NCBI GenBank assembly: GCA_903927025.1
Contig: CAIYLG010000053.1
Span: 62,001 to 126,000 of the forward strand
DNA length: 64,000 bases
DNA from: an uncultured Armatimonadota bacterium
GTDB taxonomy: Bacteria; Armatimonadota; Fimbriimonadia; Fimbriimonadales; Fimbriimonadaceae
Direction: 5' to 3'
In this document: in pieces, positions 1 to 64,000 of the stretch
How positions within the stretch are numbered: position 1 is the stretch's first letter
Layout: each line of letters starts with the position of its first letter
The notes under the pieces: generated by a model
Databases searched by the model: none
What the model was told of the DNA's origin: nothing
The model's input: only the letters and a program-made list of their open reading frames with translations
Translations under genes and position numbers: made by a program

Positions 1-1265
1 TCATTCCGGTATCGGCCCTCCTCGGAGAGAATGTCGTCACAAGGAGCGAGAAAACACCGTGGTACCGAGGACCCAGTGTGTTGGAACGTCTTGAGGAGCT
101 GACACCTGAGGCCAAGAGGACCCCGCCAGACGTTCGATTGCCTATTCAGTACGTGATTCGACCCGATCAAAACTTTCGCGGGTACATGGGGCGCTTAGAA
201 TCTGGCGTTATCCGGAAAGGGGATGAGATGACGGTGCTACCGTCAGGACAGTCGGTGACGATCAGGCAACTGTTTGAACTTGATGGCGAGGTCACCGAAG
301 CTTCAGCGGGTTCAAACGTGCTAGTCACGTTTGACCGAGAAGTGGACGCAAGTCGCGGCGATATGCTCGTGCGTCCCAGGAATCTGCCCACCATCACCCA
401 ACGCATTGAAGCAGTGATCTGCTGGATGGCGGAGGAACCATCCTCAACCGCAAAACCTTACGTGCTTCGCCAAACGACTCGAGAAGTTTCAGCCTCGTTG
501 GAAGAAGTGGTCTACCGATTCGAAGTGGAGACTCTTCACCGTGACGAGGTCGGTTCTCTAAAGATGAATGACATCGGCAGAGTGGTGATTGGAACAGGAC
601 GTCCGATCTTCATGGACACCTATGAGCACAATCGTCCTTTGGGCAGCTTCCTTCTGATCGACCCCGTGTCCAATGGTGTTGTCGCGGCGGGAATGGCCAA
701 TCGGGTGAATGCATCTGAGGTCTCAAACGCCAGCCGAGAAAAGGGACTGGTGGTCTGGCTAACCGGCCTGTCAGGAGCAGGGAAGTCCACGGTTTCCGAC
801 GCCCTGGTTGACCTCCTGAAGCGCGAGGGATTGGACGCGGCCAGGCTGGATGGCGATGACCTCCGCACCGGACTGAACAGCGATCTAGGATTTACCCCCG
901 AGGACCGTGCCGAAAACCTTCGAAGGTCAGCACATGTTGCAAAGCTCTTCGCGAATCTGGGCCACATCACCCTTTGTTCGTTCATCTCTCCTCTCAATGC
1001 GGATCGCCGAAAAATCCGCGAGATCATAGGAGACCGATACGTTGAAGTCTACGTTCGTGCCAGCCTTGCGGAATGCGAGAGACGAGATCCAAAGGGGTTG
1101 TACAAGAAAGCTAGAAGCGGAGAAATCCGACAGTTCACGGGCATCAGCTCAACATTCGAAGAGCCTGAATCTCCCGATTTTGTTCTCAACACCGAAGGCG
1201 TCAGCATCGACGAGGCCGTGCAGGTATTAGCCAATGTCATTCGAAAGCGGCTCGAGAACCACTAA
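1..1265 (+). CDS. cysNC: CysN/CysC bifunctional sulfate adenylyltransferase large subunit / APS kinase, 5' partial
   Basis: The reading frame is already open at position 3, so the gene begins before the window and its N-terminal GTPase domain is missing here. The visible part holds the EF-Tu-like beta-barrel domains II and III of CysN, starting around the DVRLPIQYVIRP segment. A C-terminal adenylylsulfate kinase domain follows, with P-loop GLSGAGKST at 765-791 and the motif LDGDDLRTGLNSDLGF. In this family the CysN part makes APS from ATP and sulfate with CysD, and the CysC part phosphorylates APS to PAPS, in the cytoplasm. The CysNC fusion is a known architecture. cysD would be expected just upstream, outside the window. 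The stop lies inside the start of the next gene (32-nt overlap), which suggests co-transcription. Confidence 0.95.
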   Translation, partial: IPVSALLGENVVTRSEKTPWYRGPSVLERLEELTPEAKRTPPDVRLPIQYVIRPDQNFRGYMGRLESGVIRKGDEMTVLPSGQSVTIRQLFELDGEVTEASAGSNVLVTFDREVDASRGDMLVRPRNLPTITQRIEAVICWMAEEPSSTAKPYVLRQTTREVSASLEEVVYRFEVETLHRDEVGSLKMNDIGRVVIGTGRPIFMDTYEHNRPLGSFLLIDPVSNGVVAAGMANRVNASEVSNASREKGLVVWLTGLSGAGKSTVSDALVDLLKREGLDAARLDGDDLRTGLNSDLGFTPEDRAENLRRSAHVAKLFANLGHITLCSFISPLNADRRKIREIIGDRYVEVYVRASLAECERRDPKGLYKKARSGEIRQFTGISSTFEEPESPDFVLNTEGVSIDEAVQVLANVIRKRLENH

Positions 1266-1608
1266 CAGCCGGATCCATCCGATTAGCGGCGCCCGGTTCT
1301 ATGGCCTTGGCATTGATGGCGAGACTCGGTGCGAGCACTACCACAGCAGCCAGGATGTGATCGCCATTCGGTTCAAGTGCTGTGATATGTTCTTTGCCTG
1401 CTCAGCCTGCCACCAAGCGCTCAGCTCGCATTCCCCAATTCGGTGGTCAACTGCAGAATGGGGAGCTTCCGCAATTCTATGCGGCTGCTGCGGCGAGATC
1501 CTGACCATAGGTGAATACTTGGACTCTAACTTCCAATGCCCGATTTGTAAGGCCCACTTCAATCCGGGGTGCAGGAACCACTTCGACCACTACTTTGAGC
1601 CATTGTAG
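1234..1608 (+). CDS. CHY-type zinc finger protein
   Basis: A 124-residue protein matching the CHY zinc-finger family: EHYHSSQDVIAIRFKCC, then CSACHQ, a CGCC pair, CPIC and the closing FNPGCRNHFDHYFE. Nearly all the ordered Cys and His ligands of the family are visible, so the fold is probably intact and zinc-bound. In eukaryotes relatives include Hot13 and RCHY1; the role of stand-alone bacterial versions is unknown. The start ATG at 1234 lies inside the end of cysNC in another frame. The first 30 residues are not conserved in the family, so a start slightly downstream is possible. Confidence 0.85.
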   Translation: MSFESGSRTTNSRIHPISGARFYGLGIDGETRCEHYHSSQDVIAIRFKCCDMFFACSACHQALSSHSPIRWSTAEWGASAILCGCCGEILTIGEYLDSNFQCPICKAHFNPGCRNHFDHYFEPL

Positions 1609-1682
1609 ACAATTGTTCGAATAAATCTCCCCACGCACTATCCATTGCACCAGCCAGAGACTCTTCTTAAGCTGAGGAGACG

Positions 1683-2246
1683 ATGACAGTCAGACCAGAA
1701 AGTGATGGCATGGAGGAAGAGCTGGTGCGTCGAGCACAGATTGGCGACCTCTTCGCCTTTGACCGTCTGGTTCAGCGTTATCGGAAGGGATGTGTTTGGC
1801 AAGCCAAGCAACTCACCACATCCCAGGAAGTTGCCGAAGATGCGGTTCAAGAAGCATTCTGCTCCGCGTACAAAGCACTTCCGAAGCTATCCAATCCAGC
1901 TGCCTTTCCTGCATGGCTTGGTGCAATCGTGAGAAACACAGCACTGAGACTCGCAAAAGGAGACTCTAAAAGTTGGTCTCCAATCGATAGCATCATTCTC
2001 GCTCACGCGCCCTCACTCCAAACTGAATTGGAGCAGCGGGCCGAACTTAGCGAAATCTCCGAAGGAATCGCAGAGCTTGATCTGGACCTCAAGCTGAGCC
2101 TGGAGCTCTACTACCTAGAAGGGTGGAGCGTGAAGCGAATTTCAGGCTTCACGTCACTGCCTGAATCGACGATCAAATGGCGCCTGCATACCGGCAGACG
2201 GTTGCTTCGCCTGAAGCTTTCCCACATGATGGAGGACCGAAAATGA
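1683..2246 (+). CDS. ECF-type RNA polymerase sigma factor
   Basis: A 187-residue sigma-70 family protein of ECF size. Region 2 is visible as FDRLVQRYRKGCVWQAK with the acidic helix EDAVQEAFCSAY at about residues 22-75. Region 4 is a helix-turn-helix around GWSVKRISGFTSLPESTIKWRLHTGRRLL at about residues 140-175. There is no region 3. The start ATG follows a strong ribosome site (TGAGGAG, 5 nt away). It overlaps the next gene by 4 nt (ATGA), so the two form a translationally coupled pair. That partner has no transmembrane segment and no recognisable anti-sigma motif. The signal it answers is unknown. Confidence 0.9.
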   Translation: MTVRPESDGMEEELVRRAQIGDLFAFDRLVQRYRKGCVWQAKQLTTSQEVAEDAVQEAFCSAYKALPKLSNPAAFPAWLGAIVRNTALRLAKGDSKSWSPIDSIILAHAPSLQTELEQRAELSEISEGIAELDLDLKLSLELYYLEGWSVKRISGFTSLPESTIKWRLHTGRRLLRLKLSHMMEDRK

Positions 2247-2947
2247 ACGAAGAAAGAGAACTCGAACCGATTAAGCAACTTCTGACGGAAATTGCCGAAA
2301 TGTGTGATCACGCGAGCTTGACGGGAAGTCTTGCAGGGGGAGAAAGGCGAACCGCGGCGCGGTACAACTCTATCCTCGAGCAACTCTTGGATAGCGGCAC
2401 CATTCCCGAAAGTCTCTTCACTAAGATCCCAGAAGGCTCCGGATTTTCTGAAGTTGGGGTGGAAGCCAGAATGCTCGCGTCCTACTTGGCAAAAGGCAAA
2501 AATAAAGGCAAATCAAGGGGTGAGGATTCAACGGATCGCAATGTGCTCGTGCGTCTTGCTCCATTTGTAGACAAGGAAGAACTTGGCCTACTGATTCGGG
2601 AGCACGCCCGCCAAGGGGGAGAGCTCGATATGAACACGGTCAGCGTGCTTGCGCCCTTTTTGGGTTCAGATATTTTAGGCTCGCTTCTCCGCGAGCATCT
2701 CTCTAGGACCGCCCAAGAGTCTCCAGCAGCGCCAAAGGAGTCGGAAGCCCCTGCCCCTCACTCTCAATCAACAGTGCCATCTGCGCAAGTCTATGAACTT
2801 GCGGTTGCCTCCTCGGGCATCCACCCCACAACGGGAAAAGCTGAGTCGATAGAAGACCTGCTCGATCTGCTGAAGAGCCCCTACCTCTCTGAGGAGGACC
2901 GCTCAGCCGCAGTTAAGCGATTGAGGGCGGCAACTGGCCGAGGGTAA
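2243..2947 (+). CDS. Unknown protein coupled to the ECF sigma factor
   Basis: A 234-residue soluble protein that I do not recognise. The start ATG at 2243 overlaps the sigma-factor stop (ATGA), which fixes the start. The middle contains two similar segments, LAPFVDKEELGLLIREHA and LAPFLGSDILGSLLREHL, about 31 residues apart. They look like a tandem helical repeat of about 35 residues. A Pro/Ala/Ser-rich linker follows, then a C-terminal segment with IEDLLDLLKSPYLSEEDR that may be another helical hairpin. No signal peptide, membrane helix or zinc-binding HxxxCxxC motif is visible, so it is not a standard ZAS-type anti-sigma factor. By position it may modulate the sigma factor; that is inference only. 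Confidence 0.8.
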   Translation: MNEERELEPIKQLLTEIAEMCDHASLTGSLAGGERRTAARYNSILEQLLDSGTIPESLFTKIPEGSGFSEVGVEARMLASYLAKGKNKGKSRGEDSTDRNVLVRLAPFVDKEELGLLIREHARQGGELDMNTVSVLAPFLGSDILGSLLREHLSRTAQESPAAPKESEAPAPHSQSTVPSAQVYELAVASSGIHPTTGKAESIEDLLDLLKSPYLSEEDRSAAVKRLRAATGRG

Positions 2948-3264
2948 AGATTGCGTCAGGATTTAGCGCAAATTGCGATTGTTAGAGCAGTCTTACTTCA
3001 CAAGATCGGTTTCACCTGTTTTAATCAGATTCGGCTCAACTGCCGCACCCACTGCTTAAAGGTGAGTTTGCGAGTACGGCAGCGGCCATAGACATCTGAG
3101 AAGCAATTCGACGCTTAAAGAGCCACCCCGGTTATTTTTGCAAGTTCAGATGGTTCCGCAATCATTACTTTTCTTTGGCTTCGGTGATCGCGTTGTGGAT
3201 CGCCGAGGCCTTTTTTGTAACTTTCCCATGCAACCGAGGGCCCGACCATGGAAGAATCCTATCG
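2948..3264. other. Intergenic region of 317 nt
   Basis: No gene or RNA gene is recognised here. The only clear element is the intrinsic terminator at 3179-3217. The stretch 2950-3170 shows no convincing promoter or open frame. The stretch 3218-3264 carries a weak GGAAG ribosome site before the TolB-like gene. Confidence 0.6.
3179..3217 (+). terminator. Intrinsic terminator after the sigma factor pair
   Basis: An 11-bp stem, CTTCGGTGATC (3179-3189) with GATCGCCGAGG (3198-3208) including two G-U pairs, has an 8-nt loop and is followed by CCTTTTTTG. It sits about 230 nt after the unknown sigma-partner gene and ends before the TolB-like gene. It argues against an upstream start near 3175 for that gene. 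Confidence 0.75.
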
Positions 3265-4236
3265 ATGTTGATTGCAGGCTGGGTTCTTTGCACCTCGGCG
3301 TTTCACCAGAGCGCTATTCCACCCATTTTCTTTGGGCGGAATGATTCGGTCTATCTCTTTTCGCAGGGCAAAGAAAGCCTCGTCGTGAAGCACGCCACCG
3401 CACCAGCCCCGTCACCGGACGGAAAGCAGCTGGCCTTCCTTCGAGAGGGGAATCTCTACCTCTGGGACTTGGCAAAGGGAACAACCAAGCGGTGCAGCGA
3501 ATTGACCGAGCGGGCAACGGATCTTCCCAGTCACGACGTCACCCCATCATGGGACGACAAGTCGAGGTTTGTTCTCTTTTCCCACGCCGACCGCTATTCA
3601 GTCACGAGGCGCGGCATCGACGTTAAGCCGATGTTTGGTGAGGAGAAGAGCAGTCGATCGATCTGGAACGTTTACTGGTATTGGCTGAGCAAACCCCCAA
3701 CTAAGTCGGGTCTCAGTCTGTTTCTCGGTAACTCAACGAGCGGTTCCAGCAGCTTTAGTCTCGCCTCCTCCCTCGCCGCTGCATTCTCTCCGGATGGTCG
3801 GCGAGTCGCATTCTGCCGAAATGGAGATCTTTGGATGGCTTCGCTAGAACCCAGTTCCATTCACGGTGGAATAAAAGAAGCGTCGTGGGACGAAGCTCGA
3901 GTGCTTGCCTCTGGGACGCTTGAAGGTGGTACTCGTGCCACCAACGAGACATCCATGATCTTCAGGATTTCTTGGTCCCCGGATGGAAAGCTTCTCGCCC
4001 TCTCCAGCGACCGCTACGGCGCTTCAGGCAGCTCTGAAGTGATGATTCTCAAGACGGATCATCTCAGCGAGAAGGCTGCCTCCTTCTCAGGCTCGGACGC
4101 ATCCTTCATCGACGGCGACCGCGTCGTCTACACCAAGGCAAGCAGCCGCGGACAAGATGTTTGGGTGCGATCGCTAGATTCTGGCGAGGAAAAGCTCTTG
4201 ATATCGCATGCCTCTGACCCTGCGGTGGCTAAGTAG
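3265..4236 (+). CDS. TolB-like exported beta-propeller (PD40/WD40-like repeats)
   Basis: Starting at ATG 3265 gives 323 residues with a plausible signal peptide (MLIAGWVLCTSAFHQSA). An in-frame ATG at 3175 would put the terminator at 3179-3217 inside the gene, so I prefer 3265. A GGAAG site lies about 10 nt upstream. At least three PD40-type blades are visible: APSPDGKQLAFLREGNLYLWDL, FSPDGRRVAFCRNGDLWMA and WSPDGKLLALSSDRYG. TolB-like propellers usually mediate protein contacts in the periplasm; no catalytic residues are evident. The D-Ala-D-Ala dipeptidase gene starts 3 nt after its stop, so the two are probably an operon and may both act in the cell envelope. Confidence 0.8.
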   Translation: MLIAGWVLCTSAFHQSAIPPIFFGRNDSVYLFSQGKESLVVKHATAPAPSPDGKQLAFLREGNLYLWDLAKGTTKRCSELTERATDLPSHDVTPSWDDKSRFVLFSHADRYSVTRRGIDVKPMFGEEKSSRSIWNVYWYWLSKPPTKSGLSLFLGNSTSGSSSFSLASSLAAAFSPDGRRVAFCRNGDLWMASLEPSSIHGGIKEASWDEARVLASGTLEGGTRATNETSMIFRISWSPDGKLLALSSDRYGASGSSEVMILKTDHLSEKAASFSGSDASFIDGDRVVYTKASSRGQDVWVRSLDSGEEKLLISHASDPAVAK

Positions 4237-4239
4237 TCG

Positions 4240-5016
4240 ATGCTTAGGTGGGACCGAACCAAAGGTAGGCCCGAGCCGATTCGATTGCTCAATCACGTTA
4301 GGGAGATTGACAATGGTGAACCGCTCGTAGACATGAGGGAGGTTTGTCCCTCTGTTAGAATTCTACGTCCTGCCGTAATCCCGTTCGTCCGAAAGACAGT
4401 AGCCGAGATGTGCGAACAGGCCGCTCGGAGCTTGCCACATGGGTATCACCTCGGCTTGGTCGAGGGCTGGCGCCCAATTGAACGCCAACAGCGCATTTAC
4501 GACTTTGTCTGGAAATCAGCGGTTGAAGCATTCCCTAATCGGGATCATGCCGCCCTTAGGCGCACTGTTTGCCGCTGGGTAGCTCCCACGGATCAGAAGG
4601 CACCACCCGGACATTGCACGGGCGCTGCTGTCGACGTATGGCTCGTCACCGAGGAAGGAGAGGACATCGACGTCAGCTCACCGTTCGATCGGTTTAAGTC
4701 TGCACCTACCTACTGCCTTGACCTTTCCAAAGAGGCAACCAGAAATCGAATGATTCTGGTTGACGCCATGCTCGGTGTTGGGTTCAGCAACTGCCGGGAC
4801 GAGTGGTGGCACTACAGCTACGGAGACGCCGGCTACGCCGTCCGAATGGCCCAAAAAGAGTGCTGTTACGGCCTAACTCATCTGGCGGCAGATCAGTATC
4901 TGGAACAGGAGCTCCTGTGGATCGAAGCGGCTAAGACCCGCCAGAGCCCTTTCGTTTCGACTTCTTCTGAGGCTTATCAATCACCGTCGGAAAGCGTATT
5001 GGATCAGGTGGAGTAA
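4240..5016 (+). CDS. D-alanyl-D-alanine dipeptidase, VanX/DdpX family (peptidase M15D)
   Basis: A 258-residue protein with the M15 zinc-peptidase signature. GHCTGAAVDVWLV supplies the first His and Asp ligands, and DEWWHYSYGDAGYA supplies the catalytic Glu and last His. The family cleaves D-Ala-D-Ala, either for peptidoglycan recycling or, with VanH and VanA, for vancomycin resistance. No VanH or VanA gene is nearby, so a recycling or nutritional role is more likely. No signal peptide is visible, which fits a cytoplasmic enzyme. It starts 3 nt after the TolB-like gene. The last 86 nt overlap the 3' end of the convergent gene on the minus strand. Confidence 0.9.
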   Translation: MLRWDRTKGRPEPIRLLNHVREIDNGEPLVDMREVCPSVRILRPAVIPFVRKTVAEMCEQAARSLPHGYHLGLVEGWRPIERQQRIYDFVWKSAVEAFPNRDHAALRRTVCRWVAPTDQKAPPGHCTGAAVDVWLVTEEGEDIDVSSPFDRFKSAPTYCLDLSKEATRNRMILVDAMLGVGFSNCRDEWWHYSYGDAGYAVRMAQKECCYGLTHLAADQYLEQELLWIEAAKTRQSPFVSTSSEAYQSPSESVLDQVE

Positions 5017-7381
5017 TTCCACTTGGAGTGAACGGGTTTGGTGTGACGAGAATTGTGTCGATTGCAACCTCAGAATTCCCCGCGCTTGAAACCATAAATC
5101 TCAACTTAGCTAGGTTTCCAGCGAGTCTCGTCGTTCCTAGTCGGTACCACCCAAATCCGCCGCCATACAAACTCAGCGGCTCCCCTCCGATTCGGAAGGT
5201 TTGACCGGAAAGGGTCACGACGACATCTCCTCGCCTCTCGGCCGGAATCTTTGCCGCAATCCAAACCTCTTGCTCCTCTCGAGTTTTTACGGGGACGTTG
5301 TAATCTGCAAAATATCCGCTGGTGCCAGGAAGCACCTGAGTTCTAAGCGATAGTGCGGCCCCTCCCGAGCAGCCTGCGGATGCGGTTACTTCGCTGAAGT
5401 TGTTCTCCACGCTGTGTTCGCCTTCGATCCAGCTATACGGAGCAACCCTTCCCGCCAGAATCCAATACTGCTTTCGCATGATATCGAAGCTCCCGCCTGG
5501 GTTTCGCTGAAATCCTCTAGCTGCCTCGTTGAAGCTCATCTCTTCTTGTCCGTTTTCCTTATGACTGCTTTCCGCCACTCTTAAAAGGAGTTCAAACCTC
5601 TGCATCGTTTCAAGGAGAGCTGCGTCCGGAACTGGAATTTCCTGCGTGTTGGAGATGATAAGTGGGAACTCACTGATGGATAGGGTGACGCTGTCCTTTT
5701 CGTACTTGGGCATTGGATCAGATCCGTCCATGGTTTGAAAGCGGACGGTCTTTGGGTTGTTCATTACCAAGCGATAGCGGCCTGGAATCTTTGCCCACAG
5801 CGCAAACGTGCCCTGGCTCAAACCCGAGCGATAGGCAAAGAATCCCGTGCCCAGGTCAATTCGGTTGCCATCGGATGGAGCGGGAAGCCACCAGTGGTCT
5901 CCCGGCAACCTTTGAGGAACGGCAGGGTTATAGGCGTTCTCGGGAAAGAACACAGGTTGGGGAGAGAAATTCATCGAGGAAGTATCGGCGTCCCTTGCCT
6001 TGCCTTCCTGAACTTGCGCCTTCATGAGCGCCGTAGATTCGGTCCGGACAAACACACCCCGGACTCCCATCGAGCTTAAGGCATCCAGTGCCGCCGTGTA
6101 CTGAGTCGAGCTTATCGCGCCGGTTCCGAGGTCGAAGTCGGTGGCGACCAGCCAACCATGAGTGTTCCATCGAAGCACGCTGCTTGCTGCTCGGCAACCA
6201 GAATCGGCAATCGCTGAAGGGCTGCTTCCAATTGCACGCATACCCACTCCATCAATTGAAGGATTGCTGACCTCGAATGGCGACTCCCAGCCTATCCAGT
6301 CCTGAATGATCGGTACGTTTGCTACGGACCTTATGGCGGGCACGAGTCGGGCAAACCGCCGCTCCTCCGCGCTGTTGATCACCTTGGTGATGTCATCCCA
6401 AATCTGACTTCTGCGGTTGTCGCATGGATACATCATGTTCGACACCGGATCTAGCAGGGAAGATACGCCCCGATTGGAAGACCACATTGGAACGAGTCGT
6501 GCCAGTTGGTCAAACGTGATGGTCAGCTTTTTCGTTTTGTCGTCGATCTCTGAGAGGTTGGAGCCAGAAACTGACCAGTTGCGCAACACCGTAACCACGC
6601 TGTGATACTTGTCCTCAAGGTACTTGGACAGTTCCATTTGAAAATAGGGGGAGATCGGAACGAACCGGCGCTGCTGGTTGACCGACCCAGGCGTTTTGCC
6701 CATAGGATTGATGATTCCACGGAGCCCTGCACCGAGTCCGTTTCGCTTCAGTGCCGCAAGGAGCGAATCGCGCTGCACATCCAAATCTCCCCAGAAGTCC
6801 TGCTGGTCGTAGCTCGTCATTTCCGGATAGACGAGCAAGACGTGCTCTACCTGAGGACCGAGCTTCACGTAGTAGCTCAGCTTTCCGTTGATCACTGGCA
6901 CCCGCTCGCCCTTATTTTGGGTCGCATCACTCTTTGAGGCAACGACTACGAAGGCGCTGGTTGCGCCAGGTAAATCCAGATCGACCTGGCGCGACTCGGT
7001 GATTCCTGTGATTCGGTAGCTTTGAGGCTCCACCGCGAAGCCATAAGCCATCGGTGCAAGCGAATTGACACGGACGAGATAGCGCATATTCGCCTTGCCG
7101 AGCGCCTCGATGACTTGAGACCAGCCAATTCCACTGGCTGGAAGATCCACGACAACGTCTGTAACTCCTGCGGCCTTCGCGGAGGCTACTGCTTCCGGAG
7201 TTCCATCAATTCGTATGCCGTAGGGAATATAAGGCTGACCTCCCCAGATAAGGGTTTGATGGTCGTTAATCGACCAAGACACCGGGCTTCCGGTTGCAGG
7301 TTTGTAGATTCCTTCTCGAAGCTGAGCGAACGCGGCACCCGCCACAAGCATCAGTGAAGCGGCAACAATGGTTCTCGACAC
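4931..7381 (-). CDS. Large exported protein, possibly a GH-A-type glycoside hydrolase with C-terminal beta domains
   Basis: An 816-residue protein with a clear signal peptide ([20 protein letters not shown]). The region around residues 50-430 alternates beta and alpha segments ([54 protein letters not shown]). [23 protein letters not shown] resembles clan GH-A enzymes such as GH42. No catalytic acid pair can be assigned with confidence. The C-terminal 350 residues look like beta-sandwich modules, and the tail is basic ([11 protein letters not shown]). The start is GTG, placed 7 nt after a TAGTCT box, so the transcript is probably leaderless. It is convergent with the dipeptidase gene and overlaps it by 86 nt. 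Confidence 0.6.
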
Positions 7382-7388
7382 TTTTTGA

Positions 7389-7394
7389 AGACTA
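7389..7394 (-). promoter_or_regulatory. -10 box TAGTCT of a leaderless promoter (large exported protein)
   Basis: On the minus strand TAGTCT is followed by 7 nt and then the GTG start at 7381. This places the expected transcription start at or next to the start codon. No ribosome site is present. No good -35 box is visible. Confidence 0.55.
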
Positions 7395-7477
7395 CCTTAG
7401 CAGTCGCTGGAGTTCGGCCGCGTGCTATGCCTTCATCAAAGTCAGCAAGAGGTAACCTCTTATGCGTGGGAGCTGAT

Positions 7478-9451
7478 ATGACAGGACTCGACGCTTCGTG
7501 CATTAACGCCATCCGCGGCTTATCAATTGATGCCATTCAAAAGGCAAACAGCGGACATCCCGGGTTGCCGATGGGGGCCGCACCAATGGCCTATACGCTG
7601 TGGACTAAGCATCTGCATCACAGCCCGACCAACCCGCATTGGTTCAACAGGGACCGGTTTATCCTTTCCGCCGGTCACGGTTCCATGTTGCTGTACTCGC
7701 TGCTGTACCTCACGGGATACGACCTTCCATTAGAACAGCTCATGCAATTTCGCCAGCTTGGCAGCCAGACTCCGGGCCACCCAGAAAACTACACGACTCA
7801 TGGCGTGGAGATGGCAACTGGCCCATTGGCTCAAGGCTTCGGCCATTCGGTCGGATTTGCGCTCGCTGAAACTTGGCTGAGAGCCACCTTCAACAAGCCG
7901 GGATTCGACCTTGTGGACCACTTCACCTACGTCATTGCTTCAGATGGCGACATGATGGAGGGACTCTCAAACGAGTCTGCATCGCTTGCCGGCCACCTCC
8001 ACCTCGGACGGCTCATCGTTCTTTATGATGACAACGACATTTCTCTGGATGGCCCAACCTCGCTGTCGTTCACTGAAAACGTTGGTGCTCGATTTGAAGC
8101 CCTCGGTTGGCACGTTCAGCGAGTTGATGGGATGGATGTTCATGCAGTGGACAATGCCATTCATCAGGCAAAAGTGGTGACGGACAAGCCATCCCTCATC
8201 GCGTGCAAGACGATTATCGGATTTGGTAGCCCCAACAAGCAGGGAACCCAGAAGTCACACGGGTCGCCTCTTGGCGCCGAGGAGGCTCGCCTCACCAAAG
8301 AAGCTTTGGGACTCCCTGTCGATCAAGACTTTTACGTTGCTCCAGATGCACTTGCTGAGTACCGAAAGGCGGTTGACCATGGCAAGGCCTTGGAAGCAAA
8401 GTGGAACGAAAAGCTGGAAGCCTACAAGACTGCCTATCCAGAACTCGGCCAACAATTTGCCGATGCCATCGCCGGAATCTTCCCAACTGGATGGGAGGAG
8501 AACCTTCCCAGCTTTGACGGACCTGTGTCTAGCAGAAAAGCGGGCAAAGAGGTACTCAACGCAATTGTTGAATATCATCACCTCCTTATTGGAGGAAACG
8601 CGGACCTGTCCGAGAGCACTTTTGCGATTCAAACGAAGTCGGGTGACTTTGACTGGGACAACAGAACCCAGAAAAATTTCTACTTCGGCGTTCGTGAGCA
8701 TGCCATGGTGGCAGCGCTTAACGGCATGACCCTCCATGGAGGAATTCAGGCTTACGGCGGCACCTTCTTCATCTTCTCAGACTATTGCCGTCCCTCTATC
8801 CGTTTGGCTGCGCTTATGAAGTGCCCAACAATCTTGGTGTTCAGCCATGACTCCATCGGTTTGGGTGAAGACGGTCCTACCCACCAGCCTGCCGAGCAGC
8901 TCATGTCCCTTCGAGCGATTCCTAACGTCAACGTATTCCGCCCCGCAGATGGCAATGAGACTGCCGTGGCGTGGAAGGTGGCGCTTGAGTCTAAGAAGAC
9001 GCCAACCATCCTGGTGCTCAGCCGACAAGACCTGGCACCCGTCAGCCCGGCATACTCGCTCACCCATCCGGCGCAAAAGGGTGCCTACGTGGTCAAAAAG
9101 GCATCTTCGCCAACCCCGAAGATGATCCTAATTGGTACTGGAAGTGAAGTTTCGCTGTGCGTGGGTGCCCAGGAGAAGTTGGAAGCGGAAGGTATTCCCA
9201 CCGCCGTTGTCAGCATGCCCAGCTGGCATCTCTTCGAAAACCAGTCGGACGAGTACAAGGCATCTGTATTCCCCAAAGGGATCAAGAAAGTCTCTGTTGA
9301 AGCTGGCGTGACCCTCGCATGGCCGAGATACTCTGACGCACAGGTTGGAATGGATCGATTCGGAGTCTCCGCCCCAAGCAAGCAGGCATTCGCCGCACTC
9401 GGGTTCACCGTCGACCATGTGGTCGAAGTCGCCAAGCAGACCCTAGCCTAA
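7478..9451 (+). CDS. tkt: Transketolase
   Basis: A 657-residue transketolase of normal family length (about 660). Visible motifs are the N-terminal [17 protein letters not shown], the thiamine-diphosphate motif region [20 protein letters not shown] ending in DDNDISLDG, and the pyrimidine-binding block [15 protein letters not shown] with [19 protein letters not shown]. It transfers two-carbon units between sugar phosphates in the pentose phosphate pathway. I chose ATG 7478 because GGGAG lies 5 nt upstream and the protein then begins like other transketolases. An upstream in-frame ATG at 7385 would add 31 unconserved residues. The gene ends at a long hairpin shared with the convergent oxidoreductase gene. 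Confidence 0.97.
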
Positions 9452-9455
9452 GACA

Positions 9456-9509
9456 AAACCAGGGCCGCACTCACTTCCGCACCTCGCGAAGTGGGTGCGG
9501 CCCTGGTTT
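9456..9509. terminator. Bidirectional terminator between tkt and the oxidoreductase gene
   Basis: The arms AAACCAGGGCCGCAC (ending 9470) and GTGCGGCCCTGGTTT (9495-9509) form a perfect 15-bp stem. The apex contains a second short stem, CACTTC with GAAGTG. Each strand reads A-rich then GC-rich stem then GGTTT, so it can serve both convergent genes. The right arm includes the last bases of the oxidoreductase stop codon. Confidence 0.75.
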
Positions 9510-10506
9510 ACTTTGGAGCCACCGCACAACCGGTTCGACTGCTCTCAATCGCGGCATCAAGGATCCTGCATGCATCTGCCGCAATGACCGGGTCCCGAAA
9601 GCCAGTCGGCTCCTCGCCTGTTTCCATGCAGTGAAGGAAATACTTGGCTGGATTTGTTTCTTCCAGTGGAGCCGAAACAATATCAATTGGATCCTGGCCA
9701 GGCAAGTGACGCTTGAGCTGGTTGCCATAGACGGCCAGCGTGCCTGCCTTGCCGTGAACAACCGGATTCGCACTGGCATCAAAGGCCGCCGTAGCCCAAG
9801 TCCCTTCAAGGCTAACACTCATCTTGGGGTACTTCAGCGTAATGAGGGCATGGTCATCCACCACATCGTAATCCTTGGTGTAGTTGCCGCGAACGCAAAA
9901 AACAGACTCCGGCATGCCAAACAAGAACCGCGCAAGCGCCGCGCCGTAAGAGCCGAAGTCAGCGATCGCTCCACCACCATTTAGTGCTTCGTCGTAAAGC
10001 CATCCCACAAAATATTCGTCGCAGCCGATCTCCTTAGGGCCACTGTGGCCAATTCGGAATCTCATATGGAATGCATGGCCAATCGCCCCTTGTTCGATCT
10101 GCTTCTTGAGTTCATACACCCAAGGGTTCCAGGCAAGTGGCCAGTTGATCATCAGGGCTTTACCGCTCGATCTTTGCGCAGCCAGCATCTTGTCAGCATC
10201 CTCAGCATTCGCCGCCATCGCCTTCTCAACCAGGCATGGAATCCCTAGTTCGAGCGCGGCAACCGTAATTTCTGAAGACTCTCGATTGTTGCTCGTCACA
10301 AGGAGAGCGTCAATTTCTTCGGACTTCAACATCTGCCGCCAGTCGGTGTAGGTTTTCAGGAAATCTGGTGCGGCTTTTTCCAGTAGCGGAGTCGCATCCG
10401 CGCAGGCCACGAGTTTGGCGTTCGGCACCTTCTTCCATGCATCAATCAGGCCCCAAACGTGGCCATGCGTCAATCCGGCGACGCCTACCCGTACGATCTT
10501 GTCCAT
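9508..10506 (-). CDS. Gfo/Idh/MocA family oxidoreductase
   Basis: A 332-residue protein with an N-terminal Rossmann fold: VRVGVAGLTHGHVWGLIDAW, where the GxGxxG loop is changed to GLTHGH. A C-terminal alpha/beta domain includes GGGAIADFGSYGA. The family oxidises or reduces sugars and related compounds with NAD(P). The usual EKP motif near residue 97 reads EKA here, with the functional Lys kept. The substrate cannot be assigned. The start ATG lies 6 nt after TATAAG, so the transcript may be leaderless. A perfect 32-bp palindrome covers the -35 region, so the gene is probably under tight operator control. Confidence 0.9.
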   Translation of the reverse strand: MDKIVRVGVAGLTHGHVWGLIDAWKKVPNAKLVACADATPLLEKAAPDFLKTYTDWRQMLKSEEIDALLVTSNNRESSEITVAALELGIPCLVEKAMAANAEDADKMLAAQRSSGKALMINWPLAWNPWVYELKKQIEQGAIGHAFHMRFRIGHSGPKEIGCDEYFVGWLYDEALNGGGAIADFGSYGAALARFLFGMPESVFCVRGNYTKDYDVVDDHALITLKYPKMSVSLEGTWATAAFDASANPVVHGKAGTLAVYGNQLKRHLPGQDPIDIVSAPLEETNPAKYFLHCMETGEEPTGFRDPVIAADACRILDAAIESSRTGCAVAPK

Positions 10507-10512
10507 CGGCTT

Positions 10513-10518
10513 CTTATA
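10513..10518 (-). promoter_or_regulatory. -10 box TATAAG of the oxidoreductase gene
   Basis: TATAAG on the minus strand, 6 nt before the ATG at 10506. It matches the TATAAT consensus at five of six positions, with the palindrome just upstream. Confidence 0.5.
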
Positions 10519-10530
10519 CCAGTTGCCTCA

Positions 10531-10562
10531 TCAAGTGTTCTCATCTGGATGAGAACACTTGA
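10531..10562. promoter_or_regulatory. Perfect 32-bp palindrome, likely operator
   Basis: TCAAGTGTTCTCATC (10531-10545), TG, then its exact complement (10548-10562). A 2-nt centre is too tight for a good hairpin loop but suits binding by a dimeric repressor or activator. It lies over the expected -35 region of the oxidoreductase promoter, 25 nt upstream of its start codon, and about 38 nt before the tRNA-Leu gene on the other strand. Confidence 0.6.
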
Positions 10563-10599
10563 ACGATGCAGCACCCTAACTGGGTATTATTTCTTGCCG

Positions 10600-10685
10600 G
10601 CCGGGGTGGCGGAATGGTAGACGCGGTGGTCTCAAACACCATTGGGGTTAAACCCGTGCGGGTTCGAGTCCCGCCCCCGGCACCA
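10600..10685 (+). tRNA. tRNA-Leu(CAA)
   Basis: An 86-nt class II tRNA. The acceptor arm GCCGGGG (10600-10606) pairs with CCCCGGC before the discriminator A and an encoded CCA end. The D arm is GCGG...CGC, and the anticodon loop CTCAAAC (10631-10637) has anticodon CAA at 10633-10635. A long variable arm follows (GGGGTTAAACCCG), then the T arm GCGGGTTCGAGTCCCGC. It reads the Leu codon UUG. The lipoprotein gene on the opposite strand ends 1 nt beyond it. Confidence 0.95.
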
Positions 10686-10686
10686 G

Positions 10687-11250
10687 CTATGCATCGCTTG
10701 CTGTAACGCGCCCACCCATCGTTTTGATAGCTTCCTGGATTGCCTGAACGGCAGTCTCAAGGCTCGCATCGGTCTCGTCAAGCTGACTTCCTGCAGGGTC
10801 TGGCGGATGGCTGTCTAATAGATCGCCAACCACATCCTGCGCATCCAAGAGATCGTCTAGTGCCTCATTGGCAGCATCGATCGTTTCAAGTTTTCTTTCG
10901 TCTTGCGCGGCGAAATCAGATTTGAACTGCCCCAGCGCAGGTGGCTCCGATCCAAATTCCGCAAGTAGCTTGCCGGCAGCATCGACCTTGACACCGACTG
11001 CAGTGAGCGCCTCTTTGGTCAATCCGGCCTGCTGGGCCGCCATCTCTTTGGCAGTTTTTCTTATCTCTTCAATCGCATCCAGCGAAGCGCCGATTTGGTA
11101 ACTTGCAGAACGCATCTGCTCATAGAGTCGCTGCACTGGATCTTTTGGAACTTCTGCCTTCGCAGGCGCTGTAGACACACTCTGAGTGGTCGCGGGCTTC
11201 GAACAGCCCACAAGGCACACGAGACACAACAGAAGAGCGGAGCGAGACAC
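10687..11250 (-). CDS. Predicted lipoprotein of unknown function
   Basis: A 187-residue protein beginning with a lipoprotein signal (SRSALLLCLVCLVGC), where LVGC is the lipobox. The mature part is mostly helical and acidic. Repeated heptad-like stretches (LYEQMRSASYQIGASLDAIEEIRKTAKEMAAQQ, LDDLLDAQDVVGDLLD) suggest a coiled-coil or helical bundle. No family is recognised. Two in-frame GTG codons are possible starts: 11256, and 11250, which lies 7 nt after a TAGCAT box and so fits leaderless transcription. The gene is transcribed toward the tRNA and away from the exbB cluster. Confidence 0.7.
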   Translation of the reverse strand: MSRSALLLCLVCLVGCSKPATTQSVSTAPAKAEVPKDPVQRLYEQMRSASYQIGASLDAIEEIRKTAKEMAAQQAGLTKEALTAVGVKVDAAGKLLAEFGSEPPALGQFKSDFAAQDERKLETIDAANEALDDLLDAQDVVGDLLDSHPPDPAGSQLDETDASLETAVQAIQEAIKTMGGRVTASDA

Positions 11251-11257
11251 GGCCACG

Positions 11258-11263
11258 ATGCTA
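11258..11263 (-). promoter_or_regulatory. -10 box TAGCAT of a leaderless promoter (lipoprotein gene)
   Basis: TAGCAT on the minus strand is followed by 7 nt and the GTG at 11250. A competing reading is that AAAAGG just upstream acts as a ribosome site for the GTG at 11256. Confidence 0.45.
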
Positions 11264-11365
11264 CCTTTTGAATGCAGGTGTCCAGCCGTCCCGTTAGCCG
11301 CAAAAAGGACCAATTCTGAGAAATCTCTTGCACAGGTATTTGAACCTGAAAGGTACCCCCATGGG

Positions 11366-11371
11366 GTATGA
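11366..11371 (+). promoter_or_regulatory. -10 box TATGAT of the exbB-exbD-tonB cluster, with adjoining palindrome
   Basis: TATGAT lies about 40 nt before the exbB start and overlaps the end of the palindrome TACCCC-CAT-GGGGTA (11353-11367). A ribosome site GGGGAG lies near 11396-11401. No good -35 box at 17 nt is visible. The palindrome may be a regulator site. Confidence 0.5.
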
Positions 11372-11410
11372 TCAGCCCCACATGGAAAGACTGCTGGGGA
11401 GACACCGCGC

Positions 11411-12031
11411 TTGAACGTTGTAATGGAATTCATCAAGAACGGTGGGGTCATGATGTACCCGCTCGTTCTTTGCTCCATCGTTATGGTGTCGCTGATTATT
11501 GAGCGAGTGATTGTCCTAAGAAAGGCAGCTGTTGATGGAGATGAACTTCTCGAAGAAATCAAAAAGGTGTTCACTCCAGGTGGCGATGCAACCAAGGCAA
11601 TGGAAGTCGCGAAAGAGTTCGGCGGTCCTCTTGGACGAATGTTTCAGCGAGGTCTGAAAAACTCCCAGCGCAGCGCCGATGCCATCGAAATGGCCATGGA
11701 ACAGGAAGCGGCAAATGAGACCCCAGCGCTTGAAGCCAATCTTCCCATTATTAAAACGATTATCAATATCGCCCCGTTGTTGGGACTACTCGGAACGATT
11801 GCTGGAATGATCTCCTCCTTCCGAGCCGCATCACAGCAGGGATTGTCCAATCCGACGCAGATTCTCGGCGGAATCTCTGAAGCATTGATCTCAACTGCGA
11901 CGGGCATTACACTCGCCGTTGTCGGATTTGTGATGTACAACTACTTCGCAAACCAGGTTCGCAAGCTGATCGAAGACATGGAGTATTACGGCGCAGAGCT
12001 CGTGAACTACCTTACCGGCAGGTTGGACTAG
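11411..12031 (+). CDS. exbB: ExbB/TolQ/MotA-family proton channel subunit
   Basis: A 206-residue inner-membrane protein. A first transmembrane helix (GGVMMYPLVLCSIVMVSLIIERVIVL) is followed by a cytoplasmic loop. The MotA/TolQ/ExbB signature then runs through two helices (IAPLLGLLGTIAGMISSF and ALISTATGITLAVVGFVMYNYF). With ExbD it forms the proton channel that energises TonB. The start is TTG at 11411, with GGGGAG about 9 nt upstream. An ATG four codons later is an alternative. It leads a tight cluster with exbD, tonB and a TonB-dependent receptor, so it probably serves outer-membrane transport and not Tol-Pal. Confidence 0.93.
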   Translation: MNVVMEFIKNGGVMMYPLVLCSIVMVSLIIERVIVLRKAAVDGDELLEEIKKVFTPGGDATKAMEVAKEFGGPLGRMFQRGLKNSQRSADAIEMAMEQEAANETPALEANLPIIKTIINIAPLLGLLGTIAGMISSFRAASQQGLSNPTQILGGISEALISTATGITLAVVGFVMYNYFANQVRKLIEDMEYYGAELVNYLTGRLD

Positions 12032-12034
12032 TTC

Positions 12035-12448
12035 GTGAGGAAGCGAGTCCAGATAAGCCGACGAAAGTCGGTGGAAGAACCTGAAATCATCGTCATCCCG
12101 ATGATCGACGTGATGATGTTTCTGCTGTTCTTCTTCATGGTTGCATCCTTAGCCATGGTCACTCAAAACGCCATCCCGGTCACGCTTCCAAAGGCGTCCT
12201 CCTCTCAGGACGAAAACGCACAAACCATCACCATCACCATTCGACCCGATCAGTCGGTGTATCTCAACACGACACCGATGACGATGGACAAACTTGAAGC
12301 AGGACTTGAGAAGCTCAAGGTCGGCCCCAAGAACGTGGTGACGATCAATGCGGACGAGCGCGTACCGCATGGTACGGTGATCGCCGCGATGGATGAGGCT
12401 AGAAAAGCTGGCGTTGTCGCCTTCGGATTTGCCACGAATAGGAAGTAA
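12035..12448 (+). CDS. exbD: ExbD/TolR-family biopolymer transport protein
   Basis: A 137-residue protein with one N-terminal transmembrane helix (IPMIDVMMFLLFFFMVASLAM). The conserved channel Asp is visible in VIPMIDVMM. A periplasmic domain ends with GTVIAAMDEARKAGVVAFGFAT, typical of ExbD. It pairs with the ExbB subunit to couple proton flow to TonB. The start is GTG, 3 nt after the exbB stop, and the tonB ATG follows its own stop by 2 nt, so the three are co-translated. Confidence 0.93.
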   Translation: MRKRVQISRRKSVEEPEIIVIPMIDVMMFLLFFFMVASLAMVTQNAIPVTLPKASSSQDENAQTITITIRPDQSVYLNTTPMTMDKLEAGLEKLKVGPKNVVTINADERVPHGTVIAAMDEARKAGVVAFGFATNRK

Positions 12449-12450
12449 CG

Positions 12451-13254
12451 ATGTCTAGAAGAAGGCGCAAGAACCCGCTTCTCGCTCGGATTATCACGGG
12501 CACGATCATTGCTCACATTATTGTCTTGCCGATCGCTGCCCATTTCGGAGCGTTCGACAAGATCAAGAAGCAGTTTAGTGACTCAAGGGTCACGTTGGTC
12601 CCCGCTCCCAAGCAGGTGAAGGACAAGGATCAGGCAAAGGAGCACAAGTCCAAGCCGAAGCCAGCGAAAACGGCAGGAAAGTCTGCGGCTAGGCGCGGCG
12701 GACCGGTGAAGGCTGATCCAAACCGTCAGAAAGTTGTTGCCGATAACTCCTCAAATCCTGGTGCGACAACAGACGGACCAGGAATCGTCCAGGGCACGAA
12801 AACGGACGCTGGCGCTATTCCACCTCCTTCAGCAGGGGCAGGAACACCAAAGAACAATGCCGGTGGTGGGGGTGCCCCTGAGACGACACCACCCGTTAAG
12901 CCGCCTGTAGCGCCACCCCTAACTCCACCTGCGCCAGTTCCGCCCAAGCCAGAGGAAACCCCTAAGCCGAAACACATTCCTGTTTATGCAGAACCCGCAC
13001 AGGACTACTCGCCCCAGCCAACCATTCCCAACGACCTTCGGAATGAGCCGCTTGAAAAGAATTTCGTTGCCTTGTTTACAGTTGGAGCGGACGGAAAACC
13101 GATAGACGTCAAAATGACCCAGTCCACTGGGAGCCTAGAGCTGGATGAGATTGCCCTCAAGACCGCCAAACAGTGGCGATTTAAACCCGCAACGCTTGAT
13201 GGCAGCGGTGTGACGAGCAAAGTAAAGCTAACGATTGAGTTTAAAGTCGAATGA
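12451..13254 (+). CDS. tonB: TonB energy-transducing protein
   Basis: A 267-residue protein with basic N-terminus and single membrane helix (LLARIITGTIIAHIIVLPIAAHF). A long Lys- and Pro-rich periplasmic spacer includes runs of PPVKPP and PPAPVPPKPEE. The C-terminal TonB domain is visible as FTVGADGKPIDVKMTQSTGSLELDEIALKTAKQWRFKPA. It spans the periplasm to energise TonB-dependent receptors. Its last 4 nt (ATGA) overlap the start of the receptor gene, which indicates that this TonB is dedicated to that receptor. Confidence 0.95.
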   Translation: MSRRRRKNPLLARIITGTIIAHIIVLPIAAHFGAFDKIKKQFSDSRVTLVPAPKQVKDKDQAKEHKSKPKPAKTAGKSAARRGGPVKADPNRQKVVADNSSNPGATTDGPGIVQGTKTDAGAIPPPSAGAGTPKNNAGGGGAPETTPPVKPPVAPPLTPPAPVPPKPEETPKPKHIPVYAEPAQDYSPQPTIPNDLRNEPLEKNFVALFTVGADGKPIDVKMTQSTGSLELDEIALKTAKQWRFKPATLDGSGVTSKVKLTIEFKVE

Positions 13255-15728
13255 ATAAACCGCGCCTTCTCGTGCTTGCCTTAGGGATGGTTTCTGCGTC
13301 TGCATGTCAGGCTGCAACCGCCTCCCTAATGAGGGTGGTTGTGGTGGATCCGTTGACGTCACTTCCGGTCGCCGCGAGAATCACCCTTTCCTCTCCCAAC
13401 CCCCATATTCAGCCGTTAGTGGCAGCCGTACCGATCGAAGGGCTTCTCGTGGACGCCCATACGATGAGTCTTGGAATCCAAAGCAGCGGCAATGCAAGTT
13501 CGACCGTTCTCGTTCCCCTCGGGACGTCGTCCGTCATTCAGGCTGGCCAAGATCAAGAACGTCCGATCAAAGAGATCACCATCCGAGTAACGGCACCCCT
13601 CATCAGAGCCAAGCAGGCCGTGCATGAAGGTCAGAGTACGGTTCGAACCAGCAACGATATCAAGACGTTTAGCGGATCGATTGGCGCAGGTGCGAACAGC
13701 TTGACCAACGGACAAAAGGGCGTCGCCGAAGACTCTGGCGGTCAGCAGCACGTTCGAGGAGAGCACGCTGAAATTGCCTACGTCGTCGACGGCGTCCCCC
13801 TTCCCGATACCCTCTCCGGCCGGCAGGGCTCCATCGTTGTCCCTTCCACAATCGATTCGCTGGAAATGCTGACCGGAGGGTACGCACCGGAGTTTGGTGG
13901 TCAGACTGCTGCGGTCCTCAACATTGCCACATTGCCCGGAGCTAAAAAGGCAAGCAATCTGTTTTCCCTTCAGGCTGGAAGCTTCAACGCACTCAACACA
14001 GAATTAACGTCTCAGGGCCCAATTGGCTCACGGACCAGCTACGTTTTTGACATTGGAGAGACCAGTTCCAGCAATGCACTAGAACCCCAACAGCCGAACT
14101 ATCAGACAGCCCATAACGGAGGCTTCTCAGAAAGCTACTTCGGCAAGCTGAAGTACCTTCTGAGCCCCAAAGATGATCTTACGCTCACGCTGAGCAACAA
14201 TCCAGATGCGCTCCAAATTGGAAACCGCGCCGGCTTGCCATCTTCCTTTGCCCAAGCGGGCCAAGGGTATGGTTTCCTGGGTTTGCGAGATGCCAACGGC
14301 GTTGAATCTGGTCTCAACGGAAGCAATGCAGGTCTTCTCGGGTCTGCGACGATGCCGCTCGGATCTCAGCAAGCGGACCACATGGATATCAACCAGCATG
14401 AGGTCAGTGAATTTGCGACCCTCCAATACCACCGCCGTGTTGGAGACAACGATTCTGCGCAGATCGCCATCACTGCCCTCCACTCTGGTCAAACCGTCGA
14501 CAACAACAACGTTCACTTTGACGCTCAGACCCTGTTCACCCAGCATGTGGACAATAGCGTGGAGTACGACCCGAGTTCAACCCGAAACGTCCACCACCTT
14601 CAGGGAGAGGGAAGCTACCAGGCCGTAAGGGGTAACCACAAGTTGAAGGCTGGATTCCTCGTTGACGCTCAGACAGGTCATGAGACTTACAACATCCAGG
14701 CGGAGAGCCAGCTAGCCCTTGATGAGCTTCACGTAGTGGCACCCAACCTGTGCCCAGTCGGTCACCTGACCGGAGCAATGGATGTGCTTGGCAACCCCGT
14801 TTACGTTGCCACCTCTAGCGCCTACCCAACGGTGAGTCTCTCACGAGTCGGTTCGTATAAGGCGGGCTATATCCAGGACACATGGCAGATTTCAAAGCGA
14901 TTCTCGGCCAACTATGGCCTTCGAGTGGACGCATACACCCAGAACCAGAGCCTCGGACAGTCCTCGGTGTCTGATGTCGTTTATTCACCTCGTTTTAACT
15001 TCAGCTACAAGCTAAGCAAGCAAGACGATGTCCGCTGGTCCTATGACAAGCTGTTTGACACGCCTCCTCTCGCCCAAGGTGCGATTGTTGGTCAGCCGAT
15101 CCAACCGGAAACACTGAATCAATACGACATCTCAATTGAGCATCGCCTGCCTCACGGGCAAACGATCTCCCTGGGCTACTACTACAAAGACATCCGGAAC
15201 CAAGTCGATACCGGCCTATTGATCCCTGGATCGGAGATAGGGCTCTACTCGGCCGTCAACTTTCAAGTGGGAGCTGTCCATGGAACCGAGTTCTCCTACA
15301 ACATCGCCCCTGCCGGTGGTGTGGGTTGGGATGCATTCGTGAATGGAACGTACTCCGTTGCATCTCCAAACGGAAATGACAGCACTGGTGCGGCAGCCCC
15401 CACCTACAACGATCACGACCAACGGGAGACCGTCGGTACCGGCCTTGCCTATCAATGGAAGAGCGGCGCCTCCGCCGCGCTTACGTTCGACTATGGGAGT
15501 GGACTCGCCAGTAGCGTGGTGCCGCCGAATACAAGCCGGACTTCACGGACGCAAACCGACCTGCACATGACCACCGGAGACCACCTGTTTGGCGGGAAGG
15601 GTGGGCTTGGCTTAGACGTCACAAATCTGTTCGACAGCCGGAACGTTATCAACTTCCAGTCGGCTTTTAGTGGCACTCGATTCCAACTTGGACGCTCCAT
15701 CCTGATCTCAGCCTTCTGCAAGTTCTAG
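13251..15728 (+). CDS. TonB-dependent outer-membrane receptor
   Basis: An 825-residue protein with signal peptide (LLVLALGMVSASACQA). A carboxypeptidase-regulatory-like beta domain (about 25-105) comes next, then a plug domain with the QQHVRGEHAEIAYVVDGVPLPD motif near residues 165-185 and YAPEFGGQTAAVLNI. A large beta-barrel ends in an aromatic residue (ISAFCKF), as outer-membrane proteins do. The ligand is unknown; no siderophore or B12 gene is nearby. The start overlaps tonB by 4 nt. The receptor is followed after 60 nt by three genes for exported proteins, which may share its transcript. Confidence 0.93.
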   Translation: MNKPRLLVLALGMVSASACQAATASLMRVVVVDPLTSLPVAARITLSSPNPHIQPLVAAVPIEGLLVDAHTMSLGIQSSGNASSTVLVPLGTSSVIQAGQDQERPIKEITIRVTAPLIRAKQAVHEGQSTVRTSNDIKTFSGSIGAGANSLTNGQKGVAEDSGGQQHVRGEHAEIAYVVDGVPLPDTLSGRQGSIVVPSTIDSLEMLTGGYAPEFGGQTAAVLNIATLPGAKKASNLFSLQAGSFNALNTELTSQGPIGSRTSYVFDIGETSSSNALEPQQPNYQTAHNGGFSESYFGKLKYLLSPKDDLTLTLSNNPDALQIGNRAGLPSSFAQAGQGYGFLGLRDANGVESGLNGSNAGLLGSATMPLGSQQADHMDINQHEVSEFATLQYHRRVGDNDSAQIAITALHSGQTVDNNNVHFDAQTLFTQHVDNSVEYDPSSTRNVHHLQGEGSYQAVRGNHKLKAGFLVDAQTGHETYNIQAESQLALDELHVVAPNLCPVGHLTGAMDVLGNPVYVATSSAYPTVSLSRVGSYKAGYIQDTWQISKRFSANYGLRVDAYTQNQSLGQSSVSDVVYSPRFNFSYKLSKQDDVRWSYDKLFDTPPLAQGAIVGQPIQPETLNQYDISIEHRLPHGQTISLGYYYKDIRNQVDTGLLIPGSEIGLYSAVNFQVGAVHGTEFSYNIAPAGGVGWDAFVNGTYSVASPNGNDSTGAAAPTYNDHDQRETVGTGLAYQWKSGASAALTFDYGSGLASSVVPPNTSRTSRTQTDLHMTTGDHLFGGKGGLGLDVTNLFDSRNVINFQSAFSGTRFQLGRSILISAFCKF

Positions 15729-15788
15729 GCAACTCGTCAAGGAACACGACACCTCAACCACACTCAAACGTTTAGTGGTTGAAGGACT

Positions 15789-16328
15789 ATGTTGATTGCA
15801 CTCACTTTAGCCTTACAGCTGGGAGCCCTTCTCTCAGATCAAGACCGTCAACTGATTGACTTAGCGAGGGCCACTGTCGAAGCAGAAGTTCTGGGTAAAC
15901 AGCCCCCTCCACTCAAAGGGAGACTAGATTCCCGAGCGGTTTTTGTTACGATTGAGGTGAACGGTCAAGTACGCGGGTGCCGAGGTTCGCTTACTCCGAT
16001 CACAGCCCACTTGGAGGGCGATGTTTCACATTTCGCCCGTGCGGCTGCGGCCCATGATCCGCGCTATAAACCGTTGAACTCCAAGGATCTTAAATCTTTC
16101 TTGGTTACCATCACCGTCGTCGAATCTATTCAGCCAATTTCAGCCGTGGATGTCCTCGCCCCCACCGATGGATTAGTACTCGCTTCCGGATCGAAAAAGG
16201 GAATTGTGCTTCCTTTTGAAGGCAGAGACCCCAGAACCCGGCTCCGTTGGGCCTATCAAAAAGCGGGTGTGTCTGAAGGCGCACCGGCAGAACTCTATCT
16301 TTTGCATGCAAGGAGAACTCGAGGATGA
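15789..16328 (+). CDS. Exported AMMECR1-domain protein
   Basis: A 179-residue protein with the AMMECR1 signature: FVTIEVNGQVRGCRGSLTPI, then AAAAHDPRYKPL and FLVTITVVESIQPIS, ending in LYLLHARR. The biochemical role of this family is not established. Unusually, the N-terminus (MLIALTLALQLGALLSD) looks like a signal peptide or anchor, whereas AMMECR1 proteins are generally thought to be cytoplasmic. An SD-like GAAGGA lies 2 nt before the ATG. An inverted repeat, TCAACCAC (15754-15761) with GTGGTTGA (15775-15782), lies directly upstream and could form a leader hairpin. The stop overlaps the next gene by 4 nt. Confidence 0.8.
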   Translation: MLIALTLALQLGALLSDQDRQLIDLARATVEAEVLGKQPPPLKGRLDSRAVFVTIEVNGQVRGCRGSLTPITAHLEGDVSHFARAAAAHDPRYKPLNSKDLKSFLVTITVVESIQPISAVDVLAPTDGLVLASGSKKGIVLPFEGRDPRTRLRWAYQKAGVSEGAPAELYLLHARRTRG

Positions 16329-19300
16329 TTCATCTAACGCTTTTGGCCGCTCTGACGATGTCAGGGGCCGCAACTCAGGAATCCGAGCTGCATGTCTGGG
16401 TATCCAACAACGTCGCCCCGAGTTCAAAGATCCGGCTCAACATCAACACTCGAAATTTACCATCCGTCCACGTTCAGTGCTCTCCAGTGGACGCCTTGAA
16501 GTGGGTCACCTTTCCAGAGGGCAAGGAAAAGCCAAAACCACGACCAACATCTCCGCCAATTCGGAAGTTCGATTTTAAAATTGCCTCTCCTGAGCAGGCG
16601 CTCAACCCAACTGACGACTACTTTTCAAGGCAGGTGAACCTCCCACCGATGCCTACTGGCTTCTACCTCCTGGAATTCAGCGCCGGGCAGAAGACCGATT
16701 GGACGGTTGTCAACATCACGAATCTATGCGTGGATATCCATCGGTCCCCAACAAAAACATTAGGTTGGGTAACTAACTTTAAGACAGGCATTCCAGTCTC
16801 CGGAGCTAAGGTTGGTCTTTATACAATGTCGGGTGTCTTCCAACAGGTCGGAGAGACACAACGGGACGGGACGGTACTCTTTCAGACTCCCCCAGGAACC
16901 AGCAATCTCGTTGTTAGAACTCGAGACGACATCGCCGCAATCGCCAACAGCGGTATCAATCCAAACGGTCGTCTGAAGTGTCTCTTTCAAACAGATCGGC
17001 CAATTTACCGACCCGGACAGACCATCTCCTATAAGGCGATTCTTCGTTTGACTCACGATCAGGATTACGACAGAGTGAGTCAGTCATCGGTCAAAGTGCA
17101 ACTCCGAGACCCCCGAGACAATCCCCTAGATGAAGTCACCTTGACCTCAAACAATATGGGATCCGTCGCGGGGTCATTTAAGATCCCCCAGGAAGGGATG
17201 CTGGGGGCCTACACCCTTGTGCTGACTGACTCAAAGAGCAAACAGTCTGCGTACCAGACGTTCACTGTAGCTGCCTATCGAAAGCCCGAGTACAAGGTGG
17301 ATGTCAAGGCAGTGAAGAAGAGGTACCTCGCGGGAGATGACATCCACTTCATCGTCGATACCTCCTACTATTTTGGGGCGCCCGTTCCACAAGCCCAGGT
17401 CCGCTGGGTGATTCGGAGGACTGACTCGCCGTATTCCTCGATCCAAGATGAGGACCGTTGGTTCTACGGTGGGGACGGAAACCTCTACCCAAGGGATACA
17501 TTCCGGAATTCTGCGGCGGCTGCAGATGGGGAAGCGATTACTGATATCAGCGGAAAAGCAGACATCCTGTTCCACACCGATCCTGAAGCAGGTGATTCGG
17601 CCTATTCGATCAGTCTGACTGTTACCGATTCGTCCCGCCGCCAGGTTTCTGCCAGCAGCGGCGTTCCGGTTTATGCGTCTGAACTCCGCATTTCTTTGGA
17701 GGCGCTCAAGCAAACGGTGGCGATTGGCGACTTAGTGCCGCTCCGGATCAAACTAGCAGACCTCGATGGCAAAGCATCCTCGGGAAAGGTCTCGCTACAA
17801 GAAACGACCGGAGTCTGGAGCGACTCGGAAGGGAGATGGAAACCCAAGATTCTCACCACCAAAGTCGTAAACGTTCCGATTAGCGGGAGCTCAATTGTCG
17901 CATTGCCAGCGCTTGCGATCGGGACCGTCGAGTTTTCAGCCACCATAAAGGATTCAACCGGGCGCAAGAGCTATGCGCTTGCGTCGGCTTACGTCGCCGG
18001 ACTGAGACTGGATCCAGTTCAACAGAAGACACCCTCTCCACAACTTGATCTCCGTTTAAACAAGCATGTCTTTATGCCCGGGGACACGGTGCGAACCTAT
18101 TCGACCACCAATAACCCTTCGATGCCGGTGCTCTGCATTCTGTCGGGTGGAGACCTTTGGAACTACAAGGTTGTCTATGCAAAGGATGGAATTGCCATGT
18201 GGGCTCCGCAGGTTGGAGTCCATCAATCTCCTAACGCGTACATCGAAACAGAGCAGTGGGTCCACGGGCAGATGCTCCACCGGACGGCTCTGGTACCGGT
18301 TCCGGATAAGTCTCGACTGCTGAACGTAGAAGTTCAGCCAGATCACGCCGAGTACAAGCCAGGCGACAAAGCGACCTACCGAATTCGAACGACCAATGAT
18401 CATGGGAAAGGAATTTCCGCAGAAGTCTCTCTAGCGGTTATAGACGAAGCGATCTACGCGATCAGCCAGGACATTACGCCAGACCCCTACAGCTACTACT
18501 GGGGAATCCGTGAGAACAACGTGCAGATGTTCCAGTCCGCACCTGAGGAATTGTCGGGCGGCGCGTTCCAAAATGTGAACAGCGTGGCTCCGGTGAGGCA
18601 GCGATTTGAAGACACGGCTTTCTGGCATGCCATGGTGAAGACCGATGCCGCGGGGCAGGCAAGCGTCAGCTTTGAGATGCCGGGCAACCTCACCAGTTGG
18701 CGCGCAACCGCACGTGCGATCACCGAAGATACTCGGGTCGGTTCGACCCGCACCTCCGTTACCGCGACCCGACCGGTGACGTTTCGACTGGCAACTCCCA
18801 GGGTGATCTCTCAGGGAGACGTCCTCACCCTCGTTGGCACCATCAACAATCGCTCTGGGCAGGCATACGACTTCGACGCGTCGCTTCAGGCAAAGGACGG
18901 CTTCGTATCGTCACCCGAAACTCAGCGCGTGAGAATCGCGGCTCACTCAGAAGGAGTTGTGAAGTGGATTTTGGCAGCCAAGACGGTTCCCACATCGGGA
19001 AGCATGACTCTAACGGGTCGAGTCCTATCCGAGGGAGCGTCAAACCCAGACCTTGGGGATGCACTTCAGGTCGCAGTTCCGGTGGTCCCACGTGGACTTA
19101 CCGAGTCCACCCTTTTGGCAGGAAGCGTCAGCCACGCCTCCACCGAGAAATTCAGCCTTCCGAGCAACACTTTGTCCAAAGCGTCCTATATTGAGGTCGT
19201 CATTGCGGGCGGTATGCAGGCGGCTTCCCGTGAGAGGGCTCAAAACCTACTGAACGGTGGAAGGTACGGAACCATGTGGGCTGTCAATGGCCTCAAAGCA

Positions 19301-20569
19301 GCCGTTGCCCTTGCTTTGGATACAAAGAACGATTCTGTCCGAGAGGCCCTTGCCTTACTGAGCAAAGACCAGGGCCCAAACGGATGGGGATGGTGGGAAG
19401 ACACTCCCGCTGACGCTAAGATCACGTCTGAGGTGGGCTACAGCCTCGCTCTTGCTGAACAAGCAGGAATCAGGATCTTCCCATCCCTCAAAAGCGCGGC
19501 CGTCAATACATGTGTTCATAACTATTTGGTGTCCAACCTTTGGGAAGATAAGGCAAGGCTGGCGGCATCTCTACTGTTGCTCGGCTCGGACAGAGGCAAA
19601 CCGTTTGCCGACGAGGTGCGACAGCGCGGCATCCACTTATCACCCTTTGCAACCCTTCGGTTATCTGAGGGATTTGCTTTGGTCGACAAGGAAGTGGCGA
19701 TTGAACTCCTCAAAGGTCAGCTTCATCTCGTCTCTAACGGACCCGCAACCGCGTACATACCGGTCGGCTTTGGGATTGGGTGGGATGCTTCAGAGACTTA
19801 CACTGCCGCCCAGTTGCTCGTAACTCTGCAGAATCTTGGGGCGGACTCCAAGCTCCAAACGAAGATCGCCAAGCGGCTCACCGGATCCGACTCGCACAAC
19901 TATTTGAGTTCCGAGGACGGGGCTGAAACTTCGTTGGCACTGTACCGGTACGGTCTTGATCATCAAGACGCCCGATCAATTGGCAAGGCCCAAGTTGAGA
20001 TCAATGGAAAGAGCTTTTCTCTTCAGCACTCAACCGTTGGAGAAACTGCATCGGTTGAAATTCGAGAGCCGGTGCTTCAACCGTCTGACAATTCAGTGTC
20101 CATTTCAAGAACGGGCGACGGGGAGGCTCTGTATACGGTTCGAGTTCGCTACTATCGATCGACCCTCGCGGAAACGGTTCGGGGCATTCGCGTCAACCGA
20201 AGATACGAACATCGGAATGAGGCGGGAGTCTGGACGGAAATCGATGGCCACGTCCTCCCCGGAGAGCCCGTGAGATGCACCGTGGTGATCTGGGGTGACG
20301 ACATCCCGGATGCGCTCAAAGTCACGGAACCATTGCCAGCAGGTTTCGAATTCGTCGACTCTGAGTACACTGCCCAAAGCCGAGAAGAGGTGAGGGATGG
20401 GGCGATCCTCCACTATCTGCTAAACCACGGCTCTCCTACCTTCTTTCGGTACTACTTGAGGGCAGAGTCTGACGGACAGCTCATTGCCTTGCCGGCTGTA
20501 GCAGAGTTCTTGAGGCGACCCGCTTCAAGGGGGAACAGCTCCTCGAATGAAATTAAGGTGAGCCAATGA
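16325..20569 (+). CDS. Alpha-2-macroglobulin family protein lacking the thioester motif
   Basis: A 1414-residue exported protein with signal peptide (MIHLTLLAALTMSGAATQ). MG-type beta domains are visible, including the bacterial A2M hallmark FQTDRPIYRPGQTISYKAI near residue 220 and the A2M central block DAAGQASVSFEMPGNLTSWRATARAIT near residues 775-800. A helical alpha-alpha toroid follows. Where typical bacterial A2Ms have YGCxEQ, this protein reads RYGTMWAVNGLK, so the thioester Cys and Gln are absent. It therefore cannot trap proteases covalently and may be a structural or binding protein. It sits between the AMMECR1 and thioredoxin-NodB genes with ATGA overlaps on both sides. No penicillin-binding protein 1C gene is near. 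Confidence 0.88.
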   Translation: MIHLTLLAALTMSGAATQESELHVWVSNNVAPSSKIRLNINTRNLPSVHVQCSPVDALKWVTFPEGKEKPKPRPTSPPIRKFDFKIASPEQALNPTDDYFSRQVNLPPMPTGFYLLEFSAGQKTDWTVVNITNLCVDIHRSPTKTLGWVTNFKTGIPVSGAKVGLYTMSGVFQQVGETQRDGTVLFQTPPGTSNLVVRTRDDIAAIANSGINPNGRLKCLFQTDRPIYRPGQTISYKAILRLTHDQDYDRVSQSSVKVQLRDPRDNPLDEVTLTSNNMGSVAGSFKIPQEGMLGAYTLVLTDSKSKQSAYQTFTVAAYRKPEYKVDVKAVKKRYLAGDDIHFIVDTSYYFGAPVPQAQVRWVIRRTDSPYSSIQDEDRWFYGGDGNLYPRDTFRNSAAAADGEAITDISGKADILFHTDPEAGDSAYSISLTVTDSSRRQVSASSGVPVYASELRISLEALKQTVAIGDLVPLRIKLADLDGKASSGKVSLQETTGVWSDSEGRWKPKILTTKVVNVPISGSSIVALPALAIGTVEFSATIKDSTGRKSYALASAYVAGLRLDPVQQKTPSPQLDLRLNKHVFMPGDTVRTYSTTNNPSMPVLCILSGGDLWNYKVVYAKDGIAMWAPQVGVHQSPNAYIETEQWVHGQMLHRTALVPVPDKSRLLNVEVQPDHAEYKPGDKATYRIRTTNDHGKGISAEVSLAVIDEAIYAISQDITPDPYSYYWGIRENNVQMFQSAPEELSGGAFQNVNSVAPVRQRFEDTAFWHAMVKTDAAGQASVSFEMPGNLTSWRATARAITEDTRVGSTRTSVTATRPVTFRLATPRVISQGDVLTLVGTINNRSGQAYDFDASLQAKDGFVSSPETQRVRIAAHSEGVVKWILAAKTVPTSGSMTLTGRVLSEGASNPDLGDALQVAVPVVPRGLTESTLLAGSVSHASTEKFSLPSNTLSKASYIEVVIAGGMQAASRERAQNLLNGGRYGTMWAVNGLKAAVALALDTKNDSVREALALLSKDQGPNGWGWWEDTPADAKITSEVGYSLALAEQAGIRIFPSLKSAAVNTCVHNYLVSNLWEDKARLAASLLLLGSDRGKPFADEVRQRGIHLSPFATLRLSEGFALVDKEVAIELLKGQLHLVSNGPATAYIPVGFGIGWDASETYTAAQLLVTLQNLGADSKLQTKIAKRLTGSDSHNYLSSEDGAETSLALYRYGLDHQDARSIGKAQVEINGKSFSLQHSTVGETASVEIREPVLQPSDNSVSISRTGDGEALYTVRVRYYRSTLAETVRGIRVNRRYEHRNEAGVWTEIDGHVLPGEPVRCTVVIWGDDIPDALKVTEPLPAGFEFVDSEYTAQSREEVRDGAILHYLLNHGSPTFFRYYLRAESDGQLIALPAVAEFLRRPASRGNSSSNEIKVSQ

Positions 20570-21534
20570 AGCGGGTGACCCTTGCATTGTTGCTGTCGCT
20601 CATCTTCCATTTCGCCAGTGCCGACCCGATGCTCGGGCACACCTGGCAAGCGTTTCAGATCTCAGCAAGGGATGGAAGTGTCAGAAGCTGGGAGCCGGGG
20701 CGGGTCACCGTGATCGCCTTCTGTGCTTACTGGTGCGACACTTGGAAGACTCAGCTGCCTCGATTGGCATCGGCAAGGGGCGCCTTACAAGGACTGCCCG
20801 TCGACTTTCTCTGTGTCAGCGTGGATGGGAGGTGGAGTGAGGTTGCGGATTCCAATCATGGATTACCACTCCTTTTAGACAAAGGTGGCGCTTGGTCAGG
20901 CGAGCATGGTGTCGACCGCGTTCCCACGACGGTTGTCTTGGATGAGAAAGGTTGCTGCTCCTTCGTTTCCGGAGCTGTTCTACGTTCCGAAGACGTCATA
21001 GACGCCGTTCATGGTGCCTTCAAGCATTCTAAATCCACCGGAACGGTGTATCTCACGTTTGATGACTTCCCCAGTAGTCATGGAGACCTGGAGTTGCTTG
21101 ATATCCTCAGAACCGAACAGGTCCCTGCAACCTTCTTCTGCATCTGCTCGAAACTCTCGGATAATCACGAGCTGGTGGCCAGGGCGGCTCAAGAAGGACA
21201 CTCTCTGCAAATCCATAGCTGGGACCACCATGCCGATCAGCCGAACCTAGAGCGCTGTCGCCAAGTTCTTCTGAGTCAATTCAATCTCCATGCTGCGCTC
21301 TACAGGCCGCCTGGCTCAGAGATGATTATCGGTGAGAACCGCCATCACCGAATCGTGAACCCGTACGACTATTCTCGCCCTTCGGAAAAGGAGCTCAAGC
21401 GCAGAATCTTGCTGGATATCGCCCCAGAAGCCGTGATCCAACTCCATGCCGGGGTTCTTGTCACTCAAGACTGCCTAGCCGAGCTAATCCGCGAGATTAA
21501 GGCTCGCGGATTCACTCTCGGAACTCTCCACTAG
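20566..21534 (+). CDS. Exported thioredoxin-like / NodB polysaccharide deacetylase fusion
   Basis: A 322-residue protein with signal peptide (MKRVTLALLLSLIFHFASA). Residues 25-150 resemble a TlpA-type thioredoxin fold (AYWCDTWKTQLPRLAS, then GVDRVPTTVVLDEKG). The redox motif is CDTW, so the resolving Cys is missing. Residues 160-322 form a NodB deacetylase domain: TFDD (164-167), HSWDHH (217-222), RPPG (247-250) and LHAG (293-296), the usual metal and catalytic motifs. The predicted role is removal of acyl groups from an envelope polysaccharide, with the first domain as a binding module. It overlaps the A2M gene by 4 nt and shares its CTAG stop with the convergent amidase gene. Confidence 0.85.
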   Translation: MKRVTLALLLSLIFHFASADPMLGHTWQAFQISARDGSVRSWEPGRVTVIAFCAYWCDTWKTQLPRLASARGALQGLPVDFLCVSVDGRWSEVADSNHGLPLLLDKGGAWSGEHGVDRVPTTVVLDEKGCCSFVSGAVLRSEDVIDAVHGAFKHSKSTGTVYLTFDDFPSSHGDLELLDILRTEQVPATFFCICSKLSDNHELVARAAQEGHSLQIHSWDHHADQPNLERCRQVLLSQFNLHAALYRPPGSEMIIGENRHHRIVNPYDYSRPSEKELKRRILLDIAPEAVIQLHAGVLVTQDCLAELIREIKARGFTLGTLH

Positions 21535-22892
21535 GGCACCGGGTGCTTCAAATGGAAATCGGTGACACGTTGGAAGTCCTTAGCTACCCGCAAGCACGTA
21601 TCCTCTCGCAGAGCAGGCGCAATGATTTGCCCGCCAATGGGCGCGCCATCCTCAAAGCCAATTGGAAACGCAATCGCCGGCCACCCTAGAAGATTGGAAG
21701 GGCCATTGTCACCACCCATGTTCACCCAGGTCTGATCAAACGGCAACTCGGCCGAAATTGCCTTGTGATAGAAGGACGGCGTGAAGATGCAGTCGCACTT
21801 CTCCCAAACTTCGTTTGCCCTCAGCGCCTCGGTTCGTATCCGCATGGCCCAGAGGTAGTCCACCGCTCGAATTTCCAGCGCTGCCGCGAAGCCAGCAACC
21901 TGATTGACGTCCTGGAGCTTCTGGAAGCGATCCCCGCGAATGAAGTTCTCGTGAGCACTGGCGCCCTCGGCTCCTACAATGATGTCAATGGCGGCGTTGT
22001 AAGGCAGGTCCGGATAGGCAATCTCTACTGTCTCGTAACCGAGCTTCCTCAACGCATCGAGGGCGCCATGGTAAGCCTTTTCGCATACTTCGGCCTTGCT
22101 GTCTTTGAAGGTCTCTTTGACAAGACCAATCTTCGGTTTCGGACCCGTCGCTCGCAGACTCAGCTTCTCCTTCAGAGAGGAGCCGTCTTTGACGTCATAT
22201 CCTGAAATCGCTTCAAGAACAAGCCCACAATCATCCGCCGAGCGACAGATGGGTCCGAGCTTGTCGAGAGTCCAGCACAGAGCCATCGCCCCGTGGCGAC
22301 TCACTCGCCCGTAGGTGGGTCGAAAGCCAGTGGCTCCGTTGAAGGCGGAAGGACAGACGATGCTGCCGCTTGTTTCGCTGCCCAGCGAGAATCCGACACA
22401 GCCAAGTGCCGTTGCGGCTCCAGAGCCAGAGCTGGATCCTCCTGCCCATAGCTTCTTGTCCCAAGCGCTAAGGCACGGCCCCATTCTGCTGGCATTGGCA
22501 ACGTTGTAGTTGCCGCCACCGGCCAACTCGATCATCTCCAGTTTGGCCACAAGAACGGCTCCTGCCGCTTCTAAGTGGTCGATCGAAGTTGCATTGTACG
22601 GAAACACCTGGTCTGCATGACCCGGCGAACCCCAGCGAGTTGGAATATCCTTGGTGGCGTAGAGGTCCTTTGCGCCATAGGGTATGCCATGAAGCGGCGA
22701 CTTAGCCTCGGTCGCGTCGGCTGCCTTAGCCTGCTTTAGCGCAAGTTCTTCCGTCAGTTCAGCGACGGCATTGTGCTCGTGGCCCAGCGTCTTGAGGCGC
22801 TTAAGATACATCTCGGTGAGTTCAACTGACGAAACCTCGCGCTTCTTTAGCGCTGAGGTCATTTCGCGAATGCTGGAGTAGGGTCCAATCAC
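21531..22892 (-). CDS. Amidase signature family protein (GatA-like)
   Basis: A 453-residue amidase. The Ser-cisSer-Lys triad is visible: Lys in HGIPYGAKDLYATKD, the Gly/Ser-rich GGSSSGSGAAT, and the nucleophile region GSETSGSIVCPSA. GatB and GatC genes are not nearby, so a stand-alone amidase acting on an unknown amide is more likely than the glutamyl-tRNA amidotransferase. I place the start at GTG 22892, which overlaps the stop of the upstream small gene (GTGA) behind a GAAGG-type ribosome site. An in-frame ATG at 22937 would add 15 residues inside that gene. Its stop overlaps the convergent deacetylase-fusion stop. Confidence 0.9.
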   Translation of the reverse strand: MIGPYSSIREMTSALKKREVSSVELTEMYLKRLKTLGHEHNAVAELTEELALKQAKAADATEAKSPLHGIPYGAKDLYATKDIPTRWGSPGHADQVFPYNATSIDHLEAAGAVLVAKLEMIELAGGGNYNVANASRMGPCLSAWDKKLWAGGSSSGSGAATALGCVGFSLGSETSGSIVCPSAFNGATGFRPTYGRVSRHGAMALCWTLDKLGPICRSADDCGLVLEAISGYDVKDGSSLKEKLSLRATGPKPKIGLVKETFKDSKAEVCEKAYHGALDALRKLGYETVEIAYPDLPYNAAIDIIVGAEGASAHENFIRGDRFQKLQDVNQVAGFAAALEIRAVDYLWAMRIRTEALRANEVWEKCDCIFTPSFYHKAISAELPFDQTWVNMGGDNGPSNLLGWPAIAFPIGFEDGAPIGGQIIAPALREDTCLRVAKDFQRVTDFHLKHPVP

Positions 22893-23179
22893 TTCTTCAC
22901 CTTCGCCTTTACCGGTGTCACCGAGTAGTTGAAGCAAGGCTCGCTGTTCTCCGGAAGCTTTGTTTTCAGGCGGTCAGAGGCAGCAGTTTGGACGCCTTTG
23001 AGGGATTCAGTAAGGAGTTTTTTAGCTTCAGGCGAGAGAGGAGAGGCAAGCTGCTTTTCGATATGGTCCAAGGGCACATCCTGCCCAGACTGGGCGGCTG
23101 AAAGAGAAGGGACGGCGAGAGAGGCCGCTCCCAATGCAGCGGCACTGATGATCTGTCGGCGAGTCGGCTGATCAGGCAT
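22889..23179 (-). CDS. Small Tat-exported protein upstream of the amidase
   Basis: A 96-residue protein beginning with a twin-arginine-like signal (PTRRQIISAAALGAASLAVPSLSAAQ). The rest (DHIEKQLASPLSPEAKKLLTESLKGVQTAASDRLKTKLPE) is helical. It is not recognised. It is translationally coupled to the amidase gene (GTGA overlap). A TATAAA box lies 5 nt before the ATG (23085-23090 read on plus as 23185-23190), so the transcript may be nearly leaderless. It is divergent from the first Clp N-domain gene, with only 47 nt between the start codons. A possible role is as an accessory subunit that carries the amidase across the membrane; that is inference. Confidence 0.7.
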   Translation of the reverse strand: MPDQPTRRQIISAAALGAASLAVPSLSAAQSGQDVPLDHIEKQLASPLSPEAKKLLTESLKGVQTAASDRLKTKLPENSEPCFNYSVTPVKAKVKK

Positions 23180-23213
23180 GCAACTTTATACGAGATTCCG
23201 TCTAACTCTGTCG

Positions 23214-23219
23214 TACTAT
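23214..23219 (+). promoter_or_regulatory. -10 box TACTAT of a leaderless promoter (Clp N-domain gene 1)
   Basis: TACTAT sits 7 nt before the ATG at 23227, within a conserved box ACTCTGTCGTAC that recurs upstream of the third paralog. No ribosome site is present. Confidence 0.65.
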
Positions 23220-23226
23220 TTTTGCC

Positions 23227-23664
23227 ATGTGGCAACGGTTTACAGAAGCGGCGAGGCGAAGTGTCTTTCACGCGCAAGAAATCGCTCAAACGCATGGAGA
23301 AGGCTACGTCAGCACGGAGCACCTGCTTCTTGGAATTCTCCGCGACCCAGAAAATTTCGCCTCGAAGACTCTTCAACACATGGAGGTGGGTTTGGAGCAG
23401 TTCGCTGAAGAGATTTTGCAGACTCTGCCTCCACTTACGAATCCGCCTTCAGCCGGAATGACGCTCACCCCGCGTGCAAAATTGGCGATTGATTTGGCGT
23501 GGGAAGAATCCCAGAAACTCAATCAAAACTACATTGGCACCGAACATCTTCTGCTGGGTTTGATTTGTGAAGGAGATGGAGTGATCGCAATGTCACTCAG
23601 GAAAAAGGGAATTGAACTTGAGCAAGCACGGATGGCCGTTCAACAGACTGTAAGCGCGAATTGA
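23227..23664 (+). CDS. Clp N-domain-only protein 1 (one double Clp_N domain)
   Basis: A 145-residue protein consisting of the two-repeat N-terminal domain of ClpC/ClpA: MWQRFTEAARRSVFHAQEIAQ, GYVSTEHLLLGILRD, then LTPRAKLAIDLAWEESQKLNQNYIGTEHLLLGLI. There is no AAA+ module. In Clp ATPases this domain binds adaptors and substrates; ClpS and McsB act through it. A free N-domain could compete for or deliver substrates to a ClpC encoded elsewhere. It is followed by two longer paralogs, all starting MWQ. Transcription is probably leaderless. Confidence 0.88.
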   Translation: MWQRFTEAARRSVFHAQEIAQTHGEGYVSTEHLLLGILRDPENFASKTLQHMEVGLEQFAEEILQTLPPLTNPPSAGMTLTPRAKLAIDLAWEESQKLNQNYIGTEHLLLGLICEGDGVIAMSLRKKGIELEQARMAVQQTVSAN

Positions 23665-23767
23665 GGCTGCGTATAAACCGGCGTGAAAAATCTGCAGCAT
23701 TGAACTTGACCGGCGCTAGTCGATTTCTGACGCCAGCGACTTAGCCCAAACGACCGCAGTCATGTCG

Positions 23768-23773
23768 TACCAT
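23768..23773 (+). promoter_or_regulatory. -10 box TACCAT of a leaderless promoter (Clp N-domain gene 2)
   Basis: TACCAT within TGTCGTACCAT, 6 nt before the ATG at 23780. It shares TGTCGTAC with the other two paralogs. Confidence 0.6.
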
Positions 23774-23779
23774 TACGGC

Positions 23780-25156
23780 ATGTGGCAGATGTTTACGGGA
23801 CCGGCTCGTGCAGCCGTCTTCGATGCACAAAAGGTTGCTGAGGAGTTAGGACAAAGTTATATTGCTCCAGAGCACTTTCTGCTCGCTCTTGTGAGAATGA
23901 GGGATACGAACGCACTAACTGCACTGATTCAAATGGGCTTTGTGGTTGAAGATGTCGAGAAGGAAATCCTCAAACAATTTCCGTCGAAGAAGCAAAAACT
24001 TGAGGCCGACAGGACTCTCACTCCACGTTCAAGGCAAGCGATCGACTTCGCCTATGATGAGGCTCGCAAATTCGGTCATTGCTATATCGGCACTGATCAC
24101 CTCCTTCTCGGGCTACTCCGGGAGCGAGGCAACTTCGCAGGCGGGGTGCTGAAGAAGCTTGGAATGGACCTCCACCGGTGTCGGGATATCGTCCGTGGGC
24201 TGAGCAAAGAGAACAGTGTCGAAAGGGAATCTGATGACGCGACATACAGCTTCGATCAGCGATATTCCCGAACTGCGCGGAAGGTTATCAGGCGGGCCAT
24301 GTTTGCTGCTTCGGACGAGGGCCAAAAGCTTGTGGACACCGAGTTCTTGCTAATGAGCATCATTTCCGAGGAGGATCACTCTGCAGCCAAAGTCTTAGCC
24401 CATTTGAATGTTGATGTGGAGCAAATCAAGCTGAGAATTGTTGAAACATCCACCGCGAGCGAGAGCGCGACAGAATCACAAGTGCGCTTTTCACCCGCAA
24501 CACATTCGGCAATCCGTCTGGCGATTGAGGAGGCAACCCTCATGGGACATGACCGCGCTGGAACAGTGCATCTGCTCATGGGTCTCGTGCGCGAAGAAGC
24601 GGGCCGAGCCGCCCAGATTCTTCGCTGGTGCAATTTAGACACGACGAAAATACGTGAAGCGTTCGAAGCAATGAATCTCGACACTTCAGATGAGAATCGG
24701 GGGCCCTATCAAGAAGACCTTGATGAAGCAAAAGTGCGGTTCGCGAAGATCACTCGGGTGCATCTTGAACGGCAGCTGTCAGTTCAATCCGATCTCCTAT
24801 GCATCGGTCTCCTGAGAGAGGGAGCGACGCTACAATCTGCCTTGGTCGACCTCTCCCTCGATAAAGAGACCGTAGCTTTAGCTGTTTACAGTGCAGTTCT
24901 GGCTAGCCGCCGAAGTCAAACGGCAGAGAATTCGTCAATCACATTTGCAGACCTCTTGGCCAGGGCGAAGACAGAAGCTAAGGAGCTTAGGCAGGACTTC
25001 GACGAGCCTCACTTCCTTTTGGCGATGCTCCGGAATGGTAATACCGCTACGGCGAGAGCTCTCCAAGCAAATGGCATCACTTATGAGAACCTGAGAGACT
25101 GGGTCGCACTCAACCTTCCTAGCCAAGGGCACATCGACGAGCGCAATCCAGGTTAA
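23780..25156 (+). CDS. Clp N-domain-only protein 2 (six Clp_N repeats)
   Basis: A 458-residue protein made of about six Clp_N repeats, i.e. three double domains in a row. Repeat landmarks are MWQMFTGPARAAVFDAQ...APEHFLLALVRM, LTPRSRQAIDFAYDEA...GTDHLLLGLLRE, RTARKVIRRAMFAA...DTEFLLMSII, FSPATHSAIRLAIEEA...GTVHLLMGLVRE, a weaker fifth, and FADLLARAKTEAKEL...DEPHFLLAMLR. No Walker motifs are present. I chose ATG 23780 and not the in-frame ATG at 23762, because the paralogs also begin MWQ and a -10 box lies 6 nt upstream. Possible functions are a multivalent substrate or adaptor scaffold for a Clp protease; this is not demonstrated. Confidence 0.85.
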   Translation: MWQMFTGPARAAVFDAQKVAEELGQSYIAPEHFLLALVRMRDTNALTALIQMGFVVEDVEKEILKQFPSKKQKLEADRTLTPRSRQAIDFAYDEARKFGHCYIGTDHLLLGLLRERGNFAGGVLKKLGMDLHRCRDIVRGLSKENSVERESDDATYSFDQRYSRTARKVIRRAMFAASDEGQKLVDTEFLLMSIISEEDHSAAKVLAHLNVDVEQIKLRIVETSTASESATESQVRFSPATHSAIRLAIEEATLMGHDRAGTVHLLMGLVREEAGRAAQILRWCNLDTTKIREAFEAMNLDTSDENRGPYQEDLDEAKVRFAKITRVHLERQLSVQSDLLCIGLLREGATLQSALVDLSLDKETVALAVYSAVLASRRSQTAENSSITFADLLARAKTEAKELRQDFDEPHFLLAMLRNGNTATARALQANGITYENLRDWVALNLPSQGHIDERNPG

Positions 25157-25220
25157 GGAATCGTGAGTGGTGCTGGACTTTTCGGTCTGACCCCTCGATA
25201 TCCATTGCTCGACTCTGTCG

Positions 25221-25226
25221 TACACT
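25221..25226 (+). promoter_or_regulatory. -10 box TACACT of a leaderless promoter (Clp N-domain gene 3)
   Basis: TACACT lies 7 nt before the ATG at 25234. The upstream sequence ACTCTGTCGTAC and the following TTTT and CCATGTGGCAACGG match gene 1 closely. Confidence 0.65.
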
Positions 25227-25233
25227 TTTTCCC

Positions 25234-26151
25234 ATGTGGCAACGGTTTACGGAAGGGGCGAGGAAAGTTGTGTTTAACGCGCAGGAAGCTGCTCAGCGTG
25301 CCGGGGAGCCTTACGTCAGCACGGAGCATCTGTTGGTGGGTCTCGTGAGAGATCGTGAAAATGACGCATCAAGGGTGCTTCGAGCCATCAGTCTTGCACC
25401 CGAAGACGTTGAGATCGAAATCTCAAAGCACTTGCCCAATGATGGTCAAAAAAAGAGGACCTCAGACATGACGCTGACACCAAGAGCGAAAAGAGTGATT
25501 GACTTAGCGTATGACGAAGCGCGCAACCTGAGCAACAACTACATTGGCACGGAACATCTGTTGCTCGGCCTCATCCGCGAGGGAGACGGGCTGGCAGGAA
25601 GAGTGCTTGACAACATGGGAGCCTCACTGGAAATCACCCGCAAGGCGGTGATGGCAGTGCAGAAATCTAAGGGCCAAACAGCCACCGATTCCGTTAAACC
25701 CGCCTCCTCGAACCATGATCCAGCGCAGACATCGCAAACTCCCAACTTCCGCGCCCTCAGCTCACACTCGGCAGTATTGACCTTGGCTAGACTCACGGGA
25801 ACGATGACGGGAGACCACCTCTGCGTTATGCTTCTGTGCGAAGATGCCACGACGGCTCAGGCACTTACCTCTTTCGGTGGAAACACCAACGCGATTGTCA
25901 GCATGATTCGGGACAGGATCTTGCAGCCAAAGACGGCTGAAGAACTCGCCGAGGGCTTTATCAGTGCCTCAGAGCTGATTCCTCTTGCCGCGGCTGAAGC
26001 CGAAGCTTGTCAGCAAGAGCTGCATCCACTTCACTTCCTCCTTGCTGCCGCGAGTTCTGGGAAGTCGGTGACAGCGATCGCACTCAGGGCTGCGGGCATC
26101 ACCTATGAGAAATTGAAGAGCTACCTGTTGCCCGACGCAACGGAGCCTTAA
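25234..26151 (+). CDS. Clp N-domain-only protein 3 (four Clp_N repeats)
   Basis: A 305-residue protein with four Clp_N repeats. The first double domain (MWQRFTEGARKVVFNAQEAAQ...STEHLLVGLVRD and LTPRAKRVIDLAYDEARNL...GTEHLLLGLIRE) is close to bacterial ClpC. A Ser/Thr/Pro linker and a second, diverged double domain follow, ending ELHPLHFLLAAASSG and ITYEKLKSYLLP. No ATPase module is present. The second domain resembles the last part of paralog 2 (ITYENLRDWVALNLP), so the family grew by duplication and fusion of units. The stop overlaps that of the convergent glycosyltransferase gene (TTAA). Confidence 0.87.
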   Translation: MWQRFTEGARKVVFNAQEAAQRAGEPYVSTEHLLVGLVRDRENDASRVLRAISLAPEDVEIEISKHLPNDGQKKRTSDMTLTPRAKRVIDLAYDEARNLSNNYIGTEHLLLGLIREGDGLAGRVLDNMGASLEITRKAVMAVQKSKGQTATDSVKPASSNHDPAQTSQTPNFRALSSHSAVLTLARLTGTMTGDHLCVMLLCEDATTAQALTSFGGNTNAIVSMIRDRILQPKTAEELAEGFISASELIPLAAAEAEACQQELHPLHFLLAAASSGKSVTAIALRAAGITYEKLKSYLLPDATEP

Positions 26152-27533
26152 AGACCGAGCTCTTCCTTTTCCTCTTCTTCTTCCTCGACAATCGAAGTAA
26201 GTGACGGCAGGGAAGTCGAAATCCGTGGCCGGGGACGTTCGATGATGGCGCCGTCGACGGCTTTCTCTTCGAGACGAAGGCGTTTGGCACGGTCTTCTGC
26301 GCCGGGCGAGACTGGCCAAACGGTATTTTGAGCCCAGTAGCTGTTGAGGAACTCGTTCCAAACGCGATCATAAACACCGATGGTCTGATTTGCCAAGTGC
26401 GACCAGTCGAAGTCTGTCTTTAGCCGTATTCGGGCCTTCACCGACATATCTTCAGCCCGCTTTGGATGATTGAGGACGTCTAGGACGGCCCAAGCAAGCG
26501 ACTCCGGATTGTTGGCATAGCTAAGGGTGCCCGTCTCGCCATGAATAACGACTTCGCGAAGTCCGCCCGCGTCAGACGCAACCACCGGCGCACCTGCTGC
26601 CATTCCTTCCAGGGCGACGATTCCAAACGGTTCATAAAGGGAAGGGAAGACTGCCACGTCTGCAACTCTGTACAGCTGGTGCAGAGAGCGGTTTGCCATG
26701 AAGCCGGTGAACAGAACCTTGTCCTGAAGACCCGCCCAATGCACAAACTTCTCAAATCGCTCCCGATTGCCGCCACCGACGATCAGGAACTTGGTGTTGG
26801 GCTCCTGAGCAAGAATGACGCTGGCTGCGTTGAGAAGCACGTGGATGCCCTTCTCCCGCACAAAACGGCCCACGTACATTACAATCTTTTCGTTGGGAAG
26901 GGCAAGCTTGGCACGATGTGCGGCGCGCTCGGCTTCAGTCCATTCAAATTCAAACTTCTCGGGCTCAACGCCGTTGTAGATCACGTCGATCTTGTCGGCA
27001 GGAGAGTTGAAGAGGCGGACAACCTCCTCCTTCATGAACTCAGAACAGACAATCACGCGCCACGCTTCGTAGGTTAGCCAGTACTCCTGCTCATGGATGT
27101 ACTTGCTGGTCTCATTGAAAATCCCGCCGTGACGACCTGATTCGGTGGCGTGAATGGTTGCCACAAGCGGAAGCTTGTATTCGTACTTCAGCTCGCGCGC
27201 AGAGTCGAGGCTCAGCCAGTCATGGGCATGGAAAACGGTTGGCTGACCACCTGGGCGCCAATCCTCAAGTAGCTGGCGGACGCGTCGATCCGTTGCCTGG
27301 TTAAGGAGCTGAATCTCGTGGAGAAAATCATTGGGCTGATCTGCCAGGTGAACTCGGTGAATCTGCACTCCACTCGGTTCAACTTCCTCATCAGGAGCAA
27401 GGGGAGTGTGCTTGGTGACGACGTGAACTTCGATCCCCTTCTGTTGAAGCTGGAAGGACAAGTCCTTCACATGAGGGCTGATCCCTCCTACGATTCGAGG
27501 CGGGTACTCCCACGACAGCATGATCACGCGCAT
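26148..27533 (-). CDS. GT4 family glycosyltransferase (glycogen synthase-like)
   Basis: A 461-residue GT-B enzyme. The N-terminal donor/acceptor loop is MLSWEYPPRIVGGISPHVKDL, typical of bacterial GT4/GT5-like synthases. The C-terminal domain has VGRFVREKGIHVLLNA and the E-x7-E motif in PSLYEPFGIVALEGMAAGAPVVAS. It probably transfers a hexose from a nucleotide sugar to a glucan or other glycan; the exact product is unknown. The C-terminus is unusual, ending in a poly-Glu stretch (VEEEEEEKEELGL). I chose ATG 27533 because a perfect TATAAT lies 7 nt before it. The ATG at 27542 overlaps that box and cannot be on the transcript. Confidence 0.9.
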   Translation of the reverse strand: MRVIMLSWEYPPRIVGGISPHVKDLSFQLQQKGIEVHVVTKHTPLAPDEEVEPSGVQIHRVHLADQPNDFLHEIQLLNQATDRRVRQLLEDWRPGGQPTVFHAHDWLSLDSARELKYEYKLPLVATIHATESGRHGGIFNETSKYIHEQEYWLTYEAWRVIVCSEFMKEEVVRLFNSPADKIDVIYNGVEPEKFEFEWTEAERAAHRAKLALPNEKIVMYVGRFVREKGIHVLLNAASVILAQEPNTKFLIVGGGNRERFEKFVHWAGLQDKVLFTGFMANRSLHQLYRVADVAVFPSLYEPFGIVALEGMAAGAPVVASDAGGLREVVIHGETGTLSYANNPESLAWAVLDVLNHPKRAEDMSVKARIRLKTDFDWSHLANQTIGVYDRVWNEFLNSYWAQNTVWPVSPGAEDRAKRLRLEEKAVDGAIIERPRPRISTSLPSLTSIVEEEEEEKEELGL

Positions 27534-27540
27534 CAATCGC

Positions 27541-27546
27541 ATTATA
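27541..27546 (-). promoter_or_regulatory. -10 box TATAAT of a leaderless promoter (GT4 gene)
   Basis: A consensus TATAAT on the minus strand, 7 nt before the ATG at 27533. There is no room for a ribosome site. Confidence 0.65.
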
Positions 27547-27630
27547 GGCAGATAGAACCCCCGAGTGGTGCACGAGAAAGAATCTCAAGATTTGAACCTG
27601 CCCACCACATGATTGGTGTAGAACAGTGCG

Positions 27631-28623
27631 GTGGCAGAAATTCTTGAAATGACCAACCGAGGGTTGTTCTGTCCAGCCGGAGACTTCTACATTGACCCGT
27701 GGCGCTCCGTTGATAGGGCCGTTGTCACCCATGCCCACTCTGACCATGCTCGCCCCGGCATGCGCAACTATCTGTGCAGCGCAGAAGGAGAAACCGTGCT
27801 CCGCCTCAGAGTCGGAGCGAAGTCCGCAATTCAGGCTCTTGAATACGGCGAAGTTGTCGAGATGAATGGAGTCAAACTAAGCCTTCATCCCGCCGGCCAC
27901 ATCTTGGGCTCATCCCAGGTCCGAGTGGAGTTGAACGGGGAAGTCATCGTGGTCTCGGGCGACTACAAGACGGAGGCTGACTCCACCTGCACGCCGTTTG
28001 AGCCAGTAAAGTGCCACACGTTCATCACGGAATCCACTTTCGGACTCCCGATCTACACGTGGGCAAAGGAAGGTGCGGTCTTCTCCCAAGTGAACGACTG
28101 GTGGCGCAACAATCAAGCCGAGGGCTTCGCTTCTGTGCTCTATGGCTACTCACTTGGTAAGTCGCAAAGGGCACTCGCTGGGCTTGACCCCGGAATTGGC
28201 CCCATCTTTGAACACGAAACGCTACGACCCTACACCAACGCCTACCGATCAGCAGGGATTCAGCTTCCCAAGACCAAAACCATTGGTCGCGCCAAAGAAG
28301 ACTTTGATTGGGCAACGGCAATGATTCTCGCCCCTCCTGGGTCTATGACTTCTGCGTGGAGAGCCCACATCGGACCGATGCGAACTGCCTTTATGTCTGG
28401 CTGGATGGCGGTTAGGAAGGGAAGCCGTGGGCGGGGTGGACAGTTTGGATTTGTGGTGAGCGATCATGTCGATTGGCCCTCCCTCATGAGTGCGATCGCC
28501 GCGACGGAGGCCGAGCGTGTGCTGGTCACACACGGCTTCTCCAAGACGGTCGTGCGATATCTTCGTGAAACCGGTCTTGAAGCGTACGAACTGGGAAGCG
28601 AATGGACTGGCGAGCAGGAATGA
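27631..28623 (+). CDS. Ligase-associated DNA exonuclease (metallo-beta-lactamase / beta-CASP-like)
   Basis: A 330-residue MBL-fold nuclease. Visible features are the start LFCPAGDFYIDPWRSVDRAVVTHAHSDHARPG with the HxHxDH metal motif, then HPAGHILGSSQVRV and GDYKTEAD. VTHGF near the C-terminus is the last conserved His block. This family usually sits with an ATP-dependent DNA ligase and a Lhr-like helicase and is thought to act in DNA repair. The start is GTG 27631; a later ATG at 27649 would cut the conserved N-terminus short. The gene overlaps the ligase-like gene by 4 nt (ATGA). No Lhr helicase or phosphoesterase gene follows here. Confidence 0.9.
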   Translation: MAEILEMTNRGLFCPAGDFYIDPWRSVDRAVVTHAHSDHARPGMRNYLCSAEGETVLRLRVGAKSAIQALEYGEVVEMNGVKLSLHPAGHILGSSQVRVELNGEVIVVSGDYKTEADSTCTPFEPVKCHTFITESTFGLPIYTWAKEGAVFSQVNDWWRNNQAEGFASVLYGYSLGKSQRALAGLDPGIGPIFEHETLRPYTNAYRSAGIQLPKTKTIGRAKEDFDWATAMILAPPGSMTSAWRAHIGPMRTAFMSGWMAVRKGSRGRGGQFGFVVSDHVDWPSLMSAIAATEAERVLVTHGFSKTVVRYLRETGLEAYELGSEWTGEQE

Positions 28624-29624
28624 AGCGCTTTGCAGAACTTTGCCGACTTCTAGATCGAGCGGAACCAGGAAGTGAAGTGGCAGCTCTCCTGTCCAGCTAC
28701 TTGTCTTCGTGCAACTCAGAAGACGCAGCATGGTCGATTTACCTCCTGGTGCCCCAGTCCAGAAATCGATATCTCTCAACTCAGCGCTTGAAGAAAGCGT
28801 GCCTTGAAGTCACTGGAATCCCAGATTGGCTCTACTCGGAATGCATGGACGAAACTGGAGACGCCAGCGAGACCATTGCCCTGCTTCTGCCTAACCCTGA
28901 CGATCGTGAGCCGGAAGATGCTCCTTTGGCAGTCTGGATGAATGAACGACTTCCTACCCTCACTTCAGGCCCAATCGACGACGCCCTGATCCGTTTGAAG
29001 GAGTTTTGGGTTCAGGTCGATTCCGATTCTCGCATGACTCTCAACAAGCTCGTCACTGGCACGCGCCCAGCGAAAGTGTCGGTTCAAGATTTGGCCCGGG
29101 GGCTTTCGGCTCTATGCGGAACCATCAGCCCCGTACTAGAGGCAAGACTGTCTAGCCCCTTTTCGCCGACCCCGGAATGGTACGGCTTGCTGAAGTCACC
29201 TGCCACGCTGGAGGAGTTGGCTGAAGCCAATCGAAGATTGGTGTCCCCGTCGGAGAAGCAAGAGTTCACAGCCGTGCTGATGTACGCCGAACGTGGGTCC
29301 TCGGGTGACTTGGTCCTCTTTACCTTTGGGGTTTGGCACGAGAAAATTCTTGTTTCAACCGCCAAAGTTCCGTGGGTGCGAGACAGGGAAGTTGAATTGG
29401 CCATCGAAGCATTCGTCCGCGAAAACACCCTAGAGAAAAGAGGGCCAATCCGAGTGGTTCCACCTAAGGTCGTCGTCAGGTTGGAATTCGAGGGCGTCAT
29501 CATCGCGCCTAAGAGAAAGGCCGGCATCGAACTATTGCAGCCTACGGTTGCCGAATGGCTGATCGATGCCGACCCTATCGAGGCGTCGACCCTTCAGTGG
29601 CTGAAGGGTCTGATTGCTGGCTGA
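28620..29624 (+). CDS. ATP-dependent DNA ligase-like protein without the nucleotidyltransferase domain
   Basis: A 334-residue protein that aligns by eye with both ends of the bacterial ligase found beside the exonuclease. Residues 1-195 match the N-terminal DNA-binding domain (MKRFAELCRLLDRAEPG, DAAWSIYLL, LSTQRLKKACLEVTGIPDWLYSEC, and SSPFSPTPEWYGLL). Residues 216-334 match the C-terminal OB-fold (TAVLMYAERGSS, FTFGVWHEK, VRENTLEKRGPIRVV, VVVRLEFEGVIIAPKRKAGIEL). The catalytic core between them, about 200 residues with the KxDG lysine, is replaced by a linker of about 20 residues. The frame is intact, so this reads as a real domain loss and not decay. It cannot ligate as a normal enzyme. It may be a DNA-binding partner of the exonuclease. 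Confidence 0.85.
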   Translation: MKRFAELCRLLDRAEPGSEVAALLSSYLSSCNSEDAAWSIYLLVPQSRNRYLSTQRLKKACLEVTGIPDWLYSECMDETGDASETIALLLPNPDDREPEDAPLAVWMNERLPTLTSGPIDDALIRLKEFWVQVDSDSRMTLNKLVTGTRPAKVSVQDLARGLSALCGTISPVLEARLSSPFSPTPEWYGLLKSPATLEELAEANRRLVSPSEKQEFTAVLMYAERGSSGDLVLFTFGVWHEKILVSTAKVPWVRDREVELAIEAFVRENTLEKRGPIRVVPPKVVVRLEFEGVIIAPKRKAGIELLQPTVAEWLIDADPIEASTLQWLKGLIAG

Positions 29625-30457
29625 ATAACCAGCTTCCTAAACGTCACCGGACCGTGGTCGCCCTGAACAAAGATCGGTCCTGGGTTTCCTTCATCGCTAT
29701 CCAGCGCACCGCCCGTGATTCCAGGAATCTCTTGGTTATCAATAACGGTTTCACCGTTGAGGACAACTGTGATGAACCTTCCCAGTAGCGTGATCTCAAC
29801 TTCATTCCACTCGTCGGCGGGATGGATGGCATTCTTGGATGGGGCAAGGAAACCATAGATTGCTCCGCTATTGCCAACTCCATGCGGAGCGCCATCAAAG
29901 TCATCCACGATTTGGAACTCGTATCGACCTCGCAAATAGATTCCGCTGTTGCTTCCTTTTGGATACTTATATTCAGCCGTAAGCTTGAAGTCTCCGTAGC
30001 GGTTGATGGTGATCAGATCAGAACCAACGGCGGTGTTGACAAGGCATCCGGCTTCAATCTGCCAGTTTGTCTGCCAATCTGGTGACCGAGGCTTCCAGTT
30101 TGAGAGGTCTGCCTCAACGAGGCTCACCGGTTCCTTCCATACAACATCCAGAACAGGAAGAGCGGGAGCTCGCTTTGCTGTCCAGGCAACAGTCGAACCG
30201 TCTTCCAAGGTGGTGGTCCCAGCCAGGGTCTCACGGGTAAGTGTGCCCTCGAACACGAGATTGTCCTTGCGCCCCTCGTACTGGGGAGGAAGGGTAAACC
30301 AGACCGAGTCTCGTGTGTACTTCACCGATTGAAGCGGCCGCGCGCTTCCAACCTTACCGACAAACGATCCACCAGTTGGCCGGAGCTCCACCCAAGTAGG
30401 GAATGCCTGATCCCCTTCGCCAACCGTCAAATCCCACCTTCCAAGCAACTGCTGCAT
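29594..30457 (-). CDS. DUF1080 (3-keto-disaccharide hydrolase-like) protein
   Basis: A 287-residue protein. The C-terminal part is a DUF1080 concanavalin-like domain: FKLTAEYKYPKGSNSGIYLRGRYEFQIVDD, then GAIYGFLAPSKNA and ADEWNEVEITLLGRFITVVLNGETVID. The N-terminal 110 residues (GRWDLTVGEGDQAFPTWVELRPTGGSFVGKVG) form a small beta module often seen before DUF1080. Members act on glycosides or 3-keto sugars. No signal peptide is visible from ATG 30457, which I prefer to the ATG at 30499 because the latter falls inside the neighbouring terminator. The 3' end overlaps the convergent ligase-like gene by 31 nt. Confidence 0.85.
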   Translation of the reverse strand: MQQLLGRWDLTVGEGDQAFPTWVELRPTGGSFVGKVGSARPLQSVKYTRDSVWFTLPPQYEGRKDNLVFEGTLTRETLAGTTTLEDGSTVAWTAKRAPALPVLDVVWKEPVSLVEADLSNWKPRSPDWQTNWQIEAGCLVNTAVGSDLITINRYGDFKLTAEYKYPKGSNSGIYLRGRYEFQIVDDFDGAPHGVGNSGAIYGFLAPSKNAIHPADEWNEVEITLLGRFITVVLNGETVIDNQEIPGITGGALDSDEGNPGPIFVQGDHGPVTFRKLVIQPAIRPFSH

Positions 30458-30485
30458 CGGTGTTAGTTTGAAACAATGGAAACGC

Positions 30486-30517
30486 AAAAAGGGCGGCATC
30501 CGTGATGGATGCCGCCC
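30486..30517 (-). terminator. Intrinsic terminator of the blaI-M56 operon
   Basis: On the minus strand a perfect 11-bp stem, GGGCGGCATCC with GGATGCCGCCC around a 5-nt loop, is followed by TTTTTGCGTT. It starts 15 nt after the M56 fusion gene ends. Confidence 0.85.
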
Positions 30518-30531
30518 ACTAGATTACTGGA

Positions 30532-32178
30532 TTACTTCCCCTTTCCTCGTCCGGCGGGTGCGGAAGCAGTAGGAGTCACGAGTTGCGCTGCTGCAGTTGC
30601 TGTAGGCGGATTGTAGCCGGCGTCATTGTAGTGCATCAAGAATGGGCTGTTCTTTCCGAGTCCCTCGTTAGGCGGAAGGGGCTTCGAACTCGCATTGCGC
30701 TTGAATTTCTTGGCCGCCGATTTGAGAATAGTCGGCCTTTGCTCTTCATCAATCAGCTTCGCGTGTCCGTCTACAAATCCGACCGCATTCTTTTCCTTTG
30801 GATTGGGAAGTTTTTCGAGCCAGAGAACCGTGGATTCAGGCTCTGGGATGTCCGTGGTAAGCACGCCGCCCACGTTGAGGTTGTAAAGGAATTTGCCACC
30901 CTTGGTGGGTGAGTGGAATATTTTGACGTTCCGGATGTAAGGCGAGGTAATCGCCATCACAGACGCTGTCTGCTGAACGTACGGGAGCATCGCATCATAG
31001 TCCTGGGCATACATGATGGTGCCGAGACAAATCTGCTTGAGGTTGCTCAGGGCTTGAGTCCGCTCGTTCCCAGATGTTGCCTGCTCTGTTCCCTGAGTCG
31101 AGGCGTGGATGGAAGCAAAAACGGGTACGGCCGCAGCCGCAATCAGCAATCCTGCCAGCACCTGCACCGTTGTAATGCCGCGGCGACCTGCCGAAGGCGA
31201 GAGAATCGATTCGAGGCGTGTTTCAATCTTCGAGTTTTTCATAGCGTGTGTTCCCAAGGCTGCGAAAGGAATACGGCGGCCGCGAATTTCGGCTGCAATT
31301 GACAGAAGTTCGGAGGCATATTCGGAGGGTCTAAGACCACTTCGAACCACGGCTTCATCAGCGGCAAGCTCAGCGTCTGATCGGAGTGAGCGAGAGACGA
31401 ACCAAACTGCAGGATGAAACCAATAGGCGGCACAAACCAGTTCAGCGATGATCTGCGTGCTAAAGTCGCAGCGCCGAACGTGAGACAGTTCGTGGAGAAG
31501 AGTCGATTCCAATCTGGACTCACTCCATGATCCTGCGTCTTCCGGAAGAACGACTACGGGCTTCCACACACCCCAGGTGATCGGCACAGGAAACGCATCG
31601 GTGGAGCTCAAGCGAACCCTCACCGACCGACGCAATCCTAAGCGACGGGCGGCAGCATCAACTGCATCCTCCATCCAATCGCAGGGAAGAGGTTGCGTTC
31701 CAAAAGTGTTGATCGCCCTTAGTAGGTACAGGCCATGGACCATCCGAATAAGGACAGCAAGGAACCCGATGAACCAAATTGCACACAGTGCCTGGATAAG
31801 GGGGGAGCGAAAAACCGATAGGTTTTGATCGGCAACCGTAAACTCCTCAATGGAGTCAGGATGCCTAGCAGTCTCGACTGACTGAACGGTGTTGTCAACA
31901 AGACTAACAGGAATCGCTTGTACTGCCCCCACGTCCTTACGAATCGAAGGCTTCTTTTCAAGATTCAAGTAGAGCACTGGATTCCATGGCACCACCGCAG
32001 AGAGTGCGGGAACCATCACCATTGCCCCCAGGCCAACCAACCAAATAAGGTGCGCTCCAGAGGGATGACGCCGGCGGATCAGCCGTGCCAAACCAGCACA
32101 GATGCCCGAAATGATGGCCACTTTCAGCAAAAGCTCGACCAAAAAGAGGCAAGCATCGCCAATCCAGAAGGAGCTCAT
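30532..32178 (-). CDS. BlaR1-like M56 metallopeptidase fused to an H-X9-DG pseudopilin-type domain
   Basis: A 548-residue membrane protein. Helices near 10-30, 44-65 and 125-150 precede an M56 zinc-peptidase domain with HELSH (229-233) and the downstream Glu in SDAELAADEAV. A fourth helix (VQVLAGLLIAAAAVPVFAS, about 338-356) follows. Where BlaR1 has a penicillin-binding sensor, this protein has the domain typical of H-X9-DG pseudopilin-like proteins: LSNLKQICLGTIMYAQDYDAMLPY, and FVDGHAK near 469-474. In BlaR1 systems, sensor binding activates the protease, which leads to repressor loss; here the signal must differ. It overlaps the blaI-type repressor gene by 4 nt. Confidence 0.88.
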   Translation of the reverse strand: MSSFWIGDACLFLVELLLKVAIISGICAGLARLIRRRHPSGAHLIWLVGLGAMVMVPALSAVVPWNPVLYLNLEKKPSIRKDVGAVQAIPVSLVDNTVQSVETARHPDSIEEFTVADQNLSVFRSPLIQALCAIWFIGFLAVLIRMVHGLYLLRAINTFGTQPLPCDWMEDAVDAAARRLGLRRSVRVRLSSTDAFPVPITWGVWKPVVVLPEDAGSWSESRLESTLLHELSHVRRCDFSTQIIAELVCAAYWFHPAVWFVSRSLRSDAELAADEAVVRSGLRPSEYASELLSIAAEIRGRRIPFAALGTHAMKNSKIETRLESILSPSAGRRGITTVQVLAGLLIAAAAVPVFASIHASTQGTEQATSGNERTQALSNLKQICLGTIMYAQDYDAMLPYVQQTASVMAITSPYIRNVKIFHSPTKGGKFLYNLNVGGVLTTDIPEPESTVLWLEKLPNPKEKNAVGFVDGHAKLIDEEQRPTILKSAAKKFKRNASSKPLPPNEGLGKNSPFLMHYNDAGYNPPTATAAAQLVTPTASAPAGRGKGK

Positions 32179-32561
32179 CTTCCTTGCTCCTTCGCTCGTT
32201 GGATGAGTTCAGTGAGCCGGTTCAGAGTTTCGTCTGATACCGTGCCTGAATCTGGCTCAATCAGCGTGGCAACGACACGCTCAATTGAACCTCCAAAGAA
32301 GTTTTCAACCACACCAGCAATGACATCCTTCGCCATTTCCTCGCGTGGGACCACGGGTTCGTAGATATGGCGTGCACCCTGCCGATCAAATCGAATCAGC
32401 CCCTTGGCCTCTAGGAGGGCCAGCTGGGTTCGAACCGCAGTGTAGGTCGGTGGGGAAGGGATCGCGTCACGAATCTCGACCGCGGTCGCCTTACCGAGGC
32501 GATAAAGCGCCTCCATAATCTGCCGCTCCCTGCGACTCAAATCTGTCTTTTCTTGAGACAT
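32175..32561 (-). CDS. BlaI/MecI/CopY-type repressor
   Basis: A 128-residue winged-helix repressor: LSRRERQIMEALYRLGKATAVEIRDAIPSPPTYTAVRTQLALLEAKGLIRF, then the dimerisation part with FFGGSIERVVATLI. The family represses its own operon and is removed when the partner M56 protease is activated. Here it is the first gene of the two-gene operon and overlaps the protease gene by 4 nt. Its start codon lies inside the palindrome TGCCAA-ATTA-TTGGCA, with more TGCCA/TGGCA repeats just upstream, so autoregulation is likely. Confidence 0.93.
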   Translation of the reverse strand: MSQEKTDLSRRERQIMEALYRLGKATAVEIRDAIPSPPTYTAVRTQLALLEAKGLIRFDRQGARHIYEPVVPREEMAKDVIAGVVENFFGGSIERVVATLIEPDSGTVSDETLNRLTELIQRAKEQGR

Positions 32562-32622
32562 GCCAAATTATTGGCACATCTTTTTCCAAGTGCCAACTGT
32601 TCTGCCAAAAAAGTGGCAGAAC
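32561..32622. promoter_or_regulatory. Cluster of TGCCA/TGGCA repeats, probable operators of the repressor operon
   Basis: Three elements: TGCCAAATTATTGGCA (32561-32576), covering the start codon; a half-site TGCCAA (32591-32596); and GTTCTGCCA/TGGCAGAAC (32599-32607 and 32614-32622). On the minus strand TTGGCA could also act as a -35 box, 17-18 nt before an AATAAT-like -10. BlaI family operators are usually TACA/TGTA type, so this sequence would be a different specificity. Confidence 0.6.
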
Positions 32623-32784
32623 TTTTTCGCAGACAATCTTTCAGAGCTGGTCAGCCCGCCATGGGGCACACCGGCGGGGTCCCTCAACCGCCTCAAGTGG
32701 CTCAGAAACTCGGCCAAGGGATTCAAGGCTCCACTTTTCATGTTGCACTCCGACCATCCGCATGGGTGCCGGGAATGCCAAGAG

Positions 32785-33462
32785 TCACTTCGGAGGCGGG
32801 GTGGCACCTACTTCTGGGAATCTCCACAAGTAGGTGCTGTTCTTGCCAAGGCCCTCATTAATCGGCAGTGGGTTCGAGCCTTTCACCCGCTTGAACTTTA
32901 GCGCGACCGATTTATTCACCGCGACCCTCTCATTCTCGTTAATCAGCTTCGCATGCCCATCTACAAACCCAACAGCATTCTTCAGTTTCGGGTTGGGCAA
33001 CTTCTCAAACCACAGAACCGATAGCGCAGGTTCAGGAATATCCGTCATCAAAACTCCACCAACGTTAAGGTTGTAGAGGAATTTGCCGCCCTTGGTTGGT
33101 GACTGATATGACTTGGTGTCCTTAACGTACGGAGATGTGATCGCCATGGCTGACAGTGTCTGCTGGGCGTAAGGAAATGTACCGTCGAAATCGTTGGCGT
33201 ACATGATCATTGCCGCTGTGATCTGCTTTATGTTTTTGAGTGCGGTCGACCTTTGATCGCTGCTGGCCGAATCCGCGGCGGACTGAGTAGACGGGTGAAG
33301 GGTGGCGAACACCGGTACAACACAAACAACAAAGACGATCCCCACAAGGACTTGCAGAGTGGTGGTGCCCCGCTTGCCGGCAACGGGAGCGGAAGTCGAT
33401 TCAAGACTAGTTTCAAACTTCGAACTATTCATGGCATTTTTTCCCAAGGCTGAGAAAGGCAT
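32785..33462 (-). CDS. Truncated paralog of the M56 fusion: membrane helix plus H-X9-DG domain only
   Basis: From ATG 33462 this gives 225 residues that match the C-terminal part of the M56 fusion from its residue 303 onward: MPFSALGKNAMNSSKFETSLES against IPFAALGTHAMKNSKIETRLES. A membrane helix (LQVLVGIVFVVCVVPVFATLHP) follows, then the domain with LKNIKQITAAMIMYANDFDGTFPY and FVDGHAK. The M56 peptidase part is absent. Sequence about 120-150 nt upstream (33584-33615) resembles the repressor operator of the intact operon. This suggests a whole-operon duplication that then lost the repressor and peptidase. The frame also extends upstream to TTG 33528, and ATG 33432 is possible. Whether it is expressed is unknown. 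Confidence 0.7.
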   Translation of the reverse strand: MPFSALGKNAMNSSKFETSLESTSAPVAGKRGTTTLQVLVGIVFVVCVVPVFATLHPSTQSAADSASSDQRSTALKNIKQITAAMIMYANDFDGTFPYAQQTLSAMAITSPYVKDTKSYQSPTKGGKFLYNLNVGGVLMTDIPEPALSVLWFEKLPNPKLKNAVGFVDGHAKLINENERVAVNKSVALKFKRVKGSNPLPINEGLGKNSTYLWRFPEVGATPPPK

Positions 33463-33624
33463 TCGGCGATGGGGATTCCTTCCAGGCAAGTGCTTCTGGT
33501 GGTGAAGAGATGGCAATCCAGATGTCAATTGGAGCCCAAGCTCCCACAGACTTATTGAATTATTGATCCGTTTCCTTCAAATCGCCAAAGGTTCCCAAAA
33601 AAAGTAGCAGAAATTGCCTGTGAC

Positions 33625-35604
33625 CTATCTTCGGGACTTGGACAGTCGAACTAGGATGACTCCGTGGCGGCCGACCCTTGCTTGGAACCGCTTGCTAGAT
33701 CGACCGACGTTTCTCTGGCTCCAGAGATTCCGAATCGTCCAATCACCTGTAATTCCCAACTCGGACCAAGATATCGACATCATCTTTGGATCTTCGGAAA
33801 CGTTGTAGAGGCCGACTGCCCAACTCCCATCTGCAAGTGGTTTGGCCCAGACTTCTTCAGCGTCGCTGTGGCGCACTCGAGTCGCCATAATCCCAAGGGG
33901 ATCCTGGTCTACCTCTAGAACTTCATCGTTGGTCAGCAGTCCCATCGTAAAGGGATCAGCCTTCTCAAGATCACATCCAATGAGGAGTGGTGAGCCGAGC
34001 AGACACCATTGAGAAATATGCAGATACTGTTCATTGGGTGTCAGTCGGGTCAGATGCATGGCGTCGCCCAAGCTCACTCTTCCCACCACAAGCATGTCCT
34101 CGTCATTCCAGTGGCCCGGTCCCTGGAACTGCGCCCACCTTCCCAACTCAAACGCGTTGCCGCGGATAGCTCCCCAGGTATCGCTCATATCTCCAGAGGT
34201 GCGCCAAAGTTGCGAGTACTTTCCCAAGCCGTCCGCATCTTCAAACCGGGCTGAATTTGAGAGACTGAACACGATATCTCTTCCGCAGTCGCGCATAAGC
34301 TGAAATGCGGTCTCTGTGTGAGGGATGTCGATTGGGTTCCAGTCGTACTTGAGGTAGTCGAAGCCCCATTCGGCAAACTGCTTAACATCGGATGCGGTGA
34401 AGTCAACTTTGCCAAAGTGCTGAAAGCGACCAGCATTCTCGATCTGATCAGTCGCATCTGCATTGGAGAGCCATTCATCGGTTCCATTAGCTGCATCGGA
34501 TGAACCGCCTATATGGCCGGCGTAAGACACCATCCATGGCGTGGAATAGATGCCGGCGCTCAGTCCAAGACCGTGAATGGAGTCAACCAACCCTTTCATA
34601 TCCGGAAACTTTCGGTTGGGCTGAATCGAGTCAAGCGCACCGCCTCGTCGACCTTGCCAAGTGTCGTCAATGTTGACGTACGACCAGCCGTGGTCTCGAA
34701 GGTCTCGAGCGATGACCTTAGCAGATGTCAGAACCTGATCCTGCGTCACGTTCCAGCCCCAGCTATTCCAGCTGTTCCATCCCATCGGCGGAGTCAATGC
34801 AATCTGCTCGCCAACCTTTACGGTCACCGTGCGCCTTGCCTTGCCTGCCTTGTTCGTCACCGTAACATCGAGTGAGTAGTCGCCTTGCGGCCCAGCTGTG
34901 CCAGAGAGTCGACCTGTGGAGGGGTCAAGATGAAGCCAGGAGGGAAGTCCTGCAACTTCAAACGATGCTGGCTTGGCTCCAGACGCTGTCAGGCTGAAGA
35001 CCACTGGATTGCCTTGTCGAACGCCAAACACGACTGGACCGGTCAGCCGCGGTCGGAGAACGGGTGGAGGAGTGAGGATTATTGCTTCTTCATCTGGGAG
35101 CCTTTCAGAGATCGGCTGCGCCCCAACGTAGGTGATCTGGCCATCCAGCCAATCTGCATTGTCTCCGACAACCCCAAAGCCTGACGCGGCGGCAACGAAT
35201 GTCGCAACTTTCACTCCAGTTAGGTCTGCTTGGATTCTTTGGGCAGGTTGCCGACGGCGTATAGGGCGAGACTGAGCAAGAATCTTTCCGTCACCCTCAA
35301 TCCAAAACTTGATACCGGTGCCCCAGAAGTTAGGCGCATCATCATTGATCCCGACTAGGCCACTGAAGCTCTTCGCCCTCCCATTGAGGCGAACACGAAA
35401 ATAGCTCTCGGCATGAGTGCCCACCCCATGATCGAAGGTTTTGCCGGCAACGATCAACGGGTGGTCGTCGGTGCTCTTGTTCTTCCGGGAAACGCCCACA
35501 GATTGGCGGATGTTCACGAGGTCTAAATCCTCAAGCCGGACTGTCAGATCGTTCATTGATCTGAGGTTCCCCAACGAAAGCGTTAACGCGATTACCGAGA
35601 GCAT
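33625..35604 (-). CDS. GH27 alpha-galactosidase with NPCBM domain
   Basis: A 659-residue enzyme. The N-terminus is short and hydrophobic, probably a signal peptide (MLSVIALTLSLG). An NPCBM domain (about 18-165) has the GKTFDHGVGTHAESYFRV motif. A He_PIG/Ig-like domain (about 185-265) follows. The GH27 barrel starts at ALTPPMGWNSWNSWGWN; its likely nucleophile is Asp in FDYLKYDWN and its acid/base Asp is in WRTSGDMSDTW. A C-terminal beta domain closes the protein. It removes terminal alpha-galactose from galactosides outside the cytoplasm. A full promoter (TTGATC, 17 nt, TAGAGT) ends 6 nt before the ATG, so the mRNA is probably leaderless. Confidence 0.93.
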   Translation of the reverse strand: MLSVIALTLSLGNLRSMNDLTVRLEDLDLVNIRQSVGVSRKNKSTDDHPLIVAGKTFDHGVGTHAESYFRVRLNGRAKSFSGLVGINDDAPNFWGTGIKFWIEGDGKILAQSRPIRRRQPAQRIQADLTGVKVATFVAAASGFGVVGDNADWLDGQITYVGAQPISERLPDEEAIILTPPPVLRPRLTGPVVFGVRQGNPVVFSLTASGAKPASFEVAGLPSWLHLDPSTGRLSGTAGPQGDYSLDVTVTNKAGKARRTVTVKVGEQIALTPPMGWNSWNSWGWNVTQDQVLTSAKVIARDLRDHGWSYVNIDDTWQGRRGGALDSIQPNRKFPDMKGLVDSIHGLGLSAGIYSTPWMVSYAGHIGGSSDAANGTDEWLSNADATDQIENAGRFQHFGKVDFTASDVKQFAEWGFDYLKYDWNPIDIPHTETAFQLMRDCGRDIVFSLSNSARFEDADGLGKYSQLWRTSGDMSDTWGAIRGNAFELGRWAQFQGPGHWNDEDMLVVGRVSLGDAMHLTRLTPNEQYLHISQWCLLGSPLLIGCDLEKADPFTMGLLTNDEVLEVDQDPLGIMATRVRHSDAEEVWAKPLADGSWAVGLYNVSEDPKMMSISWSELGITGDWTIRNLWSQRNVGRSSKRFQARVGRHGVILVRLSKSRR

Positions 35605-35610
35605 GCGAAG

Positions 35611-35639
35611 ACTCTAGCACGGTTCACACCGGGGATCAA
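35611..35639 (-). promoter_or_regulatory. Complete leaderless promoter of the GH27 gene
   Basis: On the minus strand: -35 TTGATC (35634-35639), a 17-nt spacer, -10 TAGAGT (35611-35616), then 6 nt to the ATG at 35604. The -35 box abuts the stop codon of the upstream acetyltransferase gene. Confidence 0.75.
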
Positions 35640-36221
35640 CTAGGGAAACAAACTCCAAACGATCTTGGCCTCATCTACGTCAGAACCGTATCCGATCGGG
35701 TCACATAATTCAATTCGAAATCCAGTTTTCGAATAGAGCCTACAGGCAGGAGCGTTGATATCCTGTGTCTCGACTAGAATTTCCTTTTTGCCTAATCCAA
35801 CGCTTACCTCGACCGCCTTCTCAATGAGCAACTTTCCAATTCCGAGTTCACGGCGTGCTGGCGAGACCCTGATGTCGACGAGCACAATTGCATCGTCATG
35901 CAGGCCCGGAAATTCAAAGTCCTTAGATCGGACACCGAGAATGGCCCCTCCGATGAGCTGATCATCAAGCTTTGCGGTCAATACAATCCATTCTGAAACT
36001 TCAAACCGTGAGGGAAGCGAGGAGGGTCTTTCTGCAATGTCACTATCATAATCCTTCAACCAAGGATCGACTTCGAACGAGTGTACAGTTTCTCCGCCAG
36101 AGGCAATCAGGGCAACAAGGTCGACGCGTTGGCGCACTTCAAATCGGCACGGAATAGCCGAGTAGGCGGCGAAGTTTGGCTCCACCTCGATGTCGACGAT
36201 CATTCGCTCATAAGTTGCCAT
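35640..36221 (-). CDS. GNAT family N-acetyltransferase
   Basis: A 193-residue protein with the GNAT core in its second half: VDIRVSPARRELGIGKLLIEKAVEVSVGLGKKEILVETQDINAPACRLYSKTGF, where RRELGIG is the acetyl-CoA pyrophosphate loop. The first 70 residues contain a Cys and aromatic-rich beta segment seen in small streptothricin- or YhbS-like relatives; the substrate is unknown. I chose ATG 36221 because AGAAGG lies about 8 nt upstream. The frame stays open further, into the divergent MFS promoter. It is divergent from the MFS gene. Confidence 0.85.
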   Translation of the reverse strand: MATYERMIVDIEVEPNFAAYSAIPCRFEVRQRVDLVALIASGGETVHSFEVDPWLKDYDSDIAERPSSLPSRFEVSEWIVLTAKLDDQLIGGAILGVRSKDFEFPGLHDDAIVLVDIRVSPARRELGIGKLLIEKAVEVSVGLGKKEILVETQDINAPACRLYSKTGFRIELCDPIGYGSDVDEAKIVWSLFP

Positions 36222-36249
36222 TGTGCTCGCCTTCTTTAGGCTGTAACAT
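36221..36249 (+). promoter_or_regulatory. Promoter of the MFS gene
   Basis: -35-like TTGTGC (36221-36226), 17 nt, -10 TAACAT (36244-36249), then 8 nt to the GTG start at 36258. It overlaps the 5' end of the divergent acetyltransferase gene. The mRNA is probably leaderless. Confidence 0.55.
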
Positions 36250-36257
36250 GGACGCCC

Positions 36258-37466
36258 GTGAAAGCAAAGTGGCTTGTCCTGTTCCTGATCTGGCTGATGA
36301 TGCTCGTCGCCTACTTTGACAGGATCAACCTTCCCCAAGCCAGTGGATCGATCATGCATGATCTGCATCTCGACAAGGCGCAATGGGGATTTGTCCTCGC
36401 AACATTCACCATCGGGTACGGGCTCATGCAGGCTCCTGGTGGCTTTCTCGCCGATAAATTCGGTTCGCGTCGCCTGCTCATTGTTGCGATTCTTGGATGG
36501 TCCGTGTTCACCGCTCTGACGGGCATTGCTGGATCCTTGATTTCTGCTTTGGCAATACGCTTTGTGTTTGGCATCGGTGAAGGGCTGGAAAACGGGGCTC
36601 AGTTCCGCTTGGTGGGGGAGTACTTCAACGCGAAAGAACGCGCGTTTGCCAACGCGATTTTTCTAAGTGCTCTTGCGCTCGGCCCGGCAATAGGGACGCC
36701 TCTAGCGACTTGGCAGGTCGTTCAATTTGGTTGGCGCAACATGTTCTTCGTATTTGGTGCACTCGGGTTCCTCGTGGCCATCGTCTTGGCGCTTTGGCTC
36801 CCTAAGGATCACCGATCTGGTCATGCACCCGACCCCGCCCATGCCGAGGAAGCGGCCGTGCCTCTTGCCTCGATGTTCAAAGGGACTTCCGCAAAGCTGT
36901 GCGCACTGGGCTACCTGCTGTTCAATGTCGCTTTTTGGGGATTTCTAAGCTGGATTCCCAACTACCTCAGGGATGATCGACATCTCTCCTTGGCAAAATC
37001 AGGAGTGCTCGGTTCGCTGCCGTATCTAGCGGGCGTTATTGGGATGGCGCTGGCCGGTTACCTTGGATCAACTTCGATGAGTCGCCATCGGCCGTTGCTG
37101 GTAGCCGTGTGCTGTGCATGTGCGGCATTAGGACTCCTCTTCGCAACATCGGCTCCCAATGTGCATCTTGCAGTAGGGGGCCTCTGCTTCGCCGGATTCT
37201 TTCTGTACGGCGTCTTCGGACCTTTTTGGGCTGTCGCGATTGGGCTCGCGCCCACTCAATCGAGGGGTGTATTTACCGGAAGCGTCAACTTCTGCGGTCA
37301 GATCGGCGCGTTTTCTTCACAGATCATCATCGGACTACTCGCCAACCGATGGCATTCCTTCACACAAGCGATTCTGTTTATGGTGGCTGCTCTCGTTTGT
37401 GGCGTGATCGTGATGGGGTTGCTGCAAACCAAACAGCCAAACATTGAGCCAGTGTTGACCGTCTAG
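36258..37466 (+). CDS. MFS transporter, anion:cation symporter (ACS)-like
   Basis: A 402-residue transporter with 12 predicted membrane helices. The MFS motif between helices 2 and 3 is visible as GGFLADKFGSRRLL. The N-terminus LIWLMMLVAYFDRINLPQA matches the ACS branch, which carries sugar acids such as glucarate, galactonate or related carboxylates. IRFVFGIGEGLENGAQFRLVGEYF is also typical of that branch. The exact substrate cannot be told. The start is GTG, 8 nt after a TAACAT -10 box. The stop is shared in CTAG with the convergent TlpA-like gene. Confidence 0.9.
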   Translation: MKAKWLVLFLIWLMMLVAYFDRINLPQASGSIMHDLHLDKAQWGFVLATFTIGYGLMQAPGGFLADKFGSRRLLIVAILGWSVFTALTGIAGSLISALAIRFVFGIGEGLENGAQFRLVGEYFNAKERAFANAIFLSALALGPAIGTPLATWQVVQFGWRNMFFVFGALGFLVAIVLALWLPKDHRSGHAPDPAHAEEAAVPLASMFKGTSAKLCALGYLLFNVAFWGFLSWIPNYLRDDRHLSLAKSGVLGSLPYLAGVIGMALAGYLGSTSMSRHRPLLVAVCCACAALGLLFATSAPNVHLAVGGLCFAGFFLYGVFGPFWAVAIGLAPTQSRGVFTGSVNFCGQIGAFSSQIIIGLLANRWHSFTQAILFMVAALVCGVIVMGLLQTKQPNIEPVLTV

Positions 37467-38587
37467 CTATTTGCCTTGGCCAGCATCTTCGCCAACCGGT
37501 CCTTCATCTCAGCAAGAGTCTTTGCAGGAACCTTTGAGCCTGGCTTGGTGGCTAGTTTCACCGCGTTGCCCTGAATGTCCGCAGCGTCCTTGGCATCTCC
37601 AGACTTGAAGAGGGCGTAGGCATAGGTGTCCATCGTGAATGGGTCCAACATCTTGTTTGCCTTGGCCGCCTTTGCCGCCACGACGACGGCAGTTGCGTAG
37701 TCGCGATGTTTAATGGTAGCCGTGTCGTCCACGATGCTCCAGGCGATATCGTTGAGAAGGGTTGGCTTGTCTTTGAGTCTCCCAGCGGCTAGTTCACGCG
37801 CGTAAACATAGGCCGCTCTCTCATCTGATCTCAGAAGGAACTGGAATTTTGCTGCGGCCAAATCATCGGCGTGCTCTGGATACTTGTCCATAAGCTTTCC
37901 GGCCTCCACTGCAGCAACGTCGTATTTCTGAGCCTCAAGTGCATCCTGAAGCGGGCGTGTGTCTTCAAGCAGCTTTGCTGCCTGGGCATCCGCCTTTGCC
38001 TTCTTGGCAGCCTCGACCTTAACATCGAACCGGTTGGCGACCACTTCGCCAACGACCTGGTCAAGTCCGTTCATCGGGTGTCCGATCCAAGCGATGAATC
38101 CCTTTTGATCCACAACGAACGCCGTTGGAATACCGTCCTGGCCCGCGGCGTCCATCCAGGTTTTGCCCATCGTTCCAGAGAGCCCGTCTGCTCCGACGTT
38201 GTAGTCCATCTTCGCCCCCATCTCTTTGACAAAGTCGTTGACCCTGGTCATGTACGACTCGTCCTTGGCTTTGGGCTCTTCAAAGACACTAACACCTGTG
38301 AACGTGGCCTTTCCCTTGTACTTGTGAGCAAGCTCGGTGAGATGCGGAATGCTATCGCGGCAAGGTCCGCACCAGGTAGCCCAAAACTCAACGACATTAA
38401 CGGTCCCTTTGCCTAGGGTCGTGACGGGTACGCCTTTGATCCACTTCTTGATCAGCAGGGCCGGAGCGGGGTCTCCCACTTTCAGCGTAGTGGCTTGAAG
38501 GGCCTGTGCTGAGGCATTAACAGCCAATACAGCGACAGAAGCAGTAAGCAAGAGGGTTCGGCGCAGAATATTCATGGAGACGTTCAA
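37463..38587 (-). CDS. Exported TlpA-like thioredoxin with C-terminal helical domain
   Basis: A 374-residue protein with signal peptide (ILRRTLLLTASVAVLAVNASAQA). Residues 30-195 form a TlpA/AhpC-like thioredoxin domain with an intact CxxC: VEFWATWCGPCRDSIPHLTELA, and cis-Pro in DGIPTAFVVDQKG. Residues 200-374 are Ala/Lys-rich helices that look like TPR-type repeats (YDVAAVEAGKLMDKYPEHADD, AYALFKSGDAKDAADIQ). It is probably a periplasmic disulfide reductase or thiol carrier. The TTG at 38587 lies 8 nt after TAGACT, supporting a leaderless start there. ATG 38575 is the alternative and keeps the signal peptide intact. Confidence 0.9.
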   Translation of the reverse strand: MNVSMNILRRTLLLTASVAVLAVNASAQALQATTLKVGDPAPALLIKKWIKGVPVTTLGKGTVNVVEFWATWCGPCRDSIPHLTELAHKYKGKATFTGVSVFEEPKAKDESYMTRVNDFVKEMGAKMDYNVGADGLSGTMGKTWMDAAGQDGIPTAFVVDQKGFIAWIGHPMNGLDQVVGEVVANRFDVKVEAAKKAKADAQAAKLLEDTRPLQDALEAQKYDVAAVEAGKLMDKYPEHADDLAAAKFQFLLRSDERAAYVYARELAAGRLKDKPTLLNDIAWSIVDDTATIKHRDYATAVVVAAKAAKANKMLDPFTMDTYAYALFKSGDAKDAADIQGNAVKLATKPGSKVPAKTLAEMKDRLAKMLAKANS

Positions 38588-38595
38588 TCGAATCT

Positions 38596-38601
38596 AGTCT
38601 A
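38596..38601 (-). promoter_or_regulatory. -10 box TAGACT (TlpA-like gene)
   Basis: TAGACT on the minus strand, 8 nt before TTG 38587. No -35 box is evident. Confidence 0.4.
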
Positions 38602-38655
38602 CAGACGAATCTCGTGAATCGTTCGGATTGGACCTGATTACAGATATTTGAACGC

Positions 38656-38691
38656 AAAAAGGGCCCGCACTCTATCAGAGCGCGGGCCCTA
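38656..38691 (-). terminator. Intrinsic terminator of groES-groEL
   Basis: On the minus strand AGGGCCCGC...GCGGGCCCT forms a GC-rich stem with an inner CTCT/AGAG extension, followed by TTTTTGCGTT. It lies 15 nt after the groEL stop. The tail GCCCTTTTTGCGTT is the same as in the blaI-M56 terminator. Confidence 0.85.
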
Positions 38692-38705
38692 CCGGGCTGT
38701 TTGGC

Positions 38706-40322
<1,617 letters not shown>

Positions 40323-40634
40323 TTATGCTCCAGCGAGCGCGGGCTCGCCCTCAAGAACTGCGAGGATATCCTCGGCGCGAAGGATGATGTAGTCCTTGCC
40401 ATCCACCTTGACTTCAGTGCCGCCGTACTTGCCGTACAAAACGGTATCGCCGACCTTAACATCTACGGGGGCCAGTTGACCGCTGTCCAGTCTTTTACCG
40501 GGTCCAACTGCAAGAACGGTTCCTCGCTGAGGCTTCTCCTGCGCCGTATCCGGCAGGATAATTCCGCCCGCGGTTCGCTCTTCTTTAGGCGCCGCCTCGA
40601 GAATGATTCGATCATGTAATGGTTGAATCGCCAC
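40323..40634 (-). CDS. groS: Co-chaperonin GroES
   Basis: A 103-residue GroES of normal length: [46 protein letters not shown], including the mobile loop ([11 protein letters not shown]) that contacts GroEL, and the C-terminal [20 protein letters not shown]. The start is GTG at 40634, with GGAGG 4 nt upstream. A longer frame exists but would begin inside the operator region. Confidence 0.97.
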
Positions 40635-40688
40635 CTTTCTTCCTCCAAATTGCTTTACGTGTTGTCCTAGGCTATGATCGCCCAAGTT

Positions 40689-40721
40689 TTGGCAGTGTAC
40701 CCGTCCGAGTGCTAAACACAA
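40689..40721 (-). promoter_or_regulatory. groES promoter with CIRCE-like HrcA operator
   Basis: On the minus strand the CIRCE half-site TTAGCACTC is perfect (40707-40715). It is followed by 9 nt and CACTGCCAA, which matches the second half GAGTGCTAA at only some positions. It overlaps a promoter with -35 TTGTGT (40716-40721), 16 nt and -10 TACACT (40694-40699). HrcA repression is the known role of CIRCE; hrcA is not in the window. Confidence 0.7.
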
Positions 40722-40769
40722 GTCGTTTCTCCGCAAACTCGATCAAGGTTCAGAGGCGTTTATGTGAAG

Positions 40770-40775
40770 TATTCT
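40770..40775 (+). promoter_or_regulatory. -10 box TATTCT (GNAT gene at 40782)
   Basis: TATTCT lies 6 nt before GTG 40782 and touches the alternative ATG at 40776. It is a candidate leaderless promoter; there is no clear -35 box. Confidence 0.35.
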
Positions 40776-40781
40776 ATGGGG

Positions 40782-41213
40782 GTGAATTTGACTGCGATAC
40801 GCGCCGACCTGAGAACAGGCTCCTCTGAAATGGACTTCAAAACAGTGCATTCATGGCTTTCAGGCAGCTACTGGAGCCCTGGTATTTCACTTGAAGATGT
40901 GAAGCGAGCGGCGGAAAACAGTTCGCTCGTCATCGGGGCGTTTATCGATGATAAACAGGTTGGCTACCTGCGGGTCGTCTCCGATAAGACCACATTCGGA
41001 TGGATTTGCGACGTTTTTGTAGAAGAGACCCATCGTGGACATGGAATTGCAAAGCAGCTGGTGAAGCGGGCAATTGAAGACGCCGAGCATCCAAATCTTC
41101 GCCGATGGGTACTGGCAACCCGAGATGCACACACTATCTACATGGCATGCGGATTTCATCCTCTTAAAGCTCACAAACGGTGGCTCGTCATGGGAAGTAA
41201 TCCTTCTGTATAG
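40782..41213 (+). CDS. GNAT family N-acetyltransferase
   Basis: A 143-residue acetyltransferase: LSGSYWSPGISLEDVKRAAENSSLVIGAF, then DVFVEETHRGHGIAKQLVKRAIED, where HRGHGIA is the acetyl-CoA loop, and LRRWVLATRDAHTIYMACGFHPL. It matches a common group of small GNATs of unknown substrate. Start choices are GTG 40764, ATG 40776 and GTG 40782. I prefer 40782 because TATTCT lies 6 nt upstream; the difference is only a few residues. It is divergent from groES. Confidence 0.85.
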   Translation: MNLTAIRADLRTGSSEMDFKTVHSWLSGSYWSPGISLEDVKRAAENSSLVIGAFIDDKQVGYLRVVSDKTTFGWICDVFVEETHRGHGIAKQLVKRAIEDAEHPNLRRWVLATRDAHTIYMACGFHPLKAHKRWLVMGSNPSV

Positions 41214-41394
41214 GCTCCGCTTTCAGCCACATTTTGCACAGAAGCAGGTTTGTCGCGCTTTTGCGTGACAGTGCCCACCCCTTACCACGCGGTTTAATCG
41301 TTGGTATTAGTCGGGTGGGGAAGGTATTGGCTGCCGAGAGAAGGGCGGAAGTCAATTTAACCGGTGAAACACCACGATCAGGCAGGAGATCTTT
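41214..41394 (+). other. Long, apparently structured 5' leader of the DUF2334 gene
   Basis: This 181-nt stretch has no gene. From about 41310 it can fold: TTGG-CTGCC (41328 on) pairs with GGCGG-AAG-TCAA, and GGTG-AAA-CACC (41363-41373) forms a tight hairpin. The motif GATC-AGGCAGGA-GATC surrounds the ribosome site AGGAG. I could not match it to a known riboswitch. No good -35/-10 pair is seen. Confidence 0.4.
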
Positions 41395-43137
41395 TTGAAT
41401 AGTTTGGTTGCGTTATCTTTAATTGCATTTAGCGGCGGTGTCCACAATGCTGGGCTCCTTGCGGAGCGGGCAGTTTTTGGTCAGTCATCTGCACAGAAAC
41501 TTTCGCCGCTCGGTCCGCACATGACCTCAGCGCCTCGTCCGCTGGGGATCAAAGGTGTTGGCACAATTGCCAAAGGACATTACAAGCCGGCAGACTTCGA
41601 AGGCAAAATCGCTCGCCCAGGAACAACCCCCTACAAGGGCGCGAAGCGACCTGCCACTGGGTTCAATCCAACCGCGCTGGTGCTTTATGACGCAAACGGA
41701 ACATACGGTTGGATCGGCAGTATGTACGCGTACCAAGTTGGCAATCTCCTGTCCCACTTCGGATTGACCGTTACCCGCCTAGGCGTCCAGTCGTACACAA
41801 CGGGCAAGATGTCCACCTACAGCTGTGCCTTCTACATCGGCACCCAGTACGGCAACAAGCTCCCGAAGGCGTTCGTCACGGACGTCGCCGCAACCAACGT
41901 TCCGTTCTGCTGGATGGGATACAACCTTTGGGAAGTCGCGTGGAACTCCGCGCAGACCGGCTGGAACCCAGCCTTTGGGAACTCATACGGCTTTCAGTTT
42001 GCATACTGTGACGCCACGGGATACCCAACGATCAACTATAAAGGAACTTCTCTCACCAAGCAGCAGCAAGATCCGGTCCAGGGTGACACAATCATCACCA
42101 ACCCGGCGATTGCTTCCGTGGTTGCAACCGCGACCAATGGAACCACAACCGTGCCGTACATCACGCGCGGTGCCAACTTCTGGTACATCGGCGACAATCC
42201 CCTTGAGTACGTCCCAACGAACCGGGGAGACGACCGCTACCTCGCGTTCTGTGACATCCTGAATGACATCACCGGCATTCTGGAGCCACACGCCAAGCAG
42301 GCCGCGCTCAGAATTGAAGACGTTAGCGCCATTTGCCCGTCGGCAACGCTTCGATCACTTGCGGACACCCTCTATACCTTCCAAGTTCCATATGTCGTCT
42401 GCGTTATCCCAGACTACATGGACCCACTTGGTGTGTTCAACAATGGAACTCCTCTTGAGATCCAGATGCAGACGAGCAACCAATTCATTTCAGACCTACA
42501 GTACATGCAGTCTGAAGGTGCTCAGATCATCATGCACGGTGTTACCCACCAGTACAGCAATGTCCCTAACCCGGTCAACGGGGTGAGCGCTGCGGACGTA
42601 GAGTTCATGGTTTGCCAGTACGATGCAAACGGAAACGAGATTGTGGTTGGACCTGTGCCGAATGACAGCAAGACTCAAACGGAGACCCGAGTATCAACCG
42701 GACTCAAGATGATGAAGCTGGGAGGCTTCCCCCGGTGCAACGGTTGGAACACTCCACACTACTTCGCCACTCCGGCTGACTACCAGGCTTTTGCAGTGAA
42801 GTTCAACTTCTGTATGGACAGGGCCCTCACCTATGCTTCTGACAACGCCGGTTCACTTCATTACCTGATTCAGCCGAGCCCATATGTCTATACGGACGAG
42901 TACGGCAACACTCGAATCCCAGAGACACTTGGCTACTGTGACCCGAACGGCACCAGCGGCATCATTAACTTGCCCACAAACATGGTTGAGTACTCAAATG
43001 CTGTGGGCGTCGTGCGAGGCGGCTGGGCAAGCATGTACTACCACTGGTTCCTAGGCACTGATCTGCTGTCTCAGCTGATTCAAGGAATCCAGGCAGCAGG
43101 GTGGACCTTCACAATGCCATCCGCGTCCAGCCAGTAG
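41395..43137 (+). CDS. Exported DUF2334 (polysaccharide deacetylase-like) protein
   Basis: A 580-residue protein with an N-terminal hydrophobic signal (MNSLVALSLIAFSGG). The DUF2334 domain lies in the second half: AALRIEDVSAICPSATLRSLADTLYTFQVPYVVCVIPDYMD, then IIMHGVTHQYSN with the metal His residues, and CNGWNTPHYFATPADYQAF. The family belongs to the NodB-like deacetylase superfamily, so it may act on an extracellular polysaccharide. The first half (TALVLYDANGTYGWIGSMYAYQVGNLLSHFGLTVTRLG) looks like an alpha/beta glutamine-amidotransferase-like domain common in these proteins. The start is TTG 41395 with AGGAG 5 nt upstream. A long leader precedes it. Confidence 0.85.
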   Translation: MNSLVALSLIAFSGGVHNAGLLAERAVFGQSSAQKLSPLGPHMTSAPRPLGIKGVGTIAKGHYKPADFEGKIARPGTTPYKGAKRPATGFNPTALVLYDANGTYGWIGSMYAYQVGNLLSHFGLTVTRLGVQSYTTGKMSTYSCAFYIGTQYGNKLPKAFVTDVAATNVPFCWMGYNLWEVAWNSAQTGWNPAFGNSYGFQFAYCDATGYPTINYKGTSLTKQQQDPVQGDTIITNPAIASVVATATNGTTTVPYITRGANFWYIGDNPLEYVPTNRGDDRYLAFCDILNDITGILEPHAKQAALRIEDVSAICPSATLRSLADTLYTFQVPYVVCVIPDYMDPLGVFNNGTPLEIQMQTSNQFISDLQYMQSEGAQIIMHGVTHQYSNVPNPVNGVSAADVEFMVCQYDANGNEIVVGPVPNDSKTQTETRVSTGLKMMKLGGFPRCNGWNTPHYFATPADYQAFAVKFNFCMDRALTYASDNAGSLHYLIQPSPYVYTDEYGNTRIPETLGYCDPNGTSGIINLPTNMVEYSNAVGVVRGGWASMYYHWFLGTDLLSQLIQGIQAAGWTFTMPSASSQ

Positions 43138-43146
43138 ACCAAACCG

Positions 43147-43449
43147 CTACAATTCAAATAGATCAATGAAGGCGGTCAGGGCAACCTGGCCGCCTTCTAT
43201 TTTTGTGCCTTCTGCCCTTAACCTTTCCTCTTGTTCGTTGGCAAGGTGAGGAGACTGCTTGCCAATCAGGAAGGATCCGTCTTTGCCTACAACTCTCCAC
43301 CATGGAATATCAGGTGGGGAAGCCTGCATCCACCTCCCGACGATAAGGCCCGACACTGGATTTGGCAATACGCGACCTAGATCGCCGTACGACACCACCC
43401 GTCCTGCTGGAATCTTTCTCACCCATAACCAAAGGTCTTCTCGAGCCAT
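43147..43449 (-). CDS. Alkyltransferase-like (ATL) protein, MGMT family without the active Cys
   Basis: A 100-residue protein equal to the DNA-binding domain of O6-alkylguanine-DNA alkyltransferase: VRKIPAGRVVSYGDLGRVL (winged helix), then VGRWMQASPPDIPWWRVVGKDG. The active PCHRV motif reads PWWRV (49-53), so the acceptor Cys is replaced by Trp, as in ATL proteins. ATLs bind O6-alkylguanine lesions and pass them to nucleotide excision repair. The ATG lies 7 nt after TAGGAT, so the mRNA is probably leaderless. The 3' end encodes, on the other strand, the terminator of the DUF2334 gene. Confidence 0.92.
   Translation of the reverse strand: MAREDLWLWVRKIPAGRVVSYGDLGRVLPNPVSGLIVGRWMQASPPDIPWWRVVGKDGSFLIGKQSPHLANEQEERLRAEGTKIEGGQVALTAFIDLFEL
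43168..43206 (+). terminator. Terminator of the DUF2334 gene, inside the ATL coding region
   Basis: GAAGGCGGTCAGG (43168-43180), GCAA loop, CCTGGCCGCCTTC (43185-43197), then TATTTTTG. The 13-bp stem has one wobble. It lies 31 nt after the DUF2334 stop and fully within the last codons of the convergent ATL gene. Confidence 0.75.
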
Positions 43450-43456
43450 GGAGGGA

Positions 43457-43462
43457 ATCCTA
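43457..43462 (-). promoter_or_regulatory. -10 box TAGGAT of a leaderless promoter (ATL gene)
   Basis: TAGGAT on the minus strand, 7 nt before the ATG at 43449. It lies at the downstream edge of the sepF terminator. Confidence 0.55.
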
Positions 43463-43466
43463 ACAC

Positions 43467-43501
43467 AAACAAAAGCCCCCGATCCGCGAGGATCCGGGGC
43501 T
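43467..43501 (-). terminator. Intrinsic terminator of yggS-sepF
   Basis: On the minus strand GCCCCGGATCC, a short loop and GGATCGGGGGC are followed by TTTTGTTTGTG. It lies 22 nt after the sepF stop. Confidence 0.8.
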
Positions 43502-43523
43502 GGAGAATATTTGACTGATCAGA

Positions 43524-43940
43524 CTAGTTGCGGAGGGCGTTCATCCGAGGCGTCGGAGGAGCAACCTCAACGTAGGCATTTGCTGGAACGATAAGATAAA
43601 CGGCGTCGCCGATCTCCTCCCACGTGCCTTCCTGGGCGTAGTTGACGCCGCACATAAAGTCCACAATCTTCTGTCGGGTAACCGGATCCGTATTGGTCAG
43701 GTTGAGAATCTGTTGCTCACCGCGCTTAAGGCCATTTGCCGCAGCCATCGCATCGTCAAAGGATGTGATCTGTCGACGAACCGTTACGGTGTAGCGATAG
43801 TTCGCACGAGTCTGAAGACCACCGTTTGCCTGCTTCTCAGGAGTGACTTCAGCCTCTTCTTCAAACTCGTCTGTGCGAGTGAAAATGCCGGCGATGCGGC
43901 TCATAAAGCCTGGCTTATCTTGAATTACTGTCTCTTCCAT
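43524..43940 (-). CDS. sepF: Cell division protein SepF
   Basis: A 138-residue SepF: an N-terminal amphipathic segment (GFMSRIAGIFTRTDE), an acidic linker, then the conserved core RQITSFDDAMAAANGLKRGEQQILNLTNTDPVTRQKIVDFMCGVNYAQEGTWEEIGDAVYLIVPANAYVE. SepF tethers FtsZ to the membrane and takes the place of FtsA in many phyla. A very strong ribosome site (AGGAGGG) precedes the ATG. It follows the YggS gene by 21 nt, the classic sepF neighbourhood. Confidence 0.95.
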   Translation of the reverse strand: MEETVIQDKPGFMSRIAGIFTRTDEFEEEAEVTPEKQANGGLQTRANYRYTVTVRRQITSFDDAMAAANGLKRGEQQILNLTNTDPVTRQKIVDFMCGVNYAQEGTWEEIGDAVYLIVPANAYVEVAPPTPRMNALRN

Positions 43941-43961
43941 GATTCAACCCTCCTAGGGTGG

Positions 43962-44615
43962 CTATATATTTCGCGAACCGAAGATCGCAGATCCGACCCT
44001 GACGTGACTGGCTCCTTCCTGGATCGCCACTTCAAAATCACCGCTCATTCCCATACTGAGTTCGGTCAGACCAAGTTTTTCATTCAGCCGATGCAATTCC
44101 CTGAAGTAGGGACGCATTTGTTCGACCTCATCCACAACTGGACCAATCGTCATCAGCCCATGAAAATGGACGTTGTGTAATTTTAGGAGGTTTTGCGCAA
44201 ATTCGTCAAGCATTTCGGGAGGAAGCCCCGACTTTTGAGGCTCATTTGCGATATTCACCTCGATAAAGGCCGTAACTTCGCCGTTTGCCTTCTCAGCTTC
44301 TGTGAGATGGGCAACTTTACAGAACGTATGAACGCAATCAAATACTTCAACAATCTTCCTCACCTTGTTCGTCTGCAGCCCTCCAATAAAGTGCCAAGTG
44401 ACATCCTTCGGCATGGCTTCTATCTTCGGCAGCGCTTCCTGGAGACGACTCTCACCAAAGTGTCGCTGCCCGGCCTCATAGGCTTCCCACAGGAGGTCAA
44501 TGGACTGAAACTTGCTTACCGCGACTAGCGTGATAGATTCAGGGTCACGTCGAACCGACTCAGCGCTCGAACGAATCCTGGTCTGAATTTGAACTAGGTT
44601 CTCTGCAACTCCCAC
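43962..44615 (-). CDS. YggS/PLPBP family pyridoxal-phosphate homeostasis protein
   Basis: A 217-residue single-domain PLP-binding barrel: LVAVSKFQSIDLLWEAYEAGQRHFGESRLQEALPKI, with the PLP Lys in AVSKF, then WHFIGGLQTNK, GLMTIGP and LSMGMSGDFEVAIQEGASHVRVGSAIFG. The family buffers PLP and affects amino-acid and vitamin B6 balance; it has no known catalytic reaction. The start is GTG 44615, 8 nt after TATCTT, so the mRNA may be leaderless. It leads the pair with sepF and is divergent from hisB. Confidence 0.95.
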   Translation of the reverse strand: MGVAENLVQIQTRIRSSAESVRRDPESITLVAVSKFQSIDLLWEAYEAGQRHFGESRLQEALPKIEAMPKDVTWHFIGGLQTNKVRKIVEVFDCVHTFCKVAHLTEAEKANGEVTAFIEVNIANEPQKSGLPPEMLDEFAQNLLKLHNVHFHGLMTIGPVVDEVEQMRPYFRELHRLNEKLGLTELSMGMSGDFEVAIQEGASHVRVGSAIFGSRNI

Positions 44616-44623
44616 GTGAAAGC

Positions 44624-44629
44624 AAGATA
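44624..44629 (-). promoter_or_regulatory. -10 box TATCTT (yggS-sepF)
   Basis: TATCTT on the minus strand, 8 nt before the GTG at 44615. No clear -35 box. Confidence 0.45.
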
Positions 44630-44670
44630 CTTCATCCCTTGAGGGAACGGCGGGCTCGAGCGGAATGGTA

Positions 44671-44676
44671 TAAACT
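44671..44676 (+). promoter_or_regulatory. -10 box TAAACT of a leaderless promoter (hisB operon)
   Basis: TAAACT, part of TATAAACT, lies 7 nt before the hisB ATG at 44684. No ribosome site is present and no good -35 box is seen. Confidence 0.55.
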
Positions 44677-44683
44677 CTCGCTT

Positions 44684-45289
44684 ATGAGTAAGGAGGCGCC
44701 AGGAGTCCGTTACGCGGAACTTTATCGCGAAACAAGTGAGACTCGGGTCCAGGTTGTCCTAGACATCGATGGTGGGACGCGACGCGATGTTTCCACGGGC
44801 ATCGGTTTCTTCGACCATATGCTCATCCTGCTGGCCTTCCACGGCCAGTTTGACCTCGGCATCAACGCAGAGGGCGACCTTGAAGTTGATGATCACCACA
44901 CGGTTGAGGACGTGGGCATCATGCTTGGCAAGGCGTTTCGGCAGGCACTAGATCACTCTGACCCTATCGAAAGATACGGCAGCAACCACACGCCGATGGA
45001 TGAAGCGCTCGTCTTGGTTGCGGTTGACTTCAGTGGGCGGGGTGTACTGACATTCGATGTTCCCTTTGTCAGAGAGAAGATAGGGGAACTGTCCACCGAA
45101 TGTATCCGTGAATTCTTCCGGGCGTTTTCGTCCAACGCTGGCCTGACGCTTCATCTGCATAAGGTCGCTGGCGTAAACGACCATCACGTCTGCGAGGCGC
45201 TGTTCAAGGGCCTCGGCCGGGCACTCTGCCAGGCCACAAGGCGGTCCGATCGACGCGGTGTCGCTTCAACCAAGGGATCGCTGGACTGA
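44684..45289 (+). CDS. hisB: Imidazoleglycerol-phosphate dehydratase
   Basis: A 201-residue monofunctional HisB. Metal-binding motifs are visible: FFDHMLILLAFHGQFDL, DDHHTVEDVGIMLGKAF, and near the end LTLHLHKVAGVNDHHVCEALFKGLGRAL. It dehydrates imidazoleglycerol phosphate in histidine synthesis. There is no histidinol-phosphatase domain. I start at ATG 44684, since a -10 box lies 7 nt upstream; the frame upstream has no family match. The stop overlaps the apparent CTG start of hisH. Confidence 0.97.
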   Translation: MSKEAPGVRYAELYRETSETRVQVVLDIDGGTRRDVSTGIGFFDHMLILLAFHGQFDLGINAEGDLEVDDHHTVEDVGIMLGKAFRQALDHSDPIERYGSNHTPMDEALVLVAVDFSGRGVLTFDVPFVREKIGELSTECIREFFRAFSSNAGLTLHLHKVAGVNDHHVCEALFKGLGRALCQATRRSDRRGVASTKGSLD

Positions 45290-45876
45290 TTACCATTCTC
45301 GATTACGGAATGGGAAACCTTCGGTCAGTTGAAAAGGCCGTAGAGCTCCTCGGGTTCAGAGCCCAAGTCTCCTCCCGGCTAGAGGGCACATCTAAGCTGA
45401 TCATTCCTGGTGTCGGTGCTTTCGGCGCCGCAATGGAGCGACTCCTGCCCATGCGGGACGACATAAGGGCATTTGCGGCCGAAGGAAGGCCGCTGATGGG
45501 GATCTGCCTCGGCCAACAGCTACTGTTCGACAGGAGCGAAGAACAGGGAGACCACGAAGGTCTTGGGCTTATATCGGGCTCAGTTCGGTACATCCCAGGC
45601 AATCTAGGGCTAAAAGTGCCCCACATTGGGTGGAGCCCGCTGACGTATCTCCACGCTAATGGACTTTGTGCAGAAGGGAACACTGGCGAGCAGGTCTACT
45701 TCGTTCACTCGCTCTACACTCAGTGCGATGACCCCACTGACATCGCCGCCACTGCCGAATACGGAATAGAGTTTGCCGCGGCGGTGCAGCGCGAAAACAT
45801 CTGGGGAACTCAGTTCCATCCCGAGAAAAGCAGTGCGGTCGGGCTACGTATTCTAAAGAACTTTCTTCTATGCTGA
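45286..45876 (+). CDS. hisH: Imidazole glycerol phosphate synthase subunit HisH, apparent CTG start
   Basis: A class I glutamine amidotransferase: ITILDYGMGNLRSVEKA, the oxyanion and nucleophile region GVGAFGAAMERL and LMGICLGQQLLFD (catalytic Cys), and the His-Glu pair in GTQFHPEKSS. With HisF it makes imidazole glycerol phosphate. The first in-frame ATG (45310) would remove the first beta strand. The frame upstream offers CTG at 45286, which overlaps the hisB stop as CTGA and lies 8 nt after AAGGGA. That gives 196 residues, the normal length. ATT 45289 is another rare option. Confidence 0.9.
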   Translation: MITILDYGMGNLRSVEKAVELLGFRAQVSSRLEGTSKLIIPGVGAFGAAMERLLPMRDDIRAFAAEGRPLMGICLGQQLLFDRSEEQGDHEGLGLISGSVRYIPGNLGLKVPHIGWSPLTYLHANGLCAEGNTGEQVYFVHSLYTQCDDPTDIAATAEYGIEFAAAVQRENIWGTQFHPEKSSAVGLRILKNFLLC

Positions 45877-46595
45877 TTCTCCCCGCTATCGATCTTCGAG
45901 GGGGACTCTGCGTTCGCCTCACCCAGGGCGACTACGCGCAAGAGCGCGTCTATGATTCAGATCCGGTTCGAGTCGCACAACAATTCGAATCCGAGGGTGC
46001 CCAGTGGATTCACGTGGTTGACCTCGACGGCGCTAAGAGCGGTCAACCAGCAAACTGGGATTCTGTCGAGAAGATCGCCAAGTCAGTCAAGATCCCCATC
46101 GAAGTGGGTGGCGGGGTCCGATCACTTGAGAGCGCGCAGAGACTTCTAGATCTTGGAGTCGGCCGAGTTGTCGTGGGAACCAAGCTGGTCGAAGACCCTG
46201 AGCTTGCCGGAAAGATGTTCGCGGCACTCGGCGACAAGGTTGTCGCGGGAATTGACGCCAGGAACGGCATTGTCGCCGTAGCAGGCTGGATCGATCAGTC
46301 CTCAGTCTCAGCTCGAGACCTTGCAGTTCACATGCAGGCACTTGGAGCGAAGCGAATCATTCTCACTGATATTGCACAGGACGGAATGCTGACTGGCCCC
46401 AACCTGGCGCTCCTTGCCGAGGTCGCGTCGTCCATCGACATCCCGATCATCCAGAGCGGTGGAATCGGCAGCCTGGCAGATATCCAGTCCCTTCAAGCCG
46501 TTTCTCCCCAGCCAGAGGGCGTCATTGTTGGAAGGGCGATTTACGAGAAGAAGTTTTCAGTTAAAGAAGCAGTCGAACTTAGCGCATCCTTTTGA
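45870..46595 (+). CDS. hisA: Phosphoribosylformimino-5-aminoimidazole carboxamide ribotide isomerase
   Basis: A 241-residue HisA TIM barrel: MLILPAIDLRGGLCVRLTQGDY with the N-terminal catalytic Asp, HVVDLDGAKSGQ, PIEVGGGVRSLE, and the second half ILTDIAQDGMLTGPN with IIQSGGIGSLADI. It isomerises ProFAR in histidine synthesis. It overlaps hisH by 7 nt. hisF is not downstream, so the pathway is split across the genome. Confidence 0.96.
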   Translation: MLILPAIDLRGGLCVRLTQGDYAQERVYDSDPVRVAQQFESEGAQWIHVVDLDGAKSGQPANWDSVEKIAKSVKIPIEVGGGVRSLESAQRLLDLGVGRVVVGTKLVEDPELAGKMFAALGDKVVAGIDARNGIVAVAGWIDQSSVSARDLAVHMQALGAKRIILTDIAQDGMLTGPNLALLAEVASSIDIPIIQSGGIGSLADIQSLQAVSPQPEGVIVGRAIYEKKFSVKEAVELSASF

Positions 46596-46649
46596 GCGTT
46601 CAGGCGTATCATCTCGATATCGGTTTCATCGCCGTCACAACACTTTAAA

Positions 46650-46937
46650 ATGACGCTGCTTCCACTCCTAGAAATAAATGGCGGCGATATCGCCGTATTG
46701 ATTCCCATCGTTGCGCTTATGATCCCCATCGTGAAGATGCTGGTCACCCATCAGCAGAAGATGGCGGAAATCATCCACGGAACAGCGAATCGTCAGTCCG
46801 ATACGGAAGTAGCTCAACTCAGGCAAGAGGTTTACGAATTGAGACAGCTTGTGCATCAGCAAATGATTGCCTTAGACACGGTCAAGTCTACTGTTGATGT
46901 TGAAATCCCCCTTCAGAGACGACTGGAGCAGTTTTAA
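46650..46937 (+). CDS. Small membrane protein with coiled coil 1
   Basis: A 95-residue protein: one hydrophobic N-terminal helix (IAVLIPIVALMIPIVKMLV), a short basic turn (THQQKMAEIIHG) and a C-terminal coiled coil (EVAQLRQEVYELRQLVHQQMIALDTVK). The next gene encodes a similar protein. The layout resembles PspB, but sequence identity is not convincing. Function is unknown. No strong ribosome site is seen at the ATG. Confidence 0.7.
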   Translation: MTLLPLLEINGGDIAVLIPIVALMIPIVKMLVTHQQKMAEIIHGTANRQSDTEVAQLRQEVYELRQLVHQQMIALDTVKSTVDVEIPLQRRLEQF

Positions 46938-46940
46938 AAG

Positions 46941-47225
46941 ATGGACAATACCATTGTCGCGCTCGGTTCATTTATGGTGATGGCCGCCGTACCGCTTACT
47001 GCGATCCTCACCCACCACCAGCGCAAAATGGCGATGATCATCCACGGCAACGGAGGGTCGAGCGAGCAGATGCAGAGGCTTGCAAAGCTTGAGCATGAGA
47101 TTGCGGAACTGCGCCACATCGTTGCACAGCAGGCCATCACACTTGATGACGTGAACAACCTCAATCGGCGGCTTCTGGAAAAGCAGGCGGAAGCAGGGTC
47201 AATCCAAAATCGCCTCCAAACCTGA
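46941..47225 (+). CDS. Small membrane protein with coiled coil 2
   Basis: A 94-residue paralog of the preceding gene: helix ([22 protein letters not shown]), the shared motif [14 protein letters not shown] (compare HQQKMAEIIHGTA), then coiled coil ([38 protein letters not shown]). It starts 3 nt after the first gene's stop, so the pair is co-translated and may form a hetero-oligomer. It ends about 70 nt before the rpoB promoter. Confidence 0.72.
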
Positions 47226-47293
47226 TACTGGGCGAGTCCCAACCTGAGTCCCGTTTCCAATTCCGAATTTACTGGAATCTAACCCCCAAGTCG

Positions 47294-47322
47294 TTGACTT
47301 TTAACCTGCGGACAGGTAGCAT
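47294..47322 (+). promoter_or_regulatory. rpoB promoter
   Basis: -35 TTGACT (47294-47299), 17-nt spacer, -10 TAGCAT (47317-47322). Transcription should begin near 47329. This excludes the in-frame ATG at 47321 and the TTG at 47294 as starts. Confidence 0.8.
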
Positions 47323-47353
47323 GAAAGTTCGCGTAAACGTGTCCGGAGGCTTG

Positions 47354-50300
47354 ATGAGAATTATTCAGCCGACCTCAAAACGAATCGGCCGATTCCTAGA
47401 GGTCCCCAATTTAATCGAACTACAGCTTAACTCATACAAGTGGTTTCTGGAAGAGGGACTCCCAGAACTCTTCACAACTTTCAGCCCAATCTGGGACTTC
47501 ACACAAACTAACTACATTGAACTTGTTAGCTTCACGCTAGGCGAGCCGAAGTACTCCATCCAGGAGTGCCGAGATCGCGACATGACGTTTGAAGCACCCA
47601 TCAAAGCAATCGTTCGCTTTGGTGGCAGAGAGCGAGAAGTTATCGAATCCGAGGTTTACCTCGGCGATCTCCCGCTCATGACTGACAAGGGAACGTTCAT
47701 CATCAACGGTCGAGAGCGGGTCATTGTCAGCCAGCTGAGCCGTTCGCCCGGTCTGTACTTTGAAGAAGGTGTGGACAGCTCGATGCAGGTCATCGTGTCT
47801 GCTCGCGTCATCCCAAATGAAGGACCTTGGCTTGAGGTTGAGTCGGACGCGAACTTCGTCGTTCGAACTCAAATCAGCCAGACCAAGAAGCTCCCGCTCA
47901 CCCAGCTCATCAAAGCCCTTTACTACTTTGAAAAGGGTCGAGGTCGCTCGTTCTTCAACATTGCGAAGGCGGAAGGGAAGAGAGTCGTTGAGCCAATCGC
48001 AGATTCTGAGACTGGAGAAGTCTTGGTTGAAGCTGGCACAGTCCTGACTGCAGAGCACATTGCCGCCCTGCCAGAGCATGTTCGCTCCGGAAAGGTATTC
48101 GGCGAGACCCCTCTGGGCACCAATGAGGACATCCTCAAGGCGTTCAGCAAGGAAGTCGTGCTTGAAACTCCAGACGTTGAAATGCTTATCGGCAAGCGAC
48201 CGCTTGAAGATATCGTTGATGGCGAAGAGGTTATCATCCGAAAGGGTGAGAAGATTGAGCGAGAGACTGCCAAGCGAATTGATACGCTGAAGCTGGCCAC
48301 TCTTCCAGTCTTGGACGTGCTTGGACTCGTTGAGGCAACCCTTGAGGCTGACCCAACTTCCACTGCTCGTGAAGCGCTTCTTGACATCTACAAGCGACTT
48401 CGCCCAGGTGAAGCTGCCAACGAAGAAGCAGCCAAGCAGCTCGTTTATGGCCTGTTCTTCGATGTAAAGCGCTATGACCTTGGAAAGGTTGGACGACGGT
48501 TCCTCAACCAGAAACTCAAGATCAACGTTCCTCTCGAAACTCGAAGCCTAACGTCTGAGGACCTTGCCGGCATCTTGCAGGCAATGCTCCCCTACGTCCA
48601 GCGTGAAGCAGAACGAGACGACATTGACGACCTTAAGAACAAGCGTGTTCGAAGCGTCGGCGAATTGCTCCAAAGCCAGCTCCGTCTCGGATTCGTCCGA
48701 ATGGAGAAGGTTGCTCGAGAGCGAATGACCTCGACAGACCAGGAGAACCTCCTTCCGGGAATTATCCTCAGCGTCAAGCCGGTCAGCGCGTCGATCAAGA
48801 GTTTCTTCAGCAGCAACCAGCTGTCAACGTTTATGGACCAGACGAATCCGCTGTCTGAGATCACGAACAAGCGAAGACTTTCCTCTCTTGGACCGGGTGG
48901 TCTTCAGAGAACCAGCGCCAAGCTGGAAGTCCGCGACGTTCACCGATCTCACTACGGTCGAATCTGTCCGATCGAAACGCCTGAAGGTCCGAACATTGGT
49001 CTGATCTCCCAGCTCACCACGCATGCTCGCGTCGATGAGTTCGGATTCATCATGACCCCGTACCGAAAGGTTCTCAACGGCATTGTTTCAGACGAAATCA
49101 TCTATCTGACTGCACAGGAAGAGACGGGCCAGCTCGTCGCTCCTGCCGACGTTGAAACAGACGAAACAGGTCTAATCGTGAGCGAGAGAATCCAGTGCCG
49201 ATGCGCTGGTGGAGATATTGGCGGTGCAAGCTACCCAACATCCACTCGCGAAAAGATCGACTACATGGACGTTTCGCCTGTCCAGATTATTTCAGTTGCT
49301 ACCGCGCTTATCCCATTCCTTGAGAATGACGACGCAAACCGTGCTCTGATGGGCGCGAACATGCAGCGCCAGGCTGTTCCTACCCTTCGGTCCGAAAGGC
49401 CGCTGGTGGGTACAGGCTATGAGCGCGTCGCGGCTGTCGACTCCGGAGCTGCCGTCATCGCCAAGACCGGCGGAGTTGTCGTTTATGTGACGGCACTTGA
49501 GATTCGGATCATGAACGATAGCGGTGTCCTCGATAAGTACCCGCTGATGCACCTAGTGCAGAGCAACAAGTCGACCTGTTTCACCCACCGACCCGTCGTC
49601 AACCTCGGTCAGCGCGTTCTCAAGGGAGATGCGCTTGCAGACGGCGCCTGCTGCGACAACGCACAGCTGGCACTCGGCAAAAACGTGCTGGTCGCGTTTA
49701 TGCCGTGGAACGGTTACAACTACGAAGACGCCATCCTCATCTCGGAGCGAATGGTCAAGGACGACGTGTACACCTCGATTCACATCGAGCGACATGAGTC
49801 TGAAGCCGTCGATACGAAGCTGGGACCTGAAGAAATTACTCGCGACATTCCAAACGTTGGCGAAGACGCTCTGAAGGATCTGGACGAGAACGGCATCATC
49901 CGCATTGGCGCTGAAGTTCGCCCAGAGGACATCCTTGTTGGTAAGGTTGCTCCAAAGGGACAGGTCGAAATGACCGCTGAAGAGCGGCTCATCATCGCCA
50001 TCTTCGGTAAGAAGGCGGAAGAGACTCGAGACGTATCCCTCCGACTCCCTCACGGTGAGAAGGGAATTATCGTCGACGTCAAGGTCTTCAGCCGATACAA
50101 GTATCTCAGCCCATCCATCAACTACATCTACAAGGAGAGCAAGAAGCGCGAGCGACTGGTTTGCGATAGAACCGACGAGCCGCTTCTGCAGATTCCTGGA
50201 GATGAGCTGCCGGCTGGCACGAACATGACGGTTCAGGTCTACGTTGCCCAGAAGCGAAAGCTGATGGTCGGCGACAAGATGGCCGGTCGCCACGGAAATA

Positions 50301-51370
50301 AGGGAGTTATCTCTAGGGTGCTTGCAGCCGAAGATATGCCGTTCCTTGCCGATGGCACTCCAGTCGATATCGTACTGAACCCTCTTGGTGTTCCGAGCCG
50401 AATGAACATCGGCCAGATCCTCGAGACGCACCTCGGCTACGTCGGCAAGCACCTTGGCATCGAATATCGCTGCCCAGCGTTTGAAGGCGCAACCGAAGGC
50501 GAAATCCTCGGAGAGATGGATCGACTGGCAAACCATATGCGCGGACAGGCCCTCTCGGCCTACATCAACGCAGAACTCTTGCTTGATGTTCGATTCGAGA
50601 AGGACGACAACGTCGATCAGATGTTCGCGAAGATCGAGACTCGCTTGCGAAAGCTTGGCAAGAACGGACTGGAAAGAGTGTCGCGAATCGTCGCCGCTCC
50701 TCCTGTGAAGACAATCGCCGAACTCGGTGAAGTCGACCTGGAAACATTCGTTCCCGAAGCACCGGAAGACGAGTACGGCGAAGAGCCAATGAATGCTGAC
50801 GCCAGCATCTATGCAGCCATTCTTGAGAAGATCGAAAGGAACATCTTTGAGCGTGCCGGTATCGATCCACACACGTGCAAGAGTTCAATTAGAGACGGCC
50901 TCACGGGTGAAAAGCTTCCCAACAACATCACAGTTGGCATGATCTACATGCTTAAGCTGGAGCACCTTGTTGATGAGAAGATTCACGCTCGTTCCATCGG
51001 ACCGTACTCTCTAGTGACGCAGCAGCCATTGGGTGGTAAAGCTCAGTTCGGCGGTCAGCGATTTGGAGAAATGGAAGTCTGGGCGCTTGAAGCTTATGGC
51101 GCGGCCTACACCCTGCAGGAGCTTCTGACGATTAAGTCAGACGATGTCAACGGACGTGTCAAGGCGTACGAGAGCATCGTCAAGGGCGAGACTCTTGCTG
51201 AGCCAGGAATTCCAGAATCGTTCAAGATTCTGGTCAACGAGCTTCGCTCGCTATGTCTGAAGGTTGCTGTCGAAGATGCCGGCAACAAGGAACTGCCGCT
51301 TAGGGATCTGGATGAGCTCAACGGTGGAGACGATATGCGTCTCGCCCGCTCAGTAGGGTTCTTTAACTAA
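47354..51370 (+). CDS. rpoB: DNA-directed RNA polymerase subunit beta
   Basis: A 1338-residue beta subunit. The start ATG 47354 follows GGAGG by 4 nt, and [31 protein letters not shown] is the usual N-terminus. Clear blocks are the fork loop and rifampicin region [80 protein letters not shown], and the C-terminal [24 protein letters not shown]. At two rifampicin-contact positions it differs from E. coli: Thr492 (E. coli Gln513) and Asn505 (E. coli His526). A lineage insert of about 100 residues lies around 210-330. Ribosomal-protein genes normally upstream (rplJL) are absent. Confidence 0.98.
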
Positions 51371-51541
51371 GCAGTTAAAGGCGCTGGGCGTTTGGCGTGA
51401 GGAGTCGGAAACGACACTTTCGTCAAACGCCCGTCGCCATGAATAAGGATTGGTGTGGCATCGGAGCCGGCCGTTAGCAAAGCTAAACGCCCACAGCCCA
51501 GCGCCAAACACCCATTTGGATTGAGGAGATAACAGAAATTT
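51371..51541 (+). other. rpoB-rpoC intergenic region with competing inverted repeats
   Basis: GGCGCTGGGC (51380-51389) pairs perfectly with GCCCAGCGCC (51496-51505). GGGCGTTT (51386-51393) is complementary to AAACGCCC at both 51425-51432 and 51485-51492. The pairings share bases, so alternative folds are possible. A GAGGAG ribosome site lies 13-14 nt before the rpoC ATG. Confidence 0.55.
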
Positions 51542-54500
51542 ATGGCAGACGTCAGCCTGTTCGATAAAATCAGAATCGGAATAGCGAGCAGCGAAGACAT
51601 CATGAGTTGGTCTCATGGTGAAGTCAAGAAGCCGGAGACGATCAATTACCGCACGTTCAAGCCCGAGAGAGATGGCTTGTTCTGCGAGCGCATCTTCGGA
51701 CCAGTCAAAGACTGGGAATGCGCCTGCGGTCGATACAAAAAGATCAAGTACAAGGGCATCGTGTGCGAGCGCTGCGGCGTTGAAGTCACACGAAGCAAGG
51801 TTCGCCGTGAGCGAATGGGCCACGTTGAACTCGCGGCTCCTGTTTGCCACATCTGGTACCTAAAGGGCGTTCCTTCGCCGCTTTCTTTGGTCTTGGACAT
51901 CTCCCCAAGGCTTCTTGAGAAAGTTATCTACTTCGCTAGCTTTATCATCATCGACATCGAGAATGAGAAGATCCAGGACTGTCTCCCGGAGATTCGCGTT
52001 GCCGTCGAAACTGAGAAGGCCAATCTGCAGATGCAGATGCGAGAGCTGGAAGAGGAGTCTTTCCGACGATTTGCGGATGACCTCAACAACAACAGGGAAG
52101 AGTACGACGAAGTCTTCGCTCGAGAACGCGCCAAGGCGGTCAACGACCGAATCAAGGCTGAGTATCGAGATGCGGATGACCGACTGAAGGACCTTGACCT
52201 TGCAGTTGACATCCTGGGCAAGCTTGAGCGAAATCAGCTGATCGACGAGGACAAGTACCGCGCCGTCAGCAAGCTGCTGGACAGCGTTGGACATCGAATT
52301 GGTAAGGATCTAAGAAGCCTCGTTCGCGCAAATATCGGCGCCGAAGCCATCAAGGAACTTCTCAATCGAGTAGATCTTGAGCGACTCGCACGCGAGCTTC
52401 GACAAGAGATCATCATGACCACCAGTCAGCGACGCGCCCGTGCGATCAAGCGACTGGAAGTCACCGAAGCCCTGATCAGCTCCAAGAGCCGACCGGAGTG
52501 GATGATTTTGGACATCGTTCCTGTCATCTCACCTGAGCTTCGACCGATGGTACAGCTCGATGGTGGTCGATTCGCAACGTCTGACCTCAACGATCTCTAT
52601 CGACGAATCATCAACCGAAACAACCGGTTGAAAAAGATCATCGAGATCCACGCTCCGGAATCGATTATCAACCACGAAAAGCGACTTCTTCAGGAAGCCG
52701 TGGATGCCCTGATCGACAACGGCAGACGAGCACGTCCGGTTGTAGGTTCAAACTCAAGGCCTCTGAAGTCCCTCAGCGACATGCTGAAGGGTAAGGAAGG
52801 TCGTTTCCGAAAGAACCTTCTCGGTAAGCGAGTTGACTACTCAGGTCGATCTGTTATCGTCGTCGGTCCACACCTTAAGCTCCACCAAGCAGGTCTGCCT
52901 AAGGAAATGGCGCTTGAGCTGTTCAAGCCGTTCGTGATGAAGAGTCTGGTCGAGAAGAAGATCACGCAGAACATCAAGACTGCCAAGAGGATGATCGACC
53001 GGATGCACCCAGCAGTGTGGGATGGACTGGAAGAGGTTATTAAGGAGCATCCGATTCTCCTCAACCGAGCTCCAACCCTTCACCGACTCGGTATTCAGGC
53101 GTTCGAGCCGATCCTCGTAGACGGAAAGGCGATCCAGGTTCACCCGCTCGTGTGTAACGCTTACAACGCGGACTTCGACGGTGACCAGATGGCTGTTCAC
53201 ATCCCGCTGAGCACCCAGGCGCAGGCTGAAGCTCGCGTTCTGATGCTTTCCACGCAGAACCTGTTCTCCCCGGCAGACGGTCGACCGACGTGTGCGCCAG
53301 TGCAGGACATCATCCTTGGCAACTATGCCCTGACGTTTGTCTCAGTAGAGGGACGTGCGGAGCTTGCCGAGCAGGAAAGACTTCACGCCGATGACCCTGA
53401 GAAGAACCCAGCACCGAAGATTTACGGAAGCGCAGCAGAGGCTATCGCTGCCCTCGAAACTCCTATCAAGGAGCAGAGAATTCCGATCAACACCCCGATT
53501 AAGGTTCGCCTAACTCGACCCGTTTTCCGACCGGACAACGAAGTTGACTATCGCGATGCCGTCACCGGCGTTGAGTACAAGAAGATCCTGACAAAGACCG
53601 AGGAAGGCGACGACCTTGAAGAGCTGGTCGCCTACGATCAGACGTTCGAATCCAAGATCATTGCCGTCACCCCGGGTCAGCTCGTTCTCAATACGATCCT
53701 CCCGTATCCGCTCCGACACTCAGAAGAATTCCTGAAGGTGGAGCTGAACAAGAAGGCATTGTCCGAAATGATTCTCACCTGCCACCGCCGAGCGGGAGTG
53801 GGTGCCACGATCAGACTTCTTGATGACATGAAGGACATGGGCTTTAAGTGGGCTACCCGCTATGGCCTTTCCGTTGCCATCACGGACATGGACCCACCTG
53901 CTCGTCGTGAGGAAATGATCAAGGAAGCGGATGACCGCTCCACCAAGATCACTCAGCAGTTCCGACGAGGAATGCTCACCTATAACGAGATGACGCAGAC
54001 GCTGGTTAAGCTCTGGACGGATACGTACGACGAGATCGGTAAAGAGATCGTCAACGGTCTCAAGCAGTTCAACCCGCTCTCGATCACCACGGTCTCTGGA
54101 GCTCGAGGTTCGGTCAAGCAGCTGGCACAGCTCGCTGGTATGCGCGGCCTCATGTTCAACCAGTTCAACGAAGTTATCTATGAGCTCCCTGTAAAGAGCT
54201 CATTCCATAAGGGCCTGAGCATGTTGGAATACTTCGTGACAACTCACGGAGCACGTAAGGGACTTGCCGACACCGCTCTCCGAACGGCTGACGCTGGCTA
54301 CCTTACACGACGTCTCTGCGACGTCGCTCAGGATGTCATCGTCAAGGCTCATGACTGCGGAACTTCGGAAGGCATCCTCGCCCACCGAATCGTGGATCAG
54401 GGAGAACCGATCGAGCAGATCGCCGACCGAATCTATGGCCGAGTGTCGCTAAGCAACATCACGGACCCAGACACGGGAGACGTTCTTGCAACATATCAGG

Positions 54501-56287
54501 TGACTATCACCCGAGATCAGGCAAAGCGAATCACCGCGATTGAGAATAAGTTCGTTGCCGAGTTCAATGCGGCAGAGACAGAAGAGGCCAAAGCGGCAGT
54601 CGTTGACCGATATCGAAGCTTCGGTTTCGAAACGGACGATCACGGCAACCTCAGCGTGCTCATCCGAAGTCCGCTGACTTGCGAACTCGTTCAGGGAATC
54701 TGTTCTTACTGCTACGGCTGGGACCTTTCCAGCAGCCGAAACGTGGAAGTTGGTGTTTCCGTTGGAATCATCGCCGCACAGTCCATCGGTGAGCCAGGTA
54801 CTCAGCTCACGATGAGAACGTTCCACACCGGAGGCGTTGCAGGATCCGCTACCATCGCTCGAACGAACCAGTATAAGACCGGTAAGTTCATCCGACAGTT
54901 CATGGAGGACTTTGCGGTCGCCACGGACACGGACATGAAGCAGTTCGACCCAACGAAGCTTCTGGAGAACCAGGAAAGCGTCGTCAAGTCGTTCTTCCAG
55001 AACAAAGAATCTGCACCGCTCACCATCAATCAGGCTGATCTCGAATCAGTAGATCCGAAGGTCAAGCGAAAAACGGAGCGAGCGACCAAGGCAGCCCAAA
55101 AGGCCGCCGACAAGGCAGACAGCGACTCGAAGAAGCTATGGGAGCGATCACGAAAGACGTTCTTCTATGCTTGGACGGGTGAATCTTCCGGTATCGTCCG
55201 TGTCGAAGAAATCTTCGAAGCTCGACGACAGCCTCGTGGTAAGGCGATCATCTGCCCTGTCACCGGTATCGTTCGAGACATCCGAGAATCGAGCTTCGGT
55301 CGATGGGTTATCGTGGAAGCCACAGTACCTCTCACCGCCCCGATCAAGGATGCATACGTCGGAGACGTTCAGGCTTGGCCACAGAACGAACTCGGCGAGT
55401 ACGAGGGTGGCCTCCAGAAGACGATTGGTCAGAAGCTGATCACCGCAACTCTGGCTGTCCTTCGAAAGGCAGATATCGACAAGGTCAATATCTTCTATCC
55501 GATCCTCGTTCCACCTCTTGGAAAGCTCCCTGTAAGCAAGGGAACTCGAGTTATCAAGGGAGACCCTCTTACAGAAGGTCCTCGAGATCCGCACGAAGTT
55601 CTTGAGCTTGCTGGCGCTTCCGCGGTTTACGACTACTTTGTCGAAAACCTCCAGAGCGTATATAAGAGCCAGGGCGTTGACATCAACGACAAGCACATCG
55701 AAGTCATCATTCGACAGATGCTTCGAAAGAGACAGGTTAAGGAGCCCGGCGATACGCCGTTCCTGCCTGGTCAGATCGTTGACCGATTCGCCTACCAGAA
55801 GGCCAATGACCAGGTTCGAGTGCTCATCCAGACCGGCAAGAAGATCAAGTATGTTGATCCGATCACCGGTGAGAATGTAGAGCGCGATCCTAAGGAAGCG
55901 ACGGCGACTTGGATTCTCCTTGGTATCACCGAGGCATCCCTAGCCACCGACTCCTTCCTATCGGCCGCTTCGTTCCAAAAGACAACCCGCGTGCTTACGG
56001 AAGCCGCCGTCCGAGGAAAGAAGGACCATCTGGTCGGACTCAAGGAGAACGTCATCATCGGTCGCCTTATCCCATCTGGAACTGGCGTCAAGTACTACCG
56101 AGATGTTATCGTGGACGTACAGCGAGGTCCAACCTGGGCTGAGCAGTCGCTCACCGCTCTCGTGGAGGCTGACGACGACGAACTGCAGGACAACCTCAGT
56201 TCGCTGGCATTCCCGTCCCTCGCCGATATGGCAGCGGACGAGGATCTAGACATCGAAGCTGAGATCGCGACCGAAGAAGAAGTCTAG
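51542..56287 (+). CDS. rpoC: DNA-directed RNA polymerase subunit beta'
   Basis: A 1581-residue beta' subunit. The N-terminal zinc site is [20 protein letters not shown]. The catalytic [12 protein letters not shown] (542-553) holds the three Asp residues that bind Mg. A bridge-helix/trigger-loop region runs through [57 protein letters not shown]. The second zinc site is in [16 protein letters not shown], and [21 protein letters not shown] follows. A Lys/Ala-rich insert ([24 protein letters not shown]) lies near residue 1175. The C-terminus is acidic. It follows rpoB after 171 nt without a new promoter that I can see. Confidence 0.98.
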
Positions 56288-56314
56288 GAATACTAGAATC
56301 TTCAAAGCTTCCCC

Positions 56315-56353
56315 TTCGGGCGACCCTAATCTTAGGGTCGCCCGAAACTTTTT
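56315..56353 (+). terminator. Intrinsic terminator after rpoC
   Basis: TTCGGGCGACCCTAA (56315-56329), TC, and its exact complement (56332-56346), followed by ACTTTTT. A strong terminator 28 nt after the rpoC stop. Confidence 0.9.
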
Positions 56354-56411
56354 GGCATTATCAACCAGTCCAACGAATTGAGAGGCAAATGTGCCTCCCT
56401 GTTGGCGATCA

Positions 56412-56537
56412 ATGGAAAATGATTTAACTAGGAGCACCGAAGCTCCAGCTTGGCTACTGGATGTCCTACTTGAGATCGAGGACGATGAATCCGACTGTGT
56501 CGAAAAATCTGAGCCGAGTGGACTCGGGTTCATTTAA
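56412..56537 (+). CDS. Possible acidic microprotein, 41 residues
   Basis: A short frame, MENDLTRSTEAPAWLLDVLL then EIEDDESDCVEKSEPSGLGFI. It has one amphipathic helix and an acidic tail. It lies after the rpoC terminator, with no clear promoter or ribosome site. A short inverted repeat, GAGGCA-AATG-TGCCTC (56382-56397), precedes it. There is no homology that I recognise; it may be chance. Confidence 0.25.
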   Translation: MENDLTRSTEAPAWLLDVLLEIEDDESDCVEKSEPSGLGFI

Positions 56538-56543
56538 CGAGAG

Positions 56544-56945
56544 TTAAAGTTCGACGCGCTTGATTCGAATCTTAGGGACGGGCAAAAGGGTTTCATCCCG
56601 GCGAATCGGCGTGAGTGGCGATTCCATGATCTGGGAGATTCGCTTCTCTGCGTCCAAAATGTACTGGTCGAGCTGCCTCTCCATGTCCCGTCGCACATCT
56701 TCCATTTCGTCAAGGAGCCGCAGAATGAGTTCTACGCCGGCCAGGTTGACTCCCATTTCTTGAGTGAGACGCTGGATCTTCTGGACGCGCCGAATGTCCA
56801 TCTCGCTGTAGAGCCGGTTCTTAGCACCCGCACGAGACGGAACAACTAGTCCAAGGCGCTCATACTGTCGTAGCGTTTGAGGATGCACACCGCAAAGTTC
56901 GGCCGCTACTCCAATCATGAAGACGGGCTGATTCTCGCTTCTCAT
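56544..56945 (-). CDS. hspR: Heat-shock repressor HspR (MerR family)
   Basis: A 133-residue MerR-type regulator: [69 protein letters not shown], the HspR form of the motif, then a coiled coil ([20 protein letters not shown]). HspR binds HAIR sites and represses dnaK-dnaJ-type operons. It is co-translated with the upstream dnaJ gene (ATGA overlap), and a HAIR-like site sits at that operon's promoter, so it probably represses itself. Confidence 0.93.
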
Positions 56946-57904
56946 GCGGTCACTTGCTCCAGTTCCACCAGCTGACGCAGAAGCTGCTTCTCTTGTTCGG
57001 ATGGCTTTTTGGGAACCGTAATTCTGATTTTCGCCATGAGGTCTCCACGTGATCCCTGTAGCTTCATGATCCCTTGGCCGCCAAGGCGGAAAGTCTGCCC
57101 GCTTTGGGTCCCTTCCGGGATCTTCATCGTCACCGCACCTCGAAGCGTAGGGACTCGAATCTCCCCTCCCAGGGCCGCCGTGGTGTAGGGAACAGGCACC
57201 TCCACCTCAAGATTCTCACCCACTGGCTTGAACTGTGGATGGGTTGCCCACTTAATGACAACATAAAGGTCTCCCGCCTTGCCATTGTGACCAGCCGCTC
57301 CTTTGCCAGGGACGCGGAGCTTTTTGCCATCGCTGATACCTGCAGGAATAGTGACTTCCACCTTCTTGGTGCTTGGAACGGTGGAGATTCCATCACGGAG
57401 GCGCTGGGCGTCCATTGTCTGATATGTCAGGATCCGCTTGGTACCCTTGTCGATATCCTCAAGACTTATCTCGACAGACTTTTCAACATCACGAGGCTGC
57501 ATGGAATCGACGTCCTGGAAGTTGAAGTTATTATTCGCGCGCGTGCCGCTGACTCTGCCACCGAACAAGTGATCGAAGATGCTCTCCGCCCCCATTCCGC
57601 CACCACCAAAGTGGAAGTCGCCAAAGTCGGCACCACCCGCACTGTGTCCCCCGGTTTGGAAGTCGCCGCCCATGTTCTGGGCATGCTCCCAATTAGAGCC
57701 GTACTGGTCATAGAGTTTGCGCTTGTCCGAGTCGCCGATTACTTCGTAGGCCTCACTGACTTCCTTAAACTTCGCCTCTGCCGTCTTATCGTTCGGGTTT
57801 ACGTCTGGATGGAACTTCCGGGCAAGCTTTCGATAGGCAGACTTGATGTCCTTTTCTTCGGCCCCACGGGGCACTCCCAACGTCTGATAATAATCCTTTG
57901 CCAT
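56942..57904 (-). CDS. DnaJ family co-chaperone (CbpA-type, no zinc finger)
   Basis: A 320-residue class B J-protein. The J domain is at residues 1-70: [36 protein letters not shown], with the HPD motif. A Gly/Phe-rich linker follows, then two C-terminal peptide-binding domains ([46 protein letters not shown]). The CxxCxGxG zinc domain of DnaJ is missing. It stimulates DnaK. It leads the operon with hspR. I use ATG 57904, which starts the J domain; the longer frame begins inside the operator. Confidence 0.95.
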
Positions 57905-57924
57905 TACAGTTTCCCGCTCAATTA

Positions 57925-57945
57925 CATGAGTATATAACACTCAAG
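57925..57945 (-). promoter_or_regulatory. HAIR operator and -10 box of dnaJ-hspR
   Basis: On the minus strand CTTGAGT, 7 nt, ACTCATG. The HAIR consensus is CTTGAGT-N7-ACTCAAG, so only one base differs. The -10 TATACT (57929-57934) lies inside it. HspR bound here would block RNA polymerase. Confidence 0.8.
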
Positions 57946-58005
57946 TGGGTTTCGAAGTTTCAGCCGCCTTCGACAGGCTCCTATTCGCAGGAAACTTTGC
58001 CCCTC

Positions 58006-58050
58006 ATATAAACACCCGGGGCGCCAACTTTGAATTTGGCACCCCGTGTG
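58006..58050 (-). terminator. Terminator of the EF-G-like gene
   Basis: On the minus strand CACGGGGTGCCAA pairs with TTGGCGCCCCGGGTG (with a mismatch), followed by TTTATATG. It lies 20 nt after the gene's stop. Confidence 0.6.
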
Positions 58051-58069
58051 AACGAACTAACCTTGGCTT

Positions 58070-60142
58070 CTAGTGCTCGGACTCGTGAGCGGCACGCGTC
58101 TTCACATACTCCGCAACTAGAGTTTGCTGTTCGGGATACGGCATCTCCTCATAGTGGGACACCGTCTGCTTGAATCTACCACGACCCTTGGTGATCGACC
58201 GAAGATCAAGCGCATAGCGCATCATCGTGGCCATCGGGACCGTAGCTCTAACACGAGTCTTGCCTGCCGAGACGGGATCCATGCCTTGAAGCCGTCCTCG
58301 GCGCCCATTAAGGTCTCCCACCACATCGCCGACGCACTCATCAGGCACATCAACCTCGACGCCCATTTGAGGCTCCAGGATGATCGCCTGCGCCTTCTCG
58401 GCAGCTGCCCGGAGAGCGATGGCGCCCGCCATCTTAAAGGCCGCTTCGTTGGAGTCGACATCATGGTAGCTGCCATCGTAGACAGTTACTTTGAAGTCAA
58501 TCGCAGGGTAGCCGGCAACCAACCCGTGATCCATTGCCTCGCGAATGCCTTTTTCAATGGCAGGGATGTAGTTCTTCGGAATCGCGCCGCCAACAACCTT
58601 GTTGTCGAACACGAAGCCGCTTCCGCGCTCTAGTGGCTCCAACTCAATCCAGCAGTCACCAAACTGACCCTTCCCACCCGTCTGACGCTTGTGACGCCCC
58701 TGTGCCTTTGCGGTCCCCTTGAAGGTCTCACGGTAGGGAACTCTAGCCTCTTCTGTCAACACGCTGACGCCGAACTTTGCCTTCAGCTTCTCGATCACGG
58801 TATCCAGATGGATATCGCCCATCCCCTCAAGAATCTCCTGGTGGGTTGCTGCATCGCGTGTGTGCTGGAAAGTGGGATCTTCCTCCAGCAGACGCTGAAG
58901 AGCATTGCCAAGCTTGTCCTCGTCTGCCTTTGTTGCCGGTCGAATGGCAATCCGATAGATTGGGTCGGGGAAGCTGATTGGATCCAGCTTAATCCGATCC
59001 TTGGACGTGGATAGCGTGTCACCCGTGTGCGTGTCCGCGAGCTTTGCAATGGCTCCGATATCGCCAGCGACCACGCCTTGAGCTGGCTCCTGACCCTTTC
59101 CATGAGGATGGAACAGATTATGGAGCCGTTCGGAAGTATCGCGGTTGACGTTGAGAACGGTCTGATCCACCTTGAGCTGACCGCTAAAGACGCGAACGTA
59201 ATTGATTTTGCCCACAAACGGATCGGCGGTTGTCTTGAACACAAATGCAGCCAGGGGGCCATCTGGGTCGGGGGATAGCGGCTTGTCTTCGTACACCTTG
59301 GGCACATCGACTGGAGAGGGAAGTTCTCCACAAATGCGGTCAAGCAGTGTCGCGACGCCTATGCCGCTCATTGCCGATCCGACGAGGACAGGGATGACAC
59401 GGCCCGTCTCGATACCCACGAGAAGACCATGCTCAATTTCCTCTTCGGTGAGCTGTTCACCTTCAAGGTACTTCAACGCAAGGTCGTCATCGCCTTCCGC
59501 AGCCGCATCCATCATCTTCTCTCGTCGCTCTGAAGCCTGCTCGGAGTAGCCAGAAGGAACTTCCTCGATGTCGACGCCTCGATCCTTGCCCTTGTAGACC
59601 TTCATGTTCAACAGGTCAAGAACACCGCTAAATGCGGCTTGGTGACCTATGGGAATCTGTGTGTTGACGACTTTGCGGCCAAAGAGCTGATGGAGGCTGT
59701 CCATTAGACCGTCAAAATCGGCATTGTCTCGCTCAAGCTTGTTGACGAAAATGCACGTCGCCAACCCGTGCTGCTGAGCCACTTCGTAAGCGAGTTCGAA
59801 GCCCACGTCGATATCGCGCTTCGCTTCGCATACGATGATCATGGATTCGACTACCCGCGCAACACTATGCAGGTCGCCAATAAAGTCCGGATATCCCGGA
59901 ACGTCGATGAGATTTATCTTGCAGCCATGCCACTCCAGGGGAACCACACTGGCGCTGAGGGAAATTTTGCGCCTAATCTCGAGCGAATCGTAGTCGCTCT
60001 GCGTGTTGCCTGCGTCGACGCTGCCAACGCGATCAATTGCTCCGGCGGTGTAGAGAACGTGTTCGACAAGCATCGTCTTGCCGGAACCGCCATGGCCTAC
60101 AATGGCCACATTTCGTATTTTGTCTGCGGTGTATTGCTTCAC
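58070..60142 (-). CDS. Elongation factor G-like GTPase (EF-G2 type)
   Basis: A 690-residue translational GTPase. G motifs are GHGGSGKT (P-loop), DVPGYPDF (in place of DTPGHVDF) and NKLERD (in place of NKMDR). The EF-G domain II-V order is present, with GGKGQFGDCWIELEPL and a domain V ending in FKQTVSHYEEMPYPEQQTLV. The changed G motifs put it with the EF-G-like paralogs and not the main EF-G; such proteins have reduced or specialised translocation or recycling roles. The start is GTG with GGGAGG 6-7 nt upstream. Confidence 0.9.
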   Translation of the reverse strand: MKQYTADKIRNVAIVGHGGSGKTMLVEHVLYTAGAIDRVGSVDAGNTQSDYDSLEIRRKISLSASVVPLEWHGCKINLIDVPGYPDFIGDLHSVARVVESMIIVCEAKRDIDVGFELAYEVAQQHGLATCIFVNKLERDNADFDGLMDSLHQLFGRKVVNTQIPIGHQAAFSGVLDLLNMKVYKGKDRGVDIEEVPSGYSEQASERREKMMDAAAEGDDDLALKYLEGEQLTEEEIEHGLLVGIETGRVIPVLVGSAMSGIGVATLLDRICGELPSPVDVPKVYEDKPLSPDPDGPLAAFVFKTTADPFVGKINYVRVFSGQLKVDQTVLNVNRDTSERLHNLFHPHGKGQEPAQGVVAGDIGAIAKLADTHTGDTLSTSKDRIKLDPISFPDPIYRIAIRPATKADEDKLGNALQRLLEEDPTFQHTRDAATHQEILEGMGDIHLDTVIEKLKAKFGVSVLTEEARVPYRETFKGTAKAQGRHKRQTGGKGQFGDCWIELEPLERGSGFVFDNKVVGGAIPKNYIPAIEKGIREAMDHGLVAGYPAIDFKVTVYDGSYHDVDSNEAAFKMAGAIALRAAAEKAQAIILEPQMGVEVDVPDECVGDVVGDLNGRRGRLQGMDPVSAGKTRVRATVPMATMMRYALDLRSITKGRGRFKQTVSHYEEMPYPEQQTLVAEYVKTRAAHESEH

Positions 60143-60264
60143 CTTAAACCCTCCCTTGGGCTAATTGGCGTCGTCGCAGACCTCGCAGCCGAAGCTGCGG
60201 CGGCGTCTTTTTCAAGCATACGTCCTACGGAAGCAAGAATGACGCGTTCGGAGAAGATTAAGAA

Positions 60265-60300
60265 AAAAAGTCTCCGAACCAGAGAGTTCGGAGACTTTTT
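60265..60300. terminator. Bidirectional terminator after the RRM protein gene
   Basis: AAAGTCTCCGAAC (60267-60279) pairs perfectly with GTTCGGAGACTTT (60286-60298), flanked by A7 on one side and T5 on the other. On the minus strand it ends the RRM transcript 20 nt after its stop. Confidence 0.9.
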
Positions 60301-60320
60301 CGTCGCTAAAAGGTGAGCTC

Positions 60321-60767
60321 TTAGTAGCGTCCGCCGCGGCCACCGCCGCCACCGCCGCCGCCTCGGCCACCCTTGCCGCCGCGACCACCGCCGCCGCCGC
60401 CGCCATAGCCGCCGCTGTCTCGGCCGCCGCCACCGCCACCGCCGTAGCCGCCACCGCCGCCGCCGCCATAACCACCACCGCCGCCGCCGGAGTATCCGCC
60501 GCCGCCGCCGCTTCGGCCGCCACCGCCGCCGCCACCCTCACCGCGAGGACGTGCCTCGTTGACGGTCAGCCTTCGGCCGCCCATCTCGGAGTTGTTCTTG
60601 TCTGCGATTGCAGCTTCCAGGTGCTCAGCATCAATGTCCACGAATGCGAATCCGCGACCTTCGATGATTCTTGGGTTCTTTCCGCCGTACGCAGCGAAGT
60701 GCTGTACGAGCTCTTCCTCATTTGCCGAGTAGGGGATATTTCCTACATAGAGCGTCTTAATTGCCAT
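60321..60767 (-). CDS. RRM RNA-binding protein with glycine-rich tail
   Basis: A 148-residue protein. The RNA recognition motif is at residues 1-80: KTLYVGNIPYSANEEELVQHFAAYG (RNP2 LYVGNI) and GRGFAFVDIDAEHLEAAI (RNP1 GFAFVDI). A tail of Gly runs with interspersed Tyr, Arg and Ser makes up the rest. Such small Gly-rich RRM proteins in bacteria act as RNA chaperones, often in the cold. The start ATG follows AAGGAA. A leader of about 120 nt precedes it, consistent with post-transcriptional control. Confidence 0.92.
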   Translation of the reverse strand: MAIKTLYVGNIPYSANEEELVQHFAAYGGKNPRIIEGRGFAFVDIDAEHLEAAIADKNNSEMGGRRLTVNEARPRGEGGGGGGGRSGGGGGYSGGGGGGYGGGGGGGYGGGGGGGRDSGGYGGGGGGGRGGKGGRGGGGGGGGRGGRY

Positions 60768-60896
60768 TTTCCTTATTCCTTGCCCACGCTCGCCATGGGC
60801 GACCGTAACCGTTCTGCGTATCCCAAGGCGCTCTGATGGCGGATGCCCGTATCTGAGTCCAAGACCAACTGCCGCAAACTGTTGCGATGCAGAGCT

Positions 60897-60902
60897 AGTA
60901 TA
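60897..60902 (-). promoter_or_regulatory. -10 box TATACT of the RRM protein gene
   Basis: TATACT on the minus strand, about 130 nt before the ATG. The upstream -35 is weak. It predicts a long 5' leader. Confidence 0.45.
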
Positions 60903-60964
60903 ACCGGTCATGCAAGAAACCGGAAGAACTCCCAGCTTTTTGCCGTGGAAAACTGATTTCTTCC

Positions 60965-61618
60965 TTACTTTAGGAAGGTTATATCTACTCGTAAACCATC
61001 TGGGTTTTGTGCAGAAGTGATTTGCCTATAGTTGGCAATAAGCGCATCTGCTAAGTCGAGTTCCGGCTTCTCGACACCGCCATTCACTGCGATGACTTTC
61101 ATTCCAGCGGCCTGGCCAGAGAGGATTCCGGCCCGAGTGTCCTCGAAGACGATGCACTCGGAAGGCTCCAATTGCATCCGTCTTGCCGCCTCGAGGTAGG
61201 GATCAGGATGAGGTTTGCCGTTCTCTACATCCTCGCCGTAAACGGCAACGACAGGAATGATTCCCACCGCACCCATTCTCGCGGTCGCGACCGGACTGGT
61301 TCCAGATGTAACAATTGCCCACTGATGAGACGGAAGGCCCGCAAGAAAAGAAAGGGATCCATCGATCTCGACAACACCCTCAGTATCAGCGGCTTCCATC
61401 TGCTCCAGCCAGCGGAACTCTTCTTCAATATCGATATCTGAATTCGGCACAAACCGCCTGAGCGAGTCTATTGCTCTTCGCCCGTGAATCTGAGGAACTA
61501 CCTCATCAGGGTTCAGATTGTGTCTGAGAGCCCACTTTGTCCACGCCCGATCGACGGTAGCGATCGAATCGATCAACGTACCGTCGAGGTCAAATAGAAT
61601 CGCCCTGCAGCTAAACAT
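60965..61618 (-). CDS. HAD-superfamily sugar phosphatase-like hydrolase
   Basis: A 217-residue HAD hydrolase with motif I LFDLDGTLIDSI, motif II VTSGTSP, the conserved Lys in NGKPHPDPYLEAARRM, and motif IV VFEDTRAGILSGQAAGMKVIAV. It belongs to the beta-phosphoglucomutase/sugar-phosphatase-like group (compare YfbT); the substrate is unknown. It starts 17 nt after the aldehyde dehydrogenase stop, with no clear ribosome site, so the two are probably one transcript. Confidence 0.92.
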   Translation of the reverse strand: MFSCRAILFDLDGTLIDSIATVDRAWTKWALRHNLNPDEVVPQIHGRRAIDSLRRFVPNSDIDIEEEFRWLEQMEAADTEGVVEIDGSLSFLAGLPSHQWAIVTSGTSPVATARMGAVGIIPVVAVYGEDVENGKPHPDPYLEAARRMQLEPSECIVFEDTRAGILSGQAAGMKVIAVNGGVEKPELDLADALIANYRQITSAQNPDGLRVDITFLK

Positions 61619-61635
61619 CCGTGTGAAACTCGCGA

Positions 61636-63129
61636 CTAGACCGAGGTCGAAAGCCCCTGTGCCATCACGATTTCTTTGGCATGGTTTACGGTGAAGGCAA
61701 CTCGGTGGGTAACAGCATCGAGAATGCCTTCCGCACCCGGATGACCGTTTCCACTGGCCTTAACGCCACCGAAGGGAAGGTGAACTTCAGCGCCGATGCT
61801 TGGCAGGTTGACATAACCGAGGCCGAATTCGGCATGGTCTCGAACCCAACGCCACTTTCGATAATCCTCTGTGATCACCGCCATCGCGAGGCCGTAATCT
61901 GTGTCGTTGTAAACCTCGACCGCCTGCTCAAGGCCGTCCACTGGGATGATGGCGACGTGAGGGCTGAATGCCTCTTCGCGAAGGCAGAAGGTGTTGGGCC
62001 GATACTGCATTCGGTACACAAACGGGCTCACGAAGTTGCCGTGCTCATACTCGCCACCGGTGAGAACCTCACCGCGGAGCAAAACTTCAGCCCCCTCTTC
62101 CTCCGCCTTCTGGTTGTGGAACTTCCACTTGTCAACGCTTCCAGCTTCGATCAGGGGGCCCATAAAGGTTTCTTCCTTGATTCCGTTGCCAATCTTGATT
62201 CGCTTTATCTTCTCGATGTACTTCGCCGTGAACTCTGGCTCAACTTTCTTATCGATGATGATCCGGCTCGTGCTCACACATCGCTGTCCCGTGGTTTTGA
62301 ACGCACCCAAGATGCAGGCGTTTACGGCCAAGTCGATGTCCGCATCCTCAAGGATGATCGTGGCGTTCTTGCCTCCCATCTCAGTAGCGGCAAATTTGAA
62401 CGCGTCTCCCGCGGCCACCTGCTGGATGTACTTACCAACCGCACGTGAGCCGGTGAATAGGATCGCGGCAACATCTTTGTGCTTCACCAAAGGATCGCCA
62501 CAATCCTCTCCCATTCCATGGAGCAGATTGATGACACCGGCTGGGAAGCCAGCTTCGTGGAACAGCTCCATAAGCTTGTGACCGCAAATTGGAGTCTGCT
62601 CGGCAGGCTTAAAGACAACGGTATTTCCGGCAAGGACCGATGGGAGAATGACCCAGAGCGGAATTGCAGAAGGGAAGTTCCAAGGGGTGATACAGGCGAT
62701 GACACCCTTTGGCTTCTTAAGGATGAAGGCATCCTTCGCGGCAATTTCGGAACTCACGGCATACCCGTTGGGAACGCGACCCAATCCAGCCATGTACTGT
62801 GCCATGTGGAGGGCTTCTACAGCATCGGCACGGCCTTCGTTGATTGGCTTTCCGCACTCGCGAGTCACAAGTTCAGAAATCTCCGTCAGGTCTCGCTTGA
62901 TCAGCTGCGCAAAGGTATCGATGTACTCCGCTCGCTTGACCCAGCTCAGTTCGCGCCAGGATTCATAAGCGTGCTTTGCGGCAGCCACAGCCAAATCGAC
63001 CTCAGCCTTTCCGCTCAGTGGTGCGGTACCGATGACTTCTCTCTGGTCTGCTGGATTCAGACTCTCGAAGGTGCTTCCCGTAGTTAGCCATTCGCCGTTA
63101 ACGTAGTTCTTTGCCGTGATAGGTGCCAT
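61636..63129 (-). CDS. NAD(P)-dependent aldehyde dehydrogenase
   Basis: A 497-residue ALDH. Visible are the cofactor-binding GVIACITPWNFPSAIPLW and FTGSRAVGKYIQQ, the general base Glu in ATEMGGKNATII, and the catalytic Cys in TTGQRCVSTSR. The C-terminal LPFGGVKASGNGHPG completes the family pattern. It oxidises an aldehyde to the acid; the sequence does not show which one, though alpha-aminoadipate- or glyceraldehyde-type relatives are closest by eye. A GGAAAG ribosome site lies about 5 nt before the ATG, and a TAAACT box lies 14 nt before it, so the leader is short. Confidence 0.95.
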   Translation of the reverse strand: MAPITAKNYVNGEWLTTGSTFESLNPADQREVIGTAPLSGKAEVDLAVAAAKHAYESWRELSWVKRAEYIDTFAQLIKRDLTEISELVTRECGKPINEGRADAVEALHMAQYMAGLGRVPNGYAVSSEIAAKDAFILKKPKGVIACITPWNFPSAIPLWVILPSVLAGNTVVFKPAEQTPICGHKLMELFHEAGFPAGVINLLHGMGEDCGDPLVKHKDVAAILFTGSRAVGKYIQQVAAGDAFKFAATEMGGKNATIILEDADIDLAVNACILGAFKTTGQRCVSTSRIIIDKKVEPEFTAKYIEKIKRIKIGNGIKEETFMGPLIEAGSVDKWKFHNQKAEEEGAEVLLRGEVLTGGEYEHGNFVSPFVYRMQYRPNTFCLREEAFSPHVAIIPVDGLEQAVEVYNDTDYGLAMAVITEDYRKWRWVRDHAEFGLGYVNLPSIGAEVHLPFGGVKASGNGHPGAEGILDAVTHRVAFTVNHAKEIVMAQGLSTSV

Positions 63130-63214
63130 AGATCTTTCCAGACAGTTTACCAGGGGGCTTCGAGTGCGGCCCGAGGCGGGATGTGCGATGGCTGGTAATC
63201 TCCGTGGTCCCTGT

Positions 63215-64000
63215 ATGAGGAATCAGACTCTACGATACTTCCTGGTAGCGGTTTTGCTGGCTATGTACGTTCATGCCTTCGGCGCTGAAGCACATTCCGA
63301 AGGAAGCGTCGTTCTCCTGAACAATGTTCCAGTCTTAAAGATCAAAACCTCAACCGGATCAGTCGCCCAGGATGCACTTGCCTCAGCGGTAGCAAAGCGC
63401 TTGAGAGCCGTTGACGATCAGGGCGAAGTCTCCTCAGTTCAAGTCGGATCCACAGAGGAGATTCGCGTCGCCGGCAGCACCGTCATCACCGTATCACAGG
63501 CCGAGGGGGCAGCTCACGGTGTTGCCGCGAAAAGGTTGGCAGACCTCTGGTCCTCGGCGATTCGAGACGCACTCCTGCTACCTCCCTTGAAATTCAGCAT
63601 CGACTCACTCCGAGCTGCTTCTGGTACGACATCATCAATCAAGCTCGTCGGCAGCCTAGCATTCGGAGCAGACTTTTCGTCAAGCAATGAAGCCATTGCT
63701 TCAGTTATTAAAGTCGACGGAGGGGTGACCGTCACCTGCAAGGAAGCTGGCGACGCAGTCATTCAGGCTCGATCAGGCAATGCAACCAGAGCTATTGCCG
63801 TCTTCGTTCGCCCCCTGGCAGCCGCGTTGCCACAAAGCTTCGCTGTGACGGTAACTGGCCATCCAGCTTCAGCAGAGTTGATTCAAGGTGCCGTCGAAGG
63901 ATGCCTAAAATCGAGAGTCGTCTGTGTGCCTGGAGCAACCTGTTCGTTTGCAAAGCTTGACGTGAAGCCTCTAGACCCCAGCAAATCCGAAGTGGTTTCC
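63215..64000 (+). CDS. Exported protein of unknown function, 3' partial
   Basis: An open frame from ATG 63215 runs off the end of the window with no stop (262 codons visible). It begins with a signal peptide (LRYFLVAVLLAMYVHAFGAEA). The next part has SVVLLNNVPVLKIK, a helix (ALASAVAKRLRAV), EEIRVAGSTVITVSQAEGAAHG and AAKRLADLWSSAIRDALLLPPLKF. This is a layout I cannot assign. Later segments (SIKLVGSLAFGADFSSSNEAIASVIKVDGGVTVTC) look like Ig-like beta strands. Codon use matches the neighbours. It is divergent from the aldehyde dehydrogenase gene. No clear ribosome site is seen. Confidence 0.75.
   Translation, partial: MRNQTLRYFLVAVLLAMYVHAFGAEAHSEGSVVLLNNVPVLKIKTSTGSVAQDALASAVAKRLRAVDDQGEVSSVQVGSTEEIRVAGSTVITVSQAEGAAHGVAAKRLADLWSSAIRDALLLPPLKFSIDSLRAASGTTSSIKLVGSLAFGADFSSSNEAIASVIKVDGGVTVTCKEAGDAVIQARSGNATRAIAVFVRPLAAALPQSFAVTVTGHPASAELIQGAVEGCLKSRVVCVPGATCSFAKLDVKPLDPSKSEVVS

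Follow-up and report, generated by a model that had tools for sequence, protein, structure and literature searches.

The unfoldase ClpC, with its two AAA+ modules, is restrained via its N-terminal domain (NTD), and several anti-tuberculosis peptides target that domain. As described in a 2025 study of ClpC (PMC12583610), Glu106 and Glu32 belong to the two phosphoarginine pockets, with Thr7 in the first; Lys85 contacts AAA1, Arg9 is salt-bridged to the M-domain of the neighbouring subunit's side, and Arg122 lies at the base of the own M-domain; Glu32, Glu106 and Lys85 are needed for the resting state of ClpC. Mycobacterial ClpC2 is a partial homologue of ClpC1 in which a single NTD follows a non-homologous front part that dimerises and binds DNA; by sequestration it keeps an antibiotic that binds the NTD away from ClpC1 (PMC10030653). 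ClpC2 already shows in mycobacteria that a protease can be tuned through a copy of its receptor part. A natural family of free NTDs, in tandem and of varied domain number, would illustrate such tuning by cells or phages and would amount to ready ClpC inhibitors, sponges or adaptors. In plants, ClpT1 and ClpT2 bind the ClpPR core ring, and we know of no multi-NTD forms of ClpT. Our literature searches, with most subscription journals outside their reach, found neither multi-NTD forms nor an NTD-only family of Armatimonadota described; for stand-alone or tandem Clp N-domain proteins they yielded ClpC2 and plant Clp systems, and no multi-NTD protein was recognised among them.

We analyzed a stretch of 64,000 nucleotides, hereafter the window, from an uncultured bacterium of the family Fimbriimonadaceae (Armatimonadota). 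Three adjacent forward-strand genes encode proteins of 145 aa (gene 1, 23227-23664), 458 aa (gene 2, 23780-25156) and 305 aa (gene 3, 25234-26151). The longest reading frame of gene 2 spans 23762-25156 (464 aa), with an MWQ start 18 bases inside it, at 23780; if translation begins there, all three proteins start with MWQ, as a first-pass annotation of this DNA had stated. In Pfam, Clp_N (PF02861) is the sole family above cut-off in proteins 1, 2 and 3 (E-values of 4.5e-28, 7.7e-45 and 2e-35; scores of 97.6, 151.3 and 121.1 bits against a curated cut-off of 20.7). The same search of all three proteins detected no AAA+ family, and they lack the two AAA+ modules of a ClpC unfoldase; the central claim of the first-pass annotation, that the three are built from Clp_N alone and carry no ATPase, is therefore borne out. 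The annotation had also counted 2, 6 and 4 repeats. A half-repeat profile made in this analysis recovers exactly these numbers, whereas Pfam finds 2, 5 and 3 individually significant motifs, plus one weak motif in each of proteins 2 and 3. The half-repeats beyond the Pfam count are degenerate motifs, the weak profile stretches scoring 2 bits in protein 2 and 2 and 4 bits in protein 3. Since one ClpC NTD contains two Clp_N motifs, the count amounts to 1, 3 and 2 NTDs: a single ClpC-type NTD in protein 1, three NTD-like domains in protein 2, and one good and one degenerate NTD in protein 3.

Protein 3, modelled from a 15-row alignment with a mean pLDDT of 85.4, has two consecutive eight-helix domains in the prediction, at residues 1-145 and 177-298, which makes four repeats credible in this protein. 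Its closest structural counterparts are NTDs of ClpC, among them structures in complex with MecA, with phosphoarginine and with peptides that bind the NTD. In protein 2, the first NTD and residues from about 330 to 450 are modelled well, and residues 146-329, where the alignment is poor, lie mostly below pLDDT 50. Pfam, the half-repeat profile and the protein 3 model together exclude chance or mis-annotation as the source of the Clp_N repeats.

The suggested likeness to the ClpC N-domain holds as well: along its full length, gene 1 aligns with ClpC NTDs of solved structure, with a best E-value of 5.4e-32. The NTD of the host's own ClpC, which has the same fold and an MWQRF start, is the likely parent of the NTD-only proteins; ClpC differs in continuing into AAA+ modules and in evolving much more slowly. 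With ClpC2, whose structures 8ad9 and 8b9o match gene 1 at 1.2e-18 and 1.1e-16, the window proteins share a ClpC-type NTD without AAA+ and, as we propose, competition with ClpC for NTD ligands. ClpC2 places a front part before its single NTD; in the window proteins the NTD comes first, and there are three NTDs in protein 2 and two in protein 3. Gene 1, with two motifs in one NTD of 145 aa, also agrees with the stand-alone double Clp-N fold of plant ClpT. Like the window proteins, ClpT has Clp_N motifs only; ClpT is far more distant in sequence than ClpC, and 4y0b, which we take to be plant ClpT1, matches gene 1 weakly (E 4.2e-5).

We tentatively read the three proteins as free ClpC NTDs in competition with ClpC over ligands, a reading to which we give slightly less than an even chance. 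NTD-only proteins would derive from clpC, severed from its ATPase, and would bind in solution the ligands of the ClpC NTD, be they clients that are unfolded or marked by phosphoarginine, adaptor proteins, or NTD-directed peptides. They would thereby compete with or buffer ClpCP, possibly to the benefit of the cell. Binding would fall to the first NTD; later NTDs would have drifted away and may now act in assembly or on different partners.

The host genome (5.25 Mb) contains 14 Clp_N matches, two in ClpC (832 aa, contig C38), two in ClpB (875 aa, contig C22) and ten in the three window genes; two ClpP and two adjacent ClpS are also encoded. That an intact clpC lies on another contig, and that other genomes have genes at the same site, excludes the possibility that the three reading frames are pieces of a broken clpC. 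The search for clpC, clpS and mcsB recommended with the first-pass annotation thus found the first two, together with a divergent mcsB-like gene (one copy, 5894-6928 of locus L144, contig C62). No McsA is recognisable beside the latter. The encoded kinase falls below all five NCBIfam arginine-kinase cut-offs listed, and has serine at the position of a conserved cysteine of aligned McsB, presumably the catalytic residue. Because the kinase is divergent and under these cut-offs, phosphoarginine may not be the ligand of the free NTDs. An McsB relative was found in 81 of 85 family genomes by a search without a positive control, the 14 control genomes having given no match. Across the 85 genomes, presence of the kinase does not separate those with NTD-only genes from those without, which we count against competition by free NTDs.

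The three genes lie between an amidase-like gene (21531-22937) and a glycosyltransferase-like gene (26148-27542), both on the reverse strand and both named by eye. The order amidase (reverse), NTD-only (forward), glycosyltransferase (reverse) is common to the window, with three NTD-only genes, and to genomes G020 and G058, with two each; G058 belongs to another genus. In G007 the glycosyltransferase side is kept beside one NTD-only gene, G018 and G021 have one such gene near the amidase, past an extra gene, and in G022 two long NTD-only genes adjoin the amidase. Hence both gene number and domain number vary at a single site. A small reading frame with a Tat-like signal (22889-23179, reverse strand) overlaps the start of the amidase gene; as similar frames precede the amidase in L126 and L131, it represents a second gene and not a frameshift. 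Elsewhere in the window, on the forward strand, 16325-20569 encodes a secreted-looking protein of 1414 aa, alpha-2-macroglobulin-like by eye, followed at 20566-21534 by a gene with the look of a thioredoxin plus polysaccharide deacetylase.

NTD-only genes, often in tandem, occur in at least 22 of the 85 family genomes, with protein 2 as query and the reading frames checked; this is a lower bound, as the search missed strongly diverged G022 proteins of 444 and 456 aa that were found later. Outside the window we collected 33 distinct AAA-less frames, including one clpC fragment (L094), and the majority start with MWQ. Their products range from about 145 aa (one NTD) through about 260-305 aa (an NTD plus a degenerate NTD) up to three NTDs, and a 493-aa protein of G022 has six significant Clp_N motifs. 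In genus g1, the nine genomes that reach 4.0 Mb all have NTD-only genes, and the 11 smaller ones have none. Family-wide they are likewise found mainly in larger genomes (Mann-Whitney p 4e-7, uncorrected for shared ancestry). Plasmid matches to gene 3 are mostly annotated as full Clp ATPases, and some as 'Clp protease N-terminal domain-containing protein'. Of note, a contig titled Methanoregulaceae archaeon (L063) encodes a Fimbriimonadaceae-like ClpC, so that this bin is probably contaminated.

In several loci an NTD-only gene lies just 5' of clpC on the same strand (L085, L045, L101 with three genes, L103, L109/L183 and L182), and in L098 one lies upstream of clpC across a gap of about 0.9 kb. 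In L182 and L183, from other families of Armatimonadota, the genes directly upstream of clpC encode 1.5 NTDs (three half-repeats). Such positions would suit regulators or adaptors acting in trans: free NTDs would take the place of ClpC's own NTD by docking on its M-domain or AAA1, with activation, repression or the delivery of clients as the outcome. Furthermore, the adaptor-like phage protein SPO1 Gp53, though not an established NTD, modulates ClpCP (PMC6873191). Most NTD-only genes, however, the three of the window included, are located away from clpC, and we regard regulation in trans as somewhat unlikely.

NTD-only genes diverge fast while their reading frames stay open. Between the window and G020, the glycosyltransferases are 91% identical, the amidases 80% and an MBL-type neighbour 60%, whereas the best identities of proteins 1-3 among the two NTD-only proteins of G020 are 43, 41 and 40%. 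Over the 14 closest pairs, pN is 0.16-0.27 and pS 0.69-0.87 in the first NTD, and pN is 0.39-0.59 and pS 0.65-0.83 in the remainder of the protein. Synonymous sites are near saturation, and we therefore used the pN/pS contrast alone and no dN/dS; the first NTD, whose pN lies well under pS, is under constraint. We may also hypothesize that the genes are by-products of repeated partial clpC duplications, decaying slowly with no selected function. The high pN after the first NTD and the long branches of NTD-only sequences in a tree would agree with such decay, as would locus L184, where a frame-broken copy, left out of the NTD-only set, adjoins a frame-broken clpC. The low pN of the first NTD despite near-saturated synonymous sites argues against it, as do syntenic copies in another genus, and we consider decay without function very improbable.

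In the quick tree just mentioned, ClpC sequences sit on very short branches, and the long NTD-only branches meet; strong support is confined to 4 of 105 inner branches. The NTD-only sequences of L103 and L085 each group, at low support, with the adjoining ClpC, which speaks for more than one origin, and six changes of state are needed, three of them forced by supported branches. More than one origin is likely on these sequence relationships. The highest identity to a ClpC is 68% (gene 3 against the ClpC of L045). Two L033 (G050) frames are omitted from NTD alignments and tree, and L118 is replaced by its duplicate L130; L113/L143, whose AAA label came from a chance Walker-like string, figure as ClpC in the tree and as NTD-only in the residue counts. 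L094/L152 are left out as broken clpC, with an NTD identical to that of another ClpC.

The residues kept in first NTDs are unevenly distributed over the known ClpC contacts. Counting the ClpC residues across 34 first NTDs, we find Glu106 in 31, Glu32 in 28 (three more have Asp), Lys85 in 27, Arg122 in 20, Thr7 in 19 (Ser in 11 more) and Arg9 in 13. We ranked retention over 35 polar positions invariant in 71 ClpC sequences, an invariance partly due to selection, since the patterns that selected ClpC rows hold conserved motifs: Glu106 ranks 5th, Glu32 10th, Lys85 12th, Arg122 26th, Thr7 27th and Arg9 last. With three motif-pattern finds removed, the counts in 31 rows are 28 for Glu106, 25 for Glu32, 24 for Lys85 and 10 for Arg9, which is again last. 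Retention thus patterned is a further point against functionless by-products. Glu32 and Glu106 have a second role in the ClpC resting state, so finding them retained is compatible with ligand binding as well as with docking on ClpC; regulation in trans gains from the fact that all three residues which PMC12583610 assigns to that state are largely kept. Lys85, the AAA1 contact, being mostly kept also counts against competition by free NTDs. Regulation in trans is at odds with the state of Arg9, the bridge to the neighbouring M-domain and the least kept polar position. The loss of Arg9 appears to tip the balance towards free binding, not decisively. A decoy role, one of those suggested in the first-pass annotation, would fit the first-NTD residues, the Arg9 loss and the ClpC2 precedent.

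A special case of the competition we favour would have defence as the selected function: exactly as ClpC2 does, the free NTDs would soak up peptide antibiotics or other toxins directed at the NTD of ClpC. Trp3, Leu80, Lys85 and Asp89, which sit at ClpC1 positions singled out in papers on cyclic peptides, are kept in 97, 91, 79 and 91% of the 34 first NTDs, and fast divergence at a conserved site, tandem expansion and presence mainly in larger genomes would be in keeping with defence. The residues are nevertheless unlike the cyclomarin contacts of ClpC2, Phe2, Phe80 and Glu89 in ClpC1 numbering (PMC10030653), where first NTDs here mostly have Trp, Leu and Asp. In addition, the window proteins have no ClpC2-style DNA-binding front part and no toxin is known for these hosts, which leaves selected defence improbable.

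The first-pass annotation took the growth in repeat number as selection for multivalent binding, an idea that our data support poorly. We examined 22 multi-domain proteins. In 18 of them a His motif can be recognised in a later domain, and 14 of the 18 lack the Glu before it; this Glu is kept in G043, in G028, at one of two motifs in G022y and at all four EH motifs in G022z. Since later domains mostly lack the pocket glutamates, repeat growth has probably not supplied extra copies of one site. The 493-aa G022 protein with six significant motifs, whose four later EH motifs keep Glu, is a counter-example. In the model of protein 3, the second domain adopts its fold despite lacking this Glu, which is therefore not required for the fold.

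Upstream of each window gene we observed a -10-like box on the forward strand: TACTAT (23214-23219) and TACACT (25221-25226), each 7 nt 5' of the ATG of genes 1 and 3, and TACCAT (23768-23773), 6 nt 5' of the MWQ start of gene 2. These TANNNT boxes 6-7 nt before the ATG suggest leaderless-type starts. A box 5-9 nt upstream is found at 12 of 31 NTD-only starts and 1 of 80 clpC starts (counts that omit L033, L118, replaced by L130, L085, L127 and L094), against a mean of 2.0 and a highest value of 7 in 1000 shuffles. Other reading frames of the same loci also have the box, at 19 of 97 starts, so that it indicates a general start type and no special mark of NTD-only genes. NTD-only genes are probably transcribed apart from clpC. 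We count these separate starts, unlike those of clpC, in favor of free competing NTDs; own promoter-like boxes also speak against by-products.

In a viral collection, some contigs of which may be cellular, we found 61 loci with a relative. By a crude Walker-A screen, 46 viral Clp_N-bearing reading frames are AAA-less, 17 have AAA and one lies at an edge. Among 36 distinct AAA-less viral NTDs, Glu32 is present in 35 and Glu106 in 34, counts biased by scan patterns that included the Glu motif, and Arg9 and Lys85 in 31 each. Retention of Arg9 in 31 of 36 viral NTDs, unlike the bacterial ones, counts against free competition. On the whole, free competing NTDs would account for several features at once: a pocket that is kept, an M-domain bridge that is lost, expression apart from clpC, rapid change, and adoption by phages. 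A broader and more speculative proposal, which we think unlikely to hold in full, is that Armatimonadota keep an evolving reservoir of free NTDs, repeatedly made from clpC, as ligand decoys in trans, and that phages have adopted this device against the ClpCP of their hosts; new decoys would arise and diversify at the tandem site, with later domains freed for new partners.

Our literature search on phage proteins of the NTD-only kind recognised no multi-NTD protein. Among the viral cases, those from the isolated phages Myrna and Phabba are firm. The window proteins match the profile of phrog_35667, which includes Mycobacterium phage Myrna gp251, with E-values of 6.4e-29 to 1.5e-37. The likeness is that of a single AAA-less NTD; the differences are that phrog_35667 is a phage gene with one NTD and an actinobacterial-type MFERF start. 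Myrna gp251 (L249, 2971-3678) has 235 aa and two Clp_N motifs, and otherwise nothing in Pfam. Phage Phabba SEA_PHABBA_260 (L250, 2501-3166) is annotated 'Clp family protein, ATPase domain', which is contradicted by its length of 221 aa and by the Walker-A screen. The AAA-less NTD protein of these phages is a possible modulator of host ClpC1. Myrna and Phabba are both isolated mycobacteriophages, and their AAA-less NTD proteins are annotated as Clp ATPase or ATP protease.

Follow-up and report, generated by a model that had tools for sequence, protein, structure and literature searches.

A core-less ligase homolog follows a ligase-associated exonuclease gene

Analysis of a 64,000-nucleotide stretch of contig CAIYLG010000053.1 from an uncultured Armatimonadota bacterium (here called the window) revealed a gene encoding a ligase-associated exonuclease, followed directly by a gene encoding a homolog of ATP-dependent DNA ligases (Table 1). 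The exonuclease matched TIGR04122 with 441.9 bits (cut-off, 325) and retains the HAHSDH, PAGH, GDY, TESTFG, SDH, and THG motifs. Its AlphaFold2 (AF2) model, with a pLDDT of 88.8, aligned to aCPSF, TTHA0252, and RNase J with Z scores of 24 to 29. The downstream gene comprises 334 codons without interruption, and its ATG overlaps the TGA stop codon of the exonuclease gene (28621 to 28623). A second in-frame ATG is present at 28602; the homologs start at the residue equivalent to 28620.

Table 1 Features of the exonuclease-pseudo-ligase locus (window coordinates)
Feature	Position	Strand	Basis
Ligase-associated exonuclease (TIGR04122), metallo-beta-lactamase/beta-CASP fold, catalytic motifs kept	27631..28623	+	441.9 bits, motifs, AF2 model and fold search
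Exonuclease residues 227-272, with basic loop 261-272 (consensus RGxRRRRxxD); segment has decayed in most exonucleases paired with a degenerate ligase	28309..28446	+	Conservation comparison
Overlap (ATGA) between the exonuclease stop codon and the pseudo-ligase start codon	28620..28623	+	Sequence
Core-less ATP-dependent DNA ligase homolog (pseudo-ligase), 334 aa	28620..29624	+	Profile matches, alignment to relatives
Ligase DNA-binding domain, residues 1-195	28620..29204	+	PF04675; 19/26 conserved positions kept; AF2 pLDDT mostly >90
Linker, residues 196-213, site of about 205 missing nucleotidyltransferase core residues	29205..29258	+	Alignment; pLDDT <50 at residues 208-210
OB-fold domain, residues 214-334	29259..29621	+	38-47% identity to OB domains of relatives; AF2 model, fold search
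Decayed motif VI, residues 312-317, EWLIDA versus RWRxDK in intact relatives	29553..29570	+	Alignment

Two further gene groups were observed in the window. Two adjoining genes (23762 to 26151) consist of repeated Clp_N domains, with five and three matched stretches, and carry no AAA+ ATPase domain; they correspond to ClpC-like adaptor domains without a motor. On the reverse strand, the region from 30532 to 33528 contains a BlaR1-type M56 peptidase gene, a BlaI-type repressor gene, and a shorter open reading frame (32785 to 33528) with no Pfam match. This frame repeats the C-terminal "NVGGVL...DIPEP...VGFVDGHAKLI" region of the M56 peptidase and looks like a truncated partial duplicate of it.

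Searches with domain profiles revealed a match of residues 4 to 148 of the ligase homolog to the ligase N-terminal domain PF04675 (38.6 bits; cut-off, 24.6), while no stretch of the protein matched the catalytic family PF01068. The full-length ligase models were matched in two pieces each, namely, NF006701 (E value, 5.8e-53; score, 180.7; below the cut-off of 543 bits) and TIGR04120 (E value, 3.4e-39; score, 135.2; below the cut-off of 400). On a profile of full-length relatives, the protein covers only positions 1 to 213 and 404 to 530. Alignment and profile thus place the loss of motifs I to V, about 190 to 205 positions, in frame between the two retained domains. Motif VI lies within the retained OB fold and is also destroyed. 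These results agree with the original prediction that the DNA-binding domain and the OB fold had been kept, that the core with the KxDG lysine was gone, and that the gene was free of frameshifts and overlapped the exonuclease gene as ATGA. The core had been described as replaced by about 20 residues; it is missing, but nothing has taken its place, and the approximately 18 residues in question are the linker. The OB fold, which had been called well kept, retains its fold but not its motif VI.

The lysine that becomes adenylated lies in motif I, and orientation of the leaving group during adenylation depends on motif VI (PMC4609770). Because both the core with the KxDG lysine and motif VI are missing, the window protein should be able neither to adenylate nor to ligate. 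Within the DNA-binding domain, 19 of the 26 positions that are at least 95% conserved among intact ligases are retained, and by this count it is the best-retained part of the protein. The altered positions include F149, R150, and G152, and these changes might weaken DNA binding.

In the AF2 model of the pseudo-ligase, a helical domain is joined flexibly, near residues 208 to 210, to an OB fold; the mean pLDDT was 92.9. This value reflects the fold of the family more than the stability of the window protein because the predictor's alignment contains full-length ligases. The PDB chains found by sequence match were DNA ligases. The model aligned to PDB DNA ligases over residues 1 to 334 with Z scores of 14 to 18; the overall rmsd was large, as the placement of the two domains relative to each other differs. 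A viral protein of 321 residues (BFVD A0A1L3IZR3) aligned over nearly the whole model (TM score, 0.46 to 0.47; rmsd, 16.7) and might be another reduced ligase.

Distribution of the repair module in the genome and the genus

A four-gene cluster of LigB, Lhr, MPE, and exonuclease has been described, and its biological role was stated to be not known (PMC10140301). All four genes are joined in G029, G217, and many other genomes. In the window's genome they are not in one cluster: the exonuclease-ligase pair is located on contig C53, and the genes for Lhr (1111 bits) and MPE (231 bits) adjoin each other on contig C38. The module is likewise split in the congeners examined. Lhr adjoins MPE in all module-bearing genomes of the genus that were examined, and the order of exonuclease and ligase is conserved in nearly all relatives. 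An exonuclease above the cut-off was found in 9 of the 20 genomes of the genus, and the same nine carry an MPE above the cut-off and a ligase or degenerate-ligase frame; therefore, no genome of the genus has dropped the ligase frame while keeping the other genes.

A search of the window's genome revealed no other PF01068 protein and no second match to A1 in a profile search. The separate nucleotidyltransferase gene envisaged in the original prediction was thus not found in the genome. The NAD+-dependent ligase LigA is present.

Loss of catalysis probably preceded deletion of the core

Comparison of the nine congeneric ligases revealed five intact proteins (G005, G006, G007, G013, and G014) and four that are not intact (the window, G004, G012, and G019). 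An apparent decay of motif VI in G014 was rejected because the end of the contig cuts the gene. G004, G012, and G019 carry the same exonuclease-ligase pair, and their ligases, although degenerate, are of full length and encoded by open reading frames. Motif I reads KRRGLR in G004, KWTGIR in G012, and KWNGKR in G019; motif V is altered and motif VI is lost in all three. Among 94 intact ligases compared across many phyla, the motif residues lost in these congeners are nearly invariant.

The window, G004, G012, and G019 formed one clade in the exonuclease tree (support, 100/99), in the Lhr tree (99/100), and in the concatenated three-gene tree (100/100), with the intact G007 as the neighbor of the clade. 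The closest congener of the window differed between trees (G004 with Lhr and with the three genes; G012 with the larger exonuclease set), and this disagreement does not affect the single-clade history. By parsimony, catalysis was probably lost once, in the ancestor of the four species, and the core was deleted later in the window's lineage. A recent deletion in a working ligase, which the original prediction had offered as one explanation, was therefore rejected as the full story, since degeneration of the ligase is already evident in the three nearest relatives; the deletion itself is nonetheless confined to this genome. The original prediction had also held that a full-length ligase in all close relatives would speak against it. 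The relatives' ligases are indeed full length, but in the three nearest relatives their function appears to be gone.

The core-less form, for which the original prediction had proposed a search of related genomes, was found in no other of the 291 genomes of the phylum. It was also absent from the best 80 loci listed from genome contigs elsewhere, and on plasmids only nine ordinary partial matches were found. Given one genome of the species and full-length relatives, an assembly or sequencing artifact might be considered, with some 600 bases missing from what is really a gene for a full-length ligase, perhaps a degenerate one. This explanation is very improbable: the deletion is exactly in frame and located far from the ends of a 140-kb contig, and the remaining gene bears evolved losses of its own, in motif VI, that resemble those of its congeners.

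Degenerate ligases also occur outside the clade

Open, degenerate ligase genes beside the exonuclease were also found in three genomes outside the clade. G094 (L213), from another genus of the family, has the motif LWPGRR and also lacks about 30 core residues; the Chloroflexi metagenome-assembled genome L162 has the motif TWGGIR; and G156 (L217), from another family of the phylum, has KWEGVR, WRIWK, and RWLHDT. The neighboring exonucleases of all three retain intact catalytic motifs. On an exonuclease tree built without residues 227 to 272, four changes are needed to account for degenerate ligases beside the exonuclease (bootstrap range, 3 to 4). The exonucleases of L162 and G156 paired weakly in one tree; a common origin of these two was rejected because G156 grouped with the intact G128 when more taxa were included. 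Loss of ligase catalysis thus appears to have arisen three to four times.

Retained domains remain under constraint

Third codon positions are saturated for dN/dS, and identity at each codon position was used instead. Between the window and G004, identities at positions 1, 2, and 3 were 40, 52, and 25% in the DNA-binding domain (26, 26, and 25% after shuffling) and 54, 66, and 27% in the OB fold (29, 26, and 25% after shuffling). None of 2000 shuffles came near the observed second-position identity. The divergence between the window and G004 falls entirely within the degenerate clade. Given one ancestral loss of catalysis, these values indicate that both retained domains are under purifying selection within the four-genome clade. 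The core-less form occurs in one genome, so the signal describes the whole clade rather than the period after deletion of the core.

Divergence within the clade was scaled to that between G007 and G013. The ratios were 0.65 for Lhr, 0.64 for MPE, and 1.49 for the exonuclease. Within the ligase they reached 2.79 in the DNA-binding domain, 3.57 in those cores that remain, and 7.08 in the OB fold. These ratios, together with the codon-position identities, indicate that the constraint on the clade ligases is relaxed, not gone. The OB-fold branch of the window is about three times as long as that of G004 (1.35 versus 0.46), and such faster change might fit the loss of the domain that normally packs against the OB fold.

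The same ratios could be read as those of a pseudogene on its way to being lost, in which the core was deleted once catalysis was no longer required and what is left has as yet acquired no stop codons. On this scale, the ligase domains evolve 4 to 11 times faster in the clade than Lhr or MPE, and the core deletion was found in a single genome. We consider this reading unlikely, since third positions are random between the window and G004 while second positions are 52 to 66% identical, none of the four frames of the clade is interrupted and each continues to lie directly behind the exonuclease gene, and degenerate frames persist beside the exonuclease in three to four lineages. A pseudoenzyme is characterized by loss of catalytic motifs with purifying selection kept, and this is the pattern found in the clade if catalysis was lost once in its ancestor. 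We conclude that the window protein is a real, evolved pseudo-ligase.

An exonuclease segment has decayed beside most degenerate ligases

Comparison of conserved positions in the exonucleases revealed a difference concentrated in residues 227 to 272. Outside this segment, exonucleases beside degenerate ligases keep 85 to 90% of the conserved positions, compared with 94% beside intact ligases. Within it, six of the seven exonucleases paired with degenerate ligases retained 50 to 70%, whereas the mean of 83 intact pairs was 94%, with one intact pair at or below 0.65 and three at or below 0.70. The exception is the exonuclease of G094, which keeps 85% of the segment. The decay was first noticed in the window's clade, which consequently provides no independent test; of the independent cases, L162 and G156 support co-decay, whereas G094 does not. 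These results suggest that the segment may be the site at which the exonuclease contacts the ligase core or hands DNA to it.

The co-decay also bears on whether the remnant acts apart from the exonuclease, for example, as a general DNA-binding or nick-binding protein or as a regulator. That the DNA-binding domain is the best-kept part would be compatible with such a role. A separate function is nevertheless quite improbable in view of the translational overlap with the exonuclease gene, the conserved order of the two genes, and the parallel decay of segment 227 to 272.

Proposed role of the pseudo-ligase

The data are best explained by a pseudo-ligase whose role would be to bind DNA on behalf of the exonuclease, with sealing left to LigA, a reading to which we assign a probability of about 0.7. 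Catalysis would have been lost in the common ancestor of the four species through point changes affecting motifs I, V, and VI, and the core, no longer needed, would later have been deleted in the window's lineage. The DNA-binding domain and the OB fold would continue to bind duplex DNA at nicks, gaps, or ends, where the pseudo-ligase would hold or recruit the exonuclease. The exonuclease, the Lhr helicase, and the MPE nuclease would then process the lesion, and LigA would carry out the final sealing. The non-catalytic ligase beside the exonuclease that the original prediction had proposed is thus borne out by the loss of the core and motif VI, by the lack of another ATP-dependent ligase core in the genome, by the degenerate congeners, and by purifying selection; its action as a clamp or nick sensor remains a putative one.

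A broader reading, which we put forward tentatively and at somewhat less than even odds, is that the first job of the module ligase may be to serve as a DNA-holding partner of the exonuclease, sealing being dispensable. Several lineages would then have dropped catalysis independently, with LigA taking over, and one would have deleted the core; exonuclease segment 227 to 272, with its RGxRRRR loop, would normally work with the ligase core. The unusual point is that the cluster repeatedly retains the ligase after catalysis is gone, rather than the missing core alone. Lineages that drop ligation yet keep the ligase body allow sealing to be told apart from DNA holding as the function of the ligase and indicate what is indispensable to the cluster. 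Such lineages further provide a graded series from the intact G007 through the degenerate G019, G012, and G004 to the core-less window protein, together with a defined exonuclease segment to mutate.

Comparison with known systems

The closest known system is the LigB-type ligase of the Lhr/MPE/exonuclease cluster (TIGR04120, "cisplatin damage response ligase") (PMC10140301). The window protein shares with it the DNA-binding domain, the OB fold, the neighboring and overlapping exonuclease gene, and the presence of Lhr and MPE in the genome. It differs in lacking the nucleotidyltransferase core, the KxDG lysine, and motif VI and in having Lhr and MPE at a separate locus. No bacterial pseudo-DNA-ligase of this kind was found in the part of the literature covered by our search.

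Parallels are known from other systems. The middle domain of the vaccinia virus processivity factor A20 is an inactive DNA ligase (PMC11142717). Like A20, the window protein would be a ligase that has lost catalysis but persists in a structural capacity within a complex that processes DNA. A20, however, is a viral polymerase cofactor in an unrelated pathway and retains the dead catalytic subdomain with the OB fold, whereas the window protein retains the DNA-binding domain with the OB fold and has no catalytic subdomain. The DNA-binding domain of human LigIV is a docking site for Artemis, a metallo-beta-lactamase nuclease (PMC3664939). Even when catalytically dead, Lig4 retains a structural function in organizing repair, with sealing carried out by Lig3 (PMC11754673). 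Unlike the window protein, human LigIV normally has catalytic activity, but both systems pair a ligase DNA-binding domain with a metallo-beta-lactamase nuclease, the contact in the bacterial pair being putative. By analogy, LigIV-Artemis, dead Lig4, and A20 make a DNA-holding role of the pseudo-ligase plausible.
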